This document shows, piece by piece, positions 1-64,000 of a stretch of 64,000 bases of DNA (positions are counted from its first letter, which is position 1; every line of letters begins with the position of its first letter). The translations under genes were made by a program, and so were the position numbers. Origin of the DNA: a virus; the IMG/VR virus record IMGVR_UViG_3300042197_001567, positions 1 to 64,000 of that record, one strand, 5' to 3'. The notes under the pieces are model-generated. The model searched no databases, was not told the origin of the DNA, and worked only from the letters and a program-made list of their open reading frames with translations.

Positions 1-1
1 A

Positions 2-94
2 CCTAAAAGACCGTCACTGGAAAGTACTTCTCAAAAGGAAGTGGATACGAGTAGAAACAATAATGACTCAAAAGATTTCCATCAAAACGTGTAA
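2..94 (+). other. Possible 3' end of a plus-strand gene cut by the window edge
   Basis: Frame 2 is open from the window edge to TAA at 92-94 and reads as a hydrophilic tail ending DSKDFHQNV. Frame 3 is open to TAG at 138-140 but gives a basic, less phage-like peptide. A rho-independent terminator follows at 139-161, which supports a plus-strand transcript entering from outside the window. It could equally be untranslated or an RNA tail. No tRNA-like fold was recognised. Weak call. Confidence 0.25.
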
Positions 95-138
95 TCTCAG
101 CGTTTCTTTTTTTAAAGTGGAGCCACCGGTAAATATTT

Positions 139-161
139 AGGGACAATTCGTCCCTTTTTTT
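139..161 (+). terminator. Rho-independent terminator
   Basis: Stem AGGGAC (139-144) pairs with GTCCCT (150-155) around loop AATTC and is followed by seven T. It ends whatever plus-strand transcript enters from the left edge. The same GGGAC/GTCCC core recurs in the terminators near 22820 and 26495. Confidence 0.7.
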
Positions 162-828
162 ATATATTTTCTATTTTGATTTGTTCGTCTCTATTTACAA
201 GTTTTTTGTATAATTCGATATCTGATGACCACTCTTTCCCGGTCCAGAATTCAAACCCAGAAAAATTAGATTTATATTCACAACATTTTTCGTATCCGCC
301 CATCAAATAAACATAATTTGATTTATTTTCCTGGGCGATCTTACATTCAAACATTTGTGCAACATTACCCATAGATAATTTAGAATCTTCATAGTCCCAT
401 AAAAATTGATAAGCAACCATCTGGGAGTCAAAATATTTGTATATCGAAATTGCAATTAATTTGTCCGTCCAATATTCGATTACATTACAATCTAAAAAAG
501 TTTCCAATTTTATTTCCCTTTTGAATGAGTTGTGATTACAATATTTTTCATGTAATTTTTTATATTCACCCAGATTAAAAGAAATATCACCATTTTTTAT
601 TGTTATTTTATTAGATAATCTTTTTGTTGTTTTGGATGGTTTATATTCTGTTAGATTAATTCTAGTGCTCCTTTCATTGTACCATTTTTCTTTCCAGGGT
701 ATCCATCCTGAATTTAAAATTTCAGAAATATTATCATTATCTTCTAAAAGCCCATAAGCACAATTTACAACAACTTCATAATCACTAATTTTTCCAAAAC
801 CATTAATATGGTCAAATATAACTTTCAT
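160..828 (-). CDS. ATE/Bpt-like aminoacyl-tRNA-protein transferase
   Basis: The 222-residue protein follows the order of landmarks of arginyl/leucyl-tRNA-protein transferases (ATE_N/ATE_C). These are a GW near residue 41, a strand-and-PSK segment 'RINLTEYKPSKTTKRL' (about 56-71) like the family RIxVxxFxPSxSQRR, and an 'LGEYKKLHEKY' helix. Then come a GNAT-like core 'LIAISIYKYFDSQMVAYQF' and 'LSMGNVAQMFECKIAQ', then 'YVYLMGGYEKCCEYKSNF' matching YYYLGYYIxGCxKMxYKxxF, and a closing W. Family members add Arg or Leu from a tRNA to N-terminal acidic residues and so create N-degrons. The N-terminal Cys cluster of ATE is missing, so the enzyme is shorter and probably divergent. It has its own promoter-like GATAAATA (minus-strand TATTTATC) 3 nt before ATG, divergent from the 864 gene. 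The assignment is from recalled family motifs, not a search. Confidence 0.68.
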   Translation of the reverse strand: MKVIFDHINGFGKISDYEVVVNCAYGLLEDNDNISEILNSGWIPWKEKWYNERSTRINLTEYKPSKTTKRLSNKITIKNGDISFNLGEYKKLHEKYCNHNSFKREIKLETFLDCNVIEYWTDKLIAISIYKYFDSQMVAYQFLWDYEDSKLSMGNVAQMFECKIAQENKSNYVYLMGGYEKCCEYKSNFSGFEFWTGKEWSSDIELYKKLVNRDEQIKIENI

Positions 829-831
829 TTC

Positions 832-839
832 GATAAATA
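832..839 (-). promoter_or_regulatory. Phage promoter octamer (TATTTATC), short-spacer class
   Basis: Minus-strand TATTTATC lies 3 nt upstream of the ATG of the ATE-like gene. It is back to back with the plus octamer at 853-860. Confidence 0.5.
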
Positions 840-852
840 TTTCTCACTTCAG

Positions 853-860
853 TATTTATT
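853..860 (+). promoter_or_regulatory. Phage promoter octamer (TATTTATT), short-spacer class
   Basis: TATTTATT lies 3 nt before the ATG at 864. It forms a divergent pair with 832-839. Confidence 0.5.
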
Positions 861-863
861 ATT

Positions 864-1073
864 ATGACAGTGATCCACGAAGTACAACAAGTTTTAACTG
901 TGAATACACCTTTCGGCGAAGCTCAAGTTTTATTCATAATAGATTACGGAATTCATAGAAATTCTATATGGGTATGTTCTTCTTTTGAAGATGGTAAAAT
1001 AAGACACTTTGATACTAATCAAATAACGGTTACAATCAACCATACTTTAAATTTTAACATGAAGGATAAATAA
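864..1073 (+). CDS. Small hypothetical protein
   Basis: A 69-residue protein of unknown function, with alternating hydrophobic beta-like stretches (VLTVNTPFGEAQVLFIIDYG) and no membrane segment or known motif. Its start is fixed by a promoter-like TATTTATT 3 nt upstream. It runs convergently into the tmRNA gene, and its stop codon abuts the T-tract of the tmRNA terminator. Nothing in the sequence gives a function. Confidence 0.6.
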   Translation: MTVIHEVQQVLTVNTPFGEAQVLFIIDYGIHRNSIWVCSSFEDGKIRHFDTNQITVTINHTLNFNMKDK

Positions 1074-1102
1074 AAAATCCCACCATAATTAAATGATGGG
1101 AT
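1072..1102 (-). terminator. Terminator of the tmRNA gene
   Basis: On the minus strand ATCCCATCA pairs with TGGTGGGAT around TTTAATTA (one G-T wobble) and is followed by six T. It starts 5 nt after the CCA end of the tmRNA. Confidence 0.75.
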
Positions 1103-1106
1103 CAAT

Positions 1107-1524
1107 TGGTGGACCTAGAGGGCTCCGACTCCCTCGTCCGGCTCGTTTTGTCAAAAAGACAACTACATGTTTAGGTTAAGATTTTTCATATCTTCCAAAA
1201 TATTTGGTTCCTATTTTGACATTGTTACCAAAAACTGTGTCGAGTTCACTTTTGTTACGGTAGCTCTCTGAACGAGACCGTTGTTTTCTTTTAGAGTAAA
1301 AACCAACTCATCTACGACTTCTGTTACTAGGTATCTGTCTGACCGACCCTCCGTTTCCGTATCTTATTAAGCTACAGTAACTTCAGAACCTCTTACTAAT
1401 CCAAGAGTTTCCATTTTGTTTAGCACATTGCCAATTATTGTTCGAATCAGTTTTTAACGAGTTTAATTCAGACCCGACATGCTTCTTTAATCCAACCAAC
1501 GCCCGTCAAATCCAATATAGGCCC
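1107..1524 (-). ncRNA. ssrA: tmRNA (ssrA), phage-encoded
   Basis: A 418-nt RNA gene. The 5' end GGGCCTA pairs completely (one G-U) with TAGGTCC near the 3' end, followed by discriminator A and an encoded CCA, forming the tRNA-like acceptor stem. Just inside the 5' end lies TTGGATTTGACGGGC, the hallmark of tmRNA 5' ends (TGGATTCGACGGG in bacteria). The 3' domain has GGACGAGGG...CCCTC, matching the GGACG plus T-stem of E. coli tmRNA, though the loop (AGTCGGAG) is unusual. The tag frame ends GTA GCT TAA TAA at 1364-1375, the same GCT-TAA-TAA ending as E. coli. If the resume codon is GGC at 1430-1432 (about nt 93, close to E. coli's), the tag begins GNVLNKMETL and ends GSEVTVA, so it lacks the usual LAA. 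Role: rescue of stalled ribosomes and tagging of products for Clp proteolysis. A terminator follows, and a minus-strand TATTTATA lies 35 nt upstream. Confidence 0.88.
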
Positions 1525-1559
1525 ATATGTTTTGTACGGTGTGTTTTAAATGAACTAGT

Positions 1560-1567
1560 TATAAATA
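1560..1567 (-). promoter_or_regulatory. Phage promoter octamer for tmRNA
   Basis: TATAAATA on the top strand is TATTTATA on the minus strand, 35 nt before the mature tmRNA 5' end. This leaves a short leader to be removed by RNase P. It is divergent from the plus octamer at 1580. Confidence 0.5.
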
Positions 1568-1579
1568 TAAAGATAATAA

Positions 1580-1587
1580 TATTTATT
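1580..1587 (+). promoter_or_regulatory. Phage promoter octamer (TATTTATT), short-spacer class
   Basis: TATTTATT lies 4 nt before the ATG at 1592 and is divergent from the tmRNA promoter at 1560-1567. Confidence 0.5.
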
Positions 1588-1591
1588 ATAT

Positions 1592-2662
1592 ATGCCAAGT
1601 GAAACTTACAAATTTTTAGAAAAGTTAAGTCAGGGTGATAATTCTGAAATTAATCGATACAACTATCCGGATGAATTGATATCTGATGTTCGAGAATCTT
1701 CTAAAAATCCAAGATTAACTCAAATAATAATACAATTTGAAGATGCTGAAAAATATCTTAACCTTTTAGGTGTTGATAGTGAAGAAGATTTATGGGTTTG
1801 GAGAAAGTTTTCAGACAGTTACGGTTATGAGGAATATACCTGGGATAGATATCGTGATGATTTTTTTGAGGGATATATTTTGGAGAGTTTGAATGCGGAA
1901 AACTTAAGGTTAATTTTAAAAATAAGAAGCTTATGTCCAGTTCCTAAAACAAGAGATGAAGATCCACAACATAAACTAGAAAATTTTTTAAACGAGAGAT
2001 TTTATAATGAAGTTGATAACATAATTGCGATATATCAAACATATCATGATGAATGTATTGCAAGAGCAGTTAACGAAATAATTGAAAATGAAACTAAAAA
2101 CCCATTTCAAAAATTAGGAATTACAGAAATTTATAAAAACTATAGATTTAAAACAACTGTTGGTATCTTGCTAAATTTGTATAAAATAATAAATGGTCAA
2201 GAATTAGATTTGTTTGGACTTCTAAAAAAACTTGATGAAAAGTATAACAAATACATAGTTAGAGGCGATTGGTACGAATTGGAGTATAATAGTTGGTGTG
2301 ATGATTTTGATTCTAATAGTATGAATGATGAAATAAAAAAATATTTGAATGACATCATAGAACAACTTGAAGAAGAGAGTGAAGATAATAAGGATCTTAA
2401 AGATTTTAATGAATTATTTGAAGCCGTTTGGAAATTAGGTGGGTTTGGATGGTGGATTAACATGGCCGAAAAACAAATCGATATAAGATTTAAGGATTTA
2501 GAAAGAAATCCAACAAGACTTACATTTCATTACAAGAAACCGAACCAAAATTATATGGAAAGTGAGATTAGAAGTGTGAAAAACCTTGAGGAATTAAATA
2601 TGATGCTTTATCAAGGTGATTTATTTGAAAACGTCAAAAAAATATTAAGAAAACTTTTGTAA
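1592..2662 (+). CDS. Hypothetical protein, acidic and helical
   Basis: A 356-residue protein that I do not recognise. It is rich in Glu, Asp and aromatic residues, with a predicted mostly helical body (for example 'DEIKKYLNDIIEQLEEESEDNKDL') and no transmembrane segment, signal peptide or nucleotide-binding motif. The start is supported by TATTTATT 4 nt upstream. It sits between the tmRNA gene and the metallopeptidase gene. The downstream gene has its own host-type promoter overlapping this gene's 3' end, so the two need not share a transcript. Confidence 0.65.
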   Translation: MPSETYKFLEKLSQGDNSEINRYNYPDELISDVRESSKNPRLTQIIIQFEDAEKYLNLLGVDSEEDLWVWRKFSDSYGYEEYTWDRYRDDFFEGYILESLNAENLRLILKIRSLCPVPKTRDEDPQHKLENFLNERFYNEVDNIIAIYQTYHDECIARAVNEIIENETKNPFQKLGITEIYKNYRFKTTVGILLNLYKIINGQELDLFGLLKKLDEKYNKYIVRGDWYELEYNSWCDDFDSNSMNDEIKKYLNDIIEQLEEESEDNKDLKDFNELFEAVWKLGGFGWWINMAEKQIDIRFKDLERNPTRLTFHYKKPNQNYMESEIRSVKNLEELNMMLYQGDLFENVKKILRKLL

Positions 2663-2686
2663 AAAAATAAAAGTTTCTTATCTTTG
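2656..2686 (+). promoter_or_regulatory. Bacteroidota sigma-A type promoter
   Basis: TTTG (2656-2659), a 19-nt spacer and TATCTTTG (2679-2686) match the Bacteroidota -33/-7 consensus TTTG and TAnnTTTG. The ATG of the peptidase gene begins 5 nt after the -7 box, so transcription would start at or next to the start codon (leaderless). Confidence 0.6.
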
Positions 2687-2690
2687 TTTT

Positions 2691-3476
2691 ATGGAAAGAG
2701 ATTTCGAATTATTGAAAAAGGTTTTATCGGTTCCTTCAAAAACTTACAAAGAAGATTTAATGATAGATTTTATAACAACATGGTTGGAAAAAAATAAAAT
2801 TCCTTTTTATGTTGATGAATTTTATAATATCTACGCAACAAAGAAAACAGATGAAAATATTGATTATTTTCCATGTGTTGTATCTCATACCGATACGGTT
2901 CATAATATAGATTCAATAAATGTTGTTGAGGAGATGTTGCCAAATGCTCAGAACGAAATTAAATTATCATTGAGAGCGTATAACAACGAAGGATCTCCAA
3001 CTGGAATTGGTGGTGATGATAAATGTGGTATTTTTGGATGTTTGGAATTATTGAAAGAACTTCCAAATCTAAAGGCGGCATTTTTTGTTGCGGAAGAAAC
3101 TGGATGTAAGGGTTCTTTTAATTCGGATCCTTCATTTTTTGACAACGTAGGTTATGCAATTCAATTTGATGCCCCTGAAAATAATATGATTTCAGAATTT
3201 CTTATGGGTAAACCAATGTTCAAACGAGATAGTGATTTTTTCACAATAGGATCTGAACTTCTTACAGAGCATTTCCCAAAAGATACCAAATATCACAAAC
3301 ATCCATATACGGACATCTATCCTTTGAATCAAAAATTTGGTTTATCTTGTTTTAACATATCAATTGGATATTATAATTATCATACCAGAAATGAATATGT
3401 TGTAGTTGAGGACACTTATAATGGGATCAAAGTAGGTAAACTTATGATAGAAAAATTAGGATATAATAAATATTAA
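2691..3476 (+). CDS. M20-like zinc metallopeptidase
   Basis: A 261-residue protein with the spaced metal ligands of the M20/M28/M42 co-catalytic zinc peptidase group: H66 and D68 in SHTDT, the bridging Asp in GIGGDDKCGI (109-110), catalytic and metal Glu pair E135-E136 in AEETGCKGS, D160 in QFDAP, and a final His (H231) in YNYHTRNE. The length is short for the family because the dimerisation 'lid' domain seems reduced. It is expected to trim peptides or di/tripeptides in the cytoplasm, with no signal peptide. Next to tmRNA and Clp genes it would fit the last step of peptide recycling, but the substrate is unknown. Confidence 0.75.
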   Translation: MERDFELLKKVLSVPSKTYKEDLMIDFITTWLEKNKIPFYVDEFYNIYATKKTDENIDYFPCVVSHTDTVHNIDSINVVEEMLPNAQNEIKLSLRAYNNEGSPTGIGGDDKCGIFGCLELLKELPNLKAAFFVAEETGCKGSFNSDPSFFDNVGYAIQFDAPENNMISEFLMGKPMFKRDSDFFTIGSELLTEHFPKDTKYHKHPYTDIYPLNQKFGLSCFNISIGYYNYHTRNEYVVVEDTYNGIKVGKLMIEKLGYNKY

Positions 3477-3501
3477 AAAAGGAGGTTTAATCCTCCTTTT
3501 T
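3475..3501. terminator. Bidirectional terminator between convergent genes
   Basis: AAAAAAGGAGG and CCTCCTTTTT flank the loop TTTAAT. The stop codon of the minus-strand ClpC-like gene lies in the loop and the plus-strand peptidase stop is just before the stem, so one hairpin ends both transcripts. Confidence 0.75.
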
Positions 3502-5547
3502 CTTTCTTACCCTTTTTTTAGGTTCCGGTTTAATTATCTCTTTAAGATCGACATATTCATCTTCACCATTTTTCTTAATAAATAAAATATATTCTTTTTC
3601 TTCCTCAAGTTCATTGGTTAGAATTTTTTCTGAAATCAAGTCTTCGATTTTGTCTTGAATTGCCCTTTTTATTGGTCTTGCACCATACTGATCATCAAAT
3701 CCAATTTTGGATATGTAATCAATAAGACAATCTTCATAACCAATATTATATTTCATGTTATTAACTCGAAGAATTAATTTGTCAACTTCCAATTTAACAA
3801 TCCTATTAATGTCGTCTTTTTGAAGTGAGTTAAAGATAACAACTTCATCAATTCTATTTAAAAATTCAGGTGCAAAAAACTTACTTAATTCTTTTCTCAA
3901 AACATCTCGTTTAAGTTCTTCTTCCAAGATTTCATTATTTGTTGACTTAAAACCAACACCGGTTCCAAAATCTTGTAATTTCTTAACTCCGATATTAGAA
4001 GTCATAATTATTAAACAATTTTTGAAATTAATTTTTCTACCCAGACCATCAGTCATATGACCATCGTCCAACATTTGAAGTAAAGTTGAAAATATGTCTT
4101 TATTTGCCTTTTCAATTTCGTCAAATAAAATTACAGAATATGGTTTATTTTTAACTTGTTCAGTTAATTGACCACCTTCATCGTGACCAACATATCCTGG
4201 AGGCGAACCGATTAATCTAGAAATTGTATGTTTTTCTTGGTATTCACTCATATCAACTCTAATAAGACTATCTTCACTTCCAAAAATTTCTTTTGCCAAT
4301 TGTTTTGCCAAAAATGTCTTACCTACACCAGTTGATCCCAAGAATATAAACGAACCAATGGGTCTGTTTGGATCTTTGATTCCAACTCGATTTCTTCTAA
4401 TTGCTTTCGAAATCTTCTTAACGGCTTCTGATTGACCAATAATTAATTTGTTTAAAGTATCTTCTAAACTAACTAATGAATTTTTTTCATCAAGATTTAT
4501 TTTTGACACCGGTATCTTTGTCATATTAGATACTACCTCATAAATTAAGTCTTCTGGTATTTCTCTTTTATTATTTTTTAAATCTTCTTCAAATTTATTT
4601 TTTTCAACTTCTAATTTTATATTAACAGTTTTTTCACGATCTCTCAATTCGGCGGCTAATTCATACTTTTGTTTTTTAATAACCTCGGCTTTTTCTTGTT
4701 TAATTGCAACAATTTCAGCCTTCAAAATTTCAATACTTTCTGGAAGTTTAATATCAATTTGCATTCTTGACCCAACCTCATCTAAAATATCGAAAGCTTT
4801 ATCTGGAAATTCTCTATCAGTAATATATCTATCTGCCAATTCTACAAACAACCATAATACCTCATCACTATAATGAACCATATGATGATTTTCATACTTA
4901 CCTTTACTTAATTTTAGGATTTCAAAAGTTTCACTTTTAGTTGAAGGGTCAACAATTATTTTTTGAAATCTTCTTTCTAACGCTCCGTCTTTTTCAAAAT
5001 GTTTTCTGTACTCGTCTAATGTTGTTGCCCCAATACATTGTATTTCACCCCTAGATAATGCCGGTTTGAATATGTTTGAAGCGTCTAATGAACCTGAACT
5101 ATTCCCAGCACCTACCATAGTGTGAATTTCATCGATAAAAATAATGATGTTAGGATTGGCCTGCAATTCTTCAATGATCACTTTCATCCTTTCTTCGAAT
5201 TGACCTCTATATTTTGTACCCGCAACAATAGAGTTCATTTCTAATGATACGATTCTTTTATCCGCCAAATTTTTTGGGCATTCCCCAGAATGAATCATCA
5301 TTGCAAGACCCTCAACAATTGCCGTTTTACCAGCTCCAGGTTCACCAATAATGATTGGGTTGTTTTTCTTTCTTCTAGATAAAATTTGGGCAATCCTTAT
5401 AATCTCTTTTTTTCTTCCAATTACAGGGTCTAATTTACCTTGTTCCGCAAGTTTATTAAGGTCTTTACTAAAATTATCTAACACAGGTGTTGTATTATCA
5501 CCCTTTTTTTTGTTTTTGTCTCCATCATCTGCGAATTCAATTGCCAT
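3487..5547 (-). CDS. ClpC-type AAA+ unfoldase lacking the N-domain
   Basis: A 686-residue double-ring AAA+ ATPase. Residues 20-65 match the ClpC linker leading into D1 (TPVLDNFSKDL...GKLDPVIGR). D1 has Walker A GEPGAGKT (68-75), Walker B DE (139-140) and sensor/arginine finger residues near 190-193. A UVR-type helical insert spans about 283-318 (ELAAELRDRE). D2 has Walker A GSTGVGKT (404-411), Walker B DE (476-477), the pore-type GYVG loop and a VGF tripeptide (531-533), the loop by which ClpC docks to ClpP. The two Clp-N repeats of bacterial ClpC, which bind adaptors, are absent, so only a 20-residue charged leader precedes the linker. It likely recruits host ClpP and changes substrate choice. 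It is divergent from the UVR/DnaK operon across a palindrome-bearing region. Confidence 0.9.
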   Translation of the reverse strand: MAIEFADDGDKNKKKGDNTTPVLDNFSKDLNKLAEQGKLDPVIGRKKEIIRIAQILSRRKKNNPIIIGEPGAGKTAIVEGLAMMIHSGECPKNLADKRIVSLEMNSIVAGTKYRGQFEERMKVIIEELQANPNIIIFIDEIHTMVGAGNSSGSLDASNIFKPALSRGEIQCIGATTLDEYRKHFEKDGALERRFQKIIVDPSTKSETFEILKLSKGKYENHHMVHYSDEVLWLFVELADRYITDREFPDKAFDILDEVGSRMQIDIKLPESIEILKAEIVAIKQEKAEVIKKQKYELAAELRDREKTVNIKLEVEKNKFEEDLKNNKREIPEDLIYEVVSNMTKIPVSKINLDEKNSLVSLEDTLNKLIIGQSEAVKKISKAIRRNRVGIKDPNRPIGSFIFLGSTGVGKTFLAKQLAKEIFGSEDSLIRVDMSEYQEKHTISRLIGSPPGYVGHDEGGQLTEQVKNKPYSVILFDEIEKANKDIFSTLLQMLDDGHMTDGLGRKINFKNCLIIMTSNIGVKKLQDFGTGVGFKSTNNEILEEELKRDVLRKELSKFFAPEFLNRIDEVVIFNSLQKDDINRIVKLEVDKLILRVNNMKYNIGYEDCLIDYISKIGFDDQYGARPIKRAIQDKIEDLISEKILTNELEEEKEYILFIKKNGEDEYVDLKEIIKPEPKKRVRKKKED

Positions 5548-5610
5548 AATCTTTGTTTTTTGTTTTAAAATTAGTTATAATTTACATTATAGTAAACTAA
5601 AATAAAAAAG

Positions 5611-5636
5611 TGTCATAAAAACTGACAATTTGTCAT
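5611..5636. promoter_or_regulatory. Palindromic operator candidate between clpC-like and UVR/dnaK genes
   Basis: A perfect 13-nt palindrome TGACAATTTGTCA (5623-5635) is preceded by a further TGTCAT half-site (5611-5616). It lies between the divergent chaperone and protease genes, a natural place for shared control. It is not the CIRCE sequence. Confidence 0.4.
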
Positions 5637-5656
5637 GTTATATAAAATGGCACGTT

Positions 5657-5668
5657 TATTTATAAATA
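5657..5668. promoter_or_regulatory. Overlapping divergent promoter octamers
   Basis: TATTTATAAATA contains TATTTATA on the plus strand (5657-5664, 38 nt before the ATG at 5703) and the same octamer on the minus strand (5661-5668), which would face the ClpC-like gene with a leader of about 110 nt. Confidence 0.45.
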
Positions 5669-5702
5669 GGTTTACACAAATAAACTTATAAAAAAAACAA
5701 AA

Positions 5703-6077
5703 ATGGATTTCGATAGTTTTGACGATTTGTTCAACAAAATGTACAATTATGTAAACACATCAAGTTTTTCAGGTAATGACTGGACCGAAAAAAAATATCA
5801 GTCGCCAGATGGAAAAATTAGCTTTACTTATTTCTCTAGAAATAATAAATTTGAGCCCACTCTAGATGAGATTGGTAAACTAAAAAACGAGTTGGACACT
5901 GCGGTTGAATCACAAGATTTTGAACGGGCAGTCGTGTTGAGGGATAGAATTAAAAGTCTGGAAAAAAATAAACAACAGATCCTTGATCTTGAGACCAAAT
6001 TAAAAGAATGTGTGAAATCACAGGATTTTGAAAAGGCAATTGAGTATAGGGATCAAATAAACAAATTAAAATCATAA
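5703..6077 (+). CDS. Two-UVR-repeat protein, possible ClpC adaptor
   Basis: A 124-residue protein with two UVR repeats: about 54-89 ([16 protein letters not shown]) and 95-124 ([16 protein letters not shown]). UVR motifs mediate UvrB-UvrC contacts and occur in McsA, the activator of ClpC. The first 50 residues are acidic and aromatic and lack the CxxC zinc motifs of McsA. The neighbouring ClpC-like ATPase carries a matching UVR insert, and DnaK starts 2 nt after this stop, so a role as co-factor of the phage ClpC, perhaps co-ordinated with DnaK, is a reasonable inference. A nucleotide-excision role is less likely because no UvrA/B/C is nearby. Confidence 0.72.
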
Positions 6078-6079
6078 AA

Positions 6080-7939
6080 ATGGGAAAAATTATTGGTATT
6101 GATTTGGGTACTACAAATTCTTGTGTTGCCGTAATGGAAGGCAAAGAACCTGTAGTAATTACAAACAGTGAAGGGAAAAGAACAACACCATCGGTTGTTG
6201 GTTTTATTAAAGACGGGGAAAGAAAAATCGGTGACCCGGCCAAACGTCAGGCGGTTACAAACCCCAAAAAAACGATTTATTCGATCAAAAGATTTATGGG
6301 AACATCATTCACCGAATCAAAAGGTGAAATTGATAAGGTACCATATAAAATCGTAAATGAAAAAAATTCACCACGAGTTGATATCGATGGTAAAAACTTT
6401 TCACCACAAGAAATATCTGCGGCCATTCTTCAAAAAATGAAACAAACCGCAGAAGATTATTTAGGTCAAAGTGTGACTGAAGCCGTAATTACCGTTCCGG
6501 CATATTTCAATGACGCACAAAGACAAGCAACAAAAGAAGCTGGCGAAATTGCCGGTCTTACTGTGAAAAGAATTATCAATGAACCCACGGCCGCCGCTTT
6601 AGCTTACGGTCTTGATAAACAATCGAAAGACATGAAAATTGTCGTATTCGACTGTGGTGGTGGAACTCATGACGTATCAGTATTAGAATTGGGTGGTGGT
6701 GTTTTTGAAGTGTTGTCAACTGATGGTGACACACATCTTGGTGGGGATGATTTCGACCAAGCTATTATTGATTATTTGGCAAGTGAGTTCAAAAATGAAC
6801 ATGGTATGGATATTACCCAAGATCCAATCGCACTTCAACGACTGAAAGAAGCTGGTGAAAAAGCTAAAGTAGAATTATCTTCGTCTCCACAGACAGAAAT
6901 TAATTTACCTTATGTAACCGCGGACGCTTCTGGACCAAAACACCTTGTAAAAACAATTACAAAAGCCAAATTTGAACAATTGGTGGAACCTTTAATTCAA
7001 AGAACAATTAAACCATGTGAGTCGGCATTGAAAAATGCGGGTCTAAAACCAAGTGATATCGATGAAATTATTCTTGTTGGTGGATCGACACGTATTCCAG
7101 CAATACAAGATGAGGTTAAGAAGTTCTTTGGTAAAGAACCATCTAAAGGTGTTAATCCAGATGAAGTGGTTGCTTTAGGGGCTGCGATTCAAGGGGGTGT
7201 ATTGGCTGGAGATGTAACGGATGTATTATTGTTGGATGTGACTCCACTTTCTTTAGGTATTGAAACTATGGGCGGTGTATTTACAAAATTAATTCCAGCC
7301 AATACAACCATACCAACTAAAAAGTCAGAAACATTTACAACCGCATCTGATAATCAATCCACAGTGGATATTCATGTACTCCAGGGTGAGAGAGCAATGT
7401 CAAAAGATAATCGAACTATTGGTAAATTCCATTTAGATGGTCTCCCACCAGCAATGAGAGGTGTACCTCAAATTGAAGTAAGCTTTGACATTGACGCGAA
7501 TGGTATTATTCATGTGTCCGCAACAGATAAGGGTACCGGAAAATTACAATCAATTAGAATTGAATCTTCTTCTGGTTTGTCAAAAGACGAAATCGAAAAA
7601 ATGAAAATGGAGGCCGAAAAAAATGCTGAATCCGACAAGCAATTAAAGGAAGATGCTGACACATTAAATTCTGCCGACTCATTAATTTTTAGAGTTAATA
7701 AATCAATTAAAGATTTGGAAGGGAAAATTAGTGATGAAGAGAAATCAGATGTTGAGTCCTCTATTAATAAATTAAAAGAAGCGTTTGACAAAAAAGATGT
7801 TTCAGAAGTTAAGGTTTTAACTGAAGAAGTTAATCAAAAATTTCAAACAATAAGTGAAAAACTTTACGCATCTACAACCACAAACGATGATGTTACGGAT
7901 CAAGATTTTGAAAACGTTGACTACCAGGAAGTAAAATAA
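6080..7939 (+). CDS. dnaK: Chaperone DnaK (Hsp70)
   Basis: A full-length Hsp70 of 619 residues. The ATPase domain opens with [17 protein letters not shown] (phosphate 1), has the [14 protein letters not shown] signature, the phosphate 2 loop and the [11 protein letters not shown] signature. The substrate domain starts near '[17 protein letters not shown]' and ends in an acidic tail closing YQEVK, like the bacterial EEVK terminus. The phosphate 2 motif reads [10 protein letters not shown] rather than the textbook DLGGGTFDVS, possibly a trait of the host lineage it was taken from. No DnaJ or GrpE is seen in the window, so host partners are presumably used. It is translationally coupled to the UVR protein (2-nt gap) and followed by a strong terminator. 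Confidence 0.97.
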
Positions 7940-7960
7940 TCTCCCAAGATTAAATAAATT

Positions 7961-7990
7961 AAAATCCACCTTTTTGGTGGATTTTTTTTT
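7961..7990 (+). terminator. Terminator after dnaK
   Basis: AAATCCACC and GGTGGATTT enclose TTTTT and run into a tract of ten T. Confidence 0.8.
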
Positions 7991-7995
7991 ATCAC

Positions 7996-8003
7996 TATTT
8001 ATA
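7996..8003 (+). promoter_or_regulatory. Phage promoter octamer TATTTATA
   Basis: TATTTATA followed by TTATAATAAA lies 16 nt before the ATG at 8020, directly after the dnaK terminator. Confidence 0.6.
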
Positions 8004-8019
8004 TTATAATAAAAAAATC

Positions 8020-8265
8020 ATGGCAATTACAAAAGAAGAAATCCAGGGAACAAAAATTTTAAATGAAATTGATTCGTCTAATTTGGTTAGAACCGAATAT
8101 GATACCGAAACAAAAAAAATGATTGCGGAGTTCAAAAATGGAATGAAATATGAATATGAAGGAGTTCCACATCAAACCTACACGTCTTTTAGATCGGCAC
8201 AGTCACAAGGAAATTTCTTTAACAAGAACATATCTAAAACATTCGCGTACAAGAAAATAGGTTAA
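8020..8265 (+). CDS. KTSC domain protein
   Basis: An 81-residue protein matching the KTSC domain: 'SSNLVRTEYDTETKKMIAEFKNGMKYEYEGVPHQTYTSF...AQSQGNFFNKNISKTFAYKK' shows the conserved Y-D...F-x-x-G-x-x-Y-x-Y and VP, then S-x-G-x-(F/Y)-F-N-x-x-I. The domain is common in phages and next to lysyl-tRNA synthetase-type genes, and its biochemical role is unknown. It is monocistronic between a terminator/promoter and the promoter of the next gene. Confidence 0.8.
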   Translation: MAITKEEIQGTKILNEIDSSNLVRTEYDTETKKMIAEFKNGMKYEYEGVPHQTYTSFRSAQSQGNFFNKNISKTFAYKKIG

Positions 8266-8280
8266 AATGCTTTTTTTTAA

Positions 8281-8288
8281 TATTTATA
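8281..8288 (+). promoter_or_regulatory. Phage promoter octamer TATTTATA, short-spacer class
   Basis: The octamer lies 4 nt before the ATG at 8293. No alternative Met is near, so a leaderless message is likely if this is a promoter. Confidence 0.5.
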
Positions 8289-8292
8289 TTAG

Positions 8293-9027
8293 ATGGATAA
8301 AGATGTATTAAAAAGTTTTGAACAAAAAGAAACTTTAAATCCTAAAATTTGGGATAATGTCGATGGTCAATATAAACTAAATGAAGAAGTTAGAGACCAT
8401 TTATTAGATATTGCAAATACATTTATTGACTATCTTGATGTTGATATATTGATCACGGATATAATTATGATCGGATCGGCAGTAAATTATAACTGGTCTA
8501 AATATTCTGATATCGACGTTCATGTACTTTTGAATTTTTCACAATTTCCAGAAAACACACAAGAATTATATATAGAATTTTTCGATCTTAAAAAAACATT
8601 ATTCAATCAAAAACACGAATTATCTATTTATGGTTTAGATGTTGAATGTTTTGTTCAAAACGAAGCCGAAACTGCATTTAGTAGTGGTGTTTATTCTATT
8701 TTATATAATATGTGGGTAAACGAACCAAAAAAAGGTGACACTGTTGATGTGGATTTTGATTTACTTAAAGATAAAGTTAATCAATGGATGGAAATAATTG
8801 ATGGTGTAATTGAAAATATTGAAGATGAGGATCCGGAAACAATAAAAGAACTTGTTAAAAAGTATAAATCAAAATTAAAGAAATATAGACAGTGTGGTTT
8901 AGAAAAAGGTGGGGAAATGTCTTTAGAAAATTTGGTGTTCAAATACTTACGAAGAAACGGATATATTGAGAAGTTATATAATAAACCAACAGAAATTATT
9001 GATAAAAAATTATCAATGAACCAATAA
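8293..9027 (+). CDS. Pol-beta superfamily nucleotidyltransferase
   Basis: A 244-residue protein with the nucleotidyltransferase signature: 'GSAVNYNWSKYSDIDVHVLL' (about 66-85), that is hG-S...x-D-x-D with the two metal Asp, and a third acidic residue in 'LDVECFVQ' near 117-120. The C-terminal half is helical and Lys/Glu-rich (IKELVKKYKSKLKKYRQCG). Members transfer nucleotides to RNA, proteins or small molecules, and nothing here identifies the target. It is not a canonical minimal MNT/HEPN toxin pair, because no HEPN partner follows. Confidence 0.72.
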   Translation: MDKDVLKSFEQKETLNPKIWDNVDGQYKLNEEVRDHLLDIANTFIDYLDVDILITDIIMIGSAVNYNWSKYSDIDVHVLLNFSQFPENTQELYIEFFDLKKTLFNQKHELSIYGLDVECFVQNEAETAFSSGVYSILYNMWVNEPKKGDTVDVDFDLLKDKVNQWMEIIDGVIENIEDEDPETIKELVKKYKSKLKKYRQCGLEKGGEMSLENLVFKYLRRNGYIEKLYNKPTEIIDKKLSMNQ

Positions 9028-9062
9028 TAGTTTCGAAAAATAAATATTCTAACTTAATGATA

Positions 9063-9070
9063 TATTTATT
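9063..9070 (+). promoter_or_regulatory. Phage promoter octamer (TATTTATT)
   Basis: TATTTATT lies 33 nt before the ATG at 9104 and is followed by an A-rich leader. It probably drives the 9104-13459 gene run. Confidence 0.45.
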
Positions 9071-9103
9071 AAGAAAAATAATACATTATTAAAAATAATT
9101 AAT

Positions 9104-10678
9104 ATGGGAGGATTAAAACCTATTGGTAGTGAAAAACTACAAGGAATGGAAAAAATCAAAAGAATGATTGAAATTTCGCGTTATAACGAAAATTTTCCAT
9201 CAAGAGTAAATGAGGACTCTAAAAATACATATAGTGTCGATTTAGCCGATGGTAAAACATACTCTATCGTAAAAGAAAAGGGTGGATATATTATTAAAGA
9301 AACTCTTGGAGGTATTTACGACGAATATATTGAACCAATACAAAATAGAAAATATTTTTCTTCTTTTTCACAAGCACTTAAAAAAGTGAATTTGATGGCA
9401 AAAGAATTTAATACGTTGTATGAAAATGAAGAAGGAACTTCACTTTTAGGCGAAAAAAAAAAGTTTAAATTAAGGTTAGGTAAATCAAAAACTCAAGACA
9501 CACCAGAACCAGCAGGAGCGATGCCACCGGCACCAGAACCAGCAGGAACGATGCCACCGGCACCAGAACCAGCAGGAACGATGCCACCGGCACCTGTAGG
9601 AGATGCGTCTGGAGGTATGCCGCCGGCACCTGTAGGAGATGCGTCTGGAGGTATGCCGCCAGCACCTGGAGGTGACGACATGGGGGGTATGCCACCAGCG
9701 CCAGAGGGAGATGATATGGGTGATATGCCACCAGCGCCAGAGGTAGATGATATGGGTGATATGCCACCAGCGCCAGAGGTAGATGATATGGGTGATATGC
9801 CACCAGCTCCAGAAGATGATGAAGACATGTCAGACTCTGAAGAAGGTGACGAAGAATCATCAAAAAAAGATGAGGGAACATCATTTAAAGTAATTCAAAA
9901 ACTCACAGGTAAATTAGCTCAAAAGATTAGAAAATTCAATAACAATGATGATATGGACCCGAATGATGTAAAATACATCATTAATTCTATTTTATCAGCA
10001 TTGGATGTCGATCTGTTAGACGAGGATGATATCGAAGAAATAATATCAAGACTTGAGGGTGATACTGATGAAGATGAGGACGAAAATGATGAAATGTCAA
10101 AATCTGATGAAGATGAAAATATGGGGGATGAAGAACCAATGGACTCTTCCGATGAAGATATGCCTCCACCGCCAGAATCCCCAGAGGGTGGTGAAATGAA
10201 AGAATATTCACATTACTCTGAATTAGACGAAATAATGAATTTACCAGATGCAATTAATAAAAGCATCGGTTCTAAATTTTCCGGTAATGTACATGATAAA
10301 ATGCAAGAATTTGGTGAAGAGTATGGTATGCATGGAGCAAGAAAACCAAGACACGAGTACAAACATTTGTCTCACGGAACTTTTGGTGAATCCAAGGTTG
10401 ACAAAATTTTATCAAAATATTTTGTTCAAACAAAAAAAGAAATTATCAACGAAGAAAAGAAAAAATTCGAAAAGCAGACTAAGCTTGATATGAAATTACA
10501 GAAAGATTCTAATTATATTAGAACAATTTCTGAAAGCGTTCAACAGGAAAGATCATCTCTTAAGTATTTGGAAAATAACCCAACATCAAAACTTGTTGGT
10601 AAAACCAACCAAGGGAATATCATTTTCAAAGAAGGAAATATTATTACAAAACTTACAAAGAACGGAAAAGTAATATGA
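9104..10678 (+). CDS. Virion-associated protein with PPAP repeats
   Basis: A 524-residue protein that I do not recognise as a family. About 120 globular residues are followed by a low-complexity run of MPPAPE(P/V)-type repeats (residues about 134-236), then a very acidic stretch with Asp/Glu/Met/Ser, and a helical, basic C-terminus (VDKILSKYFVQTKKEIINEEKKKFE) ending in a small beta unit. Its location directly ahead of the terminase/head operon and its ATGA overlap with the next gene suggest a structural or packaged protein. The repeat DNA is a recent tandem expansion. Confidence 0.6.
   Translation: MGGLKPIGSEKLQGMEKIKRMIEISRYNENFPSRVNEDSKNTYSVDLADGKTYSIVKEKGGYIIKETLGGIYDEYIEPIQNRKYFSSFSQALKKVNLMAKEFNTLYENEEGTSLLGEKKKFKLRLGKSKTQDTPEPAGAMPPAPEPAGTMPPAPEPAGTMPPAPVGDASGGMPPAPVGDASGGMPPAPGGDDMGGMPPAPEGDDMGDMPPAPEVDDMGDMPPAPEVDDMGDMPPAPEDDEDMSDSEEGDEESSKKDEGTSFKVIQKLTGKLAQKIRKFNNNDDMDPNDVKYIINSILSALDVDLLDEDDIEEIISRLEGDTDEDEDENDEMSKSDEDENMGDEEPMDSSDEDMPPPPESPEGGEMKEYSHYSELDEIMNLPDAINKSIGSKFSGNVHDKMQEFGEEYGMHGARKPRHEYKHLSHGTFGESKVDKILSKYFVQTKKEIINEEKKKFEKQTKLDMKLQKDSNYIRTISESVQQERSSLKYLENNPTSKLVGKTNQGNIIFKEGNIITKLTKNGKVI
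9503..9811 (+). repeat. In-gene tandem repeats encoding MPPAP units
   Basis: About nine copies of units of 30-36 bp occur. The last ones are nearly identical 36-mers encoding MPPAPEVDDMGD, and the first ones encode MPPAPEPAGT. Unit identity is high enough for slippage or recombination to change copy number. Confidence 0.85.
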
Positions 10679-11082
10679 GTTTTTTAATTTACATCAACGG
10701 ACTAGGTTCTAACTATAAAGGTGAACATATCTATGAATTTATTTTTTCAAATTCATTAGATGAAGTCTGGGGTGAAAATTGGGAGTCTAAACCAGCAAAT
10801 GGTTATCCACTACCACCAGATATTGAATACATATCAAAGGTTGGGGTTTTGACTCATGGCGAAATCAAATTAGAATTAATTCAAGATTCGGATGTTTTTT
10901 CTGTTCAAGATTCACTTGATGGTGTAATTGCTCTTGGGTGGGAAAAAGAAGACAAAATTGATTTTTCATTGGTGAAAAGATTAGTATTTAGATTTGGAGA
11001 AGATGAACAAATCGTAAAAGATAAATTATACGAAAGAGACCTCGTATTACAATTTGAAAAAAAAGTAGTTTATGAAAGCTAA
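10675..11082 (+). CDS. Hypothetical protein of the pre-terminase gene run
   Basis: A 135-residue protein with no recognised motif. It has mixed alpha/beta character with acidic surfaces ('FSNSLDEVWGENWESKPANGYPLPPDIEYI'). The start overlaps the previous stop as ATGA and its end overlaps the next gene by 11 nt, so the three are translationally coupled. A structural or assembly role is only inferred from position. Confidence 0.7.
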   Translation: MSFLIYINGLGSNYKGEHIYEFIFSNSLDEVWGENWESKPANGYPLPPDIEYISKVGVLTHGEIKLELIQDSDVFSVQDSLDGVIALGWEKEDKIDFSLVKRLVFRFGEDEQIVKDKLYERDLVLQFEKKVVYES

Positions 11083-12064
11083 AAACGATGTATTAATTTT
11101 ATTGGAAAATGGTTTCCATTTTGAATTTGTATCAAGATTAAACCCAAAAGAAGTTTCAATTTTGGCAGAAAAAGTTTATAAAAGAAATCAAGAAACAAAA
11201 GAGGCGGTACAAACGGTACAACAAACCGGATATAAAACAACAGTTACTCAAGGAACAGAGGCAAATTTAAAAGTTCCTGGTGCTGACATAAGTGTGGACC
11301 CACAAAAAGGTATTACAATGACATCAACATCAAAACCCATTGGTACCGGAGAAGTTACAGAAAAATTCCAATCAAAAAAACAACAAGGTTTATTTTGGGC
11401 TCGTTGTAATAAATGTAAAAATAAAAACTGCGAGTGGTGTAAAATGGCAAAAGAATTTTCCCATAAAACAACTAAAAAGGATTATGAAAATATGTCTGAC
11501 GAGGTATCGGAAGATCTTTATACAAAAAGGGCGGACAAAGAAATGGAAAATTATCTTGAAGAAAGAATATTTGAAATGATCGAAAGGCACATAAGTCCAA
11601 AAATGACTAAAAGTGAATTAATTACTACAATTTTAGAAAAAGTTTCAAAACATGAAAACATGATTTTGAAAAACCCGAAGAAAAATACTATGTTTTCCAA
11701 AGACGAAGGTAAAGAAATGAAAACACCAATTGGTAAAATGTTTAGTATGGGTGGCGAAATGAAAGAAAACACAAAAGAAAAAGAAAGAGAGAAGGAGAAA
11801 GATAGAACAAAAGAAAAGGATAGGGATAGGAGAGGAAATCCTTTTAGGGACCCGAATCCTGATGTTGAAGAAAGACCAAAAGCAAACACAAAAGAAAAAG
11901 AAAGAGAGAAGGAGAAAGATAGAACAAAAGAAAAGGATAGGGATAGGAGAGGAAATCCTTTTAGGGACCCGAATCCTGATGTTGAAGAAAGACCAAAGGC
12001 TGGTCAAGAAACAGAAAAGCAAAAAAGTGATTTTATGCAAGTTATAACAATGACTTTAAAATAA
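11072..12064 (+). CDS. Charged repeat protein, probably virion-associated
   Basis: A 330-residue protein. The N-terminal part has a four-Cys cluster CNKCKNKNCEWC (about 109-120) that looks like a zinc site. The C-terminal third holds a duplicated 39-residue unit of alternating Lys/Glu/Arg/Asp (KEKEREKEKDRTKEKDRDRR) followed by NPFRDPNPDVEERPK. The function is unknown. It is coupled to both neighbours and lies just before the head genes. Confidence 0.62.
   Translation: MKAKNDVLILLENGFHFEFVSRLNPKEVSILAEKVYKRNQETKEAVQTVQQTGYKTTVTQGTEANLKVPGADISVDPQKGITMTSTSKPIGTGEVTEKFQSKKQQGLFWARCNKCKNKNCEWCKMAKEFSHKTTKKDYENMSDEVSEDLYTKRADKEMENYLEERIFEMIERHISPKMTKSELITTILEKVSKHENMILKNPKKNTMFSKDEGKEMKTPIGKMFSMGGEMKENTKEKEREKEKDRTKEKDRDRRGNPFRDPNPDVEERPKANTKEKEREKEKDRTKEKDRDRRGNPFRDPNPDVEERPKAGQETEKQKSDFMQVITMTLK
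11767..12000 (+). repeat. Tandem duplication, 2 x 117 bp
   Basis: Copies at 11767-11883 and 11884-12000 are nearly identical over 39 codons (one difference noticed, at 11881 versus 11998). This marks a very recent in-frame duplication inside the charged repeat gene. Confidence 0.9.
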
Positions 12065-12070
12065 AAAAAT

Positions 12071-13459
12071 ATGAGTGAAGAACTATTAAAAAGATTAATT
12101 AGACGGGTCATAAAAGAAGCGCCAGTTGATGATTACCTTCAGGATTATCCAGAAAGGATGCATCCAAGAACAAAAGAAAGAATTGAAGATCCAGAAGGAA
12201 TATATGCGAAAAACAAAGCGTTTCCTAGTGGTGTTTCCGATGTTGAAAGAGTTGCGGCAACAAGATTTAAAGAGATTGTTGATTACGTAAAAAGGTATTA
12301 TGGTACCGATAGAAACATTACTGATCCATCAGTAAAAAGAGCAATCCAGATGGAACAAATGATGGCCGTTAGACAAGTCATGTCTATTGAACCACGACAT
12401 AGAGAAGCTCTTCGTGATCTTGCAATGGAAATCGCATCTAAAGAAGAAGGATGGATGCCTTATTCAGTTGAAGATGATCAACCGCTTACCATGAAAGATG
12501 CAATCGAAAGTGGTCTTGTGGTAAAAAGACAATCAAATAAGGGTGGAGTTATTTATGAATTTGATTACGTAAAAATTCAAACTTATTTAGGTGAAAAACC
12601 AATTAACCCAAATGCATTTCAAATGAAACCTGCGAAACTGGAAAAATTACCAATACCCGCAAATTTTTCATTTGATATTGATGATTTAACTCCTGAAGAA
12701 GAAAGACAATTAGAAATAGAAAAAAGAAACGTTATAAACGCGCTTATTCAAGGTAACGCAAAAAAAGGTCAATTCGCATATCAAATTGAAGAATATAAAA
12801 GACAGCTGGACCAAATAGACCCTAGTTTATACCCTCTTTATAATAAAATTATGAGCGCAAATGACTTGATGTACTTTACCGATGAAGATTTAATTGAAGC
12901 TTTAGGTGGAAACGCGGCTGGTGAAGCCGGTAAGGGTGGTGATGATGATGACGATAACGATGACGATGGTGACGAAAAAGATTTATGGTATGCAAACGGG
13001 CTTATATTTCCAATTTTAGTACACGAGTTGACAAAAGTATTTGATATGATCCCAGCAAGAAGTCAGTGGAAAGGTATGGACCCTGAAATGGCAAGTCAAG
13101 TTATTAGTCAAACAGATACAATGTCAAACGAACCCATGAATTTTAGAGTCGGAACTCCACTTCTTAATGATGTTCGTAATGTATTACCAGACGAATTAAT
13201 TACAAACCCAAAAATGAGAGTTATTAAACCTTTTTTCCAACAAGCACTTTACTCGGTACCAGCAAAAGAATTTCTAAAAGATATAATTGCAAATGTGGTG
13301 TCAACAAATCCAAAAGATAAGGAAAAGGCCAGAAAAAAATTCCAAGAATTATATGAAAAGGCAAAGGCTGAATACAAAAAATATAAAGAAAATTCTGACG
13401 ATGATGACGATGATGATTTTGGTGGAGAAGATGATTTTCTAAAATCTTTAGGAATTTAA
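12071..13459 (+). CDS. Putative internal head protein with capsid-targeting-like N-terminus
   Basis: A 462-residue protein starting MSEELLKRLIRRVIKE-A, an amphipathic helix ending in I-x-E, the consensus for T4 gp21 prohead protease cleavage (I/L-x-E). The body is helical with no known domain. Two acidic tracts (GGDDDDDNDDDGDEKD near 298 and DDDDDDFGGEDD at the end) recall scaffold or DNA-mimic surfaces. It is placed immediately before the large terminase. Being packaged and processed is an inference from the N-terminus shared with other proteins in this window. Confidence 0.6.
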   Translation: MSEELLKRLIRRVIKEAPVDDYLQDYPERMHPRTKERIEDPEGIYAKNKAFPSGVSDVERVAATRFKEIVDYVKRYYGTDRNITDPSVKRAIQMEQMMAVRQVMSIEPRHREALRDLAMEIASKEEGWMPYSVEDDQPLTMKDAIESGLVVKRQSNKGGVIYEFDYVKIQTYLGEKPINPNAFQMKPAKLEKLPIPANFSFDIDDLTPEEERQLEIEKRNVINALIQGNAKKGQFAYQIEEYKRQLDQIDPSLYPLYNKIMSANDLMYFTDEDLIEALGGNAAGEAGKGGDDDDDNDDDGDEKDLWYANGLIFPILVHELTKVFDMIPARSQWKGMDPEMASQVISQTDTMSNEPMNFRVGTPLLNDVRNVLPDELITNPKMRVIKPFFQQALYSVPAKEFLKDIIANVVSTNPKDKEKARKKFQELYEKAKAEYKKYKENSDDDDDDDFGGEDDFLKSLGI

Positions 13460-13480
13460 TCAATCATTAAATATTATTAT

Positions 13481-13508
13481 AAACCCTCGACTATAAAATC
13501 GGGGGTTT
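13481..13508 (+). terminator. Terminator before the terminase gene
   Basis: AAACCCTCGA and TCGGGGGTTT form a 10-bp stem around CTATAAAA. The T-tract merges with the promoter octamer that follows. Confidence 0.6.
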
Positions 13509-13510
13509 TA

Positions 13511-13518
13511 TATTTATA
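13511..13518 (+). promoter_or_regulatory. Phage promoter octamer TATTTATA
   Basis: TATTTATAATAAA lies 13 nt before the terminase ATG. Confidence 0.6.
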
Positions 13519-13531
13519 ATAAAGTGTATCA

Positions 13532-15304
13532 ATGGCTTTAACAAAAGAACAACTTACTATTGAATATGTGAAATGTATGAGGGATACTCCGTATGCCCTT
13601 CGTACGTATTTGCAAACTTACGACAATACAGTTCAAAAATATGTACCTTTGGAGTTATTTCCAGATCAGGTTACGCTTTTAAATGATTATGAAAATTACG
13701 AAGAAAATATCGCCTTAAAATACCGTCAAGCTGGGGTATCAACCGTAACCGCTGCATGGATATCCAAAAGGTTAGTTTTCGCTAAAAAAGAAAGGCCAGA
13801 AAAAATTCTAATTATTGCAAACAAACTTGATACATCGATGGAGATGGCAAATAAAATTAGATCATTTGTTGATCAATGGCCAAAATGGGTTGGTGCTGGA
13901 TTTTCTACGGATAAAAACTCACAAAGACATTATAAATTAACAAATGGATGTGAAGTCAAGGCGGTTGCAACATCAAGAGATGCTCTTCGTGGATATACAC
14001 CAACAATTCTTGTTTTTGACGAAGCCGCATTTATTGAGGCGGACAATGATTTCTGGGCTGCTTGTATGGCGTCCCTATCTACCGGTGGTAAAGTTATTGT
14101 AGTTTCCACACCCAACGGATATGATCCGATTTATTATGATGTTTACAACCAAGCAACAAAAGGTATTAACAACTTCAAGATTACGGAAATGTTTTGGTGG
14201 AGAGATCCAAGATACACAAAAGATTTGTATTTAGTACCCACCGATGACATGGTTGATTACCTGTTAAATAAAGACGACAAAGATCATTCTCAAAATATAT
14301 CATTTGGGCATATTGACACTTATGAAAGAGATTATGAAGAACTAAAAAAATATTTCCAACAAGGGTACAAACCATGTTCATCTTGGTATGAAAAAATGGT
14401 TAAAAAACTTAAATACGATAAAAGAAAAATAAACCAAGAGTTAAATTGCGAATTTCTTGGATCAGGTGATAACGTATTTAACAACAAAGAATTAGATTAT
14501 ATTAAAGAAAATTTACTTCAGGAAGCACCAACAAAAATGATGGGTAATTCTCTTTGGATTTGGAAAGATCCACAAGAAGGTCATAAATACATTATGGGAA
14601 TTGACGTTTCTCGTGGTGATAGTGAAGACTTTTCATCAATTCAAATTATAGATTTTGATGAAAGAGAACAAGTATTGGAATATGTTGGAAAAATTCCACC
14701 GGATTCATTAGCAGAAATTGCATATAAGTGGGCGGTTATGTATAGTGCGTTTATTGTAATCGATATCACCGGAGGAATGGGAGTTGCCACAAGTAGAAAA
14801 CTTCAAGAAATAGGTTATAAAAACCTATACATTGATGGAGTTGATAGTACAAACGTTTGGAATTATAATCCAAAGGCTCAAGATAAAATTCCTGGAATTA
14901 ATTTTAATAATAAAAGAGTTCAAATTATTGCAGCATTTGAAGAATATGTAAGACATAGATTCAAAATTAGAAGTGTTCGTTTATATAACGAAATGAATAC
15001 ATTTGTTTATCTCAATGGAAGACCTGATCACCAGAAAGGTCAACATGATGACTTAATAATGGCGATGTCCATGGCCATTTATGTTGGAGAGGTTGCATTT
15101 CAAAAACTTGAAAAGGTTACCCAACAGACAAAGGTTATGATTGAGTCATGGACTGTATCAAATAATGATGCGGTACAAAAACAAATACATTTTGATCCGG
15201 TTTTACCAAATGCAAATTTGATGAATGAAAGAAGGGGATATAACACAAACCCATCAAAAGATGACTATATGAAGTATAGTTGGTTATTTGGTGGTAAAAG
15301 ATAA
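13532..15304 (+). CDS. Terminase large subunit (gp17-like)
   Basis: The 590-residue packaging motor. The ATPase domain has a Walker A-like RQAGVST (65-71), a Walker B ILVFDEAAF near 165 and a coupling motif VVSTPNG. The nuclease domain has GIDVSRGDSEDF, VIDITGG and the closing HDDLIMAMSMA acidic motif of the RNase H-like fold. It cuts concatemeric DNA and pumps it into the prohead through the portal encoded downstream. The start is fixed by the promoter octamer 13 nt upstream. No small terminase is recognised in the window. Confidence 0.95.
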   Translation: MALTKEQLTIEYVKCMRDTPYALRTYLQTYDNTVQKYVPLELFPDQVTLLNDYENYEENIALKYRQAGVSTVTAAWISKRLVFAKKERPEKILIIANKLDTSMEMANKIRSFVDQWPKWVGAGFSTDKNSQRHYKLTNGCEVKAVATSRDALRGYTPTILVFDEAAFIEADNDFWAACMASLSTGGKVIVVSTPNGYDPIYYDVYNQATKGINNFKITEMFWWRDPRYTKDLYLVPTDDMVDYLLNKDDKDHSQNISFGHIDTYERDYEELKKYFQQGYKPCSSWYEKMVKKLKYDKRKINQELNCEFLGSGDNVFNNKELDYIKENLLQEAPTKMMGNSLWIWKDPQEGHKYIMGIDVSRGDSEDFSSIQIIDFDEREQVLEYVGKIPPDSLAEIAYKWAVMYSAFIVIDITGGMGVATSRKLQEIGYKNLYIDGVDSTNVWNYNPKAQDKIPGINFNNKRVQIIAAFEEYVRHRFKIRSVRLYNEMNTFVYLNGRPDHQKGQHDDLIMAMSMAIYVGEVAFQKLEKVTQQTKVMIESWTVSNNDAVQKQIHFDPVLPNANLMNERRGYNTNPSKDDYMKYSWLFGGKR

Positions 15305-15310
15305 AAAAAT

Positions 15311-15568
15311 ATGGGATTACAATTAAGACCAACATCAGGTAAAATTTTAAATGGATCTACTTTAATCGTTCCCGGACAACCTATGTCTAGTTCAAAAGTG
15401 TTTCCAACAACGTTTCAGTTTAAAAAAGGAACATCTAGAGAATTAACCAAGGAATATAATGTTGTTTCACCAACACCAACTCCAACACCAACTCCAAGTC
15501 AAACTCCTTTAGTATCACCAACTCCATTACCAACTCAAACACCAACACCAAGTCCTACAAGATTTTAA
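15311..15568 (+). CDS. Small protein with Thr-Pro repeat tail
   Basis: An 85-residue protein. The first 45 residues (IVPGQPMSSSKVFPTTFQFKKG) look like a small beta domain and the rest is a TPTPTPSQTP-type linker ending SPTRF. The same TPTPTP linker occurs in the Cys-rich protein at 53090. It begins 6 nt after the terminase stop and precedes the first giant fibre, so a role as a fibre or head-decoration accessory is possible. I recognise no family. Confidence 0.6.
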   Translation: MGLQLRPTSGKILNGSTLIVPGQPMSSSKVFPTTFQFKKGTSRELTKEYNVVSPTPTPTPTPSQTPLVSPTPLPTQTPTPSPTRF

Positions 15569-15585
15569 TTTTTGAATTTGGAAAG

Positions 15586-15593
15586 TATTTATC
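15586..15593 (+). promoter_or_regulatory. Phage promoter octamer (TATTTATC)
   Basis: TATTTATC lies 29 nt before the ATG of the first fibre gene and is followed by an A-rich leader. Confidence 0.45.
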
Positions 15594-15622
15594 TAAATAA
15601 ATAAAAATTAAAAACAATAAAA

Positions 15623-18427
15623 ATGGCTTTTGTAATTATTGATGACCCTGTTGGTGGGTTATCCTCAACAGTGAGATGTGGATCTAGTAACAACGCAAGA
15701 TCTCCATATTCTACAGTAAGTGGAGGTGCTCTAAACACTTCATCTGGAAAATATTCAACAATATCCGGTGGATATCTAAATACTACAAATAAAGATTATT
15801 CCGTTATCGGAGGTGGTTTATATAATACCACCATAGATGCTTTTAATACAATCGGGGGAGGATCAAGAAACACTTCACAAAAAAATTACTCAACAATTGG
15901 TGGAGGTTTCACAAACACTACTAATGGTTGTTTTACAACAATTGCTGGAGGTAGAAACAATAAATCACAAGCAAATTATTCCACAATAATTGGTGGTTGT
16001 AATAATATTGCAAATGGTATTGGGTCAATCGTATTTGGTTTTGACAATACTGCAAATGGTTATAATTCTGTTGTTTTAGGTGGGTCAAATATTGTGGGTA
16101 ATAACGACAATACAGTGTATGTTCCTTATTTAAATATTTCTTCATTACAAACTGGATCTTCAGTGAATAATCTAGGTATTGATGTGAATGGTAATGTTGT
16201 ATCTGGAGGTTTGCAACCAGATGTTTACATTACTGGAGGTACTATTGATTACAACACAGGTGATTTAACATTAAATAATAACAATTCAACTTCTGTTGTG
16301 ATTTCAGGGTTACAAGACATTTATGCTACAGGTGGTACCTTTACCTTGAACACTCTTACAATAGAAAATAATGATGGATCTTCATTTGATGTGACAGGAT
16401 TTACATCTGGGGGTGGTGGTTATCAACAAGTTACTTTTGATCAATTATATAGTTTGTACACAGGATTAACTTTAACACCAGGTAGTTTTTATTTGATTAC
16501 AGACTTCCAAACTTGTTATGACCAACCTAATTTTGATTCAACAGGATCTCCAATTACAACCGGAAATTATAAAACAGGAAACACAGAATCATTAGTTGTA
16601 TTAGCAACCGCACCTGACAAATTAGCAAGTAATGCATATTCATTAGATCATCCTAATGATAAAATTAAATATGACATAACTTTTATAACAACAGAAGTTA
16701 CTAATTCTCCAGCAAAAGGTAGAATTACAGAAAGGATAGATGAAAAAAATAATAGAGCCGACTATGATTTTAGAAATGTTCAATTTATAAGATATCACGG
16801 ATTTTTTTCTGAAACAATTCTCCCAGGTAAAATAGATATTGATTCTTTCGGTATTGTTACAGGATACGATACAACATTTAATTCAACATTTGTTGTTGGT
16901 GATATTTTTGGAGTGTATTTACCTTTTGCAAGTTCTGATATCGGAGGTTTTAGATATTATGAAATTGTGAGTATAAGTGGAGACACACTTATGGAAGTTA
17001 CCGGAAATAGTATTTATAACTACACAAACACATACTATTCAAGAGGGATCAATTTACCAATTCACATGAATCCTTTTCAATGTAATGTATTAAATCCTAC
17101 TTATACCGGTTTTACAGAATATTATACTTTTAACGACGGTGATAATTATAACACATATTTAGGAAATAATTCAGATTATGATACTTTCCTTTTATCTAAT
17201 AATGTTTTCCAAAATGGAAATTATTATCACAACTATTTTGAAGGTAATGTTGTTGGAAATACATTTAACGATGACATGGATTCAAACACTTGTGGTGCTT
17301 ATTTTGAATATAATATTATAACAAATGATTTTGATGATAATATTGTCGGTTCACATTTTAATCATAATATTATCGACTGTGATATGGATGGAAATATTAT
17401 TTCTGATAATTTTTCATTCAACATGTTGGGTGATAGTGATGGAAATGATTTTGATTACAATATTGTTTCATGGGGATTCAGATATAACTTTTTAACTTTG
17501 GATAATAATGATTTTTCAAGAAATCAGATCGGGCCTAACTTCAATGTTAATATAATCGATAGCTCTTTTGAAAATAACGTGATTGGTAGTGATTTTTACA
17601 ACAATTATATCGTGTATAGTAGTTTTGATACTAACAATATAGGTTATAATTTCAATAATAACAAGATAACTCAAAGTTTTAACAGAAATAATGTTGAGTC
17701 AAACTTTAATTTTAACATCCTTTCAGGAGGAACATTCAACGACAATAAAACTGGAAATGACTTCAATGGTAATATCTTAAGAGATTCAAATTTTTCTAAT
17801 AATACTATTGATGATAATTTTAATACTAATAATATTTATTCTAATTTCCAAAGAAATATAATTGGTTTGGATTCAGGATTAAATAATGTTTATTCCACGG
17901 TTCTGGATAATATGGTAGATTATATGTTCCAAAACAATATTGGTTTATCCTACTCTATAGGATCGACTAATTTCGAGGGTAACCAGTTTAATCAAATTGA
18001 TTCTAATAATTTTTCAGGAAACACATTTAATAATATCGCTGGAAATAACTTTTCAAATAATAACATTCTTGGAGTTTTTTCTTACAATACAATAGGATCA
18101 TATTTTTACAATAATACAATTGGAGATGGATTTGGTTATGGGTTTAGTACAAGTCAAGGAAACAATATCGGGAATTATTTTTATAGCAACACAATTGGTG
18201 AGTATTTTTATAATAACGAAATTGTTGACGGATTCTATTTGAATTCCGTTGTTGACTACTTCCAATTAAATAATGTTAAAACTTCGTTATCAAGTATTGA
18301 TTTTACATTGGCAACACACGTTTATGGAAATTACAATTGTGAAATATTCAAAAGACAAGATTCTAATAATAGACTATCTTATTATGATGGTGCTGACGTT
18401 ATACAAATTGTGAATATTGACGCATAA
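15623..18427 (+). CDS. Giant fibre 1: YadA-head-like repeats plus Asn-rich beta-helix
   Basis: A 934-residue protein. Residues 1-20 (MAFVIIDDPVGGLSSTVRCG) are shared with two other fibres in the window. About 25-170 are repeats of the form YSTI(S/G)GG..N.., like the left-handed head repeats of YadA/Hia trimeric adhesins. A T-G-G-T-x-D repeat segment and a globular segment (about 270-480) follow. Then comes a long array of roughly 9-10-residue repeats built on N-x-I-x-x-(N/D)-F-x-x-N (about 500-905), which should form a beta-solenoid. The C-terminus ends ADVIQIVNIDA. It is likely a receptor-binding or whisker fibre. It lies between terminase and portal, where T4 carries tail genes. Confidence 0.82.
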   Translation: MAFVIIDDPVGGLSSTVRCGSSNNARSPYSTVSGGALNTSSGKYSTISGGYLNTTNKDYSVIGGGLYNTTIDAFNTIGGGSRNTSQKNYSTIGGGFTNTTNGCFTTIAGGRNNKSQANYSTIIGGCNNIANGIGSIVFGFDNTANGYNSVVLGGSNIVGNNDNTVYVPYLNISSLQTGSSVNNLGIDVNGNVVSGGLQPDVYITGGTIDYNTGDLTLNNNNSTSVVISGLQDIYATGGTFTLNTLTIENNDGSSFDVTGFTSGGGGYQQVTFDQLYSLYTGLTLTPGSFYLITDFQTCYDQPNFDSTGSPITTGNYKTGNTESLVVLATAPDKLASNAYSLDHPNDKIKYDITFITTEVTNSPAKGRITERIDEKNNRADYDFRNVQFIRYHGFFSETILPGKIDIDSFGIVTGYDTTFNSTFVVGDIFGVYLPFASSDIGGFRYYEIVSISGDTLMEVTGNSIYNYTNTYYSRGINLPIHMNPFQCNVLNPTYTGFTEYYTFNDGDNYNTYLGNNSDYDTFLLSNNVFQNGNYYHNYFEGNVVGNTFNDDMDSNTCGAYFEYNIITNDFDDNIVGSHFNHNIIDCDMDGNIISDNFSFNMLGDSDGNDFDYNIVSWGFRYNFLTLDNNDFSRNQIGPNFNVNIIDSSFENNVIGSDFYNNYIVYSSFDTNNIGYNFNNNKITQSFNRNNVESNFNFNILSGGTFNDNKTGNDFNGNILRDSNFSNNTIDDNFNTNNIYSNFQRNIIGLDSGLNNVYSTVLDNMVDYMFQNNIGLSYSIGSTNFEGNQFNQIDSNNFSGNTFNNIAGNNFSNNNILGVFSYNTIGSYFYNNTIGDGFGYGFSTSQGNNIGNYFYSNTIGEYFYNNEIVDGFYLNSVVDYFQLNNVKTSLSSIDFTLATHVYGNYNCEIFKRQDSNNRLSYYDGADVIQIVNIDA

Positions 18428-18445
18428 ATAAAGTAAAGCCTGGAG

Positions 18446-18453
18446 TATTTAAT
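18446..18453 (+). promoter_or_regulatory. Variant promoter octamer (TATTTAAT)
   Basis: TATTTAAT followed by a T-rich run lies 28 nt before the portal ATG. The same variant occurs 29 nt before the minus-strand gene starting at 50740. Confidence 0.35.
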
Positions 18454-18481
18454 TTTAGAGTTTTATTGTTAAGTTTTTGAT

Positions 18482-20296
18482 ATGGAAGAAAATAAGAAAT
18501 TAACCGTTTGGCAACGATTGTCCAAAACATTTGGTCCTAATTCGTTGTTAGGTCAAGATGTACCTACATATAGATTTGATAAAAAAGAATTATTAAAAAC
18601 TAGAGATAAAAATCAATACGATAAAGAATTACTTCAGGCTCAACAATCTATGTATTTGTCTAATCAGTGGGCAAAAATAGAAAGTAATTTATATACTCAA
18701 GCAATTTATTACGAACCAACAAGGTTGGCATCATTTTATGATTATGAGTCCATGGAGTTCACACCTGAAATATCAACAGCGTTAGATATCTACGCCGAAG
18801 AGTCCACAACACCAAATGAAGATGGACACGTATTGTCAATTTATTCGGAATCTAAAAGAATAAAGGCCATATTAGCCGACCTTTTTAATAACACACTTGA
18901 TATAAACACCAACTTACAAATGTGGATTCGAAACACTTGTAAGTATGGTGATAACTTTGTTTACATGAAGTTAGATCCAGAAAAAGGTATCATCGGAGCG
19001 GTTCAATTACCAAATATCGAAATCGAAAGACTAGAGAGAGGTATGAAACCAAAAACTCAAAACACTGAAGTCAAAACTGATGAAAAAGGTTTGAAGTTTA
19101 ACTGGAAAGAAAAAAATATGGAATTCAATAGTTGGGAAGTCGCACACTTTAGACTATTAGGTGACGATAGAAAACTTCCTTACGGAACATCAATGTTAGA
19201 AAAAGCTCGTCGTATTTGGAAACAATTAGTATTGGCTGAAGATGCGATGTTAATCTACCGTACATCAAGAGCCCCAGAAAGACGTGTATTTAAGGTATTT
19301 GTTGGTAACATGGACGACAAAGATGTTGAGGCTTATGTTCAAAGAGTTGCCAACAAATTTAAAAGAGATCAAATTGTTGATAATAAGACCGGTAATGTTG
19401 ATTTAAGATTTAATCAAATGGCGGTTGACCAAGATTACTTTATTCCTGTACGAGATGCGGCACAAACAATGCCAATAGAAACATTACCTGGTGGTACAAA
19501 CTTATCTGAAATTGCAGATATCGAATATATCCAAAAGAAACTTGTAACCGCATTGAGAATACCTAAAGCATATTTGGGTTTTGAAGAACCAGTTGGTGAT
19601 GGAAAAAATCTATCATTATTGGATATTCGTTTTGCAAGAACAATCAACAGAATTCAAAAAAATATTTTATCAGAATTAAATAAAATTGCAATTGTACATT
19701 TATTCCTTTTAGGATTCGAAGACGAACTTCAAAACTTTACATTAGGGTTAAATAATCCATCTAAACAAGCAGATCTTCTAATGGTTGATGTTTGGAAAGA
19801 AAAGGTATTATTATATAAAGATCTGGTTTCTGAAATTCCTAATTCAATTGCACCTACTTCAGCAACTTGGGCTAAAAAACATATATTTGGATTCTCTGAT
19901 GAAGATATTAAATTAGATGTACAAAGAATGAGAATGGAACGAGCAGTTGCCGCTGAATTAACAAATACCGCAACAATTATTTCACACACAGGTATGTTTG
20001 ATCAAATAGACAGATTATATAAAACTGTATCTGGAGCGACTGAAGGAGCAGCAGCTGAAGGTGGAGATGAAGGATTACGAGGTTTAGGAGGACCACCATC
20101 ACCACCATCAGGACCACCATCACCACCATCAGGACCACCACCAGGACCAGAACCTGGAGGACCGGCCGGAGGTCTTCCGGAAAACAAAATAAATTTGGAA
20201 AAATTAATTTTAGAATCTGAAGAAGACGACTTTTTTCAACGAAACGGATCTTTAGGTGAAATGGAAAAAGAATTATTGCGAATATTGAAAGATTAA
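18482..20296 (+). CDS. Portal vertex protein (gp20-like)
   Basis: A 604-residue portal. Typical T4-type features include the conserved 'FTPEISTALDIYAEEST' helix, 'NTCKYGDNFVYMKLD', the tunnel-loop region 'WEVAHFRLL...YGTSMLEKARRIWKQL', 'YRTSRAPERRVFKV' and 'DIRFARTINRIQKNI'. It forms the dodecameric ring at the packaging vertex. An added C-terminal Pro/Gly low-complexity tail (GPPSPPSGPPPGPEPGG) precedes a last acidic helix. It is followed by gp67/68-, gp21-, gp22- and gp23-like genes, the T4 order. Confidence 0.93.
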   Translation: MEENKKLTVWQRLSKTFGPNSLLGQDVPTYRFDKKELLKTRDKNQYDKELLQAQQSMYLSNQWAKIESNLYTQAIYYEPTRLASFYDYESMEFTPEISTALDIYAEESTTPNEDGHVLSIYSESKRIKAILADLFNNTLDINTNLQMWIRNTCKYGDNFVYMKLDPEKGIIGAVQLPNIEIERLERGMKPKTQNTEVKTDEKGLKFNWKEKNMEFNSWEVAHFRLLGDDRKLPYGTSMLEKARRIWKQLVLAEDAMLIYRTSRAPERRVFKVFVGNMDDKDVEAYVQRVANKFKRDQIVDNKTGNVDLRFNQMAVDQDYFIPVRDAAQTMPIETLPGGTNLSEIADIEYIQKKLVTALRIPKAYLGFEEPVGDGKNLSLLDIRFARTINRIQKNILSELNKIAIVHLFLLGFEDELQNFTLGLNNPSKQADLLMVDVWKEKVLLYKDLVSEIPNSIAPTSATWAKKHIFGFSDEDIKLDVQRMRMERAVAAELTNTATIISHTGMFDQIDRLYKTVSGATEGAAAEGGDEGLRGLGGPPSPPSGPPSPPSGPPPGPEPGGPAGGLPENKINLEKLILESEEDDFFQRNGSLGEMEKELLRILKD

Positions 20297-20298
20297 TA

Positions 20299-20306
20299 TA
20301 TTTATA
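20299..20306 (+). promoter_or_regulatory. Phage promoter octamer TATTTATA
   Basis: The octamer lies 13 nt before the ATG at 20320. Confidence 0.6.
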
Positions 20307-20319
20307 AAATAAACTAATT

Positions 20320-21036
20320 ATGAAATTCGGTCTTTTAAAAAGTAAAATAGAAAAATATTTAGTTGAATCTTACAAAGGAAAAAATTTTAAAGATTCAATG
20401 TTTGTCTTTGATGAATTAATCTTGAAGAACAAAAATTTGTCCAAACTTTTTTATTTATATGATGAATTATCATCAAACAAGTCATTAAGTGAATCAGTTG
20501 CAAATGAATACATAAATGAATCTATTACCATATTTGAAAACACAATAAATAAAATTTCTAAAAATCAGATTGATGAAATTCAGTTGTGGGTTGGTCATGT
20601 GAAAAGCGAAAACAAATATTCTGACATTGACAATTTATTTTCATCAAATTTACTAACTCTTGAAAATAAATTGCAAAGTAGAAAAGTACTTTTAGAAAAA
20701 TTAAAAAAGTCTTCAACCAAAGAAGATCTTATTGAAAATGTTAGTTTGAATACTTTAGTTGAAGCCGCAAATAAAACGGTAAATAAATATATTAATGGAT
20801 TAAATCCATCAAGTAAAAAAAGACTACTTAAAGTTTTATCGGAAAGTGATTCTAAATTACAAACAAAATATGAAATATTAAAAGAATCAGTTGTTGAGAA
20901 ATTGGAGGATCTAAAATCTAATGAATCAGAAACTGATGTGATTAGTAGAATCGATGAAACAATTCAAAAATTATCAAATGAAGAATACAACAAAATTGCA
21001 TACTTCAAATTGTTTGAATTGAATAAAAATCTTTAA
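20320..21036 (+). CDS. Prohead core / internal protein (gp67/68 position)
   Basis: A 238-residue protein, almost entirely helical and Lys/Glu/Asn/Ser-rich. It starts MKFGLLKSKIEKYLVE-S, a peptide that ends in L-x-E and resembles T4 capsid-targeting sequences cut by the prohead protease. The position between portal and protease equals that of T4 gp67/gp68 core proteins. The 3' end overlaps the antisense bS21 gene by 4 nt. Function is inferred from position and N-terminus only. Confidence 0.6.
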   Translation: MKFGLLKSKIEKYLVESYKGKNFKDSMFVFDELILKNKNLSKLFYLYDELSSNKSLSESVANEYINESITIFENTINKISKNQIDEIQLWVGHVKSENKYSDIDNLFSSNLLTLENKLQSRKVLLEKLKKSSTKEDLIENVSLNTLVEAANKTVNKYINGLNPSSKKRLLKVLSESDSKLQTKYEILKESVVEKLEDLKSNESETDVISRIDETIQKLSNEEYNKIAYFKLFELNKNL

Positions 21037-21221
21037 TTATTATTGTTGAATTTTTTCTGAACGTAGGCGGCCTTTTTATTTTGTTGTCTTTTAACAACAG
21101 ACTTTTTAGTAAATTCTCGTCTATCGTTCAAAATTGAATTTTGTCTGGTTTTGATAACCTTACTTTTTAATTCCTTTATCGCCCTTTCGATATCGTTCTT
21201 TTTTACTTTTACAATTAACAT
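21033..21221 (-). CDS. rpsU: Ribosomal protein bS21
   Basis: A 62-residue basic protein with the bS21 layout: MLIVKVKKND-IERAIKELK, the R-x-x-S-x-L-x-x-R-R-E-F core, 'KKSVVKRQQNKKAAYVQKKF' and an Asn tail. The 'PSVVKRxxxxKAAYxQ' style is that of flavobacterial bS21, with a tyrosine at residue 53. bS21 sits near the anti-Shine-Dalgarno end of 16S rRNA, and in Bacteroidota that end is known to be sequestered with bS21's help. The gene is antisense inside the head operon, so it is expected to be expressed at another time. A -7-like box (TAAATTTG on the minus strand, 21257-21264) lies upstream without a clear -33. Confidence 0.85.
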   Translation of the reverse strand: MLIVKVKKNDIERAIKELKSKVIKTRQNSILNDRREFTKKSVVKRQQNKKAAYVQKKFNNNN

Positions 21222-21238
21222 ATACGTTTAAATGGTTT

Positions 21239-21264
21239 TATATTTGATATATACTTCAAATTTA
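21239..21264. promoter_or_regulatory. Divergent -7-like boxes between bS21 and the 21309 gene
   Basis: TATATTTG (21239-21246, plus) and minus-strand TAAATTTG (21257-21264) both fit TAnnTTTG, but neither has a good TTTG -33 element. These may be weak host-type promoters. Confidence 0.3.
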
Positions 21265-21308
21265 CGTATTTTTTCTAAAAATAAACTAGTTAAGTATGAA
21301 AAAGTTTT

Positions 21309-21776
21309 ATGAAAAAAGGCAAAACCTCAAAAATCAATGGTTTTAGAACTTCAAAAGTATCTTACGGAACCGTTGATTCCAAAGAATTTAAATCACTCTA
21401 TTTAAACATTCAAACCTGGGTAGAACCCAAAAAAGAAGTCGACAACTGGTCAAGACTTGTTTTAAACACAAATCGATCCATCAAACATTCGGTTTACAAT
21501 AATTTAGATAAAGTAATGTTCGATGATAAATTTATTGTGGATATGGATTTAAGAACCAGTGGATTACAACTCAAGAAAAAATCTTTTATGAATCTAGAAA
21601 TAAATTTATTTTTATCACAAGATATAGATTTCAGATCTATAAAATTAAAAAGATCATTAAAAAAATTGACCAAAGATATCTATGATGATGTTTTTATAAA
21701 AAACGAAAACTTCAAATTTTATCTTACCAAAAACGGCAACACCAAAAAAACTATTATAAAAACCGAACTTGTTTAA
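21309..21776 (+). CDS. Hypothetical head-operon protein
   Basis: A 155-residue basic protein with long beta-like stretches (LRTSGLQLKKKSFMNLEINLFL) and no recognised domain. It is positioned between the core-type protein and the protease. An upstream ATG at 21296 opens only a short frame, so 21309 is the start. It could be a small head or chaperone component, but nothing direct supports this. Confidence 0.6.
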   Translation: MKKGKTSKINGFRTSKVSYGTVDSKEFKSLYLNIQTWVEPKKEVDNWSRLVLNTNRSIKHSVYNNLDKVMFDDKFIVDMDLRTSGLQLKKKSFMNLEINLFLSQDIDFRSIKLKRSLKKLTKDIYDDVFIKNENFKFYLTKNGNTKKTIIKTELV

Positions 21777-21784
21777 TATTTATA
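21777..21784 (+). promoter_or_regulatory. Phage promoter octamer TATTTATA
   Basis: The octamer lies 19 nt before the protease ATG and overlaps the 3' end of the preceding gene region. Confidence 0.55.
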
Positions 21785-21803
21785 AAAAAAATAAATAACA
21801 AAC

Positions 21804-22532
21804 ATGAAAATATTAGGACCCAACGAAATTGGAAAAGGTATTCTTGTTGAATACGATGCCGGATATATAAATCCAATGGAAAGAAGAAATCTAGATTTAA
21901 TTAGAGAAAACAAATCTTTTTTGGACTACTCAAAACCTTTTGAATTCTATGCGGTACTTCAAAAATATAATACCCCAAATAGAAACGGTAGAGTATATCC
22001 CGAGAAGATATTAAAAAGAGAAGCCGACAACTATAAAAAAATGATCGACAAAGGTGTTGCGTTGTCAGAGTTAAATCACCCAGAGTCTTCTTTGATTGAT
22101 TTGGATAGGGTTTCACACGCAATTACTGAAGTGTGGTGGGAAGGTCCGGTTCTTCTTGGTAAATTGAGATTACTAACAAGTCCCGGTTTTCACGAAAGAG
22201 GCATTGTTTCAACAAAAGGTGATTTAGCCGCTAACTATCTTCGTCAAGGAGTTACATTAGGTATTTCTTCTCGTGGAGTTGGTTCACTTAAAAAAGTTGG
22301 TGATCAAAACGAAGTCCAAGATGATTTTGAATTAATTTGTTTTGACTTGGTATCATCACCATCCACACCTGGAGCTTACTTATTTGTCAATAAGGATGAT
22401 AGAATGAAATTTGAGGAAAACTTGGATGAAGAAAAAAGTATGAATTTGGAAAGAGCAACTGGTATGAATACAAGTTCTATTGATAAAACAAAAAGTTTAA
22501 TGGATAAATTATCCGCATTTCTTGATAAATAA
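21804..22532 (+). CDS. Prohead serine protease (gp21-like)
   Basis: A 242-residue T4 gp21/herpes-assemblin-type protease. 'YAVLQKYNTPNRNGRVYPEKIL' is typical of the family start, the catalytic His lies in SELNHPESS (near 93) and the catalytic Ser in LGISSRGVG (near 153), followed by 'DLVSSPSTPGAYLF'. The C-terminal 40 residues are a likely self-removed tail. It matures the scaffold, capsid and internal proteins at (I/L)-x-E sites, several of which are visible in this window. The gene order protease, small ORF, scaffold, capsid supports the call. Confidence 0.93.
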   Translation: MKILGPNEIGKGILVEYDAGYINPMERRNLDLIRENKSFLDYSKPFEFYAVLQKYNTPNRNGRVYPEKILKREADNYKKMIDKGVALSELNHPESSLIDLDRVSHAITEVWWEGPVLLGKLRLLTSPGFHERGIVSTKGDLAANYLRQGVTLGISSRGVGSLKKVGDQNEVQDDFELICFDLVSSPSTPGAYLFVNKDDRMKFEENLDEEKSMNLERATGMNTSSIDKTKSLMDKLSAFLDK

Positions 22533-22568
22533 TATTTTTACTATTATACTTTTCTAAAAATTATAATT

Positions 22569-22784
22569 ATGGAACAAGGAGAAAAGTATTTTGTGGCAAA
22601 AATTTCATCAGATTCAGTAGATAACGAAACTGGTCGTGTGAAAAAATTAAAAGAAGAAAAGTTAGTGTTGGGATATAGCCCAACGGATGTTGAAGCAAAA
22701 GTTACAAAGGTTTATGAAAATTACACTATGGATTGGAGAATCACTTCGATCACAGAAAGTAAAATCGATGAAGTAATCGAGTAA
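22569..22784 (+). CDS. Small conserved protein, DUF4494-like
   Basis: A 71-residue protein. 'YFVAKISSDSVDNETGRVKKLKEEKLVLGYSPTDVEAKVTKVYENY...WRITSITESKIDEVIE' resembles the Bacteroidota DUF4494 pattern (a modified polypeptide signal, an EAE-type helix, a final strand and an EI/EVI end). The function of that family is unknown. It sits between protease and scaffold and is followed by a terminator. Similarity is by memory of the pattern and not certain. Confidence 0.55.
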   Translation: MEQGEKYFVAKISSDSVDNETGRVKKLKEEKLVLGYSPTDVEAKVTKVYENYTMDWRITSITESKIDEVIE

Positions 22785-22807
22785 TTATTTAAGTTTATTT
22801 TAATATT

Positions 22808-22836
22808 AAAGGGATGACGAAAGTTGTCCCTTTTTT
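22808..22836 (+). terminator. Terminator with GAAA tetraloop
   Basis: AAAGGGATGAC pairs with GTTGTCCCTTT (two G-U) around a GAAA loop and is followed by six T. Confidence 0.8.
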
Positions 22837-22876
22837 GTTTTATACAAATAAAACTGATTTTTTTCTAAATTCAAAG

Positions 22877-22884
22877 TATTTATA
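22877..22884 (+). promoter_or_regulatory. Phage promoter octamer TATTTATA
   Basis: The octamer lies 24 nt before the scaffold ATG and after a terminator, so scaffold and capsid form a fresh transcription unit. Confidence 0.6.
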
Positions 22885-22908
22885 TTAATAAAAATCCAAA
22901 AAGAATAA

Positions 22909-24540
22909 ATGGAAAGAAACATTAATGAAATTGAAGACGCTCTTTTTCAAGTGAAAAACCTTGAAGAGTCTCTCAAAAAAAATGCACAAGGAATACTTTC
23001 TTCAACTATGAAGGAAGAAATCAGTTCGTTAGTAAAAGAATCTCTTAAAAAAGAGGTTGATGAAGAAGATGTTGAAGACGATACAGATGATGAATCGGAT
23101 GATACTGATAATACAATGGATGACATGGAAGGTTCTACAGAAGATGATGTTATAGATGACATAGATTATGAAGAAGACGATTCAATAACAGAACCACCAG
23201 TGACTCCAGAAGATGGTGATGTCGAAACTATTGATTTGAGAGGCGAAAAAAACATGGATAATGTTATGAGAGTCTGGATGTCAATGGATCCTAACGACGG
23301 AATCATTGTAACAAAAGACGATGAAATGATAAATTTATCAGATAAAAACACAGGAAAGGAATATATGATTTCTTTAAATGAGTCTGAAGATTTTTTTGGA
23401 GATCCAAATGAAGAAGATCCATTTGAAGATGATGAATATGACCCAAATTATGACGAATATGAGTCTTTAGGAATTCCTGATGATATGCCATCATATAAAA
23501 CTAAATGGCATTCAGATGAAGATGAGTTAACCGGTTTCGAAGATAATGAAGATGGTGATTATGATCCATTTGAAGACGTTGATTATTCTCAACTAGAAGA
23601 AATGATGGGTGAACTCGGTAATTCAAAAAAAAGACGCGAGGATGACATTATGTATGAACTTGAGTTAAACGACAAATCTGAATTCATGGAAGATTCCGAT
23701 TCAGATCTTTTTGGGGACGAATACAGTGAATTTATGAAGGATTATGATTCAGATGATGATCTAATGGGAGGTGAAACTCTAGAAGATTATGACCTTGAAG
23801 TAGATCAAAGTATTTTTGAAGCCAAAAAAATGTCAGCAAAACCAAAAGGTGTTACCGGACATGGTCCAAAATTCAAATATGGTAAAACAAATAACTTCGA
23901 AATAAAAAAACAACCAACAGCGTTTGGTAAAGAAGGTGTTAAAGCCAAAGGAACTGGCAAAGCTAAGTTCGAATATGATGAGGATGTAAACATGGATGGA
24001 TACACAGAAAAACCAACCAAAAGAACAGAAAAGCCAACCAAAAGAAAAGAGTTTAAAGAAGCATCAAGAACATTAGGTAATGGTTCTAACTTTAGAAAAG
24101 GTGGTCTTCCAAAACCAAGAGCACATTCTAAAGCTAATACCGCTATCAATGAAGAACTTCAATTAATGAGAGAAAAAAATGAAGAGTACAGAAAAGCTCT
24201 TAATTTGTTCAGAAATAAATTAAATGAAGTTGCAGTATTTAACTCAAACTTGGCTTACGTAACAAGATTGTTCACTGAACATTCAACAACTAAACAAGAA
24301 AAGATTAACATTCTACGTAGATTCGACAATATCGAAACTATTAAAGAATCTAAAAATCTTTACAAAGTTATCAAATCTGAACTTGGTTCAGGACAAAAAT
24401 CTCAACAAACAATTAAAGAATCAGTTCAAAGATCTGTAGAAAGAACACCTAGTACGGGTTCTGCAGTGAATTTGATTGAATCCAAAACTTATGAGAATCC
24501 ACAGTTTTTAAGAATGAAAGATTTGATGAAAAAAATATAA
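22909..24540 (+). CDS. Prohead scaffold protein (gp22-like)
   Basis: A 543-residue protein, extremely acidic in the first 310 residues (long Asp/Glu runs broken by Met, Tyr and Pro) and helical and basic from about 330 on. 'ELQLMREKNEEYRKALNLFRNKLNEVAVFNSNLAYVTRLF' is a coiled-coil segment like the gp22 core, and the end 'NPQFLRMKDLMKKI' resembles a capsid-binding tail. Its position directly upstream of the major capsid protein and after the protease matches T4 gene 22. It is longer than T4 gp22 because of the acidic region. Confidence 0.82.
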   Translation: MERNINEIEDALFQVKNLEESLKKNAQGILSSTMKEEISSLVKESLKKEVDEEDVEDDTDDESDDTDNTMDDMEGSTEDDVIDDIDYEEDDSITEPPVTPEDGDVETIDLRGEKNMDNVMRVWMSMDPNDGIIVTKDDEMINLSDKNTGKEYMISLNESEDFFGDPNEEDPFEDDEYDPNYDEYESLGIPDDMPSYKTKWHSDEDELTGFEDNEDGDYDPFEDVDYSQLEEMMGELGNSKKRREDDIMYELELNDKSEFMEDSDSDLFGDEYSEFMKDYDSDDDLMGGETLEDYDLEVDQSIFEAKKMSAKPKGVTGHGPKFKYGKTNNFEIKKQPTAFGKEGVKAKGTGKAKFEYDEDVNMDGYTEKPTKRTEKPTKRKEFKEASRTLGNGSNFRKGGLPKPRAHSKANTAINEELQLMREKNEEYRKALNLFRNKLNEVAVFNSNLAYVTRLFTEHSTTKQEKINILRRFDNIETIKESKNLYKVIKSELGSGQKSQQTIKESVQRSVERTPSTGSAVNLIESKTYENPQFLRMKDLMKKI

Positions 24541-24566
24541 AAAATAAACTTTTTTAAAAAACCGTA

Positions 24567-24574
24567 TATTTATT
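24567..24574 (+). promoter_or_regulatory. Phage promoter octamer (TATTTATT)
   Basis: TATTTATT lies 37 nt before the capsid ATG, with an A-rich leader typical of strongly expressed Bacteroidota genes. Confidence 0.5.
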
Positions 24575-24611
24575 ATATACATAAAAAATAAAGCTAAAAA
24601 AAATTAAAAAA

Positions 24612-26459
24612 ATGGGAGCATTATTAGAATCAGGTCTTGTTGGTAACATCGGTCTTAAGCACCTTAAAGTTATCAAAGAAGATACTATTAACAAATGGGA
24701 CAGATTAGGGTTCCTTGAAGGCTTAAGAGGCCACCTAAAAGAAAACGTAGCACAGTTGTATGAAAACCAAGCTTCTTTCTTGATTAACGAAGCAACTTCT
24801 GAAGGTTCTAACGGAGCATTCGAAACAGTTGTTTTCCCTATCGTAAGAAGAGTTTTCTCTAAATTGTTGGCTAACGATATCGTATCTGTACAAGCTATGA
24901 ACTTACCTATCGGTAAATTGTTCTACTTTGTACCTAAAATCCAAGGGTACTCCAATGATGTTGCTGCCGATGGCGAAGCAATTCACTATCCACCAATTGG
25001 TTCTCCTGAAGCAGTATCTGCAACTCCATCACAAAATGACCCTAACCAAGGTTATAGTACTGGATATCCTTACGCTAAAAATCTTTATGATTTATTCTAC
25101 GAAGGTGCAGAACCAGGATTAGATCCTGCTGGTCTATTTGACTACTCAAAAGGTCGTTGGTCCGCAGCAACCGCTCTAGCAACTGTTGTAAAATGGTCTG
25201 GAGGTGATTTAGTACCTGCAAATAACGATGACGCTGCTTACCTTGGTAACACTAGAAAAGTACTTATCAAACTTTGTGGATGGTCTTCAGTTTTAGGGGC
25301 TGGAAAATTAATTGGTCCTGATGGAAATGAAATCGATAGTGAGACTTTCTTGTCTGACTTAAAAATTTTACCAGGAGCTGGTTTATCATTTGGTACTGGT
25401 TCAGTATGTCCTACACCAACTTCTACAACACCTTTGTTATTTAGAGTTGTAACTCAAAAATATGGTAAAGGAATTGTACAGTATGGTAATCAACAACCAA
25501 CTACATTTGCTAGTACTGGTAATGGTGGTTCATTCTATGATATCTGTAACGCTGATGGATGTATTATCCTTGAGGTAGACTTGTCTTGTCCAGCATGTGC
25601 ATCATGCGGTGATGATTCACTTGATGGTTACACTGGATCAACAATTGATGAAATTTTATCTGGTAACTCATTTGTTGCTGTATGGAGAAAATACGAAGAA
25701 CTAGAATTCGAAGAAAAAATTGGTGAAGTTTCTTTCGATTTAGAATCAGTAACTGTTTCTGTAAGTGAAAGAAAATTAAGAGCACAATGGTCTCCAGAAC
25801 TAGCTCAAGACGTTGCGGCGTTCCACAACATCGATGCTGAAGCTGAATTAACAGCATTGTTGTCAGAACAAGTTGCTGCTGAAATCGATAGAGAAATTCT
25901 ACGTGACTTGAGAAAAGGAGCGGCTTGGAATTTACGTTGGGACTACAATGGATGGAGAAGATTGTCTTTGACAACTTCTTACACTCAAAAAGACTGGAAC
26001 CAAACTTTGATCACAGCAATCAACCAGTTGTCAGCACAAATCCACAAATCTACTTTGAGAGGTGGAGCTAACTGGATTGTTGTTTCTTCTGAAGTTTCAG
26101 CTATTTTTGATGATCTTGAGTACTTCCACGTATCAAATGCTTCGCCAGAGCAAGATCAATATAACATGGGTATTGAAAGAGTTGGTACTTTAGCTGGTCG
26201 TTACCAAGTGTATAGAGACCCTTACTTCCCACCAAACACAGTTTTGTTAGGACACAAAGGAACATCGTTACTTGACACAGGTTACATCTACGCACCGTAT
26301 GTACCTCTACAATTGACACCTACAATGTATAACCCATTCAACTTTACGCCTATCAAAGGTATTATGACCAGATACGCCAAAAAGATGGTAAACAATCGCT
26401 TCTACGCCAGAATTACCGTGGATGGTGTTCGTACATTTGATTTAAGAGAATTGAGATAA
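24612..26459 (+). CDS. Major capsid protein (gp23-like)
   Basis: A 615-residue HK97-fold capsid protein of the T4 type. The N-terminal delta-domain ends 'ENQASFLINE-ATSEGSNGAF', with predicted protease cleavage after E60, equivalent to T4 gp23 (FLTE-A at 65). Then come 'FPIVRRVFSKLLANDIVSVQAMNLPIGKLFYF', the beta-hinge and P-domain, an inserted Cys-containing segment (about 275-345), 'FDLESVTVSVSERKLRAQWSPELAQDV' and the C-terminal 'RYAKKMVNNRFYARITVDGV'. Codon use here is more GC-rich and regular than in its neighbours, as expected of a very highly expressed gene. Confidence 0.95.
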   Translation: MGALLESGLVGNIGLKHLKVIKEDTINKWDRLGFLEGLRGHLKENVAQLYENQASFLINEATSEGSNGAFETVVFPIVRRVFSKLLANDIVSVQAMNLPIGKLFYFVPKIQGYSNDVAADGEAIHYPPIGSPEAVSATPSQNDPNQGYSTGYPYAKNLYDLFYEGAEPGLDPAGLFDYSKGRWSAATALATVVKWSGGDLVPANNDDAAYLGNTRKVLIKLCGWSSVLGAGKLIGPDGNEIDSETFLSDLKILPGAGLSFGTGSVCPTPTSTTPLLFRVVTQKYGKGIVQYGNQQPTTFASTGNGGSFYDICNADGCIILEVDLSCPACASCGDDSLDGYTGSTIDEILSGNSFVAVWRKYEELEFEEKIGEVSFDLESVTVSVSERKLRAQWSPELAQDVAAFHNIDAEAELTALLSEQVAAEIDREILRDLRKGAAWNLRWDYNGWRRLSLTTSYTQKDWNQTLITAINQLSAQIHKSTLRGGANWIVVSSEVSAIFDDLEYFHVSNASPEQDQYNMGIERVGTLAGRYQVYRDPYFPPNTVLLGHKGTSLLDTGYIYAPYVPLQLTPTMYNPFNFTPIKGIMTRYAKKMVNNRFYARITVDGVRTFDLRELR

Positions 26460-26481
26460 TCAAAATCTTAAAAATATAAGG

Positions 26482-26508
26482 AAAAGGGACAAGAAATTGT
26501 CCCTTTTT
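26482..26508 (+). terminator. Terminator after the capsid gene
   Basis: AAAAGGGACAA and TTGTCCCTTTTTT form the stem around GAAA. It ends the scaffold/capsid unit. Confidence 0.85.
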
Positions 26509-26543
26509 TGATGTGTTTTTCTTAACAATAGAGATAATGAGAG

Positions 26544-26551
26544 TATTTATA
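26544..26551 (+). promoter_or_regulatory. Phage promoter octamer TATTTATA, short-spacer class
   Basis: The octamer lies 2 nt before the ATG of the HNH gene, the shortest spacing in the window. Confidence 0.5.
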
Positions 26552-26553
26552 GT

Positions 26554-27234
26554 ATGAGAAAAATTATATTTAATGATGAACAAATAAAAGATATAATATC
26601 TTTATATGTTAATAATATTTGGGGAACTAGACAGATTGGTGAAAAGTATTCGGTTTCTGAAAAAACAATTAATAGGGTTTTAAAAGAAAATGATGTTAAA
26701 ATGGATACTCCGGGTAGACGATATTTTGGAGGAAAAAAAACATCTGATAAAAAATATTACGAATCTAATAAAGAAAAAATATCAGAATACTATTCTGAAT
26801 GGAGAGAAAAAAATAAAGAACATCTAAAAGAATATCAAAAAAGATGGAGAGAAGATAATCGTGATAAGTTGAGAAAAACCAAACGTGATTACGAAAGAAC
26901 ACGTAAAGCAAATGACCCCCTCTATAAACTAATCAATAATTTCAGAACTGCGATTTATCAAGTTCTAAAAGAAAATAATCTAAATAAAAATGGTCATTAT
27001 TTTGACATTCTAAAATACACACCAGATCAACTAATTTCTCATTTAGAAAGTAAGTTTACTAAAAATATGACGTGGGATAACTATGGTGATTGGCACGTTG
27101 ACCACATTAAACCTATTTCATCTTTTATAATTTCAGAAATAGGAGATTCAGAATTTATGAAATGTTGGTCTTTAGACAATCTTCAACCTTTGTGGGGTGA
27201 AGAAAATTTAAAAAAATCAAATAAATTACTTTAA
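26554..27234 (+). CDS. Free-standing HNH homing endonuclease
   Basis: A 226-residue protein. An N-terminal helix-turn-helix (about 8-50, 'TRQIGEKYSVSEKTINRVLKEN') is followed by a highly charged helical linker. The C-terminal HNH domain has 'WHVDHIKPISSF' (metal and general-base His) and 'NLQPLWGEENLKKSNK' (final N/K-rich helix). It nicks or cuts DNA and copies itself into endonuclease-free relatives. It is inserted directly after the capsid terminator and converges on a small gene whose 3' end it overlaps by 9 nt. Confidence 0.85.
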   Translation: MRKIIFNDEQIKDIISLYVNNIWGTRQIGEKYSVSEKTINRVLKENDVKMDTPGRRYFGGKKTSDKKYYESNKEKISEYYSEWREKNKEHLKEYQKRWREDNRDKLRKTKRDYERTRKANDPLYKLINNFRTAIYQVLKENNLNKNGHYFDILKYTPDQLISHLESKFTKNMTWDNYGDWHVDHIKPISSFIISEIGDSEFMKCWSLDNLQPLWGEENLKKSNKLL

Positions 27235-27435
27235 TAATACTCTTATTGATTTTGATAAAACTTCAGTTTCACCTATGGTAAAACAGTTTTTATCATACGC
27301 ATGACGTACGGCTTCAATAAGATAAACAAGTGCATGATTTTTATCCATAGTATCCAAAATACTATCTAAATGATCTTCAGTCTGTAGATCAATTCTGTTA
27401 AACAGATTACCAAATGATTTATTTTCATTTTCCAT
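27226..27435 (-). CDS. Small hypothetical protein
   Basis: A 69-residue acidic protein ('EDHLDSILDTMDKNHALVYLIEAVRHAYDKN'), mostly helical, with no known motif. It is divergent from the 27458 gene over a 22-bp AT-rich spacer that contains TATTTATA in the plus direction. The function is unknown. Confidence 0.6.
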   Translation of the reverse strand: MENENKSFGNLFNRIDLQTEDHLDSILDTMDKNHALVYLIEAVRHAYDKNCFTIGETEVLSKSIRVLLK

Positions 27436-27444
27436 ATTTTATTA

Positions 27445-27452
27445 TATTTATA
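27445..27452 (+). promoter_or_regulatory. Phage promoter octamer TATTTATA, short-spacer class
   Basis: The octamer lies 5 nt before the ATG at 27458, in the intergenic spacer shared with the minus-strand 27435 gene. Confidence 0.5.
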
Positions 27453-27457
27453 TAGTA

Positions 27458-28978
27458 ATGATAACAGATTCTTTAATAAAGAAAATATTACGTGAAGCAA
27501 CAACTGACTCTGGAAGTAGAGGGTCGTATACGCCACCATTACAACCAGGATTAAGAGATTTTGTAAATAAATTATCTCCGTATAATATATCTGTTTCAGA
27601 TTATAAAAGTCCTTTGGTACAATATGATAGTTATGATCATACATGGGACTTAAGACGTGATGAAATCAAAAAACTAGAAAAAACCGCAAAAAAAGTAACT
27701 GATTTTATTAAAAGTCATCCGGATTCCACATTTACAGATGAAGATGGAGGTATTATAAACCAAACCCCAAGTGGAAAAAATAAAAAAACATCCGAAATAG
27801 TACCAATCAAACGTAATAAAAATAAATTAAACGAAATAACTACCACAACTACTGCCGGTGAGTATTCGGGACCTCAAGAATTGGGTATTAGAAATTGGAC
27901 TGATAATGAACTAGGAGCTTTTAGAATAAAATCCGACATTCCAATAAATAACCAAATTATTAAAAAATTTATTAAAAAAAATGTTTTAAAAACAGTTGGT
28001 GGTTGGGAACCTAGAAAAGGAAAATTTAAAATTGATACTGGATATGCGGGTGAAGAAAAAGAAAAAAAGGTAGATAAAAAAGGTGTTATAGATAATGAAG
28101 TAATTGATTGGTATAAAAATTCTTATAAATCGAAACTAAAAGAAAATTCCGTAAACGAAGATTTGGCCGTGTGGTTTGGAAAAAAGAAAAAACCAAAGGG
28201 ATCATCTCAACCTAAAGGACCTTGGGTTGATATATGTAGAAAAGTTGATGGAAAACACCCCCCTTGTGGAAGAAGTGATACAAGTAAAGGATCTTACCCC
28301 AAATGTAGAGCAGCAGGAGTTGCTGGTAAAATGAGTGATTCACAAAAAAGATCTGCTTGTCAACAAAAAAGAAGGGCCGAAAAACAAGACACACAAACAG
28401 GTAAAGGTCAAAAACCAATAATGACAAGTTATAAACCAAAAAAGAAATTAAAAGAAGACATGAGACAACAAATTATTACATTAACCGAATCAGACATTAT
28501 GAAAATCGTTAGACGAGTTCTAAAGGAACAAAACGTTGGTGATGACGTAAGTAATTTAGGAAACTTGAGCATGAAATGTATTGCATACAACTCAAAAACA
28601 CCATATACATATGATATTGATGGATATAGAGGTGAAGGTACTGTAGAAGAAACTGGTTATGGTCTTGGTTTTAACATAGTAAGATCGTCAAACATTCCTA
28701 TGGATGGAATTGCTGGTGACCCATCACAACCAACTTTAGTTGAATTGGAAGACATGTCTGTAGAGTTACTTAATTATTTAAAAACTAGATTCACTAAAAA
28801 TCCGATTACCGGAGAAGATATCGATTGGAGTACTACAGCAGTAGACAAAAAAGTTATTTACGTTAAAAACTTGGTTTCATCTTTTAAATTTGCTTGTAAA
28901 GTTGATGAGCAAAGAACAGACCCATTATGGATATCGTTCTTTAAAGATACTGCATACAACCTACCGATTGTTGCTTAG
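27458..28978 (+). CDS. Putative internal head protein with two targeting-like peptides
   Basis: A 506-residue protein starting MITDSLIKKILRE-A, an (I/L)-x-E peptide like capsid-targeting sequences. Residues about 230-320 hold a Cys/Lys-rich domain (VDICRKVDGKHPPCGR...YPKCRAAGVAGKMSDSQKRSACQQKRRAE) of a type found in phage and viral proteins. At Met335 (28460) a second start-like peptide, MRQQIITLTESDIMKIVRRVLKE-Q, opens a separate C-terminal domain (335-506). The gene may thus be a fusion of two packaged proteins, may be cut internally by the protease, or may use an internal start. The 3' end overlaps the antisense secreted-protein gene by 4 nt. Confidence 0.62.
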   Translation: MITDSLIKKILREATTDSGSRGSYTPPLQPGLRDFVNKLSPYNISVSDYKSPLVQYDSYDHTWDLRRDEIKKLEKTAKKVTDFIKSHPDSTFTDEDGGIINQTPSGKNKKTSEIVPIKRNKNKLNEITTTTTAGEYSGPQELGIRNWTDNELGAFRIKSDIPINNQIIKKFIKKNVLKTVGGWEPRKGKFKIDTGYAGEEKEKKVDKKGVIDNEVIDWYKNSYKSKLKENSVNEDLAVWFGKKKKPKGSSQPKGPWVDICRKVDGKHPPCGRSDTSKGSYPKCRAAGVAGKMSDSQKRSACQQKRRAEKQDTQTGKGQKPIMTSYKPKKKLKEDMRQQIITLTESDIMKIVRRVLKEQNVGDDVSNLGNLSMKCIAYNSKTPYTYDIDGYRGEGTVEETGYGLGFNIVRSSNIPMDGIAGDPSQPTLVELEDMSVELLNYLKTRFTKNPITGEDIDWSTTAVDKKVIYVKNLVSSFKFACKVDEQRTDPLWISFFKDTAYNLPIVA

Positions 28979-29229
28979 TCTTTCTTTTTATATTTAATTT
29001 CACCGGAAACTAAAGTTTTTAAAATTTCAAAAGCCTCAACGTCTGACAATGTTTCCATGTACATGATAAAATCTTGTTGATTTGGACTTGCGTTTGAAAT
29101 GTCAACCCCACGAACAACATTTGGATTTGTTTGTGTTTGTTTTGTGGTATCAACAGGTGTTGTCGGTTTAGTTTGTGAAAAACTAACAAAGGATAAAAAT
29201 AAAGTGGAGATAAAGATTAATGTTTTCAT
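28975..29229 (-). CDS. Small secreted protein
   Basis: An 84-residue protein with an evident signal peptide: MKTLIFISTLFLSFVSFSQ, with cleavage expected at FSQ-TKP. Cleavage next to a Gln after SFS is very typical of flavobacterial exported proteins. The mature part is Thr/Pro/Asn-rich and then helical (QQDFIMYMETLSDVEAFEILKTLV). It is the second gene of a minus-strand pair with 29231-29662; both ATGs are preceded by an ACACCAAT-containing leader. It could act in the periplasm or envelope, for example in superinfection exclusion, but this is a guess. Confidence 0.65.
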   Translation of the reverse strand: MKTLIFISTLFLSFVSFSQTKPTTPVDTTKQTQTNPNVVRGVDISNASPNQQDFIMYMETLSDVEAFEILKTLVSGEIKYKKKD

Positions 29230-29230
29230 A

Positions 29231-29662
29231 TTATTGGTGTTTTTGAGTTTCTTGAAGTATTTTTTGGTAGATTTTATCTAGAGTGTTTTTAATATTTGTT
29301 TTTATTTCTTTTTCAGTTGTAATACGTCGTTTCTCTGTTTCTGTATCATATAAATATAAAACTCTATCAAAATCTCTAGCTGAAAGTTTTACATCATAGT
29401 GAAATATGTGGTTTGTAATTTCAACCTTACCGTAGTCAATGATGATAAACAAATTTAAAGTTTCATTTAAAATGTATCTCTTATTTGTTAGAGGAGCTAT
29501 GGTAAAAACTGAATCTTGATGTGAAATAAGTTTTACACAAATTTTGAATGCTGTTTTTTCATGAAGTTCTAACTCTTCATGAGTTTTCATTGAGGATTTA
29601 CGATTGAGTTTTTCTACAAATACTCTAAACCTTTTATAAAATTTTAAAATTTTTTTTTTCAT
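29231..29662 (-). CDS. Hypothetical protein under a host-type promoter
   Basis: A 143-residue protein starting MKKKILKFYKRFRVFVEKLN. An upstream Met is possible, but it would place the promoter inside the gene. The body is alpha/beta ('LFIIIDYGKVEITNHIFHYDVKLSARDFDRVLYLYD') and ends in a charged helix. No domain is recognised. A complete Bacteroidota promoter lies 26 nt upstream, so this is a good candidate for an early gene. It forms an operon with the secreted protein downstream (1-nt gap). Confidence 0.6.
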   Translation of the reverse strand: MKKKILKFYKRFRVFVEKLNRKSSMKTHEELELHEKTAFKICVKLISHQDSVFTIAPLTNKRYILNETLNLFIIIDYGKVEITNHIFHYDVKLSARDFDRVLYLYDTETEKRRITTEKEIKTNIKNTLDKIYQKILQETQKHQ

Positions 29663-29687
29663 ATATTGGTGTTTTGTGGTTGTTCTA

Positions 29688-29719
29688 CAAATATATGAAA
29701 TAAATCTAATTAATTCAAA
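29688..29719 (-). promoter_or_regulatory. Bacteroidota sigma-A type promoter
   Basis: On the minus strand TTTG (29716-29719), a 20-nt spacer and TATATTTG (29688-29695) fit TTTG/TAnnTTTG exactly. It overlaps the end of the HNH gene and drives the 29662-28975 pair. Confidence 0.65.
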
Positions 29720-30189
29720 ATTAATGATAAAAAATTTTTCCAAGTTTCTAAATCATTTTTATTTCTACCTATGTTTGCAGAATAACAACACAGAACAACA
29801 TTATCTTTAGTATATCCTTTATTATTATCTAATCTATCTAAAGATGGTTGTTGTGGATGTTTTTTTTGATGGGAAGGTATTAAAGGTATTTTAAACCAAT
29901 GACAAAGACCGTTTTGTTTCTCCATCATTTCATTGATGTCGTCAACGGTTAACGTACATTCTATTTTTCTATGTTTTGAGTCATGAATAAGAGTGTTTTG
30001 CCACAATCTAACCCTTCTTTCTTTTTGTAAGATCCCTTCTCTTTTTCTGTGTTCCGGATCTAATCTTTTCTTTCTTTTATATTCTCGTGTTACTTTTAAA
30101 ATACATTCTTTACATTTATTTCCTCTTTGAGTTTTATAAAAATCAGTTATAGATTTTATTTTTCCGCATTTACTACATTGTTGATCCAT
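29710..30189 (-). CDS. HNH endonuclease with zinc-finger N-terminus
   Basis: A 159-residue protein starting MDQQCSKCGKIKSITDFYK. A CxxC...CxxC zinc ribbon (CSKCGK...CKEC) at the N-terminus is followed by a basic helix and an HNH core: 'GLCHWFKIPL', 'PSLDRLDNNKGYTKDNVVLCCYSANIGRN'. This type is common as a free-standing homing endonuclease in T4-like phages. The start at 30189 is preferred over the longer frame because the promoter-like octamer lies 3 nt upstream of it. Confidence 0.8.
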   Translation of the reverse strand: MDQQCSKCGKIKSITDFYKTQRGNKCKECILKVTREYKRKKRLDPEHRKREGILQKERRVRLWQNTLIHDSKHRKIECTLTVDDINEMMEKQNGLCHWFKIPLIPSHQKKHPQQPSLDRLDNNKGYTKDNVVLCCYSANIGRNKNDLETWKNFLSLILN

Positions 30190-30192
30190 ACT

Positions 30193-30200
30193 AATAAATA
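30193..30200 (-). promoter_or_regulatory. Phage promoter octamer (TATTTATT), short-spacer class
   Basis: Minus-strand TATTTATT lies 3 nt before the ATG at 30189, inside the longer but less likely reading frame. Confidence 0.5.
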
Positions 30201-30250
30201 TACGGATAAACATAAAATTCAAAAAAAGAGATATTAATTTCTTTTATTCT

Positions 30251-30718
30251 TTAACAAAACGCACCTGAACACCTTCTTTTTCCGTCGAGTCCTTTGATTT
30301 TTCCTTTGCATACTTGAACGGCGTGACCATTACTATAAGCGGAGGGGTGAACGTCATATTTCGCTTTAGCAGATGCTAAACCTCTTGCGCAAAGTTTAGT
30401 TCCTGTTTTTTTACGACCCTCCATCATTACCATATCTTCATCGTCTATATTCATGGACATTTGCATACCATGTTTTTTTGTTTCATTCATTAAAAAATCA
30501 AAAACTTGATCCATATTATTTTTTGCCTCACTGATATGATCTTGAGCCCAGTCGTGACCACTATCAAGGATTTCTTCAATCATAGAATGGTCCATTTCTA
30601 ATAACATATCACATTGTCTTCTCATTTGTTGCAAGTTCGAAAAGAACATGTATCTTGATGATTCACCATCGTGACTTTCTCTAATAACTTTTTTTATAAT
30701 TCTTTCTAACCTATCCAT
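30251..30718 (-). CDS. Putative packaged protein with targeting-like N-terminus
   Basis: A 155-residue protein starting MDRLERIIKKVIRE-S, again an amphipathic helix ending in I-x-E, the predicted prohead protease site. The middle is Met/Asp-rich and helical. The end is a compact basic domain, 'KLCARGLASAKAKYDVHPSAYSNGHAVQVCKGKIKG' and RRCSGAFC, of the 'VYPSAYANxxAxxVCKGK' kind found in many phage proteins of unknown function. It lies 2 nt downstream of the 57-codon gene at 30721-30894 and probably shares its promoter. Confidence 0.65.
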   Translation of the reverse strand: MDRLERIIKKVIRESHDGESSRYMFFSNLQQMRRQCDMLLEMDHSMIEEILDSGHDWAQDHISEAKNNMDQVFDFLMNETKKHGMQMSMNIDDEDMVMMEGRKKTGTKLCARGLASAKAKYDVHPSAYSNGHAVQVCKGKIKGLDGKRRCSGAFC

Positions 30719-30720
30719 GA

Positions 30721-30894
30721 CTATCCATTTAATCCATTTCCTGATCCGATAAGTACCATGTTTAGTTGTGTGACCGAATCACCAGCACCATTTGTCCAAA
30801 TCGGATGCGGAGGTACTACCGCTGTTGATCCAGTAAATTCACAATCTGGAACACAAATAAAAGTTTCTGTATTTGCACTTAAAGATTCTCCCAT
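30721..30894 (-). CDS. Short 57-residue protein
   Basis: An uninterrupted frame from ATG (30894) to TAG (30721) encodes MGESLSANTETFICVPDCEF and continues to LIGSGNGLNG. It is preceded by a perfect minus-strand TATTTATA at 30908-30915 with a 13-nt spacer. It sits between two tail/virion genes with no other coding option. The composition (Gly, Ser, Thr, Pro) suggests a small beta protein. No family is recognised. A 60-residue plus-strand frame over the same region is judged spurious. Confidence 0.65.
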   Translation of the reverse strand: MGESLSANTETFICVPDCEFTGSTAVVPPHPIWTNGAGDSVTQLNMVLIGSGNGLNG

Positions 30895-30907
30895 AATTAA
30901 TTTTATT

Positions 30908-30915
30908 TATAAATA
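30908..30915 (-). promoter_or_regulatory. Phage promoter octamer TATTTATA
   Basis: Minus-strand TATTTATA lies 13 nt before the ATG at 30894. Confidence 0.55.
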
Positions 30916-30918
30916 TCT

Positions 30919-32376
30919 TTATTTTTTGTTTACGATTTGAAATTTCAAAGTTCTTTTATATGTGTTAATTTCTCCACTCGAAATAACTTTCATATCTATG
31001 TAATATTCGTTTGGTATTTTATCTCTTGTATCAAACATTAAATAATATTCCGTAGGTGTTCTATTAAGTTTTGTCCAGTCTTGAACTTGGACTTCAGTTT
31101 GTCCCTCTCTAACATAAACTCTATAATAGGCTTCTACTTTTGGTAATCTTTTATTTGTTGTATATGCTTGTTTTATAATGACACTGACTTTTCTCATGTC
31201 GGTGTTTAAAATTTTCTCATCTTGTTTTATACCATAAAAATCAAAACCATAAGTTTTTGGTTCTGTGGACACCACCCCAATTTGTAAAGTTTTTGATATT
31301 GGGTAAACCGTAAATTCATTAACAACATTCGGTAATGAAAACCCATTCAATTTAATGTTTGACCAAGTATCTGATAAAGAACAATTTGGTGGAAATCCAA
31401 CAAGTGGTGGAATTGTAACCTCATAAACTCCTTGTGTTCTTACACAACTTGGCATATTAATTAAACCAGGTATTGCATTTCCATTACCATCTTTAATTGT
31501 CACCAAAGGATTCTCGTCCAAATTTATAAAGTTACCATCTTCATATGAATACAAATAAAGTTTATTTGCCTTACCTAATGAAAAAGTATATCTATCATCT
31601 TCAATTAAATCATTATACGATGTTTCAAGACGAGGTTCATAAAAGGTTTGTGTGTGTCTTGAAAAGAAACCAACATAATAAGCCTTTGTGGTACCAGTAA
31701 GTAATTCTAACTCTGGAAGGTATGATATTCCCCACCCAGCAGGATTTTGAATAGATCCGTTAAGAACTGAATTAATTTCATTTGTCATGTCAAATTCAAT
31801 ATCCTCATTTCCAAACTCAAAATGTTGTATATCAACTATGGTTAATGCCGAATAATTGAAAATTCCTTTATTTTGGTTGTCATATATCCCCTCTTGCTCC
31901 CAATTATCTATTGTTTGTCTTTGAACCCAGTTTGATGGTCTTGTTGAATAATTTCTATCTCCGGGTAAGGAATCTAAATCTGTAAAGTCATACCCCACAC
32001 CTTCATCCCAGTATTGAGGTTGATTTGGATTATTTTCAATATATGGTATTCTCCAAAGAATCAAATCGAAAGAAATTCCTCTTTCTTTTTCTTCGGATGT
32101 TTCTGTATTTAAAAAGTCTCTTGAAAATGTACTTGTGTTTGTCATTCTCAAAATGTGTTTCACATCATCATCACATTGTCCTGAAATAATTTTATTTTGA
32201 TATTTTTTTCTTAAAGAATTTAAATCAATATCAAAAATGCATCTGGAAAACCCATATGGGTATTTTATATTTCCATCACCATAATATAACTCAATAATTG
32301 GATTTCTTCCAGTATTAGTTAATCCTGTAAAAACTATGGTATTATTTCTATTTAAATACGAATTATGAATTGACAT
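30919..32376 (-). CDS. Tail/appendage structural protein
   Basis: A 485-residue beta-rich protein. The first half ('YLNRNNTIVFTGLTNTGRNPIIELYYG...FDLILWRIPY', then WDEGVGYDF...SNWVQRQTIDNWEQEG and IVDIQHFEFGNEDIEFDMTNEINSVL) resembles DNRLRE-type carbohydrate-binding beta-sandwich domains seen in surface proteins. The C-terminal half looks like stacked Ig/FN3-type domains. It is clustered with the gp5-like baseplate gene. A baseplate-distal or fibre-associated role is likely, though the exact homologue is not identified. Confidence 0.62.
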   Translation of the reverse strand: MSIHNSYLNRNNTIVFTGLTNTGRNPIIELYYGDGNIKYPYGFSRCIFDIDLNSLRKKYQNKIISGQCDDDVKHILRMTNTSTFSRDFLNTETSEEKERGISFDLILWRIPYIENNPNQPQYWDEGVGYDFTDLDSLPGDRNYSTRPSNWVQRQTIDNWEQEGIYDNQNKGIFNYSALTIVDIQHFEFGNEDIEFDMTNEINSVLNGSIQNPAGWGISYLPELELLTGTTKAYYVGFFSRHTQTFYEPRLETSYNDLIEDDRYTFSLGKANKLYLYSYEDGNFINLDENPLVTIKDGNGNAIPGLINMPSCVRTQGVYEVTIPPLVGFPPNCSLSDTWSNIKLNGFSLPNVVNEFTVYPISKTLQIGVVSTEPKTYGFDFYGIKQDEKILNTDMRKVSVIIKQAYTTNKRLPKVEAYYRVYVREGQTEVQVQDWTKLNRTPTEYYLMFDTRDKIPNEYYIDMKVISSGEINTYKRTLKFQIVNKK

Positions 32377-32388
32377 TTACTTTTTTAT

Positions 32389-32396
32389 TATAAATA
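32389..32396 (-). promoter_or_regulatory. Phage promoter octamer TATTTATA
   Basis: Minus-strand TATTTATAATAAA lies 12 nt before the ATG at 32376 and is wedged exactly between that start and the previous stop codon at 32397. Confidence 0.65.
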
Positions 32397-33920
32397 TCAA
32401 TTAATTCGAATATTTTGATTAAGAACTGTTTTGTATGCGTTATTAAATGCGGTTTCAATCTGCGAAACTGTAACCGAGTTTAGTGGTTCTTGGATTGGAG
32501 CTTCGTTTATATTGTGGGTGTGACTTGTCAAAAAAGAAACAATAAGTCGAAGTAATTTTAAAAGTTCTTCACCTCTTACCATCGAATTGGTACTTTTTAA
32601 TATTTCATCTGTAAATTTTTCTTGTGGAATACCATAGAGTGTATTACTTAAATTAATTGGGTTGGTTCCTGGAATGACTGATCGATGAGACAACAAATAA
32701 AGAAAATCACCACCTACAGATGCGTAAGTTACTGGTGATTCTTTATATTCTGATTTTTCGATTTCATCTTCAATTGTTGTTGTTTGAGGCCCAACGGTAT
32801 TTTTAGACCAGATCACTGCAAATCCAACTTCATTGCTTACTTCAAATAGTTTAACATTGTTGTAAATTGCCGATATAAAGTTAGATTCAATCGGGTCATT
32901 TCCAATCATTTTATCGTAAGTTAATAATGAAGGTGCAAAAACAAAAGGAAATTGATCGTTCAAAAATCCATTATTTGGGTATTCGTTATAACCATTTATA
33001 TTTATTTTTCCTTTGTTGTAACCTTTTATATATTGGTTGATAAATTGACTAGCTTGACTTATAGTTAAACCACTAAATTCCATTTTGGAATTTGGTACCG
33101 GTAAACATTGTGCGTACGATAAAAGAGAAATTTCAAACGTAGATACAGTTGTTCCGTTTCCTTGTAGTATTGGTATGATTGTGTTTACCTCAACACTTCC
33201 GTTTACGGTTTGACTATTAATGTCGATTGTATCTATTGACCATTTAATAAAGTTCTTTAACTGTAAATCGTTATACTCTTCACTTGTTATTGTTTCTGTT
33301 CCGGTACTTACTTTTTCTAAATCATAAAAAGATAACTGAACAAATGACCTATTATCATTAAGTTTAATCTGTGGAGAATCCGGTCTTTCATTGTTAACAG
33401 AATTTGTGTATTTACCAGATCTTAATATTATGTCTTGGGTTTTTAATAATAGATCTGTATTTCCTCTTCCTAAAATTGCATTATCTCCAGGTAATGGATA
33501 TATTCCTGTAATTTCTTTTTGTATTTCTCCGGTTTCGGGATCTCTAATATTATCCGCCTGTTTTATATAGTCCCCGTTTGCAAGCATCGCTTGAGAACTA
33601 TTAAATGACTCATAGTAATTATTCCACGGTCTTGTTATAGGTCCTTGAATATAAAACTTATTCCAGTCTTTGGTTTCGTCTCTTGTCGAATATATAACTC
33701 CGACATATTCACCAACTTTTGGTACTTGACTTATGTAATAAGGTAAAAGTGGTAAGCAAACAAAAGGATCTAATTTTGTCCATTCTTGTTTTTTTTCTGG
33801 TTGATTTTGAATCTCATTTTCGATTTTTGGTAATACTCTAATTCTACCTAACATCAAAGGATCATTAACATCTAAAACAAGACCAGGGACTATTATTCTT
33901 TTATCATAAATTGCTGACAC
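32397..33920 (-). CDS. Baseplate spike/hub protein with gp5-type OB-fold
   Basis: A 507-residue protein. Residues 1-115 match the OB-fold of T4 gp5/VgrG-like spike proteins: 'IVPGLVLDVNDPLMLGRIRVLPKIEN', 'WVCLPLLP'-type strand and 'VPKVGEYVGVIYSTRD'. The middle contains 'LPGDNAILGRGNTDLLLKTQDIILRSGKY', typical of the following beta-prism start. There is no visible lysozyme domain. The C-terminal helix 'VSFLTSHTHNINEAP' contains the His-rich turn often seen in these proteins. It should form the central membrane-piercing spike. The start overlaps the upstream 74-residue gene by 17 nt. Confidence 0.78.
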   Translation of the reverse strand: MSAIYDKRIIVPGLVLDVNDPLMLGRIRVLPKIENEIQNQPEKKQEWTKLDPFVCLPLLPYYISQVPKVGEYVGVIYSTRDETKDWNKFYIQGPITRPWNNYYESFNSSQAMLANGDYIKQADNIRDPETGEIQKEITGIYPLPGDNAILGRGNTDLLLKTQDIILRSGKYTNSVNNERPDSPQIKLNDNRSFVQLSFYDLEKVSTGTETITSEEYNDLQLKNFIKWSIDTIDINSQTVNGSVEVNTIIPILQGNGTTVSTFEISLLSYAQCLPVPNSKMEFSGLTISQASQFINQYIKGYNKGKININGYNEYPNNGFLNDQFPFVFAPSLLTYDKMIGNDPIESNFISAIYNNVKLFEVSNEVGFAVIWSKNTVGPQTTTIEDEIEKSEYKESPVTYASVGGDFLYLLSHRSVIPGTNPINLSNTLYGIPQEKFTDEILKSTNSMVRGEELLKLLRLIVSFLTSHTHNINEAPIQEPLNSVTVSQIETAFNNAYKTVLNQNIRIN

Positions 33921-34128
33921 CGTTTCGTTTTTTGTATTCTTTTAATAATGAATTATAAGTAATTTCTAATTTATCTAAATGGTCCGTCATTTTGATTAAT
34001 TGTTCTTTTGTGTGATCAAAATCCGCTTTGACAAAATTCATTGCAAGTTCCAAATCTTTGTTTGGCCTTTCTCTTCTTTCCGAAATTATTTTTAAGACCT
34101 CATCTGATGTAATTTTTTGTCTATTCAT
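33904..34128 (-). CDS. Small coiled-coil protein
   Basis: A 74-residue helical protein ('DLELAMNFVKADFDHTKEQLIKMTDHLDKLEITYNSLLKEYKKR' forms one long heptad-like coil). It is embedded between two baseplate genes with overlap on one side and a 3-nt gap on the other, so it is translationally coupled. A baseplate assembly chaperone or small wedge component is plausible. No family is recognised. Confidence 0.65.
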   Translation of the reverse strand: MNRQKITSDEVLKIISERRERPNKDLELAMNFVKADFDHTKEQLIKMTDHLDKLEITYNSLLKEYKKRNGVSNL

Positions 34129-34131
34129 TAT

Positions 34132-36138
34132 TTATAATTTTTTACCATAACATAAACCAGGAGCTGTCATACCAATTGGTGTGACAGTAAACCCTAAACA
34201 AGCAATTTCCGTTTTTCCGTTTTCGGCCTCCTCTTTATCGATACCATCAACAATTGCCTTAACTGCTGCCATAAATTTATTTGGAGAACCATCTGCCATT
34301 GGACCTGTCGGTATTCCAACGCTTTCGAACTCACCCACAATGCCAGAATATGCTCTAGAAGATGAAAACCCATCCATAAATTTGGAGGCCGCTAATAAAG
34401 GTAAAGGTATGTCATTTCCACCACCTCCAAAAATTTTTGTAGTTAGTTTCAATAATCTTTGCAATTCATCAATTACACTTTTACATTCTCTAATATCAAC
34501 CACTAAATCATAAAGTGTTGTTATTATTTCTGTAAGAGCTAAAATTATTTTGACCCTTTTATTATTTTTTTCATTTTTAATATCCGCAATTACATCTTTA
34601 ATTAATTTTTTGATATCTTGTACGACTGAATCAAAAATTATTTTTACAAAAATACCACCTATTTTAGATACCACTTGAACAAAAAAGTTTTTAAACTTTT
34701 GTGAAAACTCTGTATAACTTTTTATTGTGTCTAAACTATTATTACCCAAAGATTTTAGAACAATTGCAAATGGTAATAAAGTTTTTGGGGATATAAGAGC
34801 ATTAATAACCGCCTTTGGTAATTCTTTGATAAATTCTAAATCTAAATTTATTTGTATTGGTAACCAGTCTGGATTTTCAGTAATTGATGTTGTGAAATCA
34901 ACCGCATCGTCAATATTGTTATTATTATTTGATCCTGGCACAAAATTCAAATTACCAACTGCAGATATTGCCGCAGATGAATTAACAGGTAATTTGATGT
35001 TATCACATGTTGCAAACACAGCAACTCTATTTTGAATATTAGTCAGAGTTTCATCTATAAAATTCAAATCTATTTCTGAAAATTCAAAAAAAGAATCGTC
35101 CAAATTATCTAACTCTGATAGTTTTGCTGACCCAGATACGTCTATTTCTTTATTAGGATCAAAACATAATCCTAATATTCTTTGAATTATTAGTAATATT
35201 TTTTGATATTCGATGATATCATTTTGACCATCAGATTTTTCAATTGATAAAGCTCCGACCAATTGATTTATTAAATTTGCAAATATATTTTTGAAATCTA
35301 AAACTTCTATAGTTTTATAATAATCTTTTAAAAATTGTTTGACTACATTTCCAGTCACTCTATTTGCCAAATTAATTTTTAAAAAATTACCATTATTACC
35401 AAGATTATCAATATCAACATATGTCATATTGAATAAATCTTGAGTTGATTGACCTTTATATTGAGATCCGTATTGGACTGAAAATGGTTGGTTTATGTTT
35501 TGTATTCTGTTGTAAATTTCCTTGTTCATAGGAAATGGATTAGATGGATACGATAAGTTTTTTTGTTCATATATAATTTTACCAACATCACTAGTCGGGT
35601 CTTGCTTCAACATCCCTAAAAAATCTATTGACTGTAATTTTATGTATAAATCTTGGTTTGGGGTAAATGTTTGATTTTCCGAACATCCCGCGGCTTTTAA
35701 AATTTCATTCTCTAATAATTTTAATATTTCCGGTTTTAAACCCTCAATTCCAATTATAAATTTTCTTATTATGTATTTTTTTACGTCTCTATCTTCAGAA
35801 TGTTTTTTTTCAAAGTCATATAGTTTTTTTTCTAAATTAGTAGATAAACTATCTATTGTGGATTTAACTAAATCATCCGAAGACTCGAGTTTTAAATTCA
35901 AAAGTTCATCGAGTTGTGTTTTGAATTTTTCTTTTGACTTATTAAATTTCTTTTTTTTGGCTTTATATTTTTCACTATATTTTTCGTATCTTTTTGTTAA
36001 CTGCTCTTTCTTTTTTTCAAATGAATCACCATGTTTTTTTTTAAGTTTTTTGTAATCCGCTTGCAGTTGTTTAAATCTTTTGGTGTTTTTTATTTTTTTA
36101 CCGATTTCATCATAACCGTCTTCGATATCAATTGCCAT
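34132..36138 (-). CDS. Large baseplate/tail structural protein
   Basis: A 668-residue protein. The first 120 residues are a Lys/Glu coiled coil ('KKKHGDSFEKKKEQLTKRYEKYSEKYK'). The rest is mixed, with amphipathic helices at about 430-560 ('VQDIKKLIKDVIADIKNEKN') and a Gly-rich C-terminus with 'GFTVTPIGMTAPGLCYGKKL'. Size and position next to the gp5-like spike suggest a hub or tape-associated protein, but I cannot match it to a specific T4 product. Confidence 0.6.
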   Translation of the reverse strand: MAIDIEDGYDEIGKKIKNTKRFKQLQADYKKLKKKHGDSFEKKKEQLTKRYEKYSEKYKAKKKKFNKSKEKFKTQLDELLNLKLESSDDLVKSTIDSLSTNLEKKLYDFEKKHSEDRDVKKYIIRKFIIGIEGLKPEILKLLENEILKAAGCSENQTFTPNQDLYIKLQSIDFLGMLKQDPTSDVGKIIYEQKNLSYPSNPFPMNKEIYNRIQNINQPFSVQYGSQYKGQSTQDLFNMTYVDIDNLGNNGNFLKINLANRVTGNVVKQFLKDYYKTIEVLDFKNIFANLINQLVGALSIEKSDGQNDIIEYQKILLIIQRILGLCFDPNKEIDVSGSAKLSELDNLDDSFFEFSEIDLNFIDETLTNIQNRVAVFATCDNIKLPVNSSAAISAVGNLNFVPGSNNNNNIDDAVDFTTSITENPDWLPIQINLDLEFIKELPKAVINALISPKTLLPFAIVLKSLGNNSLDTIKSYTEFSQKFKNFFVQVVSKIGGIFVKIIFDSVVQDIKKLIKDVIADIKNEKNNKRVKIILALTEIITTLYDLVVDIRECKSVIDELQRLLKLTTKIFGGGGNDIPLPLLAASKFMDGFSSSRAYSGIVGEFESVGIPTGPMADGSPNKFMAAVKAIVDGIDKEEAENGKTEIACLGFTVTPIGMTAPGLCYGKKL

Positions 36139-36140
36139 AA

Positions 36141-36509
36141 CTATTTTTTGAATTTATATTGATTATCTGACGCATCTTTATCTATTAATGATTTCATAAC
36201 GTCATCGTCCAAATCTAAATCAGATAGGGTAAAATCATCTTCCTTTTCGTTTGATTTTTGCCATATTTGGGCTTGGAGTTTTGAAAGAGATAATTTTTTT
36301 TCAACACAGTCATTAATAATTTTTTGTTGTTTTTCAATTACAGGACCAATAAGAGTCATATCTTCAGGTTCTTTCATCATTGTCAACATTTTATTTTGAA
36401 TTCTAATTGCAGTACTTCTTTGTTCTACAAGTTCATTATAGATTTCCTGCATCAATGATACCATTGAATCTTTAGATAAATTAATTTCTTTTTTTTGTGG
36501 TCTTGGCAT
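36141..36509 (-). CDS. Small acidic helical protein of the baseplate operon
   Basis: A 122-residue protein starting MPRPQKKEINLSKDSM. This ATG is preferred because the promoter octamer lies 3 nt upstream, and a longer frame would need a TTG start. It is helical in the middle ('STAIRIQNKMLTMMKEPEDM') and acidic at the end (TLSDLDLDDDVMKSLIDKDA). It has a 2-nt gap to the 668-residue gene. The function is unknown, and a small tail assembly factor is possible. Confidence 0.6.
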   Translation of the reverse strand: MPRPQKKEINLSKDSMVSLMQEIYNELVEQRSTAIRIQNKMLTMMKEPEDMTLIGPVIEKQQKIINDCVEKKLSLSKLQAQIWQKSNEKEDDFTLSDLDLDDDVMKSLIDKDASDNQYKFKK

Positions 36510-36512
36510 ATC

Positions 36513-36520
36513 TATAAATA
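36513..36520 (-). promoter_or_regulatory. Phage promoter octamer TATTTATA, short-spacer class
   Basis: Minus-strand TATTTATA lies 3 nt before the ATG at 36509, directly downstream of the sigma-factor stop codon. Confidence 0.5.
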
Positions 36521-37270
36521 TCAATCTTTAAAAATTTCCTGTATCAAGTCTACGTATATTTTTTTATATCGTTTCATACAAATTCTAATTTCTTTTGTTG
36601 TTAAGTTTGTCATTTCACGTAATTCAAAAAGAATAACATTTTTATTGAACTTATTATTGTTTGATTCTGGTAATAAATTTTTATAATTATCAAATAAATC
36701 TGAAATTGCTCTACCAAGTTTTTTTTCTTCTTCTGTTATTTTTTTATCGTTCATATTATCATAAAGTTTTTTTTTAAACTTTTTAATAATTTCTTCAGTC
36801 GATATTTCCTCTTCATCAATAAAATATATTAAATCCGGGTTGTTTTGAATATCAGAAGATATATCTTCGTATGAAACTTTTCTGTTCATTTCTTTCTGAT
36901 CTTTCATTATTTGACCCATCAAATAATTTTTACATATAGTTCCAAAATATGAATAAGCCTTTTTTTCTTTCGAAGGTTTGAACTTATCAATTTTGGTCAT
37001 CAAAAAAGAATGTGTATCATTATGAATCTCATTATAATTCATATCCTTCCTATACAATTTGTATCTTCTTATTATGGAAGATATCATTTTATCTAAAGGG
37101 TGCCTTAAAAATTCATTATATATTTTATTTTTATCTTCAAAAGAATCGGCGATTAAAAACTCTCTAACCGCCAATTCTTCTTTTTCCGCAAAATAATTTG
37201 TATTATTAGGCTTTCTACCTTTCCTTTTCTTTGTCTCACAATCTAAACAATTCTCATCTTTTTGTAACAT
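36521..37270 (-). CDS. gp55-like late sigma factor
   Basis: A 249-residue protein. After a short N-terminus with CLDCETKKRKGRKP, residues about 60-145 carry a sigma region 2-like pattern: 'LDKMISSIIRRYKL', 'DTHSFLMTKIDKFKPSKEKKAYSYFGTICKNYLMGQIMKDQKE'. This parallels T4 gp55 ('[31 protein letters not shown]') and ECF-type region 2. The C-terminal helices ('MTNLTTKEIRICMKRYKKIYVDLIQEIF') could be a region 4-like reader. It would direct host RNA polymerase to phage late promoters, probably the TATTTATA octamer found across this window. It overlaps the upstream GT2 gene by 1 nt. Confidence 0.75.
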   Translation of the reverse strand: MLQKDENCLDCETKKRKGRKPNNTNYFAEKEELAVREFLIADSFEDKNKIYNEFLRHPLDKMISSIIRRYKLYRKDMNYNEIHNDTHSFLMTKIDKFKPSKEKKAYSYFGTICKNYLMGQIMKDQKEMNRKVSYEDISSDIQNNPDLIYFIDEEEISTEEIIKKFKKKLYDNMNDKKITEEEKKLGRAISDLFDNYKNLLPESNNNKFNKNVILFELREMTNLTTKEIRICMKRYKKIYVDLIQEIFKD

Positions 37271-38076
37271 TAAACAGTTTCGGGTTCATATTTTATTTCT
37301 CTATCTTTTATGTAGAAATATTCTTTTTTTGCTGAATCAATCCAAAACTTTACCTCATCTTCAGACAAACGATCATCACCATTCTTATAGTTCCAAAAAA
37401 TCGAACCAGTTCGAAGATTCATATGTTTATATCCGATTTTTGGGATTGTCATAATTTTAGTTGAGTTTTGAGTAAGTCTCAAAAACAATTCATAACCAAA
37501 AGTTAATTTAATCGATGGTTTAAGCCCACCATTAATTAGAAAAGAATCTCTTTTTATAACCATTCCAGAAATTTGAAAATTTTGATAGGTCAAGAGAGTG
37601 TCATTGGATAAAATCCCAATATCTGAAGATATATTAGCTGCAAATGTTGCTTCGTTTGTAAATCCCACAAAAACACCTTTGTCATCAACATCAACAACTA
37701 CTGGTAAAAATGCATCATAATCTTGATATATACTCATATAATTTTTTACATTTTTAAACCAAATATTTGAGTACTCATCATCAAACTCTAAAATACTTAC
37801 CCATTCGGAAGTTGCTTTTTCGACTCCAAGATTTACCTGGCTTGAGAAATTGGGCGATCCTTCATGTTCATAAATTTTTACATTGATACCTTCGAAATTA
37901 AATGACTCAACATAATTTTTAAAATTATCTTCGCCAGAATGAACGATAACTAATTCATTTACTTGTTCACTTTGGTTTTTTACCGACAAAATACATTTTT
38001 CGAAAAATTCATCAAAATCTGAAGTGTTTCTTGTCTTAATTGGTAATATTACTGATATTGTGTTCATGTGTTCCAT
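37270..38076 (-). CDS. Glycosyltransferase family 2 (GT-A)
   Basis: A 268-residue GT-A enzyme: 'ISVILPIKTRNTSDFDEFFEKCILSVKNQ' (nucleotide-binding start), 'LVIVHSGED', 'QVNLGVEKATSEWVSILEFDDEYS' with an FDDE version of the DxD metal motif, and 'KLTFGYELFLRLT' where the catalytic acidic residue is expected. It is the last enzyme of the long glycosylation operon, with its start 1 nt from the next gene upstream. The sugar and acceptor are unknown; phage capsid or fibres are likely acceptors. Confidence 0.82.
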   Translation of the reverse strand: MEHMNTISVILPIKTRNTSDFDEFFEKCILSVKNQSEQVNELVIVHSGEDNFKNYVESFNFEGINVKIYEHEGSPNFSSQVNLGVEKATSEWVSILEFDDEYSNIWFKNVKNYMSIYQDYDAFLPVVVDVDDKGVFVGFTNEATFAANISSDIGILSNDTLLTYQNFQISGMVIKRDSFLINGGLKPSIKLTFGYELFLRLTQNSTKIMTIPKIGYKHMNLRTGSIFWNYKNGDDRLSEDEVKFWIDSAKKEYFYIKDREIKYEPETV

Positions 38077-38077
38077 A

Positions 38078-39139
38078 TTATTGTATAGTTTCTAATTTAT
38101 TTAATTGATCCTCAAATGAAGCGGATCTTTTGTCAAAGATTTCTGAAAAAACTTCAACAACATTTTTTTGAAATTTCTCATAGCTGCTATATTCAGATGA
38201 TGTTGTTTCCATACTAGAATACAACTCTGGATTAATATTATCTTCTAACCAGTTTTGTACAAAATCAGCAACAACATCAACAACAGAGTTTTTATTAACT
38301 AACCATAATCCGTTGTCTTCGTTTAACCAGTTTGGTTGTACATAAGGTAAAACACCAATTACCGGGATACCCATTTTCATAGACTCCAACGGAAATGTAC
38401 CAAAACTACTTGTTGGGTCTATCCAGATAGAAACAAAACTATCTTTCATTGCCTCACTGAATTGTTTTTCGGTTAACCCTCTCAAATCTCTGAAAGTAAT
38501 CCACCGATATTGTGGAAACCTTGCGTAAAATTCTTTAATTATATTGGCAGTATCACGTTGATCCCTAGTGTGCATTGAGATTATTGTTTTTGCAGGAGTT
38601 TCACTTTTCTGAAAACATTCTGATATAACAGGATTGATAATATCAAAAGATACTTTTCTCATAATTTTTTCAATGTGTGATTTTTGACTTTCGGATGTTG
38701 TAATACATTTGAAAAAACCTAACTGTGACCAGGTTTGTCCAGGTTGTAATGTTTCGAACATGTGATCATATGCTTGAGTTAAAACAATTTTTCCACACGG
38801 AAGATTTTTTACTTGTTCCATAATATATCCAAATATTTCAGGAACAATAAGTAAATCATCTGGAGATATTTCAAGATTACCTTCATCTATTGATTTGTGA
38901 GGTAAAGTGTCCATATAATAAGACCCTAACCATTCACCAACACCAATATATTCTTTTGTTTCATGTAGGATAATTGGATTATATCCATTTTCTTTTAATG
39001 TTAGAGCCATTTGATATGTGTGTCTAACAGATGCTCTAGCATTTCCTTTTGTGTCTTGGACTACAAAGTAAATTCTAGATCTTTTGTCTTTCATATTAGA
39101 AATTGATTTTTCTAACTTCTTGATTTGTTCTGTATTCAT
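38078..39139 (-). CDS. Glycosyltransferase, GT4-like (GT-B)
   Basis: A 353-residue protein with a GT-B pattern: 'RIYFVVQDTKGNARASVRHTYQMALTLKENGYNPIIL' at the N-terminal Rossmann domain and 'FVSIWIDPTSSFGTFPLESMKMGIPVIG' in the C-terminal domain, the GT4 E-x7-E-type nucleotide-sugar site in degenerate form. It lies between a GT2 gene and a small hypothetical gene within the same minus-strand operon. The donor sugar is not predictable. Confidence 0.78.
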   Translation of the reverse strand: MNTEQIKKLEKSISNMKDKRSRIYFVVQDTKGNARASVRHTYQMALTLKENGYNPIILHETKEYIGVGEWLGSYYMDTLPHKSIDEGNLEISPDDLLIVPEIFGYIMEQVKNLPCGKIVLTQAYDHMFETLQPGQTWSQLGFFKCITTSESQKSHIEKIMRKVSFDIINPVISECFQKSETPAKTIISMHTRDQRDTANIIKEFYARFPQYRWITFRDLRGLTEKQFSEAMKDSFVSIWIDPTSSFGTFPLESMKMGIPVIGVLPYVQPNWLNEDNGLWLVNKNSVVDVVADFVQNWLEDNINPELYSSMETTSSEYSSYEKFQKNVVEVFSEIFDKRSASFEDQLNKLETIQ

Positions 39140-39147
39140 ATTTTATA

Positions 39148-39447
39148 TTATAATTTGTTTATTATTTCTTTCATTAAAAGTGAATTAAATGCAATCTTAA
39201 ATGGGATTGTTAATTCGCTGTTATTTGGTCCTAACTTTTCATCAACATCGTGTGATTCTGTCAATACAGTTTCTAAAAGGTTTTTTATTAATTCATATTT
39301 AACTAAATGAATTTGTGCTTCTTCTTTAGGTTCTGTATTTTCCATTTCTACATCCTCGATTTCTGACTCAATCGGAACTTTAATTTGTACGTATTCATCA
39401 ATTCTATCGATGTCAACATAGTAAGTTTCATTAAATATTTTAAACAT
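39148..39447 (-). CDS. Hypothetical protein
   Basis: A 99-residue acidic protein (EIEDVEMENTEPKEEAQIHL) with a beta start (FNETYYVDIDRIDEYVQIKV) and a helical end. Its ATG overlaps the 3' end of the HAD-like gene by 8 nt. No family is recognised. Confidence 0.6.
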   Translation of the reverse strand: MFKIFNETYYVDIDRIDEYVQIKVPIESEIEDVEMENTEPKEEAQIHLVKYELIKNLLETVLTESHDVDEKLGPNNSELTIPFKIAFNSLLMKEIINKL

Positions 39448-40105
39448 AACTTTTTGATATTTTTTCTAATGATAATTTAAATTCTGATAAAGTGGATATT
39501 TTATGATCACATTGAACATCTTTATTATATGCAGTTTCAAATTTAATTACGGTTTTATTGTTCGGGACGTTGTTTAGTAAAGAAGGATTGGCCGTTAGCA
39601 ATACATCAACTTCATCCCACATTTGATTTTTAGTTATTTCACTATAGAATAAAATTTTTTCAATCAAACAACCAAACTTACTTAAGAAAAATAAAGATGC
39701 CGGTTTTGATTTACCAATCTCGTCTGACACTATAAGTAAATTATATTCATCTCGTAAGTCATAATAAATTTCATTTAGTAAATTAAATGTATTCATTTCT
39801 GTTGATGGTGCATGTCCGAATAATTCCATAGTATATTCTTCATACATAAAACTATATAATTCATCTTTGTCTTGAAACTTGTAATGATTCATAAGATCTA
39901 AAGAATTGACATCACTAATAATACCATATTCGAATGAATTTGTGTTATAAGTTTCCTCTGTGTTCCCAGAATAATCCATATTGTACGTTCTACCTAAAAA
40001 CATTTCGTGATCAACGTCGACCAAATGTTTTTCGTAAAGTTGTTTAAATTTTTCTAAAGTGTCTCTTAACACACCATTAATTTCAATCCCTATTCTCATC
40101 GTCAT
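39440..40105 (-). CDS. HAD-fold protein with degenerate catalytic motif
   Basis: A 221-residue protein that aligns in layout with phage and bacterial 5'(3')-deoxynucleotidase-like HAD proteins: motif I at 'RIGIEINGVLRDTLEKF', a cap of helices, 'NLLIVSDEIGKSKPASLFFLSKFG' around motifs II/III, and 'DVLLTANPSLLNN' at motif IV. The usual D-x-D-G of motif I is E-x-N-G here, so both catalytic Asp are gone and phosphatase activity is unlikely. A binding or structural role is inferred. Two Met codons (40105 and 40099) are both possible starts, and it overlaps the phoH end. Confidence 0.65.
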   Translation of the reverse strand: MTMRIGIEINGVLRDTLEKFKQLYEKHLVDVDHEMFLGRTYNMDYSGNTEETYNTNSFEYGIISDVNSLDLMNHYKFQDKDELYSFMYEEYTMELFGHAPSTEMNTFNLLNEIYYDLRDEYNLLIVSDEIGKSKPASLFFLSKFGCLIEKILFYSEITKNQMWDEVDVLLTANPSLLNNVPNNKTVIKFETAYNKDVQCDHKISTLSEFKLSLEKISKSYV

Positions 40106-40820
40106 ATTTTTTTAGTATTTTACCGATTAATGGATTTCTAACATTTTTGGCGTTTCCAAAATCATATATCCCAACGTCATCAACATTTTTAAATCTTTGA
40201 ATTGCGTCGTACAATCCGGATTGTTTTTTGTCTTTATATCTATCGGTTTGCTCAAGATCACCAGAAATAAAAAACTTACTGTTGAACCCAATTCTGGTTA
40301 ATAATAGTTTCATCTGATTTGGTGTTGAGTTTTGTGATTCTTCAAATATCAAAATAGAATTGTCGATATTCATACCTCTCATGTATGCTAAAGCAAACAC
40401 CTCAATAATTTCAGCGTCTTTTAATTTTTCTCTTGCTTCTTTTCCGATAATTTTATTTAACAAATAATATGATGGAAAAATATACGGGTCTAATTTTTCT
40501 TCTAAATTTCCAGGGAGAGACCCAAGTTTTTCTTCCGCCTCAACTGCTGGTCTAACAATGATAATTTTTTCATAAGAATTTTCGGGATCCATAAGTAAAT
40601 CAACAGCCGCTTTCATTGCAATATAGGATTTACCAACACCGGCAGGTCCTGAAGCTATTGTAATTTGATTTGACTTTAATATCTTATAATATTCTTCTTG
40701 TTCTTCAGATAAAAATTTATTTCTTTGTTTTCTTTTAATTATAGTGTTAATGAAATCTTTTTTAGAAAGAAGAGGTGTTGGTTCTTCTTTCACTGGGGTT
40801 TGTTTTTTTCTTGTTGTCAT
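40083..40820 (-). CDS. phoH: PhoH-like ATPase
   Basis: A 245-residue P-loop ATPase of the PhoH family, common in T4-like phages. Walker A GPAGVGKS (58-65), 'IIIVRPAVEAEEKLGSLPGNLEEKLDPYI' (family hallmark), Walker B ILIFEESQN near 158-165, 'LTRIGFNSKFFISGDLEQTD' and a final 'DVGIYDFGNAKNVRNPLIGKIL'. It is related to the N-terminal part of SF1 helicases. The cellular role in infection is unsettled. It overlaps the HAD-like gene and touches the cytidylyltransferase gene. Confidence 0.93.
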   Translation of the reverse strand: MTTRKKQTPVKEEPTPLLSKKDFINTIIKRKQRNKFLSEEQEEYYKILKSNQITIASGPAGVGKSYIAMKAAVDLLMDPENSYEKIIIVRPAVEAEEKLGSLPGNLEEKLDPYIFPSYYLLNKIIGKEAREKLKDAEIIEVFALAYMRGMNIDNSILIFEESQNSTPNQMKLLLTRIGFNSKFFISGDLEQTDRYKDKKQSGLYDAIQRFKNVDDVGIYDFGNAKNVRNPLIGKILKKYDDENRD

Positions 40821-41266
40821 TAAGTTGCAAATCTTTTTTTAGATTCCTGTTTATAGATTTCTTGTCTTAAAGATGATGTTGAAAAATGATGGTCTCTTCT
40901 ATTATAAATGACTTTAATTCCTCTTTTTTGACATATATCTTTTGCCGTAAAATCTTGGTTCTTATAGTCCTCACCTATGATTCTAACATCTAGATCCAGT
41001 GCGGAAAATAATGTCTCTAACTCTTCTTCAGTTGAATATGGTATAATTTTGTCAACATAATTAACCGCATCGAGTTGTATATATCTCTCAACTAAAGATT
41101 GTATTGGTTTATTTTTTTCGGGTCTGTCTATTGTTGGGTCAACTTGTAATGCACAAATTAAAAAATCACAATATTTTTTACATTCCTCTAACATTATAAT
41201 ATGTCCAGTATGTAATAAGTCAAATGTACTACAAGTAATACCAATTATTTTATTTTCTATTTTCAT
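40820..41266 (-). CDS. Cytidylyltransferase-like nucleotidyltransferase
   Basis: A 148-residue HIGH-superfamily enzyme of the glycerol-3-phosphate cytidylyltransferase (TagD) / RfaE type: 'ITCSTFDLLHTGHIIMLEECKK' holds the HxGH motif, followed by 'ERYIQLDAVNYVDKIIPY', 'DLDVRIIGEDYKN' and 'HHFSTSSLRQEI' (the S-T/S-S-x-x-R loop). It makes a CDP- or NDP-activated precursor, probably a sugar or polyol phosphate for the glycosyltransferases of this operon. Confidence 0.85.
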   Translation of the reverse strand: MKIENKIIGITCSTFDLLHTGHIIMLEECKKYCDFLICALQVDPTIDRPEKNKPIQSLVERYIQLDAVNYVDKIIPYSTEEELETLFSALDLDVRIIGEDYKNQDFTAKDICQKRGIKVIYNRRDHHFSTSSLRQEIYKQESKKRFAT

Positions 41267-41292
41267 AATATTAATCTATCACAAAAATAAAT

Positions 41293-42672
41293 TTAGTCCA
41301 CATTAAAGATTAATAACATTTCATAGTTTTTAGGAAGATATTGATTATCTTCCGGTTTAATTGTTGTGTAAGTTATATTTTGTTTTTCTCTTTTAAATAA
41401 ATCTTTTCCGTTCTTTACAACGTCCATAATATGTTCTTCGTTTACAAATTCTCCATTATTATACTCTTGGTGTGAAAAATTTTGAATTTTATTTTTAATA
41501 AAATTTACATCCCCAAAATATGAAAAATGCCAACCTCCTTTTTGTACCACACTTCCATCACCCATTCTAACTCTTTGAGGTGAGTTAATTGTTTTATAAG
41601 TTCCATAATTAATAACTTTTGGAAAATGCCAAACACCATTAAATTTACAAGTTAAATTATAATAATACATTTCCTGTCTCAATGTCATTAAAGATTTTAC
41701 CAATTTTTTAGCTTTAAGTTCTTTGATGGTATTTGTGTCTGGTATTTCATCAACATCGGTTATAAGAATAATGTCATCATCATTTAATGATAATTGTTTA
41801 ATACCTTTATCAATTGCATTTCTTTGTGTTGTTTCATTTGTCCAGGGGTTAGAATGGTTAAGTTCGTCCTCAACAATATGGATAATTTTATTAAGATATT
41901 TTTCATAACGTTCCTTATTTTCCTCAAAAAACAATGGCTTTTCTTTACCGACAAATGTTTTTGTGGACTCAACTAAAACAAATTTATCAACTAAACCATC
42001 AAGTTCTTTCAATCTAAATTCTAACATATCAAACTCATTATAAAAAATAAAACAATCTATTATTTTTGTTTCACTTTCTTCTTTGATTTCTTGTTCTCCT
42101 TTGGTAAAGATAGAAGTCATACTATCATAATTAATTTTTTCGTCTTTTTTAAAAATCTCAATATTTTTCATTTGGTTTATTATATTGGATAGGGAAGGTA
42201 AAGTTTCACTTTTAGTTAAAATCTGGTAAGGAGTGACCTTTGAATCGATATATTCTTCTCTAAAGGATGTATGAAGATCCTCAATCACATAAAATCCAGA
42301 ATTTTTTAATTTTGGCCAAAGGATCTCTAATGATTTTAATTGGTGTGATGTCATATGACTACCGTCGTCAATGATAATATCGAAAAAATCATCTTGATAT
42401 AATTTAGTTAAATTATCGTCCGCTTGTGAAATTTTTGTAAAATGAAATCTTTCGTGTTGAAAATTGATGTCGATAATATCGATGCAATATATTTCAGCGT
42501 TTTGAAAATAATCTAACCATGTTTTAATTGAATTTCCGGATAGAAATCCTATTTCTAATAGATTAATTTTTTCATTTCGTAAATTATTAAATTTAGAATC
42601 ATAAAAATCTAGAAACTTATGATAAGTCGCTTTGTCAGTTTTGTAGGATAATCCTATTTCTTGTAGTGTCAT
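41293..42672 (-). CDS. Fused SAM methyltransferase and GT17 glycosyltransferase
   Basis: A 459-residue two-domain protein. Residues about 1-165 are a class I methyltransferase of the macrocin O-methyltransferase style ('INLLEIGFLSGNSIKTWLDYF', 'FDIIIDDGSHMTSHQLKSLEILWPKL', 'GFYVIEDLH'). Residues about 203-459 match GT17, the MGAT3-like N-acetylglucosaminyltransferases: 'IIDCFIFYNEFDMLEFRLKELDGLVDKFVLVES', 'DDDIILITDVDEIP' with the metal DVD, 'MYYYNLTCKF', 'GGWHFSYFG'. It likely adds a sugar and methylates the product. It overlaps the upstream methyltransferase gene by 4 nt. Confidence 0.88.
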   Translation of the reverse strand: MTLQEIGLSYKTDKATYHKFLDFYDSKFNNLRNEKINLLEIGFLSGNSIKTWLDYFQNAEIYCIDIIDINFQHERFHFTKISQADDNLTKLYQDDFFDIIIDDGSHMTSHQLKSLEILWPKLKNSGFYVIEDLHTSFREEYIDSKVTPYQILTKSETLPSLSNIINQMKNIEIFKKDEKINYDSMTSIFTKGEQEIKEESETKIIDCFIFYNEFDMLEFRLKELDGLVDKFVLVESTKTFVGKEKPLFFEENKERYEKYLNKIIHIVEDELNHSNPWTNETTQRNAIDKGIKQLSLNDDDIILITDVDEIPDTNTIKELKAKKLVKSLMTLRQEMYYYNLTCKFNGVWHFPKVINYGTYKTINSPQRVRMGDGSVVQKGGWHFSYFGDVNFIKNKIQNFSHQEYNNGEFVNEEHIMDVVKNGKDLFKREKQNITYTTIKPEDNQYLPKNYEMLLIFNVD

Positions 42673-43367
42673 ATTGTAATTTTTTTTCTGTTATAAAATA
42701 TGTGTGATGCTCGATATTCACAATCAACAATCACATTTTGTGGTACTTTAATATAACCATAATCATAAAAATCAAAAATATTTACCCAGAATTTTTCTGG
42801 TTGTTCATTACAATGATGGTAATGAGCTGAATTTGTGCCAGGGGGCTCAAAAGAAAACCAAATAATATCTGAATGGTCAACCAGTGTTTTAATTAAAGTG
42901 GCACTAAAAGGAGTTTCGATATGTTCAGCAACTTCAGTACAACAAACCATATCAAATCTTTTTTCTAGGTTTATTGGTAATCTTAAATCGTGTCTTTTTA
43001 TAATTTCTGTTGATATACCTTTACTTATTGACGAATCATAACCACAAATAGAACCCTCAAGTGCAAAAATACCAATATTTCTATTTAAAAATTCTTTTGT
43101 AAACCATCCACCACCACAACCAACTTCTAATACCGAATTAAGATTTTTATTTGTTATTTTTTTGTAATAATTGATAACATGACCTACATATTTTTTTGTG
43201 ACAATATAAGATACATGATCATGTTTAAAATAATTTTTTTCATAGAATGTGTCAATGTCAAATAATTCAAAGGAATTTGGGTGATCTTCATCAAACCACC
43301 ATTTTTGATTTTTACCAATCCACCCAATATCTTGACCGGATTCATTAAATACTTCTACTTTTTTCAT
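42669..43367 (-). CDS. Class I SAM-dependent methyltransferase
   Basis: A 232-residue methyltransferase. Motif I 'VLEVGCGGGWFTKEFL' (about 81-96), an acidic residue after strand 2 (FALEGS), 'FDMVCCTEVAEHIETPF' (motif IV/V region) and 'IIWFSFEPPGTNSAHYHH'. It resembles sugar O-methyltransferases found in glycan gene clusters. The substrate is unknown. It is coupled to the MT-GT17 fusion gene. Confidence 0.85.
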   Translation of the reverse strand: MKKVEVFNESGQDIGWIGKNQKWWFDEDHPNSFELFDIDTFYEKNYFKHDHVSYIVTKKYVGHVINYYKKITNKNLNSVLEVGCGGGWFTKEFLNRNIGIFALEGSICGYDSSISKGISTEIIKRHDLRLPINLEKRFDMVCCTEVAEHIETPFSATLIKTLVDHSDIIWFSFEPPGTNSAHYHHCNEQPEKFWVNIFDFYDYGYIKVPQNVIVDCEYRASHIFYNRKKITI

Positions 43368-43368
43368 A

Positions 43369-44049
43369 TTATCTTTTTCTCCATTTATTCATAAACACAC
43401 GACCTAATCCATCAGTCATTTCATATTTCTTTCTTCCTTCAAGAAATCCATGACTTTTACTTAAAAGGTGTGTTACTTTTGATTTTGTAATAAGCGCGTG
43501 TTTAATATTGTTTTTCTTTAAACTTTGAGCATAATCATTGTCCTGATACCAAAATGTAAATTGTTCATCAAATCCACCAATTGTTTGAATTGCCGATTTA
43601 TGAACCAATATTGACCAACCAGCAACTTCATATGAAGTTCTATACCCATAGTAAATGTCAGACTTTTTATCAAATGTTTGATGTCTGTGCCAATCATCAT
43701 CCATAGGTGACATAGATAAAATTTGATTGTCATGATTATGAGCAATCATCATTTCTTCTAAAAAGTTTTTGTGATATATTGTATCATTGTTGGATATCAA
43801 AACCCAATCATTTTTACAATCCTTAAGTCCAATATTTAAAAATTTGTTGTAATTAAATTCTTCCTTTGGTTGTATTACTTTAACATTTGGTTGATCATAT
43901 TTGTATCCGTTAATCCAATCAGTTTCAATTAATAAAATATTAAATTTAATATCTTCAGAACTAGAGTTTAGACTATTAATACAGTCATTATTCATTTTTA
44001 AAATTGAGTCGTCTTTTACATAACTCAAAATTATTACATCTACTACCAT
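43369..44049 (-). CDS. Glycosyltransferase family 2
   Basis: A 226-residue GT-A enzyme: 'DVIILSYVKDDSILKMNNDCINSL', 'FNYNKFLNIGLKDCKNDWVLISNNDTIYHKN' with NND in place of DxD, 'EVAGWSILVHKSAIQTIGGFDEQFTFWYQDNDYAQSLKKNN' (the conserved GGFDE...DxD acceptor region) and a basic tail. A weak promoter-like CGTTTATAATAA lies 12 nt before the ATG. It is part of the glycosylation operon. Confidence 0.85.
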   Translation of the reverse strand: MVVDVIILSYVKDDSILKMNNDCINSLNSSSEDIKFNILLIETDWINGYKYDQPNVKVIQPKEEFNYNKFLNIGLKDCKNDWVLISNNDTIYHKNFLEEMMIAHNHDNQILSMSPMDDDWHRHQTFDKKSDIYYGYRTSYEVAGWSILVHKSAIQTIGGFDEQFTFWYQDNDYAQSLKKNNIKHALITKSKVTHLLSKSHGFLEGRKKYEMTDGLGRVFMNKWRKR

Positions 44050-44100
44050 CTTATTTATTATTATAAACGTGTTTTATTGTGTTGTAAATATATAAGTTTA

Positions 44101-44259
44101 TTATAAGGCCCTTTTTGTTGTCCAAACTATTATACGTTTACGTTCCAACTTAATTTTTAATTTTTCTTCTACCTGATTGCGAGTTAATAACTCACCTTCA
44201 ATGACCATAACATTTTTTTCTAATTTACTAATGGTTGGTTGCATTTTATCTATTTCCAT
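44101..44259 (-). CDS. Short 52-residue basic protein
   Basis: An open frame from ATG (44259) to TAA (44101) starts MEIDKMQPTISKLEKNVMVI and ends IIVWTTKRAL. It is a strongly charged helical peptide. The start overlaps the 3' end of the upstream glycosyltransferase gene by 14 nt, as usual in this operon, and it explains the otherwise empty 200 bp before the next gene. No family is recognised. Confidence 0.55.
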   Translation of the reverse strand: MEIDKMQPTISKLEKNVMVIEGELLTRNQVEEKLKIKLERKRIIVWTTKRAL

Positions 44260-45769
44260 ATAAATGTCTAATAACATTCATGACAAATTGTTGGTTTACT
44301 AATGGTGTTTCTGTTGGTGTTATTCCGTGTTTTCGTTTATAATGTTCTGTACCAACTCTAAAGTTTTCATTCCATTCCGGAGTTCTTGCAATTGTACTTT
44401 CCTGTATTGAGTTTGGAATATCGGTCAAGTAATCCCAACTTTTATCAATATCCGCAAAATACCAAAAAGGTGGGTGAAAATTATTTTTAATTGCTTGATA
44501 AGTGTGCTCAACATGTTCCCAAGCGTTTTTAAACATCGGATCAAATAAACCAATTTTATCTAATACTGATTTGTGATAGTACGAAAATGCACCAACGCAA
44601 TTAGGATATAAAACAACACTGACACCTTCTGGATATGGTACTACCATTCTTGGATTTGGTTCTCCATCAACATCTTTTCTATCTTCAAGAGTTGTAAAAC
44701 CCGTGGATCCTTTTTTATTTGCTGGACCATGAAGTGCAAAATTTAAATGTTTTATCCCGGAAATAACTGAATGTCTTATGTATTGTTCAAAAACTTTTTC
44801 GTTTTTAATTAATATGTCGTCTTCCATAAGAAATATGTGCTCACAACCTTGATCTAACAAATATTTCATTGCGGTATTTTTTGCTGCCCCAACACATTGA
44901 TTTGTTTCATGTTGAATGATGTGTGCTTGTTCTGGATATGATGAACTATCGTATGGAGTACCATCATTTACAATTACAAAGTTTTTCATCCACTTTGGTA
45001 CTGTAAATGCAGATTGTTTGATTCTGTGTTCTGCTTTATATGTTGTCATCCCAATACCAACTTTAGAAATATCAAATTCCATTTTTTCTTCTAAAGTTTT
45101 ATTGTTGGATAATCTTACGGGAAGATTATTCTTATATTTTTCTTCGAATTTTGTTTTATTTTGTTCCCACTGTTCGTTGGTCATGCCAACAGATTTGTGA
45201 GTAACTCTAATTAAAGTTGTAACTCCAAGTTTAACCCCATTTAAGTAGTTTTCAAAACAAAATGGAATTTCATAAAAATGAAACCCTTTGAACTCTTCGT
45301 TGAAATTTGATTTTAATTTTGTTTTATCAACGGCAAAAAATAACCCGTCAAGAACAACAACTTCTTTAATTTTATTTCCTTGGTCAGGCGAATATGTGTT
45401 AGTCCATTTTTTTCCTTCATGTTTGTGTGAAACGATTCCGGTCATTGATTCTTTCATTGTCCACCAACGACCATCAATTAAATCTGTGGTTCCTGCAATT
45501 CCAATTACACCGAATTCGGGGTTTTTAGAAAATAATTTTAATAATTTTTCACCCCAATTTTTTGTATCGAATTCAATATCGTCATGACAAAAAACAACTA
45601 TATCATTTTTCGACTCATTTAAAATTTCATTATAAACTTGTGCCAATCCTTTTTCACCATTATTTACCTTTTCGATAAATTCATAGTGTTTGTTTTTTCC
45701 ACAAGAGCTTCTTAAATATTCTAAAAGTTGTGGATTATGTTGTCTAGTTGAGTATCCTAATGTTATCAT
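44246..45769 (-). CDS. Tandem two-domain glycosyltransferase
   Basis: A 507-residue protein with two GT-A modules. The N-terminal module (about 1-215) has 'NEILNESKNDIVVFCHDDIEFDTKNW' with HDD as metal motif and 'VIGIAGTTDLIDGRWWTM'. The C-terminal GT2-like module (about 230-507) has 'VGIGMTTYKAEHRIKQSA', 'VIVNDGTPYDSSSYPEQ', 'CVGAAKNTAMKYLLDQGCEHIFLMEDDILI' with EDD, and 'GAFSYYHKSVLDKIGLFDP'. Two active sites suggest addition of two sugars or a repeating unit. It overlaps the dUTPase gene by 4 nt. Confidence 0.84.
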   Translation of the reverse strand: MITLGYSTRQHNPQLLEYLRSSCGKNKHYEFIEKVNNGEKGLAQVYNEILNESKNDIVVFCHDDIEFDTKNWGEKLLKLFSKNPEFGVIGIAGTTDLIDGRWWTMKESMTGIVSHKHEGKKWTNTYSPDQGNKIKEVVVLDGLFFAVDKTKLKSNFNEEFKGFHFYEIPFCFENYLNGVKLGVTTLIRVTHKSVGMTNEQWEQNKTKFEEKYKNNLPVRLSNNKTLEEKMEFDISKVGIGMTTYKAEHRIKQSAFTVPKWMKNFVIVNDGTPYDSSSYPEQAHIIQHETNQCVGAAKNTAMKYLLDQGCEHIFLMEDDILIKNEKVFEQYIRHSVISGIKHLNFALHGPANKKGSTGFTTLEDRKDVDGEPNPRMVVPYPEGVSVVLYPNCVGAFSYYHKSVLDKIGLFDPMFKNAWEHVEHTYQAIKNNFHPPFWYFADIDKSWDYLTDIPNSIQESTIARTPEWNENFRVGTEHYKRKHGITPTETPLVNQQFVMNVIRHLYGNR

Positions 45770-46329
45770 ATGCCTGTACTTCCAAAACCTTTATCGGACC
45801 TATCTTTATTTTTAATAGTTCCTACTTCTACTAGTCTAATCCACTTACCACAAACAACAGGAGATACGACCGCTTGAGCAATTTTTTGTCCTTTTTCTAT
45901 TTTAACTTTTTGATTTGTAGTGTTGAATATAATTACTTGAATTTCACCAGTATAACCTTGATCTACAGTTCCTGGTGAATTTAAAACCATAAGACCTTGT
46001 TTAAGTGCTAATCCACTTTTTGATCTTACTTGGATTTCATATCCGTCTGGAATATCTATGTGTAGTCCAGTCGGTACTAAAATCCTATCGAAAGGATGAA
46101 CCCAGATATCTGTGGTTGAAAATAAATCAAAACCAGAATCCGTAGGATATGCATACTTTGGAGATGTTGCGTCTTCATTTGATTTAGAAAATTTAACGTC
46201 CATAGTTGGTTGATACGCAACCATCTCTTTTTCTAAAGAATCAATAGTAAAACCAAATCTTTCTTCAAAATTCTTAAACGAATTGTTTTCAAAATCATCA
46301 CTGAATAAATCTTCAATATTTTCTTCCAT
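45766..46329 (-). CDS. dut: dUTP diphosphatase
   Basis: A 187-residue trimeric-type dUTPase with all five motifs: YPTDSGFDLFS (61-71, motif I), 'RSKSGLALKQGL' (II), 'GTVDQGYTGEIQV' (III), 'EKGQKIAQAVV' (IV) and 'RSDKGFGSTG' (V). It removes dUTP and supplies dUMP for thymidylate synthesis. An extra 45-residue acidic N-terminus is unlike most family members and might be a partner-binding tail. It shares 1 nt with the upstream exonuclease gene. Confidence 0.95.
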   Translation of the reverse strand: MEENIEDLFSDDFENNSFKNFEERFGFTIDSLEKEMVAYQPTMDVKFSKSNEDATSPKYAYPTDSGFDLFSTTDIWVHPFDRILVPTGLHIDIPDGYEIQVRSKSGLALKQGLMVLNSPGTVDQGYTGEIQVIIFNTTNQKVKIEKGQKIAQAVVSPVVCGKWIRLVEVGTIKNKDRSDKGFGSTGI

Positions 46330-47030
46330 TATTTTAAACTTTTTAATTTCATAATTGCGTCAATCAATACTTCAACATCTCTCTCACAGTATTCGGCAAT
46401 TTCTTTTAATTTATTTTGTTCCCAGTAGGATTCGTGTACTTTACCACCAGTTACCTCACCATCTTTTGGTGTCGGTATATCCAAACAAGCACACATCAAA
46501 TCTAATGAACCAATTGCGGTGTATGCCCCATATTGCCAAATTTCTTTTGTGTCAATTGCCTTTACCTCCCATGGTTTAGTATCGTAAGACGGAAGTATTT
46601 TAGATGGCATAATTCCATTTACAATCATACGTTTTGCTAACATAGGAATGTCAAAGTTTTTTAAATTATGACCGCAAAGGTAAAAGTCTAACTTATGACA
46701 ACGATTTAATAAATCTCGAACATCGGTTAACAATTTAACTTCGTCATCACCAGAAAACGTTTGTTTTTTTACTTCACCATTATCTAAAACAAATGCCATT
46801 GACACACAAACAATTTTTGCAAACTCCGGAACTAATGCGGTTCGTTTTGCGAAAATCTGATCTAATGAAAGTTGCGAATCTTCAGGAAATCTTTTTTGAA
46901 ACCAGTCGATATATTTAATGAATTGATCCGCCACTTTTGGATTACTGGTTTTACATGTTTCATAGTCCCTACAACCACCAACAGTTTCAATATCCAAAAA
47001 TAAAATTTTTGTTAAAGGTATATTTATCAT
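46329..47030 (-). CDS. DnaQ-like 3'-5' exonuclease, PolB-exonuclease type
   Basis: A 233-residue RNase H-fold nuclease. Exo I 'ILFLDIETVGG' (DxE), Exo II 'YLCGHNLKNFDIPMLAKRM' (HNxxxFD) and Exo III 'YCERDVEVLIDAI' (YxxxD). It resembles the predicted 3'-5' exonucleases related to the exonuclease domain of family B polymerases. It could act in repair or RNA/DNA end processing. It is nested in the enzyme operon between dUTPase and the homing endonuclease. Confidence 0.88.
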   Translation of the reverse strand: MINIPLTKILFLDIETVGGCRDYETCKTSNPKVADQFIKYIDWFQKRFPEDSQLSLDQIFAKRTALVPEFAKIVCVSMAFVLDNGEVKKQTFSGDDEVKLLTDVRDLLNRCHKLDFYLCGHNLKNFDIPMLAKRMIVNGIMPSKILPSYDTKPWEVKAIDTKEIWQYGAYTAIGSLDLMCACLDIPTPKDGEVTGGKVHESYWEQNKLKEIAEYCERDVEVLIDAIMKLKSLK

Positions 47031-47863
47031 TATTTGTTTTTTAGTTTATCGATTATTTCCCACCCTTTGTTTTTACCATATGCTTTTAAAGTTGTGGTGC
47101 TAACAGACAATTTATTTTTTTTTACATGTTCAATAAATGAAGTATAACCCAAAAATTTTAAAATGTCATTAGATGGTGTTTTAATTACCCAAATAATTTT
47201 TCTAGAGTGAGATTGTTTTTCCACCGATTCCTTGCTCCTTTTCTTACCTAATCTAGATAAAGACATTTGTATTTTTCGTTCATCAGTATATTTTTTACCT
47301 TTGTTAGGTGATACTTGTCCTTTTTTTTTATCTGAAATTTTTTTCTTGGATTCATTAGACATTGGTTTTTTTTTTATACCTTTTAGTGACTCACTAATTT
47401 TTTTTCTTGTGTTGTCATTTATAATTCTACCTTTAGACACTTCTCTAATTTTTTTTCTAAAACCTTCAGACATTTTTAGACCTTTATTCCAACCACCGAT
47501 ATTTCTATTTTGATTTTTTGCGGTTTGAGACATTTTAATTTTACTTTCTTTGGTGTGTTTTTTTCCTAACATAGGGGATCCGCCGTCACCACCTGAAGTT
47601 AAATTAACTAAATTAAATCCCCAACATTTCATTTGATAAATCCAATATGACTCAATTTCATTTGATATGTCATCATCACAGATATCTAATATTTCCATAA
47701 CAATTTTTCTGTTATTTAATAAAACATTATTAATCCACTTTTCTTTATAAGTTTTTTTGTGTTTACTCTCATTGATGTGTGAGTGATATCTTTTGACGGT
47801 AAATTTTGTTTTACCAACATAACGGATTTTTTCTCCGTCGCTTAATGTGTAAATATAAGTCAT
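47030..47863 (-). CDS. GIY-YIG homing endonuclease with NUMOD3 repeats
   Basis: A 277-residue protein. The N-terminal GIY-YIG domain shows 'YIYTLSDGEKIRYVGKTKFTVKRYHSHI' with Tyr and Arg catalytic positions and 'EIESYWIYQM' with Glu. From about residue 95 it has a series of basic NUMOD3-type repeats (GKKHTKESKIKMS, GRIINDNTRKKISES, GKKYTDERKIQMS) that bind DNA. It has its own octamer 3 nt upstream. It interrupts the metabolic/glycosylation operon next to the GT4 gene and is a SegA-like invader. Confidence 0.9.
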   Translation of the reverse strand: MTYIYTLSDGEKIRYVGKTKFTVKRYHSHINESKHKKTYKEKWINNVLLNNRKIVMEILDICDDDISNEIESYWIYQMKCWGFNLVNLTSGGDGGSPMLGKKHTKESKIKMSQTAKNQNRNIGGWNKGLKMSEGFRKKIREVSKGRIINDNTRKKISESLKGIKKKPMSNESKKKISDKKKGQVSPNKGKKYTDERKIQMSLSRLGKKRSKESVEKQSHSRKIIWVIKTPSNDILKFLGYTSFIEHVKKNKLSVSTTTLKAYGKNKGWEIIDKLKNK

Positions 47864-47866
47864 AAC

Positions 47867-47874
47867 AATAAATA
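47867..47874 (-). promoter_or_regulatory. Phage promoter octamer (TATTTATT), short-spacer class
   Basis: Minus-strand TATTTATT lies 3 nt before the ATG of the GIY-YIG gene. Confidence 0.5.
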
Positions 47875-47891
47875 TTATGACTTATATAATA

Positions 47892-49139
47892 TTACTTAAC
47901 TAAACTCAAATAAAAATCAGCTCTTGTTTTAGTGACCAAATTAAGATCATATCTATCTTTTACGGTTTCATACAATCTTTCTCCAAGATCTGTAATCATA
48001 TTTGGATTTTCAACCAATTTTTTAATCGATTTGAACCAATCGCTGTGATTTCTTGTCTCATCAACTAATAGTGCGTTTCCATCAGTAAACTGACCATTTT
48101 TAAGTGCGTGTTTTAAATCAATTGTATATGGACCAACGTTTGATGCGATTAATGCTTTTTTATAAAAGCCAGCCTCAATTACTTTTAATTGTGATTTCAT
48201 TCGATTAAATACATGATTTTTAATTGGTGCTAATGAAATATCAAATTTAGAATAATTTTTAGCATAGCTTGTAACCGGTCTTGTCCATACTCTAACATAA
48301 TTTTCATTCTCAACACCAAGGTAATCGTTCTCAATAAAAGTATCTAAATAATTTTTATACTTTTCTGAAATTATTTTGTAATTATCAGTAAAAATCTGTT
48401 CGTATTTAACCCAAACGGTTTCTTCAGGTCTAATTGGTCTTTGTGTTTTTTCACCAGTTTGTCTATTGATTTCAGTAACTTGTCCTCTAATGTCAAATCC
48501 ACAAACATAATACTGTAACTTATTTTGGTAGTTTGACAACTTTGGGACCAATCCGTCTAAAAGTTTTAAATCATGTAGGTGAGAAGATCCTCCTAACCAA
48601 CCAACTCTAATTTTTTCGGATGGTAGTGTTGGTTCACAAAACTGCGGGTCTTTTGGATCAACAGCATTAGGTAAAACAAAAACATTTTTATTAAATTTTC
48701 TAATTTCATTTGCAAACAATTCTGTGGTTGTCGTAACATAATCACAAACTTTAAGATTTGCCATAATTTTCTCGTGCAATTTGTTTGACACGATTAACTG
48801 ATGAATTGGATGTTCTTTTGTTGGTAACCAATAATCATCAATATCTCCAATTACAACAATACCTAATGACCGTAATGATTTAATTAAATTTGGTGTGTTA
48901 TCGTAATCTGAACCTATGGTTCTGTGAAAATGTACAATCTGATATTTTTTCCAGTAATTTATATCGTTAATTCTTGGCGAATAATCAATATCAACATGAA
49001 ACTCGTCTGGAAAAAGATTTTGTAATTTAACGTGGGGGTCAACTGAACGGAATTTACCTCAGCCAACCCCCGACTGGTCACTTGGAAGAACCAATACTCT
49101 GATTCTTTCACGACCATTCAAGGGGTTATTTTGTGTCAT
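47892..49139 (-). CDS. GT4-like glycosyltransferase interrupted by in-frame TGA (recoding or decay)
   Basis: From ATG 49139 one frame runs to 47892, broken only by TGA at 49059-49061: N-part MTQNNPLNGRERIRVLVLPSD and QSGVG, stop, then GKFRSVDPHVKLQNLF. Residues after the stop include 'YQIVHFHRTIGSDYDNTPNLIKSLRSLGIVVIGDIDDYW', 'VCDYVTTTTELFANEIRKFNKNVFVLPNAVD', 'IRVGWLGGSSHLHDL' and 'QLKVIEAGFYKKALIASNVGP', a GT-B/GT4 layout. Without the stop it is about 415 residues, full length. The uninterrupted downstream part has only a GTG (48791) as late start and would lack the first domain. The stop sits in an mRNA hairpin. The options are readthrough, bypass, a recent nonsense mutation or a sequencing error. 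The start overlaps the upstream homing endonuclease end by 14 nt. Confidence 0.75.
49034..49071 (-). promoter_or_regulatory. mRNA hairpin enclosing the in-frame TGA
   Basis: In the coding-strand RNA, GGGGGTTGGCTGA (49071-49059) pairs over all 13 positions with TCAGTTGACCCCC (49046-49034) around a 12-nt loop. Three pairs are G-U, and on the top strand the same positions are mismatches. The TGA forms the top of the 5' arm and is flanked by GGC and GGT glycine codons. GGG, GGC and CCC codons are unusual for this genome. Confidence 0.6.
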
Positions 49140-50040
49140 ATTTTTTAATTAGTTTATTTATTATAGTTCGATCCGAAATATAATCCGATTCCCAAACTAC
49201 TTCTAAATTATAACCATTATTTAAAATTATGTCAACTTTGTTTCTATCATATTCCCAAAGTTTTTCGGCCGTCATACCTTTTACTTGGTGAAAATAGTCT
49301 TTATTGTACTTGTTTGGGTTACAGTGCCAATAATCACCATTATACTCTATTATCAAATTTAATTTAGGTAAAAATATATCACAAATTTTTGTATCAACTC
49401 TGTGAGAATGTTTTACACTATACCCAAGTTTTTTTATTTCATTTATTATTTCTTTTTCTGTTTTTGATCTGTTAATTGATTTTAATTTACCTAGTCTTCT
49501 TGTTTCATTCATTTTTTCAGACATTATTTTTTTAACGTGATCTAATTCACCACTATCCCATTTTTGTTTAAGATTTTTTCTTGCCTTTTCTTTCCACATT
49601 TTGTTTGACATAGAATTTTTATTACCAGTCGCCTTTCCTTTTCTATTTTCAGATATTTGTTTTTTTGTTTCTTCTGAATGTTTTTTATTATAAAATGGGT
49701 TATTATTTCCTTTCATATTTTCAGATAAACAACTTTTACAAACTGAATTTTTATTTTCTGAATTAAAATAGTTTCTACATGTTGTTACTTGAGTTTTTGT
49801 TGTAATTAATATTATTTTTTCACATCTCGGACATTTTCTTTCAGTTACATACTTCCCATTTATTAGTTTTATCTCAATAGATTTACATCTATTTCTTTTT
49901 CTAACAACTTTGTTATCATTCAGTATTTTTAAAATAGTTGGTTTAGAAACATTAAATTCTTCGGCAATTTGTATCGAATTTCTTCCTTGTAAATATTTTT
50001 TGATGATTAACTTTTCGTCCAGATTGATCTTTTTACCCAT
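49126..50040 (-). CDS. Vsr-like (EDxHD) homing endonuclease with HTH and NUMOD3
   Basis: A 304-residue protein starting MGKKINLDEKLIIKKYL. It has an HTH (about 18-40, 'SIQIAEEFNVSKPTILKIL'), a zinc ribbon 'CPRCEKI...CKSC' (about 70-105), NUMOD3-like basic repeats 'GNNNPFYNKKHSEETKKQIS', then a Vsr-type nuclease: 'KTEKEIINEIKKLGY', 'CDIFLPKLNLIIEYNGDYWHCNPNKY', 'WEYDRNKVDIILNNGY', 'VVWESDY'. The start at 50040 is chosen because a perfect promoter octamer lies inside the longer frame. It is inserted immediately before, and overlapping, the interrupted GT4 gene. Confidence 0.88.
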   Translation of the reverse strand: MGKKINLDEKLIIKKYLQGRNSIQIAEEFNVSKPTILKILNDNKVVRKRNRCKSIEIKLINGKYVTERKCPRCEKIILITTKTQVTTCRNYFNSENKNSVCKSCLSENMKGNNNPFYNKKHSEETKKQISENRKGKATGNKNSMSNKMWKEKARKNLKQKWDSGELDHVKKIMSEKMNETRRLGKLKSINRSKTEKEIINEIKKLGYSVKHSHRVDTKICDIFLPKLNLIIEYNGDYWHCNPNKYNKDYFHQVKGMTAEKLWEYDRNKVDIILNNGYNLEVVWESDYISDRTIINKLIKKYDTK

Positions 50041-50052
50041 AACATTTTTTAT

Positions 50053-50060
50053 TATAAATA
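50053..50060 (-). promoter_or_regulatory. Phage promoter octamer TATTTATA
   Basis: Minus-strand TATTTATAATAAA lies 12 nt before the ATG at 50040. Confidence 0.6.
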
Positions 50061-50099
50061 CACCGTAAATGTCAATAGGCAACATTAACAATAGAAAAT

Positions 50100-50127
50100 A
50101 AAAAACCCCACAACAATTGTCATGGGG
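50100..50127 (-). terminator. Terminator of the 53037-50150 operon
   Basis: On the minus strand CCCCATGACAA and TTGTTGTGGGG pair with two wobbles and are followed by five to six T. It separates the small virion gene operon from the homing endonuclease. Confidence 0.7.
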
Positions 50128-50149
50128 ATTACTACATTTTTTTAGTTGA

Positions 50150-50740
50150 TTAATCTTTGTTAGATATTTTTTTGATTTTAGTTAATTTACCTTCAAATAT
50201 ATGATTACCAACTCTAAATTTAAAAACTTCATCACTTCTTGTTGTTGATTCTACAAGTAATCCATTTTCTTTTAACACATCTTCAACCGTTTCTCTAACA
50301 ATATTTTTAATAGATGAAAGATCAACATTTGTTGATTGTCTTTGTTGTTGTGGTTGTTGCTTAGTCGGTTGTTCTTGTAAGTTAGAATTCATAAGTCTAG
50401 ATGCCTTTTCAACTAATTCATTTGATAGTGTCGGTCCTGAACCCATAGTTGGTTTATCAATAGGATGTTCCATCATTAATTTTTTAATTTCATCTGGAAG
50501 TTTAGAGTTCATAATTCTTTGTTCTGTTGGCATTTGATTTACCATGTCAACAGTTGTTTGCGGTCTTGACTCGGTTAGAAACTCGTTTGGCAAATTATAT
50601 TTTGCCTGTGGGGTTTGAAATTCTTGTAGCTGAACATTAGAAGTTGATTGGATATTACCACCTCTTCCCATGTCATTATGTTTTTCCATTATTTTTTTGG
50701 AAATCATTAGTTTGTTTAAAAGATCTTGTTCTGAATTCAT
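50150..50740 (-). CDS. Gln/Asn-rich protein, probably virion-associated
   Basis: A 196-residue protein. A helical start is followed by a low-complexity Gln/Pro/Met/Asn middle ('EQPTKQQPQQQRQSTNVD') and a conserved-looking C-terminal unit 'IKNIVRETVEDVLKENGLLVE' plus a small beta unit 'VFKFRVGNHIFEGKLTKIKK'. The 9104 gene product also ends in a short beta unit, suggesting a shared type. The function is unknown. A variant octamer (minus TATTTAAT at 50770-50777) lies 29 nt upstream. Confidence 0.55.
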   Translation of the reverse strand: MNSEQDLLNKLMISKKIMEKHNDMGRGGNIQSTSNVQLQEFQTPQAKYNLPNEFLTESRPQTTVDMVNQMPTEQRIMNSKLPDEIKKLMMEHPIDKPTMGSGPTLSNELVEKASRLMNSNLQEQPTKQQPQQQRQSTNVDLSSIKNIVRETVEDVLKENGLLVESTTRSDEVFKFRVGNHIFEGKLTKIKKISNKD

Positions 50741-50769
50741 ATTAATAATATTAGTATATTGGTTAAAAA

Positions 50770-50777
50770 ATTAAATA
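50770..50777 (-). promoter_or_regulatory. Variant promoter octamer (TATTTAAT)
   Basis: Minus-strand TATTTAAT lies 29 nt before the ATG at 50740. It has the same variant and spacing as upstream of the portal gene. Confidence 0.35.
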
Positions 50778-50781
50778 CTAT

Positions 50782-51162
50782 TTAAAATACTGCGTTTATA
50801 ATAACTTTGGTCATGCTTTTATCTCCCGCAGGATTATAATTTGGTCTTGGCTCGTTAAAAGTTTCGGTCGTAGGTTTTAAAGTTATTATTTTATCAACCC
50901 TAAATAATCTCCAACTCGGTAATGGTTTTTGACCTATATACGCCCTGTGAGAAGATCCTTCTAAATCCCACGCTCTTAAAACCGGATTTCCCGCCTTACT
51001 ATAACCATAACAAACTGGTTCTACAATTCTTAAACCTTTTCCTCCTGGTTCATCACCATTATAATAAACAATAACACGTTGTCTTTTTTTTATCGCATCA
51101 ACAATACTATCGATCGAAGCGATTTCATTCAATAACATATTATATGTTTCTAATAACTTCAT
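50782..51162 (-). CDS. WYL-like domain protein with targeting-like N-terminus
   Basis: A 126-residue protein. It starts MKLLETYNMLLNE-I, ending in L-x-E, similar to other putative capsid-targeting peptides here. Residues about 20-100 follow the WYL domain pattern: 'AIKKRQRVIVYYNGDEPGGKG', 'RIVEPVCYGYSKAGNPVLRAWDLEG', 'SWRLFRVDKIITLKPT'. WYL domains sense nucleic acid or ligands and regulate defence and transcription. A packaged WYL protein delivered with the genome is a possibility. It overlaps the next upstream gene by 1 nt. Confidence 0.6.
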   Translation of the reverse strand: MKLLETYNMLLNEIASIDSIVDAIKKRQRVIVYYNGDEPGGKGLRIVEPVCYGYSKAGNPVLRAWDLEGSSHRAYIGQKPLPSWRLFRVDKIITLKPTTETFNEPRPNYNPAGDKSMTKVIINAVF

Positions 51163-51449
51163 TATGCTGAAGGTGTGGTATAGGGTTTGTCTTTTTGGTA
51201 TTCGTTGATTTTAATCTCATTGATTCTTTCAATAACATCAACTGAAGAACCTCCATTTGCCGTATCTAAAAAGATGCCGGTACCTTTACCAAACTCATCT
51301 CCATCACCTAAAGCATCTGGATTTGTTGATGAATACTTATTTTGTTCCTTATAATCATTTTTAGGAATAAGTTTTTTTCTTTGTTCTTCACCAATAATAC
51401 CAAGGTCATTCATTGGTTGACTAAAATCTAATCTCTCTGTAGTTGCCAT
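51162..51449 (-). CDS. Hypothetical protein
   Basis: A 95-residue polar protein without recognised domain ('MATTERLDFSQPMNDLGIIG', 'GDGDEFGKGTGIFLD'), likely partly disordered. It shares single-nucleotide overlaps with both neighbours, a compact late-operon arrangement. Confidence 0.6.
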   Translation of the reverse strand: MATTERLDFSQPMNDLGIIGEEQRKKLIPKNDYKEQNKYSSTNPDALGDGDEFGKGTGIFLDTANGGSSVDVIERINEIKINEYQKDKPYTTPSA

Positions 51450-51919
51450 TAAAGTAGTTTTTTCATTATTTCGTTTATCCTTTTCAGGTGTTCTCTTATT
51501 TTAACATCTTGTGTAAATGTACTATGTTCTTTGGATGGTCTATTCATATCGGCCAACCATCCCATTTCATCATGTAATTTTGTATCAACAGGTTCTGGAC
51601 TGTAATCTTGTTTAACTTGTTTTGTAAAACTATCACCAGATCGAAGCGTTGTCAAAGTTTGATCTACCCAGCTTCTAACATAATCACCACCATTTAATAT
51701 GAAAGGTGCGTCTGTTTTATCTCCAGTATAATTATCGAACCAATTTTTCATTCTACCAAGCTGTTGATAAGTAACTTCACCACTATCTCGTAGTTCCTGA
51801 TTTCTATTGTATCCTTCGGTATTTGAATCTGCATTTTGTGCTTGACCAAAACATGATTCCAAATACTCAACAATTTCTTCAGGTAATGGAATTATATGAC
51901 CATATAAATCTTTATTCAT
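51449..51919 (-). CDS. Hypothetical protein
   Basis: A 156-residue protein: 'LPEEIVEYLESCFGQAQNADSNTEGYNRNQELRDSGEVTYQQLGRMKNWFDNY' is a helical domain, with a conserved-looking 'FILNGGDYVRSWVDQTLTTLRS' and a C-terminal helix 'REHLKRINEIMKKLL'. No family is assigned. It is a probable virion or assembly gene by its operon position. Confidence 0.65.
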   Translation of the reverse strand: MNKDLYGHIIPLPEEIVEYLESCFGQAQNADSNTEGYNRNQELRDSGEVTYQQLGRMKNWFDNYTGDKTDAPFILNGGDYVRSWVDQTLTTLRSGDSFTKQVKQDYSPEPVDTKLHDEMGWLADMNRPSKEHSTFTQDVKIREHLKRINEIMKKLL

Positions 51920-53037
51920 TACTTAATTTTTTTTAGTAAATGTCTTAATTCTATTCCGTGTTTGTCGGCAATTTTTTTAATCGCTTCTAAATTTCTAATT
52001 ATAATTCTTTCGACTGGAGATTGACTTTGTTTTTCTTTTTCGAATATTTCTTCTTCTTTGGATTTTTTATCTAACAAAAGTTCGTCAATCATTTGTCTCA
52101 TTTTTTCTTTCCTTAACTCGACAATTCTTTGTACCCCTTCATCGTCTAATTCTGGATCAAAACCTATTGATTCACATCTTGATCTTGCGTCATATTCATC
52201 CTTAACCTCCAAACCACCATCTTTTGATTTATGGTCACTGCCCTTCCAATTGAACATTTCCATGCACCCTTTAAATGTTTTTATATTTTTTTTTTGCATC
52301 TCATCCCAACCGTAAGAGACAGAAAAATTTTCTTCATCAATTGTCGACTCACCATCTATAGACTCACCATAATAAATTCTGGCTTTAAATGGAAATCCCC
52401 CACTTGCCATTCTAGTTAGAGATGCTCTCATATCTTGTGTCCATTGAGTGTGTTGACTTCTATCCAAAATTGGAATTGCTGATGATGAAAAGGTTCCGTC
52501 AGCGTCAACAAACTCTTCTATTTCACCAGATGATTTTTCTTTGGTGTTTGATGTAAAATGTAATGATGTTTTTCTTTGTAGTTTAGAAATAAACTCATCT
52601 ATTAATCTTTCATCTGAAAAAAAACTAGTAAGGACCGCAGGTATCGCTCTAACCGCATCCCTTGGTAAAGATTTAATAAAATCTAAATCTTTTTTTTCTA
52701 TTTTAAAATCACCATCTAAAACATAATTATTAAGTGCTGTTGACAATATTTTCGCAACCAAATAGGATTCCGCACTTCCTTTTTTTGTTTCTTTTCTTGT
52801 TTTAGATATTTTTGGAAACAATTTTTCAGCAGAAGTTTTTTCTGGATTTTTCAAAATTTGAGTCACAATACTTTTGATTTCCTTTTCTTTTGATTTAGGG
52901 ACCTCAACTTTTTTTTCTTCTTTTTTTGACTCATTCAAGTTTGATGTAACTTTATAATGTACTGTAATACTATTCCCGTTATCTTTCAAATAAAAATAAT
53001 AAGGCGAGTTATAATATTTCTTGTTAAGCTCAATCAT
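51919..53037 (-). CDS. Hypothetical protein, first gene of the 53-50 kb operon
   Basis: A 372-residue protein. A short beta start (YYFYLKDNGNSITVHYKV) is followed by a Lys/Glu linker, a helical domain (about 45-165) and a region with 'TFKGCMEMFNWKGSDHKSKDGG' and 'YDARSRCESIGFDPE'. The C-terminal coiled coil is 'KEKMRQMIDELLLDKKSKEEEIFEKEKQ'. No homologue is recognised. It has its own octamer 14 nt upstream, divergent from the 53090 gene. Confidence 0.6.
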   Translation of the reverse strand: MIELNKKYYNSPYYFYLKDNGNSITVHYKVTSNLNESKKEEKKVEVPKSKEKEIKSIVTQILKNPEKTSAEKLFPKISKTRKETKKGSAESYLVAKILSTALNNYVLDGDFKIEKKDLDFIKSLPRDAVRAIPAVLTSFFSDERLIDEFISKLQRKTSLHFTSNTKEKSSGEIEEFVDADGTFSSSAIPILDRSQHTQWTQDMRASLTRMASGGFPFKARIYYGESIDGESTIDEENFSVSYGWDEMQKKNIKTFKGCMEMFNWKGSDHKSKDGGLEVKDEYDARSRCESIGFDPELDDEGVQRIVELRKEKMRQMIDELLLDKKSKEEEIFEKEKQSQSPVERIIIRNLEAIKKIADKHGIELRHLLKKIK

Positions 53038-53051
53038 GTGTGTATTTTAAA

Positions 53052-53059
53052 TATAAATA
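53052..53059 (-). promoter_or_regulatory. Phage promoter octamer TATTTATA
   Basis: Minus-strand TATTTATA lies 14 nt before the ATG at 53037. It is paired back to back with the plus octamer at 53072. Confidence 0.6.
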
Positions 53060-53071
53060 CTTTAAACTTGG

Positions 53072-53079
53072 TATTTATA
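53072..53079 (+). promoter_or_regulatory. Phage promoter octamer TATTTATA
   Basis: TATTTATAAAG lies 10 nt before the ATG at 53090. Confidence 0.6.
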
Positions 53080-53089
53080 AAGAAAAAGA

Positions 53090-55333
53090 ATGGCCGAGCA
53101 AAATATAAATCAATACGTTTATAAAAAATATAAATTAAGTATAGTTTCGGATTCTCAAGATATGTCCTTGGCTTCCGACGAAAATGACTACCAACAGGAA
53201 GTTATTTTTTCACCATACTTAATTGCTCAAACTTATGGAAAAAAATTACCAGTATTTTTCGATTTAAATGACACGTTAACGGCACAAGATATTTCATTAA
53301 CTTATAATAATTTTAACCCAAATAATATTTTAGTTTCTGCAAATTATTACACAAAAGAAAATAATAATTTTTGTGGATTAAGTGCGTCCACCGCATGTGA
53401 CGTGGGTCTTACGGGTATTGATAATGGTCTTGTAGATAAAATGGTCGGAAAGGACATTTATTTCACAAATGGTATTTTTGAAGACTCTGTAAAGTTTGAA
53501 AGAGAATATTTTGATAAAAGATTAAAATTATTTCAAGTAACCGGGCATACAGGTCAAAACGCCAAATTTTCGGGAATACCAAATTATACAAAATATGAAG
53601 TGGTGTCAAAAATAGATCCCACGGCCGGAAGATATCATGAATTATATGGTGGATTTTATCAAGGGTTTTATAAGTTGTATGGTTATGATTACGAAATTCT
53701 TCCAGAAAGAATGGAAAAAGGATGGACGGTAGAAATGGTTTTAAAACCAAGATTTTGTGACCAATATGGTCCAGGAATTGGTGAAACAACTTTAAACACA
53801 ATTTATCCTAAAAATAAGAATACATTTTTTTATATGGGTACTAGAGCGGAAAATAAGTTTTACCATTATGCCGACGGAACCCCAAAATGTTTTTCCGGTT
53901 ATACAAGAGTTACAACACCATTAGCAAATTGTGTTGAGACTTGTGCTTGTTGTAATCTAACTATATCAAATAGTAAATGTGTATATGTTTATCCGCCAAG
54001 ACCTATTGGTGGAAACTTTGATCCACATATAAGTTATTCATGTCCAACTTGTGGTTCAATTACCGGTGGTAAAACTTCTTGTGGATGTAGTTGTGGTGAT
54101 TTAGCATGTTTAGAATGTGGATATCAATGTTTTGAACATAAATGTGATATTGTAATAACCCCAACTCCCACACCGACCCCAGTACCAACTCCAGTTCCAA
54201 GTTGTGAAACCACGACTCCAGTTTGTACCCCAACTTGTACGACATGTAGTGGTGATGGTTGTTTTGAATGTTTGGACTGTCCATCGTCAGGTTTTACAAC
54301 AATACAAGACACATGTGAAAAAAACCCGTTAGATGATGTAATGTCTAATAACATATCTTTTAAAATTTGTGGAGACATAAAAAATCCAAGAATTGGTATT
54401 AAAGTTTTAAGATTTACAGGTGATTGTATAACTACTGGTGACACAACAATTGGAACTGGTGTTACTTTTACAACCGGATATACAATACAAGAATGGTGTA
54501 CTCCAGCAATATATGATGCATGTAAAGACTTAAACCCGGCATTTTTAGATGAAGAACATTGGTTTATGGTAAGTGTGGTGTGGGAAAGATATACCTATTT
54601 AGATGAATGTGATTTGTGGTATAGAGGAGGACTTGGTGATATAACTAAAAAAGAAAATGTTGAGTCCTTGGCAAATAATAGCATGTCTCTAATTATGCCA
54701 CCATATTCCAATAATAAAAAAGAAGAAGAATTTGTTGATATAGTTAATCTTAACAGTAAATGGATTGAAGATAAGAAATTCAGAAATGGTAGATTAAAAA
54801 TTTATGTTAATGGTAAAAAATTATATACAATTGAAAATTTTGAAGAGGTAATTCCAAGACCTTTGAATACGGAAAAAGAAAAACAATTGACCGTACCTTT
54901 TAATATATCGTGGGGTGGTGGAACACAAGGTCTTCACGAAAATTTAACATTTTCATCTTGCACTGGACTAACATCAAATTATATTCAAGACCCAGAATGT
55001 TTTCCAACATCATTACTGGATACAACATCACTTTCTGGGTTGACAACAAATATTATGTTGGAGAAAGAATTTGGTGGAACTTTTGAAGGAGGGATTTCGC
55101 AATTTAGAATGTGCGTGGAACCATTGAGTGTGTCCGAAATCAAACACAATTTTGATGTGATAAAAGATAGATTTAGAATGTTTGACCCATATTGCCCTAA
55201 TTGTAATACGACTTATTGTCCTTACAATGATTTTACGTATGTGTTGTACACCACAACTACAACTACATTCAACCCAACTACAACAACTACAACTTTTTTT
55301 CCAATAACAACTACAACAACAACTTTTATTTAA
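53090..55333 (+). CDS. Cys-rich appendage protein with Thr-Pro and poly-Thr segments
   Basis: A 747-residue protein. The N-terminal 270 residues and residues about 430-700 look like two halves of a beta-sandwich ('GWTVEMVLKPRFCDQYG', 'HWFMVSVVWERYTYLDECDLWYRGG', 'RLKIYVNGKKLYTIENFEE', 'GGTFEGGISQFRMCVEPLSVSEI'), a LamG/concanavalin-like arrangement. Between them lies a region (about 275-420) with more than 25 Cys in CxxC-type spacing and a TPTPTPTPVPTPVP linker. The C-terminus is a run of Thr with Phe/Pro (TTTTTTFNPTTTTTT). It is likely a tail or head appendage placed just before two giant fibres. Clustered CxxC suggests metal binding or disulfides. Confidence 0.6.
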   Translation: MAEQNINQYVYKKYKLSIVSDSQDMSLASDENDYQQEVIFSPYLIAQTYGKKLPVFFDLNDTLTAQDISLTYNNFNPNNILVSANYYTKENNNFCGLSASTACDVGLTGIDNGLVDKMVGKDIYFTNGIFEDSVKFEREYFDKRLKLFQVTGHTGQNAKFSGIPNYTKYEVVSKIDPTAGRYHELYGGFYQGFYKLYGYDYEILPERMEKGWTVEMVLKPRFCDQYGPGIGETTLNTIYPKNKNTFFYMGTRAENKFYHYADGTPKCFSGYTRVTTPLANCVETCACCNLTISNSKCVYVYPPRPIGGNFDPHISYSCPTCGSITGGKTSCGCSCGDLACLECGYQCFEHKCDIVITPTPTPTPVPTPVPSCETTTPVCTPTCTTCSGDGCFECLDCPSSGFTTIQDTCEKNPLDDVMSNNISFKICGDIKNPRIGIKVLRFTGDCITTGDTTIGTGVTFTTGYTIQEWCTPAIYDACKDLNPAFLDEEHWFMVSVVWERYTYLDECDLWYRGGLGDITKKENVESLANNSMSLIMPPYSNNKKEEEFVDIVNLNSKWIEDKKFRNGRLKIYVNGKKLYTIENFEEVIPRPLNTEKEKQLTVPFNISWGGGTQGLHENLTFSSCTGLTSNYIQDPECFPTSLLDTTSLSGLTTNIMLEKEFGGTFEGGISQFRMCVEPLSVSEIKHNFDVIKDRFRMFDPYCPNCNTTYCPYNDFTYVLYTTTTTTFNPTTTTTTFFPITTTTTTFI

Positions 55334-55363
55334 TTTTTTTTTTCAAAATGACATTTGTCGTTG

Positions 55364-55371
55364 TATTTATA
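55364..55371 (+). promoter_or_regulatory. Phage promoter octamer TATTTATA
   Basis: The octamer lies 31 nt before the ATG of fibre 2 and is followed by an A-rich leader. Confidence 0.55.
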
Positions 55372-55402
55372 TAAAAATAAACATTAATAAAAAAAATAAA
55401 AA

Positions 55403-58400
55403 ATGGCATTTGTAATTATTAATGACCCTATTGGTGGTCTAACGTCCACGGTAAGATGTGGTCAATCGAATACGGCGGCTAACTCATACTCAACGGTGTC
55501 CGGTGGTTTTCAAAACACATCGAAAGGAAACTACACCACAATTTCTGGCGGTCGTAATAACCAAAATAGAAACGATTATTCGTCTGTTGTTGGTGGTATA
55601 AAAAATACAACTATAGATTGTTTATCTATTGTTGGTGGAGGTCAATTAAACACCTCTTGTAAAAATTACACAGTGATAGGTGGCGGTTTTGGAAATTTTA
55701 CAAATGGTTGTTATTCATCAATATCCGGTGGTAGAAATAATACCGCATGTGGAAATTATTCATCAGTAATTGGTGGATGTAACAATACTGCAACAGGAAT
55801 TGCTTCAATGGCATTTGGACTTGATAACAAAGCACTTGCTTGTGGAACTGTTGTTTTAGGTGGTCAATTTTTAACTGGTACTGTTGCTAATCGAGTATAT
55901 GTGCCAACATTAAACATAAATTCATTACCTTCAGGTTCTTTTGCAAATAATTTAGGTGTTGACAATTTTGGTAATGTAATCGCTGGTAGAGATTATTTTG
56001 TAACTGGTGGAACTTTGAATTATAATACATGTAATTTAACATTAAATAGACAAAACGGTTCAGTTGTAATTTCAGGTTTACAAGACATATACTTGACAGG
56101 AGCAACTTACGATTCTTTGACTGGTATATTATCCTTGGAAAGAAATAATGGATGTGCAGTGATCAATGCAGGTCCATTTGTTACAAATAACACATTTGTA
56201 ACTGGAGGTACTCTTGATTATAATGCAGGGCAATTAACTTTAGATAATAATGATGGATCTAATGTTATCATAAATGGATTACAAGATTACTATACTACAG
56301 GTTTTACATTTAATAATAGTAACTTTGACTTAACAATTGAATTAAATAACAATAGTGCCTATACAGTAAATCTTGGTGTTCTAGCAACCGACCTTGGTTT
56401 AACTGGTGGTACTTACGACGCAAACACTGGAGTTGTTACATTTATTAACACTTCAGGTCAAACTGTACAAGTATCAGGTTTTACAACAGGTTATACCGAC
56501 ATTTATTTAACTGGTGGTACATTCTCAAACGGAGATTTGACTTTGACAAATACAGATGGATCTACAGTTCTTGTTACTGGATTCACTTCAATCGACACTT
56601 ATGTTACTGGTGGAACTTATGATAACAACACTGGTGACGCAACATTCTTTGATAACCAAGGAGGATCATTTGTTGTAACCGGTTTTACTACTGGTGCGAC
56701 AGATTACTATACGACTGGATTTACATTTAATGTAGGTAATTATGACTTAACCGTAGAACTTAATAATGGAAGTGCTTATACTGTGAATCTTGGTGTTTTA
56801 TCAAGTGATATGACAATTACTGGAGGAACTTATGATCCTGTAACAGGAATCGCAGAATTTACAAATAATACCGGAGGAACCTTCTTTGTTACAGGATTTT
56901 TAACTGGATACACCGATCATTATGTGACTGGTGGTTTTGTGGACGCAGCAAATAATCAGTTAGTAATCCAACAACAAAATGGTAACGTTTTAATTCCTTT
57001 TGATGATGCTGTTATCATTAATGGTACTGGATTTAATTCTGCGGTTAGAAAAAATGTGGGTAACATTGCAAATAACAGTTATTCTTCAGTTTTGGGTGGA
57101 CTCAACAATTTAGGTTCTGGATACGCATCTATAGTTGGTTCTGGTTTACTTAATACTGCTGGTAATTTTTATGGATCCGTAGTTGGTGGTGTTCTTAACG
57201 TAAGTATTGGGGGTTATGATAGTGTTGGTGGAGGTGCTTACAATACAAGTTCATCACAATTCTCAAATGTTGTTGGTGGATATGCCAATACATCATCAGG
57301 ATTTTATTCATCTATTAACAGTGGATATTTCAATAAGTCTAGAAACCAGTACTCCCATATTTCAAACGGACAATCTAACACAGCACATAGTATTTATACA
57401 TTTGTTGGTAATGGGTGTTTAAACAAAGCCGTTGGTTGTCATTCTGCAGTTCTTAACGGAAGTCAAAACACATCTTTAGGTGTTTTTTCTACCGTAATTG
57501 GTGGGTCATGTAATACTTCAGTAGGATTTAATTCTGCTGTAATTGGAGGAAATAGTATTATTGGTGCTGACTCAAATAAGGTTTATGTTCCAAAATTAAA
57601 TATTCAAACAATAGAATCAACCGCACCAGTTTATAATTTGGCAATAGATGCTAATGGAAATGTTGTTTCAGGATCATCTACAACAGATTATTACTTAACA
57701 GGTTTAACTTGGAACCCAGGTACATTTGATTTAACCGCAGAAGTTAATGACGGAAATAACTACACAGTTAGTTTGTCAGTTCTTGCTTCTGATATGACGG
57801 TAACCGGTGGTACTTATGATGCCAACACAGGTATTGTGACCTTTACAACAAATTCTGGAAACACATTTAATGTAACTGGTTTCACAACTGGATATACTGA
57901 TGTTTTCTTAACAGGAGGTACATATAATAACTCAAACGGTGAGATCACATTAACAAACACTGATGGATCAACAGTTGTTGTAACAGGATTAACTTCTTGT
58001 TGTGTGACTGGTGGTACATTTGATTACACGGGAGGTACTTTAACATTAGATACCGTAACTGGTCAAATAACAATTCCAGGATTACAAGATCATTATTTAT
58101 CTGCAGCAACATACAACACAGGTATTTTGACTTTAACTATGGAGGATGGATCAATAATTCAAGCTTCCGGGTTTGTAACACAAGACACATTCATAACTGG
58201 AGGTACTTTTGATCAACTCACAAATACATTAACGTTAGATCTTAATGATACAACTCAAGTTACAATTCCAGGTTTCCCTCAAGAAACATTTGTACAGAGC
58301 GGAACTTTTGATTCTAATTTTGGAATCTTAAATTTACAACAACAAAATGGTATTGTGTCAATTGGTGGATTCCCTACGGGGCCAGCAATCAACCCAATTA

Positions 58401-59197
58401 TAATTCCTGGGTCAGGGACTAATTCATCTTTGAGATGTGGTTTGTCAAATACAACATGTGCGCCAAGATCAATCGCTTTAGGTTGTAAAAACACAGTTGC
58501 ATTAGGTGGGGATGACTCAAATATTTTAGGTGGAGATACTAATAAAATCACAGGTAGCGTCTCAACAATCGTAGGTGGTATTAATAACGTTTCATTGGCA
58601 AGTAACAGCATTAATGGTGGTACTGGAAACTACATTGGATCATCAGGTGTTGCATCAACAATAATTGGGGGTCAAGGAAACTGTGTTAATAATACACATT
58701 CATTTATCGGTGGTGGTTTAACAAACACATTATTAAGTTGTAGATCAGTAATAGCTGGTGGAGAATTAAATAAAATTTGTACAACAGCACCAAACGCATC
58801 CATTTTAGGTGGTAGAGCAAATACAGTCTTATCAAACGCTAATGGAGGATTTATTGGTGGTGGTTCATTTAACACGACTTTAGGAAATCTTTCTTCAGTA
58901 CTTGGTGGATCCACAAATACGGCGGTTGGTGACTTCTCATCAATTTTAGGTGGAAGTTCAAACAAAGCAACTTGTGTTTACTCAAGTGTTATTGGGTGTA
59001 ACATTACATCAACTTGTTCTTATACAACTCACGTAAATAACCTATTAGTTAATGGTGGCGGACTTTCTTTAACTCACGTTATTGTAAACTCAATACCAAC
59101 AGAGTCTGACTTACCATCTCTTCCAATAGGTGCAATTTACAGATGTACAAATGATGGAAATGGAACTAACACTTCATTACACATTAAATGGCAATAA
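55403..59197 (+). CDS. Giant fibre 2: alternating YadA-head-like and TGGT repeats
   Basis: A 1264-residue protein. It has the N-terminal anchor 'MAFVIINDPIGGLTSTVRCG' shared with fibres 1 and 3, then head repeats of the YSTVSGG-x-x-N kind (about 25-170). A long series of roughly 40-residue beta units follows (TGGTYD-x-x-TG-x-x-x-F-x-x-x-x-G, then VTGFTTGYTD). A second head-repeat block (about 540-730), more beta units and a third head block (about 1010-1215) come next, and the end is SDLPSLPIGAIYRCTNDG plus HIKW. It is probably trimeric and very long. This is the largest gene in the window. Confidence 0.85.
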   Translation: MAFVIINDPIGGLTSTVRCGQSNTAANSYSTVSGGFQNTSKGNYTTISGGRNNQNRNDYSSVVGGIKNTTIDCLSIVGGGQLNTSCKNYTVIGGGFGNFTNGCYSSISGGRNNTACGNYSSVIGGCNNTATGIASMAFGLDNKALACGTVVLGGQFLTGTVANRVYVPTLNINSLPSGSFANNLGVDNFGNVIAGRDYFVTGGTLNYNTCNLTLNRQNGSVVISGLQDIYLTGATYDSLTGILSLERNNGCAVINAGPFVTNNTFVTGGTLDYNAGQLTLDNNDGSNVIINGLQDYYTTGFTFNNSNFDLTIELNNNSAYTVNLGVLATDLGLTGGTYDANTGVVTFINTSGQTVQVSGFTTGYTDIYLTGGTFSNGDLTLTNTDGSTVLVTGFTSIDTYVTGGTYDNNTGDATFFDNQGGSFVVTGFTTGATDYYTTGFTFNVGNYDLTVELNNGSAYTVNLGVLSSDMTITGGTYDPVTGIAEFTNNTGGTFFVTGFLTGYTDHYVTGGFVDAANNQLVIQQQNGNVLIPFDDAVIINGTGFNSAVRKNVGNIANNSYSSVLGGLNNLGSGYASIVGSGLLNTAGNFYGSVVGGVLNVSIGGYDSVGGGAYNTSSSQFSNVVGGYANTSSGFYSSINSGYFNKSRNQYSHISNGQSNTAHSIYTFVGNGCLNKAVGCHSAVLNGSQNTSLGVFSTVIGGSCNTSVGFNSAVIGGNSIIGADSNKVYVPKLNIQTIESTAPVYNLAIDANGNVVSGSSTTDYYLTGLTWNPGTFDLTAEVNDGNNYTVSLSVLASDMTVTGGTYDANTGIVTFTTNSGNTFNVTGFTTGYTDVFLTGGTYNNSNGEITLTNTDGSTVVVTGLTSCCVTGGTFDYTGGTLTLDTVTGQITIPGLQDHYLSAATYNTGILTLTMEDGSIIQASGFVTQDTFITGGTFDQLTNTLTLDLNDTTQVTIPGFPQETFVQSGTFDSNFGILNLQQQNGIVSIGGFPTGPAINPIIIPGSGTNSSLRCGLSNTTCAPRSIALGCKNTVALGGDDSNILGGDTNKITGSVSTIVGGINNVSLASNSINGGTGNYIGSSGVASTIIGGQGNCVNNTHSFIGGGLTNTLLSCRSVIAGGELNKICTTAPNASILGGRANTVLSNANGGFIGGGSFNTTLGNLSSVLGGSTNTAVGDFSSILGGSSNKATCVYSSVIGCNITSTCSYTTHVNNLLVNGGGLSLTHVIVNSIPTESDLPSLPIGAIYRCTNDGNGTNTSLHIKWQ

Positions 59198-59210
59198 AAA
59201 AAATAAACTC

Positions 59211-59237
59211 AACCCCCTTTTAACCGAGGGGGTTTTT
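59211..59237 (+). terminator. Terminator after fibre 2
   Basis: AACCCCCT and AGGGGGTT form the stem around TTTAACCG and are followed by T5. No promoter octamer lies between it and fibre 3, so fibre 3 may depend on readthrough. Confidence 0.75.
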
Positions 59238-59252
59238 AAAAAAAATAAAAAA

Positions 59253-61277
59253 ATGGCTTTTGTAATAATTGACGATCCGGTAGGTGGTATCAGTACAACG
59301 GTAAGAACTGGGTACAATAATAAGGCTCTAGGACCAAATTCAGTAGTTTTAGGTGGATTTGGAAATACTTCGTTATCAAAGTATGGAATAATTTCTGGTG
59401 GTTATTGTAATACAAATATTGGTTACTTATCAAACATCGATGGTGGTAGAAGAAACACAACCACAGGTTGTTATTCAAATATAGGAGGTGGTTATTGTAA
59501 TATAACCACTGCTGTTTTATCATCAATAAATGGTGGTTTTAGAAATACGATAACAGGTGGTAATGCAACAATAAACGGAGGTACAACAAATTTCGCGTCT
59601 GGTCTTGTTTCTACAATAGGTGGTGGATGTCAAAATATTGCCACTGGTGGTTGTTCTGTCGTTTCTGGTGGATATTTAAATTCGGCGACCAACACTAACT
59701 CTAGTATTGTAGGTGGTTGTTTAAACACTGCATCTGGTCAGTATAGTTTTATAGGTGGCGGTAGTAATAACACTGCGTCTAGTCTTAATTCAATTGTTAC
59801 TGGTGGATTTTCTAACATCGCAAATAATTTATGTTCTGGTGTTCATGGTGGTTCTTTTAATGAAGCCCTTGGTGAATTTTCATTCATAGGTGGTGGTAAA
59901 GATAACACAGTTTTATGTTCAGTATCAACTGTTGTTGGTGGTAACTATAATACAGTTAATTCTGAATGTGCGATTATTGGCGCTGGTCAAAACAATACTA
60001 TTGAATCAAATTATGGTTTTATTGGTGGTGGTTTATACAATACATTGGATGCTGATAGCTCATCTATTGTTGCAGGATTTAACAATTTAGCATTAGGATC
60101 ACTTTCTTTTATTGGTGGTGGTAGATTAAATACTGTACTATCAAACATGTCAGTAATCGGTGGAGGTTTTAGTAATGATAACTTTGCAACTTACGGTACC
60201 GTTGGTGGTGGTTCTGAAAACACTGTAATTCTGGACGGATCAACAATTGCTGGAGGTCAGTTTAATACTGTTATACAATATAACTCTACAGTTGCTGGAG
60301 GTTATGGGAACTTTATTGATGGTAACTGTTCATTCGCAGTAGGTAATAGTAACGTTGTTAGTGGTGATTCGTCTTATGTAATTTCTAATAGTTCTACATT
60401 AAATGCAACAAATTCAGCAATTATTGGTGGTTCTGGAATTATTGGAAACGATAGTGACACTGTTTATGTTCCTTATTTGAATATCCAAAATGTAACCACA
60501 GGAACTTCAATTTCTAATCTAGGAATTACTTCCGCAGGTTTAGTTGTGTTTGGTGATGACTTAACAGGATCCACACCATCATTGGCACAAACAATAGCAG
60601 TTGACCCTCTTACAGGTGGAAACATTGTAATGACCACCTCAACAGCAATCATTTCTGAAAACACTCAAGGTAATATGAGTGTTAACGATTCCGGGTTAGG
60701 CGCTCAAATATTTATGCAAACCGCAGCAAGTGGAGATACTGTGGATAGTGTATATGATCAACAAAACACTTCTATTTCAGTTCAAGTTAGAGACAATTTG
60801 ATAATTCAAAGTAACCTACAAATGTCCACTAAAGAAATTAAATTAACAACAATTGATAACCCACTTGGAACAACTGGTTCAACCGATACGGGTGTTGTAA
60901 TTAACGGTTACAAATATGTTACGGCAACTTTGGTTACAAATGATGCAACACCAACCGATATAATTAAAATTGAAAATTCTACAGGTGAATTAGTTGGTGG
61001 TGTCACAAATGTAAAAGTATGGTGTAATGCTTATGATACTTCATTAGTATCTTCAGGATTATCACAAGAATTTACTTCAGCATATCTTGTTGACGGATCT
61101 TCAGTTCTTTCTCAATTATCTTTAACTCCAACAACAAATTTAAATTACTCTAGTTTTGATCCGACTGTAAGCGCGGATTTAACTTACACAACATCACCAG
61201 CAAGAGTAATAGTCGAGGTGACTGGTTTAGCTTCAGATTCCGTATCATGGAAATGTAGGGCTAGATGGTCTCAATAA
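59253..61277 (+). CDS. Giant fibre 3: YadA-head-like repeat fibre
   Basis: A 674-residue protein starting MAFVIIDDPVGGISTTVRTG, the anchor shared with fibres 1 and 2. This start is preferred over a longer frame that would begin inside fibre 2 and read through its terminator. Nearly 400 residues of head repeats (GG-x-x-N-x-A-x-x-x-x-S-x-I-x-GG) follow, then a neck (DTVYVPYLNIQNVTTG, like 'VYVPYLNI' in fibres 1 and 2). The C-terminal domain (about 480-674) is beta-rich and ends RVIVEVTGLASDSVSWKCRARWSQ and may be the receptor-binding tip. Confidence 0.85.
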   Translation: MAFVIIDDPVGGISTTVRTGYNNKALGPNSVVLGGFGNTSLSKYGIISGGYCNTNIGYLSNIDGGRRNTTTGCYSNIGGGYCNITTAVLSSINGGFRNTITGGNATINGGTTNFASGLVSTIGGGCQNIATGGCSVVSGGYLNSATNTNSSIVGGCLNTASGQYSFIGGGSNNTASSLNSIVTGGFSNIANNLCSGVHGGSFNEALGEFSFIGGGKDNTVLCSVSTVVGGNYNTVNSECAIIGAGQNNTIESNYGFIGGGLYNTLDADSSSIVAGFNNLALGSLSFIGGGRLNTVLSNMSVIGGGFSNDNFATYGTVGGGSENTVILDGSTIAGGQFNTVIQYNSTVAGGYGNFIDGNCSFAVGNSNVVSGDSSYVISNSSTLNATNSAIIGGSGIIGNDSDTVYVPYLNIQNVTTGTSISNLGITSAGLVVFGDDLTGSTPSLAQTIAVDPLTGGNIVMTTSTAIISENTQGNMSVNDSGLGAQIFMQTAASGDTVDSVYDQQNTSISVQVRDNLIIQSNLQMSTKEIKLTTIDNPLGTTGSTDTGVVINGYKYVTATLVTNDATPTDIIKIENSTGELVGGVTNVKVWCNAYDTSLVSSGLSQEFTSAYLVDGSSVLSQLSLTPTTNLNYSSFDPTVSADLTYTTSPARVIVEVTGLASDSVSWKCRARWSQ

Positions 61278-61295
61278 AATTATTTTAATAATAAT

Positions 61296-61321
61296 AACCC
61301 CACACTTAAGTGGGGTTTTTT
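61296..61321 (+). terminator. Terminator after fibre 3
   Basis: CCCCAC and GTGGGG pair around ACTTAA, followed by six to seven T. Confidence 0.8.
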
Positions 61322-61342
61322 GTTTTATACACTTTTGATTTT

Positions 61343-61350
61343 CATTTATT
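61343..61350 (+). promoter_or_regulatory. Variant promoter octamer (CATTTATT)
   Basis: CATTTATT lies 11 nt before the ATG at 61362. It differs from the consensus at the first and last base. Confidence 0.3.
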
Positions 61351-61361
61351 ATTTTAAAGGT

Positions 61362-62105
61362 ATGTTTGTAAGTATATGTAACAAAGAATACTTGGTTGGA
61401 TATGAAGTAATGTTAAAATCTTTGACTGATACAAATCCAAGAGTTATAAATGAAAATATCCCCTTTTATTTAATTAGTAATGATTTGACTGATGAAGATT
61501 TGATCGTGTCAAAAAAAATTCACTCAAATATTACATTAATGAATTACAACACAGAAAAATACGAAAAATTAAAAAAGTTACAAGAAGGTCAAGTTGTTTT
61601 TGGAGACTATAGTAAGTATGAAATATTTTCTTTAGATTTTTTAGATAAAATAATATTTCTAGATACCGATATTGTTGTGTTAGGAAATATCGATCATTTG
61701 ATAGACTTCAAAGAAGATTTCGGTGCGGTTAGAGAATTATACATTGATCAATATAACACTGGAGTTATGGTGATTGGAAAAAAATATCTCAATAAAGAAG
61801 TTACTGATCACCTTATTCATCTTACAACAATTTATGGAACAACTGAACATTTAGATCAAGACATAATTGATCATTACTTCAGTGACATAATTACCCCACT
61901 ACCAATAGAGTACAATTATTTAAAAACATATTCAAAACAAATATTTCAAAATACAGGACTTCCAAAGTATTTAAAAATTTTACACTTCATTGTAAAAAAA
62001 CCTTGGCAAAATAAACCATTGGTGTTTTTAGAGGAAGGTACAATTTGGCAAGAAAAATATTGGTTTGATGTTTATTCTAAAATATTAAAATTAAAAAATG
62101 GTTAA
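61362..62105 (+). CDS. Glycosyltransferase family 8
   Basis: A 247-residue GT8 (glycogenin/LgtC-like) enzyme starting MFVSICNKEYLVGYEVMLKSL. Motifs: 'KIIFLDTDIVVLGNIDHLIDF' with the metal DTD, 'QYNTGVMVIGKKYLNKEV' (NTGV), 'HLDQDIIDHYF' (DQD) and 'ILHFIVKKPWQNKPL' (HFxxxxKPW). The upstream Met at 61320 lies in the terminator, so 61362 is preferred. It overlaps the next gene by 8 nt. It is the first of four coupled genes after the fibres, which suggests that fibres are the acceptor. Confidence 0.85.
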   Translation: MFVSICNKEYLVGYEVMLKSLTDTNPRVINENIPFYLISNDLTDEDLIVSKKIHSNITLMNYNTEKYEKLKKLQEGQVVFGDYSKYEIFSLDFLDKIIFLDTDIVVLGNIDHLIDFKEDFGAVRELYIDQYNTGVMVIGKKYLNKEVTDHLIHLTTIYGTTEHLDQDIIDHYFSDIITPLPIEYNYLKTYSKQIFQNTGLPKYLKILHFIVKKPWQNKPLVFLEEGTIWQEKYWFDVYSKILKLKNG

Positions 62106-63003
62106 AAGACATTACGAGCAACACGAGTTATTAAAATATAACCAACGTGAACCTAACATTACAAATTATGAAGGAAAAGAATTATTATTACATTTTGATT
62201 CTTTTTGTTTAGGAGATACAATTTGTTTTTCTTCTTTTATGGATTCTTTTATGGAATATCATAAACCAAGATTTGTTTGGGTCACAACATTTTTTCCCCA
62301 TTTATTAAAATCACACAGACCTGATTATGAATTTGTTTCCGCGCAAAATGATAAGTTTTTAGATGTGGACAAACTTTTAGACATAGGTTATGACAAAGAT
62401 AATATGAGCCACACAACAGGAGGAATGTTTTATGCCGTTAAAGATACAATGCAATTACCACAACATTTTTCACCTAGCGATTGTCCTGTAATTCCATTCG
62501 AAAGAAAAATAAACCCTAGAAAAATTACAATAGGTCCAGAGACAATTAAATATATTTCGCAGTGGAACTATAAAGGTGGATGGCAATATGTTGTTGATTA
62601 TTTAAACAATTGTGGTTTTGAGGTTTATAATATTTCATATGAAAACACATTAAATTTAAAAAATGTTTATGGTATTCATGGTCACGACGACTTGAATGTT
62701 GCAATTTCACATATAAATGAATCTAGATTTTTTGTTGGTCTATCATCAGGTCTTTCATGGTTATCATGGGCATATAAGGTTCCAGTTGTGATGATATCGA
62801 ATTTTACAAAAAGACAAAACGAATTTGATTGCTTTAGAGTTGAGAACTTAAATGTGTGTAACGGATGTTTTAATGTATTTCCGAATATTAAATCTGATTG
62901 TCCGGTTTTGAATAATACCAACAGACAAAATGAATGTCACTTAACAATTACACCTCAAATGGTTATAGATAAAATAAACATGGCTATTGAATTTACAAAA
63001 TAA
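62098..63003 (+). CDS. Autotransporter-heptosyltransferase-like (BAHT/GT9-type) enzyme
   Basis: A 301-residue protein: 'LLLHFDSFCLGDTICFSSFMDSF', 'TIGPETIKYISQWNYKGGWQYVVDYLNNCGFEVYNIS', 'ISHINESRFFVGLSSGLSWLSWAYKVPVVMISNFTKRQNEF' and a four-Cys segment (CNGC, then Cys 11 and 23 residues after the second Cys). This is the pattern of bacterial autotransporter heptosyltransferases (AAH/TibC), where four Cys hold Fe3+ and the enzyme O-glycosylates self-associating adhesins. Here it follows YadA-head-like fibres, which makes them the obvious acceptor. It is translationally coupled to the GT8 gene. Confidence 0.8.
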   Translation: MVKRHYEQHELLKYNQREPNITNYEGKELLLHFDSFCLGDTICFSSFMDSFMEYHKPRFVWVTTFFPHLLKSHRPDYEFVSAQNDKFLDVDKLLDIGYDKDNMSHTTGGMFYAVKDTMQLPQHFSPSDCPVIPFERKINPRKITIGPETIKYISQWNYKGGWQYVVDYLNNCGFEVYNISYENTLNLKNVYGIHGHDDLNVAISHINESRFFVGLSSGLSWLSWAYKVPVVMISNFTKRQNEFDCFRVENLNVCNGCFNVFPNIKSDCPVLNNTNRQNECHLTITPQMVIDKINMAIEFTK

Positions 63004-63016
63004 AAAAAATATAATT

Positions 63017-63907
63017 ATGAAAATGGAAAAACAAAAGGAAAAAAAATATTCTATATTCCACATTGAAGGTGGTTTAGGAAAACATGTCTTGGCAACTGCG
63101 GTTGCACAATGTATTAAAAATAATCACCCAGACAGAGAATTAATTATTGTCTGTGGTTATCCTGAAATTTTTATAAATTTAAATTTTGTTAGTAGAGTTT
63201 ATAGAATTGGGTTAACACCTTATTTTTATGATGACTACATTAAAGATAAGGACAGTCTCATTTTCAAACACGAACCATATTTTACTTCGGATCACATAAA
63301 TAAAAAACTTCATTTACTTTTAAACTGGTGTAAACTGTATGGTTTAAAATATAATAATGAACAACCTCAATTAGTTTATAATGTAAGACAACAACAAATT
63401 GCTCATGGTAAATGGTTCAGAGATAAACCCGTAATGGTATTACAAACTAACGGAGGACCACTGCAGGAACAACAGTATACGTACTCTTGGACTAGAGACA
63501 TACCTTTTGATGTTGCCCAAAACATGGTAAATCATTTTTCAACAAAGTATCATGTAATTCAAATATGTAGAGATCAATCTAATGTATTACAAAATGTTGA
63601 GGCACATTTTGGTCCAATGCCAAACATGGAACTATTTTCACTTTTGGCTTACGCACAAAAAAGAATTTTAATTGATTCATGTTTGCAACATGCGGCAGCA
63701 GCAATGAATTTACCATCCACAGTATTGTGGGTTGGTACATCACCAGACTTATTCGGTTATAAATTACATGAAAATATTGTGGCAAAATTACCAGAAAACT
63801 TCAGATTACCTGATAGTTATTTGTTCGACTACAATTTTAATGGTGTAACACATGAATGTCCTATGATGGATACAAACATTTTTGATATGACAAAAATTTT
63901 AAAGTAA
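63017..63907 (+). CDS. GT9-like glycosyltransferase
   Basis: A 296-residue GT-B enzyme resembling ADP-heptosyltransferases: N-terminal 'FHIEGGLGKHVLATAVAQCI' (glycine-rich acceptor-side loop) and 'ELIIVCGYPEIFI', and C-terminal 'MVLQTNGG', 'LLAYAQKRILIDSCLQHAAAAMNLPSTVLWVGTSPDLFGY', the D-S-x-x-x-H-x-A-x-A nucleotide-sugar site typical of GT9. The start at 63017 (MKMEKQKEKKYSIF) is preferred over a frame beginning within the previous gene. It is coupled to the following gene by TAATG. Confidence 0.8.
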   Translation: MKMEKQKEKKYSIFHIEGGLGKHVLATAVAQCIKNNHPDRELIIVCGYPEIFINLNFVSRVYRIGLTPYFYDDYIKDKDSLIFKHEPYFTSDHINKKLHLLLNWCKLYGLKYNNEQPQLVYNVRQQQIAHGKWFRDKPVMVLQTNGGPLQEQQYTYSWTRDIPFDVAQNMVNHFSTKYHVIQICRDQSNVLQNVEAHFGPMPNMELFSLLAYAQKRILIDSCLQHAAAAMNLPSTVLWVGTSPDLFGYKLHENIVAKLPENFRLPDSYLFDYNFNGVTHECPMMDTNIFDMTKILK

Positions 63908-64000
63908 TGGAAAATTGGGATTTTAAATTTCACGGAGGGTTTAAAAGAAACCATGAAAAAAATAAAAGGGCGATGATTGTTGGTACATTTCAACCATACC
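63907..64000 (+). CDS. HIGH-type nucleotidyltransferase, 5' part only
   Basis: ATG at 63907 overlaps the stop of the previous gene (TAATG). The visible 31 codons read MENWDFKFHGGFKRNHEKNK then RAMIVGTFQPY, cut by the window end. 'GTFQPYHxGH' is the typical start of the ATP sulfurylase/cytidylyltransferase superfamily, so a sugar- or sulfate-activating nucleotidyltransferase is expected. The next residues (HxGH) lie outside the window. Confidence 0.6.
   Translation, partial: MENWDFKFHGGFKRNHEKNKRAMIVGTFQPY

Follow-up and report, generated by a model that had tools for sequence, protein, structure and literature searches.

Enzymes of the ATE type take the amino acid off a charged tRNA and put it on the N-terminus of a protein, and this mark usually leads to destruction of the protein. 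In ATE1 the charged tRNA binds to the GNAT side, with a basic helix making the contact, and its amino acid is transferred onto the protein N-terminus (PMC10115844). This helix touches the acceptor stem of the tRNA in ATE1 and its relatives. A metal-binding Cys cluster is important in that it stabilises ATE1, contacts the tRNA and helps to hold the substrate channel (PMC10115844). No phage-encoded ATE, phage N-terminal amino acid transferase or phage N-degron pathway was found in the limited body of openly accessible journal papers searched. The main text of the huge-phage paper mentions tmRNA, and Clp and such transferases are absent from it (PMC7162821).

The DNA analysed here (the window, 64,000 nt) starts at the first base of a 91,094-bp fragment, IMG/VR record IMGVR_UViG_3300042197_001567. 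The record comes from a tailed phage in which portal, head protease and major head protein are all encoded; the terminase is closest to those of a 484-kb uncultured phage and of Flavobacterium immuto phages (27-29%). An ORF at 160-828 on the negative strand, with an ATG start and a TAA stop, encodes 222 aa and is annotated from Pfam, AF2/Foldseek, conservation and dN/dS as an ATE_C-family protein, an ATE-like aminoacyl-tRNA transferase without the Cys cluster. Pfam ATE_C (PF04377) is matched at residues 98-194 (E=3e-9, 38 bits, cut-off 25), and NCBIfam arginyltransferase models are matched at residues 53-205 (E=3e-7 to 7e-4) with a score far short of the equivalog cut-off (30.6 vs 246 bits). 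In the PDB the best match by sequence is to yeast ATE1 (phmmer, 3e-5), which the profile of the phage family also finds, at 3e-6. Pfam gave no ATE_N match at E<=1, and no match to the LFTR (Aat), FemX or L-PGS sequence families was obtained from Pfam or NCBIfam. Judged by its sequence, the protein is a member of ATE_C, yet one without two defining marks of canonical ATE1 and Bpt, namely ATE_N with its Cys cluster and an equivalog-level score.

The original prediction had described an ATE-like protein encoded by a phage, with the ordered ATE motifs visible over the whole 222 residues and the N-terminal Cys cluster missing, and had added that use of the N-degron pathway would let the phage mark host proteins for Clp proteases. 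As a whole it is partly supported. The ORF and its family are confirmed, ATE_C scoring above its cut-off in the record of a tailed phage. The absence of the cluster was called correctly, since there is no ATE_N match and the canonical Cys columns of a Bpt-type protein hold no Cys in any of 20 aligned phage rows. The extent of the motifs needs trimming: by sequence they cover about residues 53-205, and residues 1-52 match through the fold only. A match over both ATE_N and ATE_C had been named as support, of which the ATE_C part was obtained and the ATE_N part was not.

Eukaryotic ATE1 is the best structural match, with ATE_C similarity at residues 93-191 and conserved core motifs, whereas the phage protein has 222 aa against about 500 and is without the N-terminal Cys/zinc cluster and the variable domain. 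Bpt, the bacterial aspartate/glutamate leucyl(arginyl)transferase (PRK01305 models), is of similar length and shares the NCBIfam arginyltransferase match, and in a search with the A1 family profile a canonical Bpt-type protein (L361) comes up at E=1.2e-9. Unlike Bpt, however, the phage protein has no PHCxxCxxC loop, lies far under the equivalog cut-offs, and carries a distinctive C-terminal motif, GGYExCCxYKxxxxGFEFWTGKEWSxDxxLY. Bacteroidia ATE_C proteins (L359-L390) have the same Pfam domain and are likewise without the canonical Cys cluster, so loss of the cluster does not single out the phage protein. They differ in that the 20 phage rows stand on their own side of a branch (SH-aLRT 94).

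The AlphaFold2 model of the window protein, built on the family alignment, has a pLDDT of 84.8 and a pTM of 0.83. In a Foldseek search against the PDB its first-ranked match is human ATE1 (E=1.4e-8, TM 0.66 on the query), followed by the yeast enzymes KlAte1/ScATE1 and then by L-PGS, FemX and LFTR, all of which are aminoacyl-tRNA-using enzymes. LFTR (Aat), FemX and L-PGS are akin to it in their GNAT-type fold and presumably in using charged tRNA, and match it less well in structure than ATE1 does. With no more than about 14% identity to solved ATE1 and a TM-score of 0.66, the protein is a distant relative of ATE1. A better match to another GNAT family, which would have refuted the prediction, did not appear; ATE1 ranks first and Pfam gives ATE_C.

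The window protein belongs to a conserved virus-borne ATE-like family of at least 70 IMG/VR loci. Scanning IMG/VR with three queries yielded three groups, the counts of which are lower bounds, a later genome search having added two loci missed by the patterns. Clade A (L001-L044 and L046; 49-70% identity) includes the window, clade B (L045, L062-L083) is found on contigs of up to 221 kb, and clade C (L047, L096-L099) is divergent. The ATE_C cut-off is passed by 21 of 31 related viral records, including most clade-A members. Two records hold more than one match: a 221-kb record of clade B (G015) has two different ATE copies about 150 kb apart (L071, L081; L355, L356), and a 206-kb record (G016) has two ATE matches. 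PHROGs holds no family for the window protein, about 50,000 deposited phage records gave no convincing match to the family, and deposited plasmid records gave no match. A pattern scan of GTDB genomes, based on the family alignment, confirmed no close cellular source.

Within the family dN/dS between close pairs is 0.06-0.15, i.e. purifying selection, and because dozens of homologues are also open across 222-230 residues the ORF is far beyond chance. Recoded stop codons in relatives, which split ORFs had suggested, were ruled out; all checked homologues are open, some with GTG starts. Among 20 representatives 30 columns are invariant, and invariant motifs occur both N-terminally (MKxxFDHIxGxGK) and C-terminally (GGYExCCxYKxxxxGFEFWTGKEWSxDxxLYxxLxxRDE). 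Residues W144, Y146, S152, G154, G178-Y179-E180, Y185 and G191-F192-E193 are invariant or near-invariant in the phage family. A conserved basic stretch near residues 63-72, KP(S/T)KTTK(K/R)LS, aligns with the basic segment that immediately follows the Cys loop in the canonical Bpt-type protein. The branch that sets the 20 phage rows apart comes from a quick tree, in which the window protein is nested among clade-A copies. The relation of phage to cellular proteins in this tree is unsure because of long branches; the nearest cellular row, from a Flavobacteriales MAG (L360), is truncated and long-branched, and its placement is unsure. Upstream of the ATE gene in 23 clade-A loci lies an ORF of 147-148 aa with a conserved HETMH (HExxH-like), which in L011 (1733-2176) overlaps the ATE start. 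It has no Pfam family despite its metalloprotease look, and its product could possibly be a metalloprotease creating new N-termini for ATE.

The ATE gene of the window sits between two phage RNAs. The 3' end of a GOLLD RNA (Rfam RF02032), cut by the contig end, lies at 1-103 on the positive strand; its score of 95.6 bits is below the gathering score of 150 because of this truncation, and six sister contigs (L181, L182, L183, L186, L213, L216) have full-length GOLLD in the corresponding position, with 288-329 bits. On the other side a phage tmRNA occupies 1107-1524 on the negative strand (Rfam RF00023, 75.5 bits against a cut-off of 47; missed by ARAGORN), with the in-frame tag GNVLNKMETLGLVRGSEVTVA, and the Rfam scan places a tmRNA at the same position, next to GOLLD, in six sister contigs. 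The tag, whose frame was read by eye and regex, is long and without the usual LAA-type end, and variants of it occur in 33 sister loci.

Between the ATE gene and the tmRNA, at 864-1073 on the positive strand, a 69-aa protein is encoded that is by profile match and alignment a remote homologue of the partner gene of ATE in crAss-like phages. The profile of the crAss-like small gene matches it at E=3.7e-4, and alignment gives 22-28% identity to the crAss-like small proteins. The small gene adjoins ATE in 41 of 47 viral loci. The two genes are divergent in the window and co-directional in crAss-like phages, where the small gene directly follows ATE; they seem to travel together despite this difference in orientation, since the 69-aa protein is the only match of the profile beyond the family's own phage (18,958 six-frame segments). 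Its structural model is poor (pLDDT 55.6), and a PDB search with the small partner protein returned chance matches only. The order common to the sisters, read directly in L186, is a homologue of the ORF at 1592, then tmRNA, then GOLLD. The two RNAs are about 150-620 bp apart in sisters and about 1 kb apart in the window, where the ATE and 69-aa genes lie inside the interval. Neither gene was found in 80 sister loci. The pair is therefore an accessory insertion, the sister huge phages keeping the interval without it. Beyond the tmRNA follow, both on the positive strand, a 356-aa protein without a Pfam family (1592-2662; syntenic in 56 of 80 sister loci) and an M20-like peptidase (2691-3476; phrog_4191 peptidase, E=2e-36; syntenic in 77 of 80).

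Next to these genes, at 3487-5547 on the negative strand, is a double-AAA Clp ATPase of 686 aa (Pfam, NCBIfam and PHROG) without an N-domain, about 150 N-terminal residues short of its ClpB/ClpC-type relatives. Its VGF loop, near residue 530, reads GVGF; ClpC-like relatives have PVGF or LGF and ClpB-like relatives a gap. From these sequence features the ATPase should be able to dock on ClpP, yet would take no ClpS via an N-domain. Copies of 66-96% identity occur in no fewer than 80 other viral contigs without ATE in the stretch examined, so the ATPase probably lies near ATE by coincidence. The ATPase is a core gene of the lineage and probably not part of an ATE module, and its adjacency was ruled out as proof of such a module, 80 syntenic phage loci carrying the ATPase without ATE. 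Divergent from it and adjoining it is a 124-aa protein with a UVR motif (PF02151; 5703-6077, positive strand). UVR motifs are found also in Clp partners such as McsA, and by analogy this protein may be a Clp partner.

ClpS itself (PF02617, over the cut-off) shares a record with ATE in G002, G006, G007, G033, G034 and a 21-kb contig, in the last of which ATE (L033) and ClpS (L289) are about 11 kb apart; the distance is about 10-14 kb where measured. The single record typed, G007, proves crAss-like in its terminase, portal and head protein, and the other ATE records share its ATE neighbourhood. The phage ClpS copies match PF02617 above the cut-off as well as E. coli ClpS in the PDB; at what we take to be the pocket positions, some copies differ. 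The phage ClpS family (L264-L343) is itself large, with members on no fewer than 115 viral contigs, a good many of which have no ATE. Among clade-A-type ATE records of more than 100 kb, ClpS is present in five of six, a biased figure as ClpS had led to the finding of two of the six; G005 (>100 kb) has ATE without ClpS, and G031 and G032 (both >100 kb) have ClpS without ATE. The 91-kb window record, which is possibly incomplete, gave no ClpS, and neither did 19 phages related to that of the window (71-321 kb) or the clade-B ATE records (149-221 kb). ClpS does occur in 635-642-kb uncultured phages that are distant cousins of the window phage. Co-occurrence of ATE and ClpS in crAss-like phages is confounded by shared ancestry; the co-encoded ClpS in phages with the same gene gives circumstantial support to the N-degron idea. 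ClpP was not found in 14 related records, so any degradation would use the ClpP of the host.

The crAss-like typing of G007 and the terminase matches of the window phage point to Bacteroidia as the likely hosts of ATE-carrying phages. Most Bacteroidia genomes have ClpS (328 of 395), few have ATE_C (33 of 395), and LFTR is present in 16 of 60, so the phage would supply a writer that its hosts mostly miss. The phage enzyme, on the ATE_C branch, would use its GNAT core and a presumed conserved basic helix to draw an amino acid from the charged tRNAs of the host and attach it at the free N-termini of selected proteins. The added residue would act as an N-degron, read by ClpS of the host or, in crAss-like phages with both genes, of the phage, and ClpS would hand the tagged protein to host ClpA/ClpC-ClpP. 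We give a probability of roughly 55% to this whole reading, in which the protein is an N-terminal transferase that depends on aminoacyl-tRNA and creates N-degrons for ClpS/Clp. Its parts differ in strength. The enzyme class is well supported, and the protein is very likely an aminoacyl-tRNA-dependent transferase. Its acceptor is probably a protein N-terminus. Degradation through ClpS/Clp stands at roughly even odds, and the co-encoded ClpS and host gene content make it the likeliest single purpose.

A changed acceptor side is expected in such a transferase, since the core and basic stretch are kept and the Cys site is lost, and the absence of ATE_N and the Cys cluster means that the acceptor could differ from that of ATE1. 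An aminoacyl-tRNA-dependent transferase could in this way act on something other than a degron substrate, for instance on virion or tail proteins, peptides, lipids or other small molecules, in the manner of FemX, MprF/L-PGS or peptide ligases. In structure FemX and L-PGS come next after ATE1, the lost Cys domain belongs to the acceptor side, the clade-A gene is close to tail-fibre-like and collagen-like genes, and ClpS was found neither in the window record nor in clade B. Nevertheless, ATE1 is the clear first structural match, Pfam gives ATE_C and not FemAB, and ClpS accompanies most of the large clade-A-type ATE records (with the bias given above), so that a non-degron acceptor appears rather unlikely.

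It is improbable by comparison that the resemblance to ATE is superficial and the protein a common GNAT acyl- or acetyltransferase. Acetyltransf_6 scores similarly or better in some distant members (L045, 21.6 bits vs 20.7 for ATE_C) and identity to solved ATE1 is low, but the ATE_C cut-off is passed by the window protein and most clade-A members, and the top structural matches are ATE1 and aminoacyl-tRNA enzymes, not CoA-dependent acetyltransferases. Slightly less probable again is a catalytically dead, ATE-like decoy or inhibitor that binds charged tRNA or N-termini and acts against host N-end tagging or translation. It would agree with loss of the Cys cluster; the GNAT-core motifs are, however, among the most conserved parts and under strong purifying selection, and an inhibitor of host ATE would seldom have a target, as so few Bacteroidia genomes have an ATE of their own. 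The position of the ATE gene at the very start of the contig could suggest an assembly artefact, a crAss-like gene fused to the end of a huge-phage contig. This is hardly credible given that huge-phage GOLLD RNA resumes beyond the ATE gene, that the same interval is bounded by GOLLD and tmRNA in sisters, that the orientation of ATE and small gene differs from the crAss-like arrangement, and that the composition and codon use of the ATE gene match the window.

Taken beyond the enzyme to its phages, the N-degron reading leads to a tentative proposal, which we hold to be somewhat doubtful as a whole: that Bacteroidota phages have their own N-degron pathway, in which an ATE-like writer and, in crAss-like phages, a phage ClpS feed the host Clp protease, and that the window huge phage has this writer too, set between a GOLLD and a tmRNA of its own and near its own Clp unfoldase without an N-domain. 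The conserved pair of ATE and small gene and the co-encoded ClpS make the proposal directly testable. If true, phages would label proteins for degradation with no need of ubiquitin and would thereby have a new route for removing host or defence proteins, and the family would offer a small enzyme without a Cys metal site for N-terminal labelling. Viruses may in this way steer the protein disposal of their hosts.
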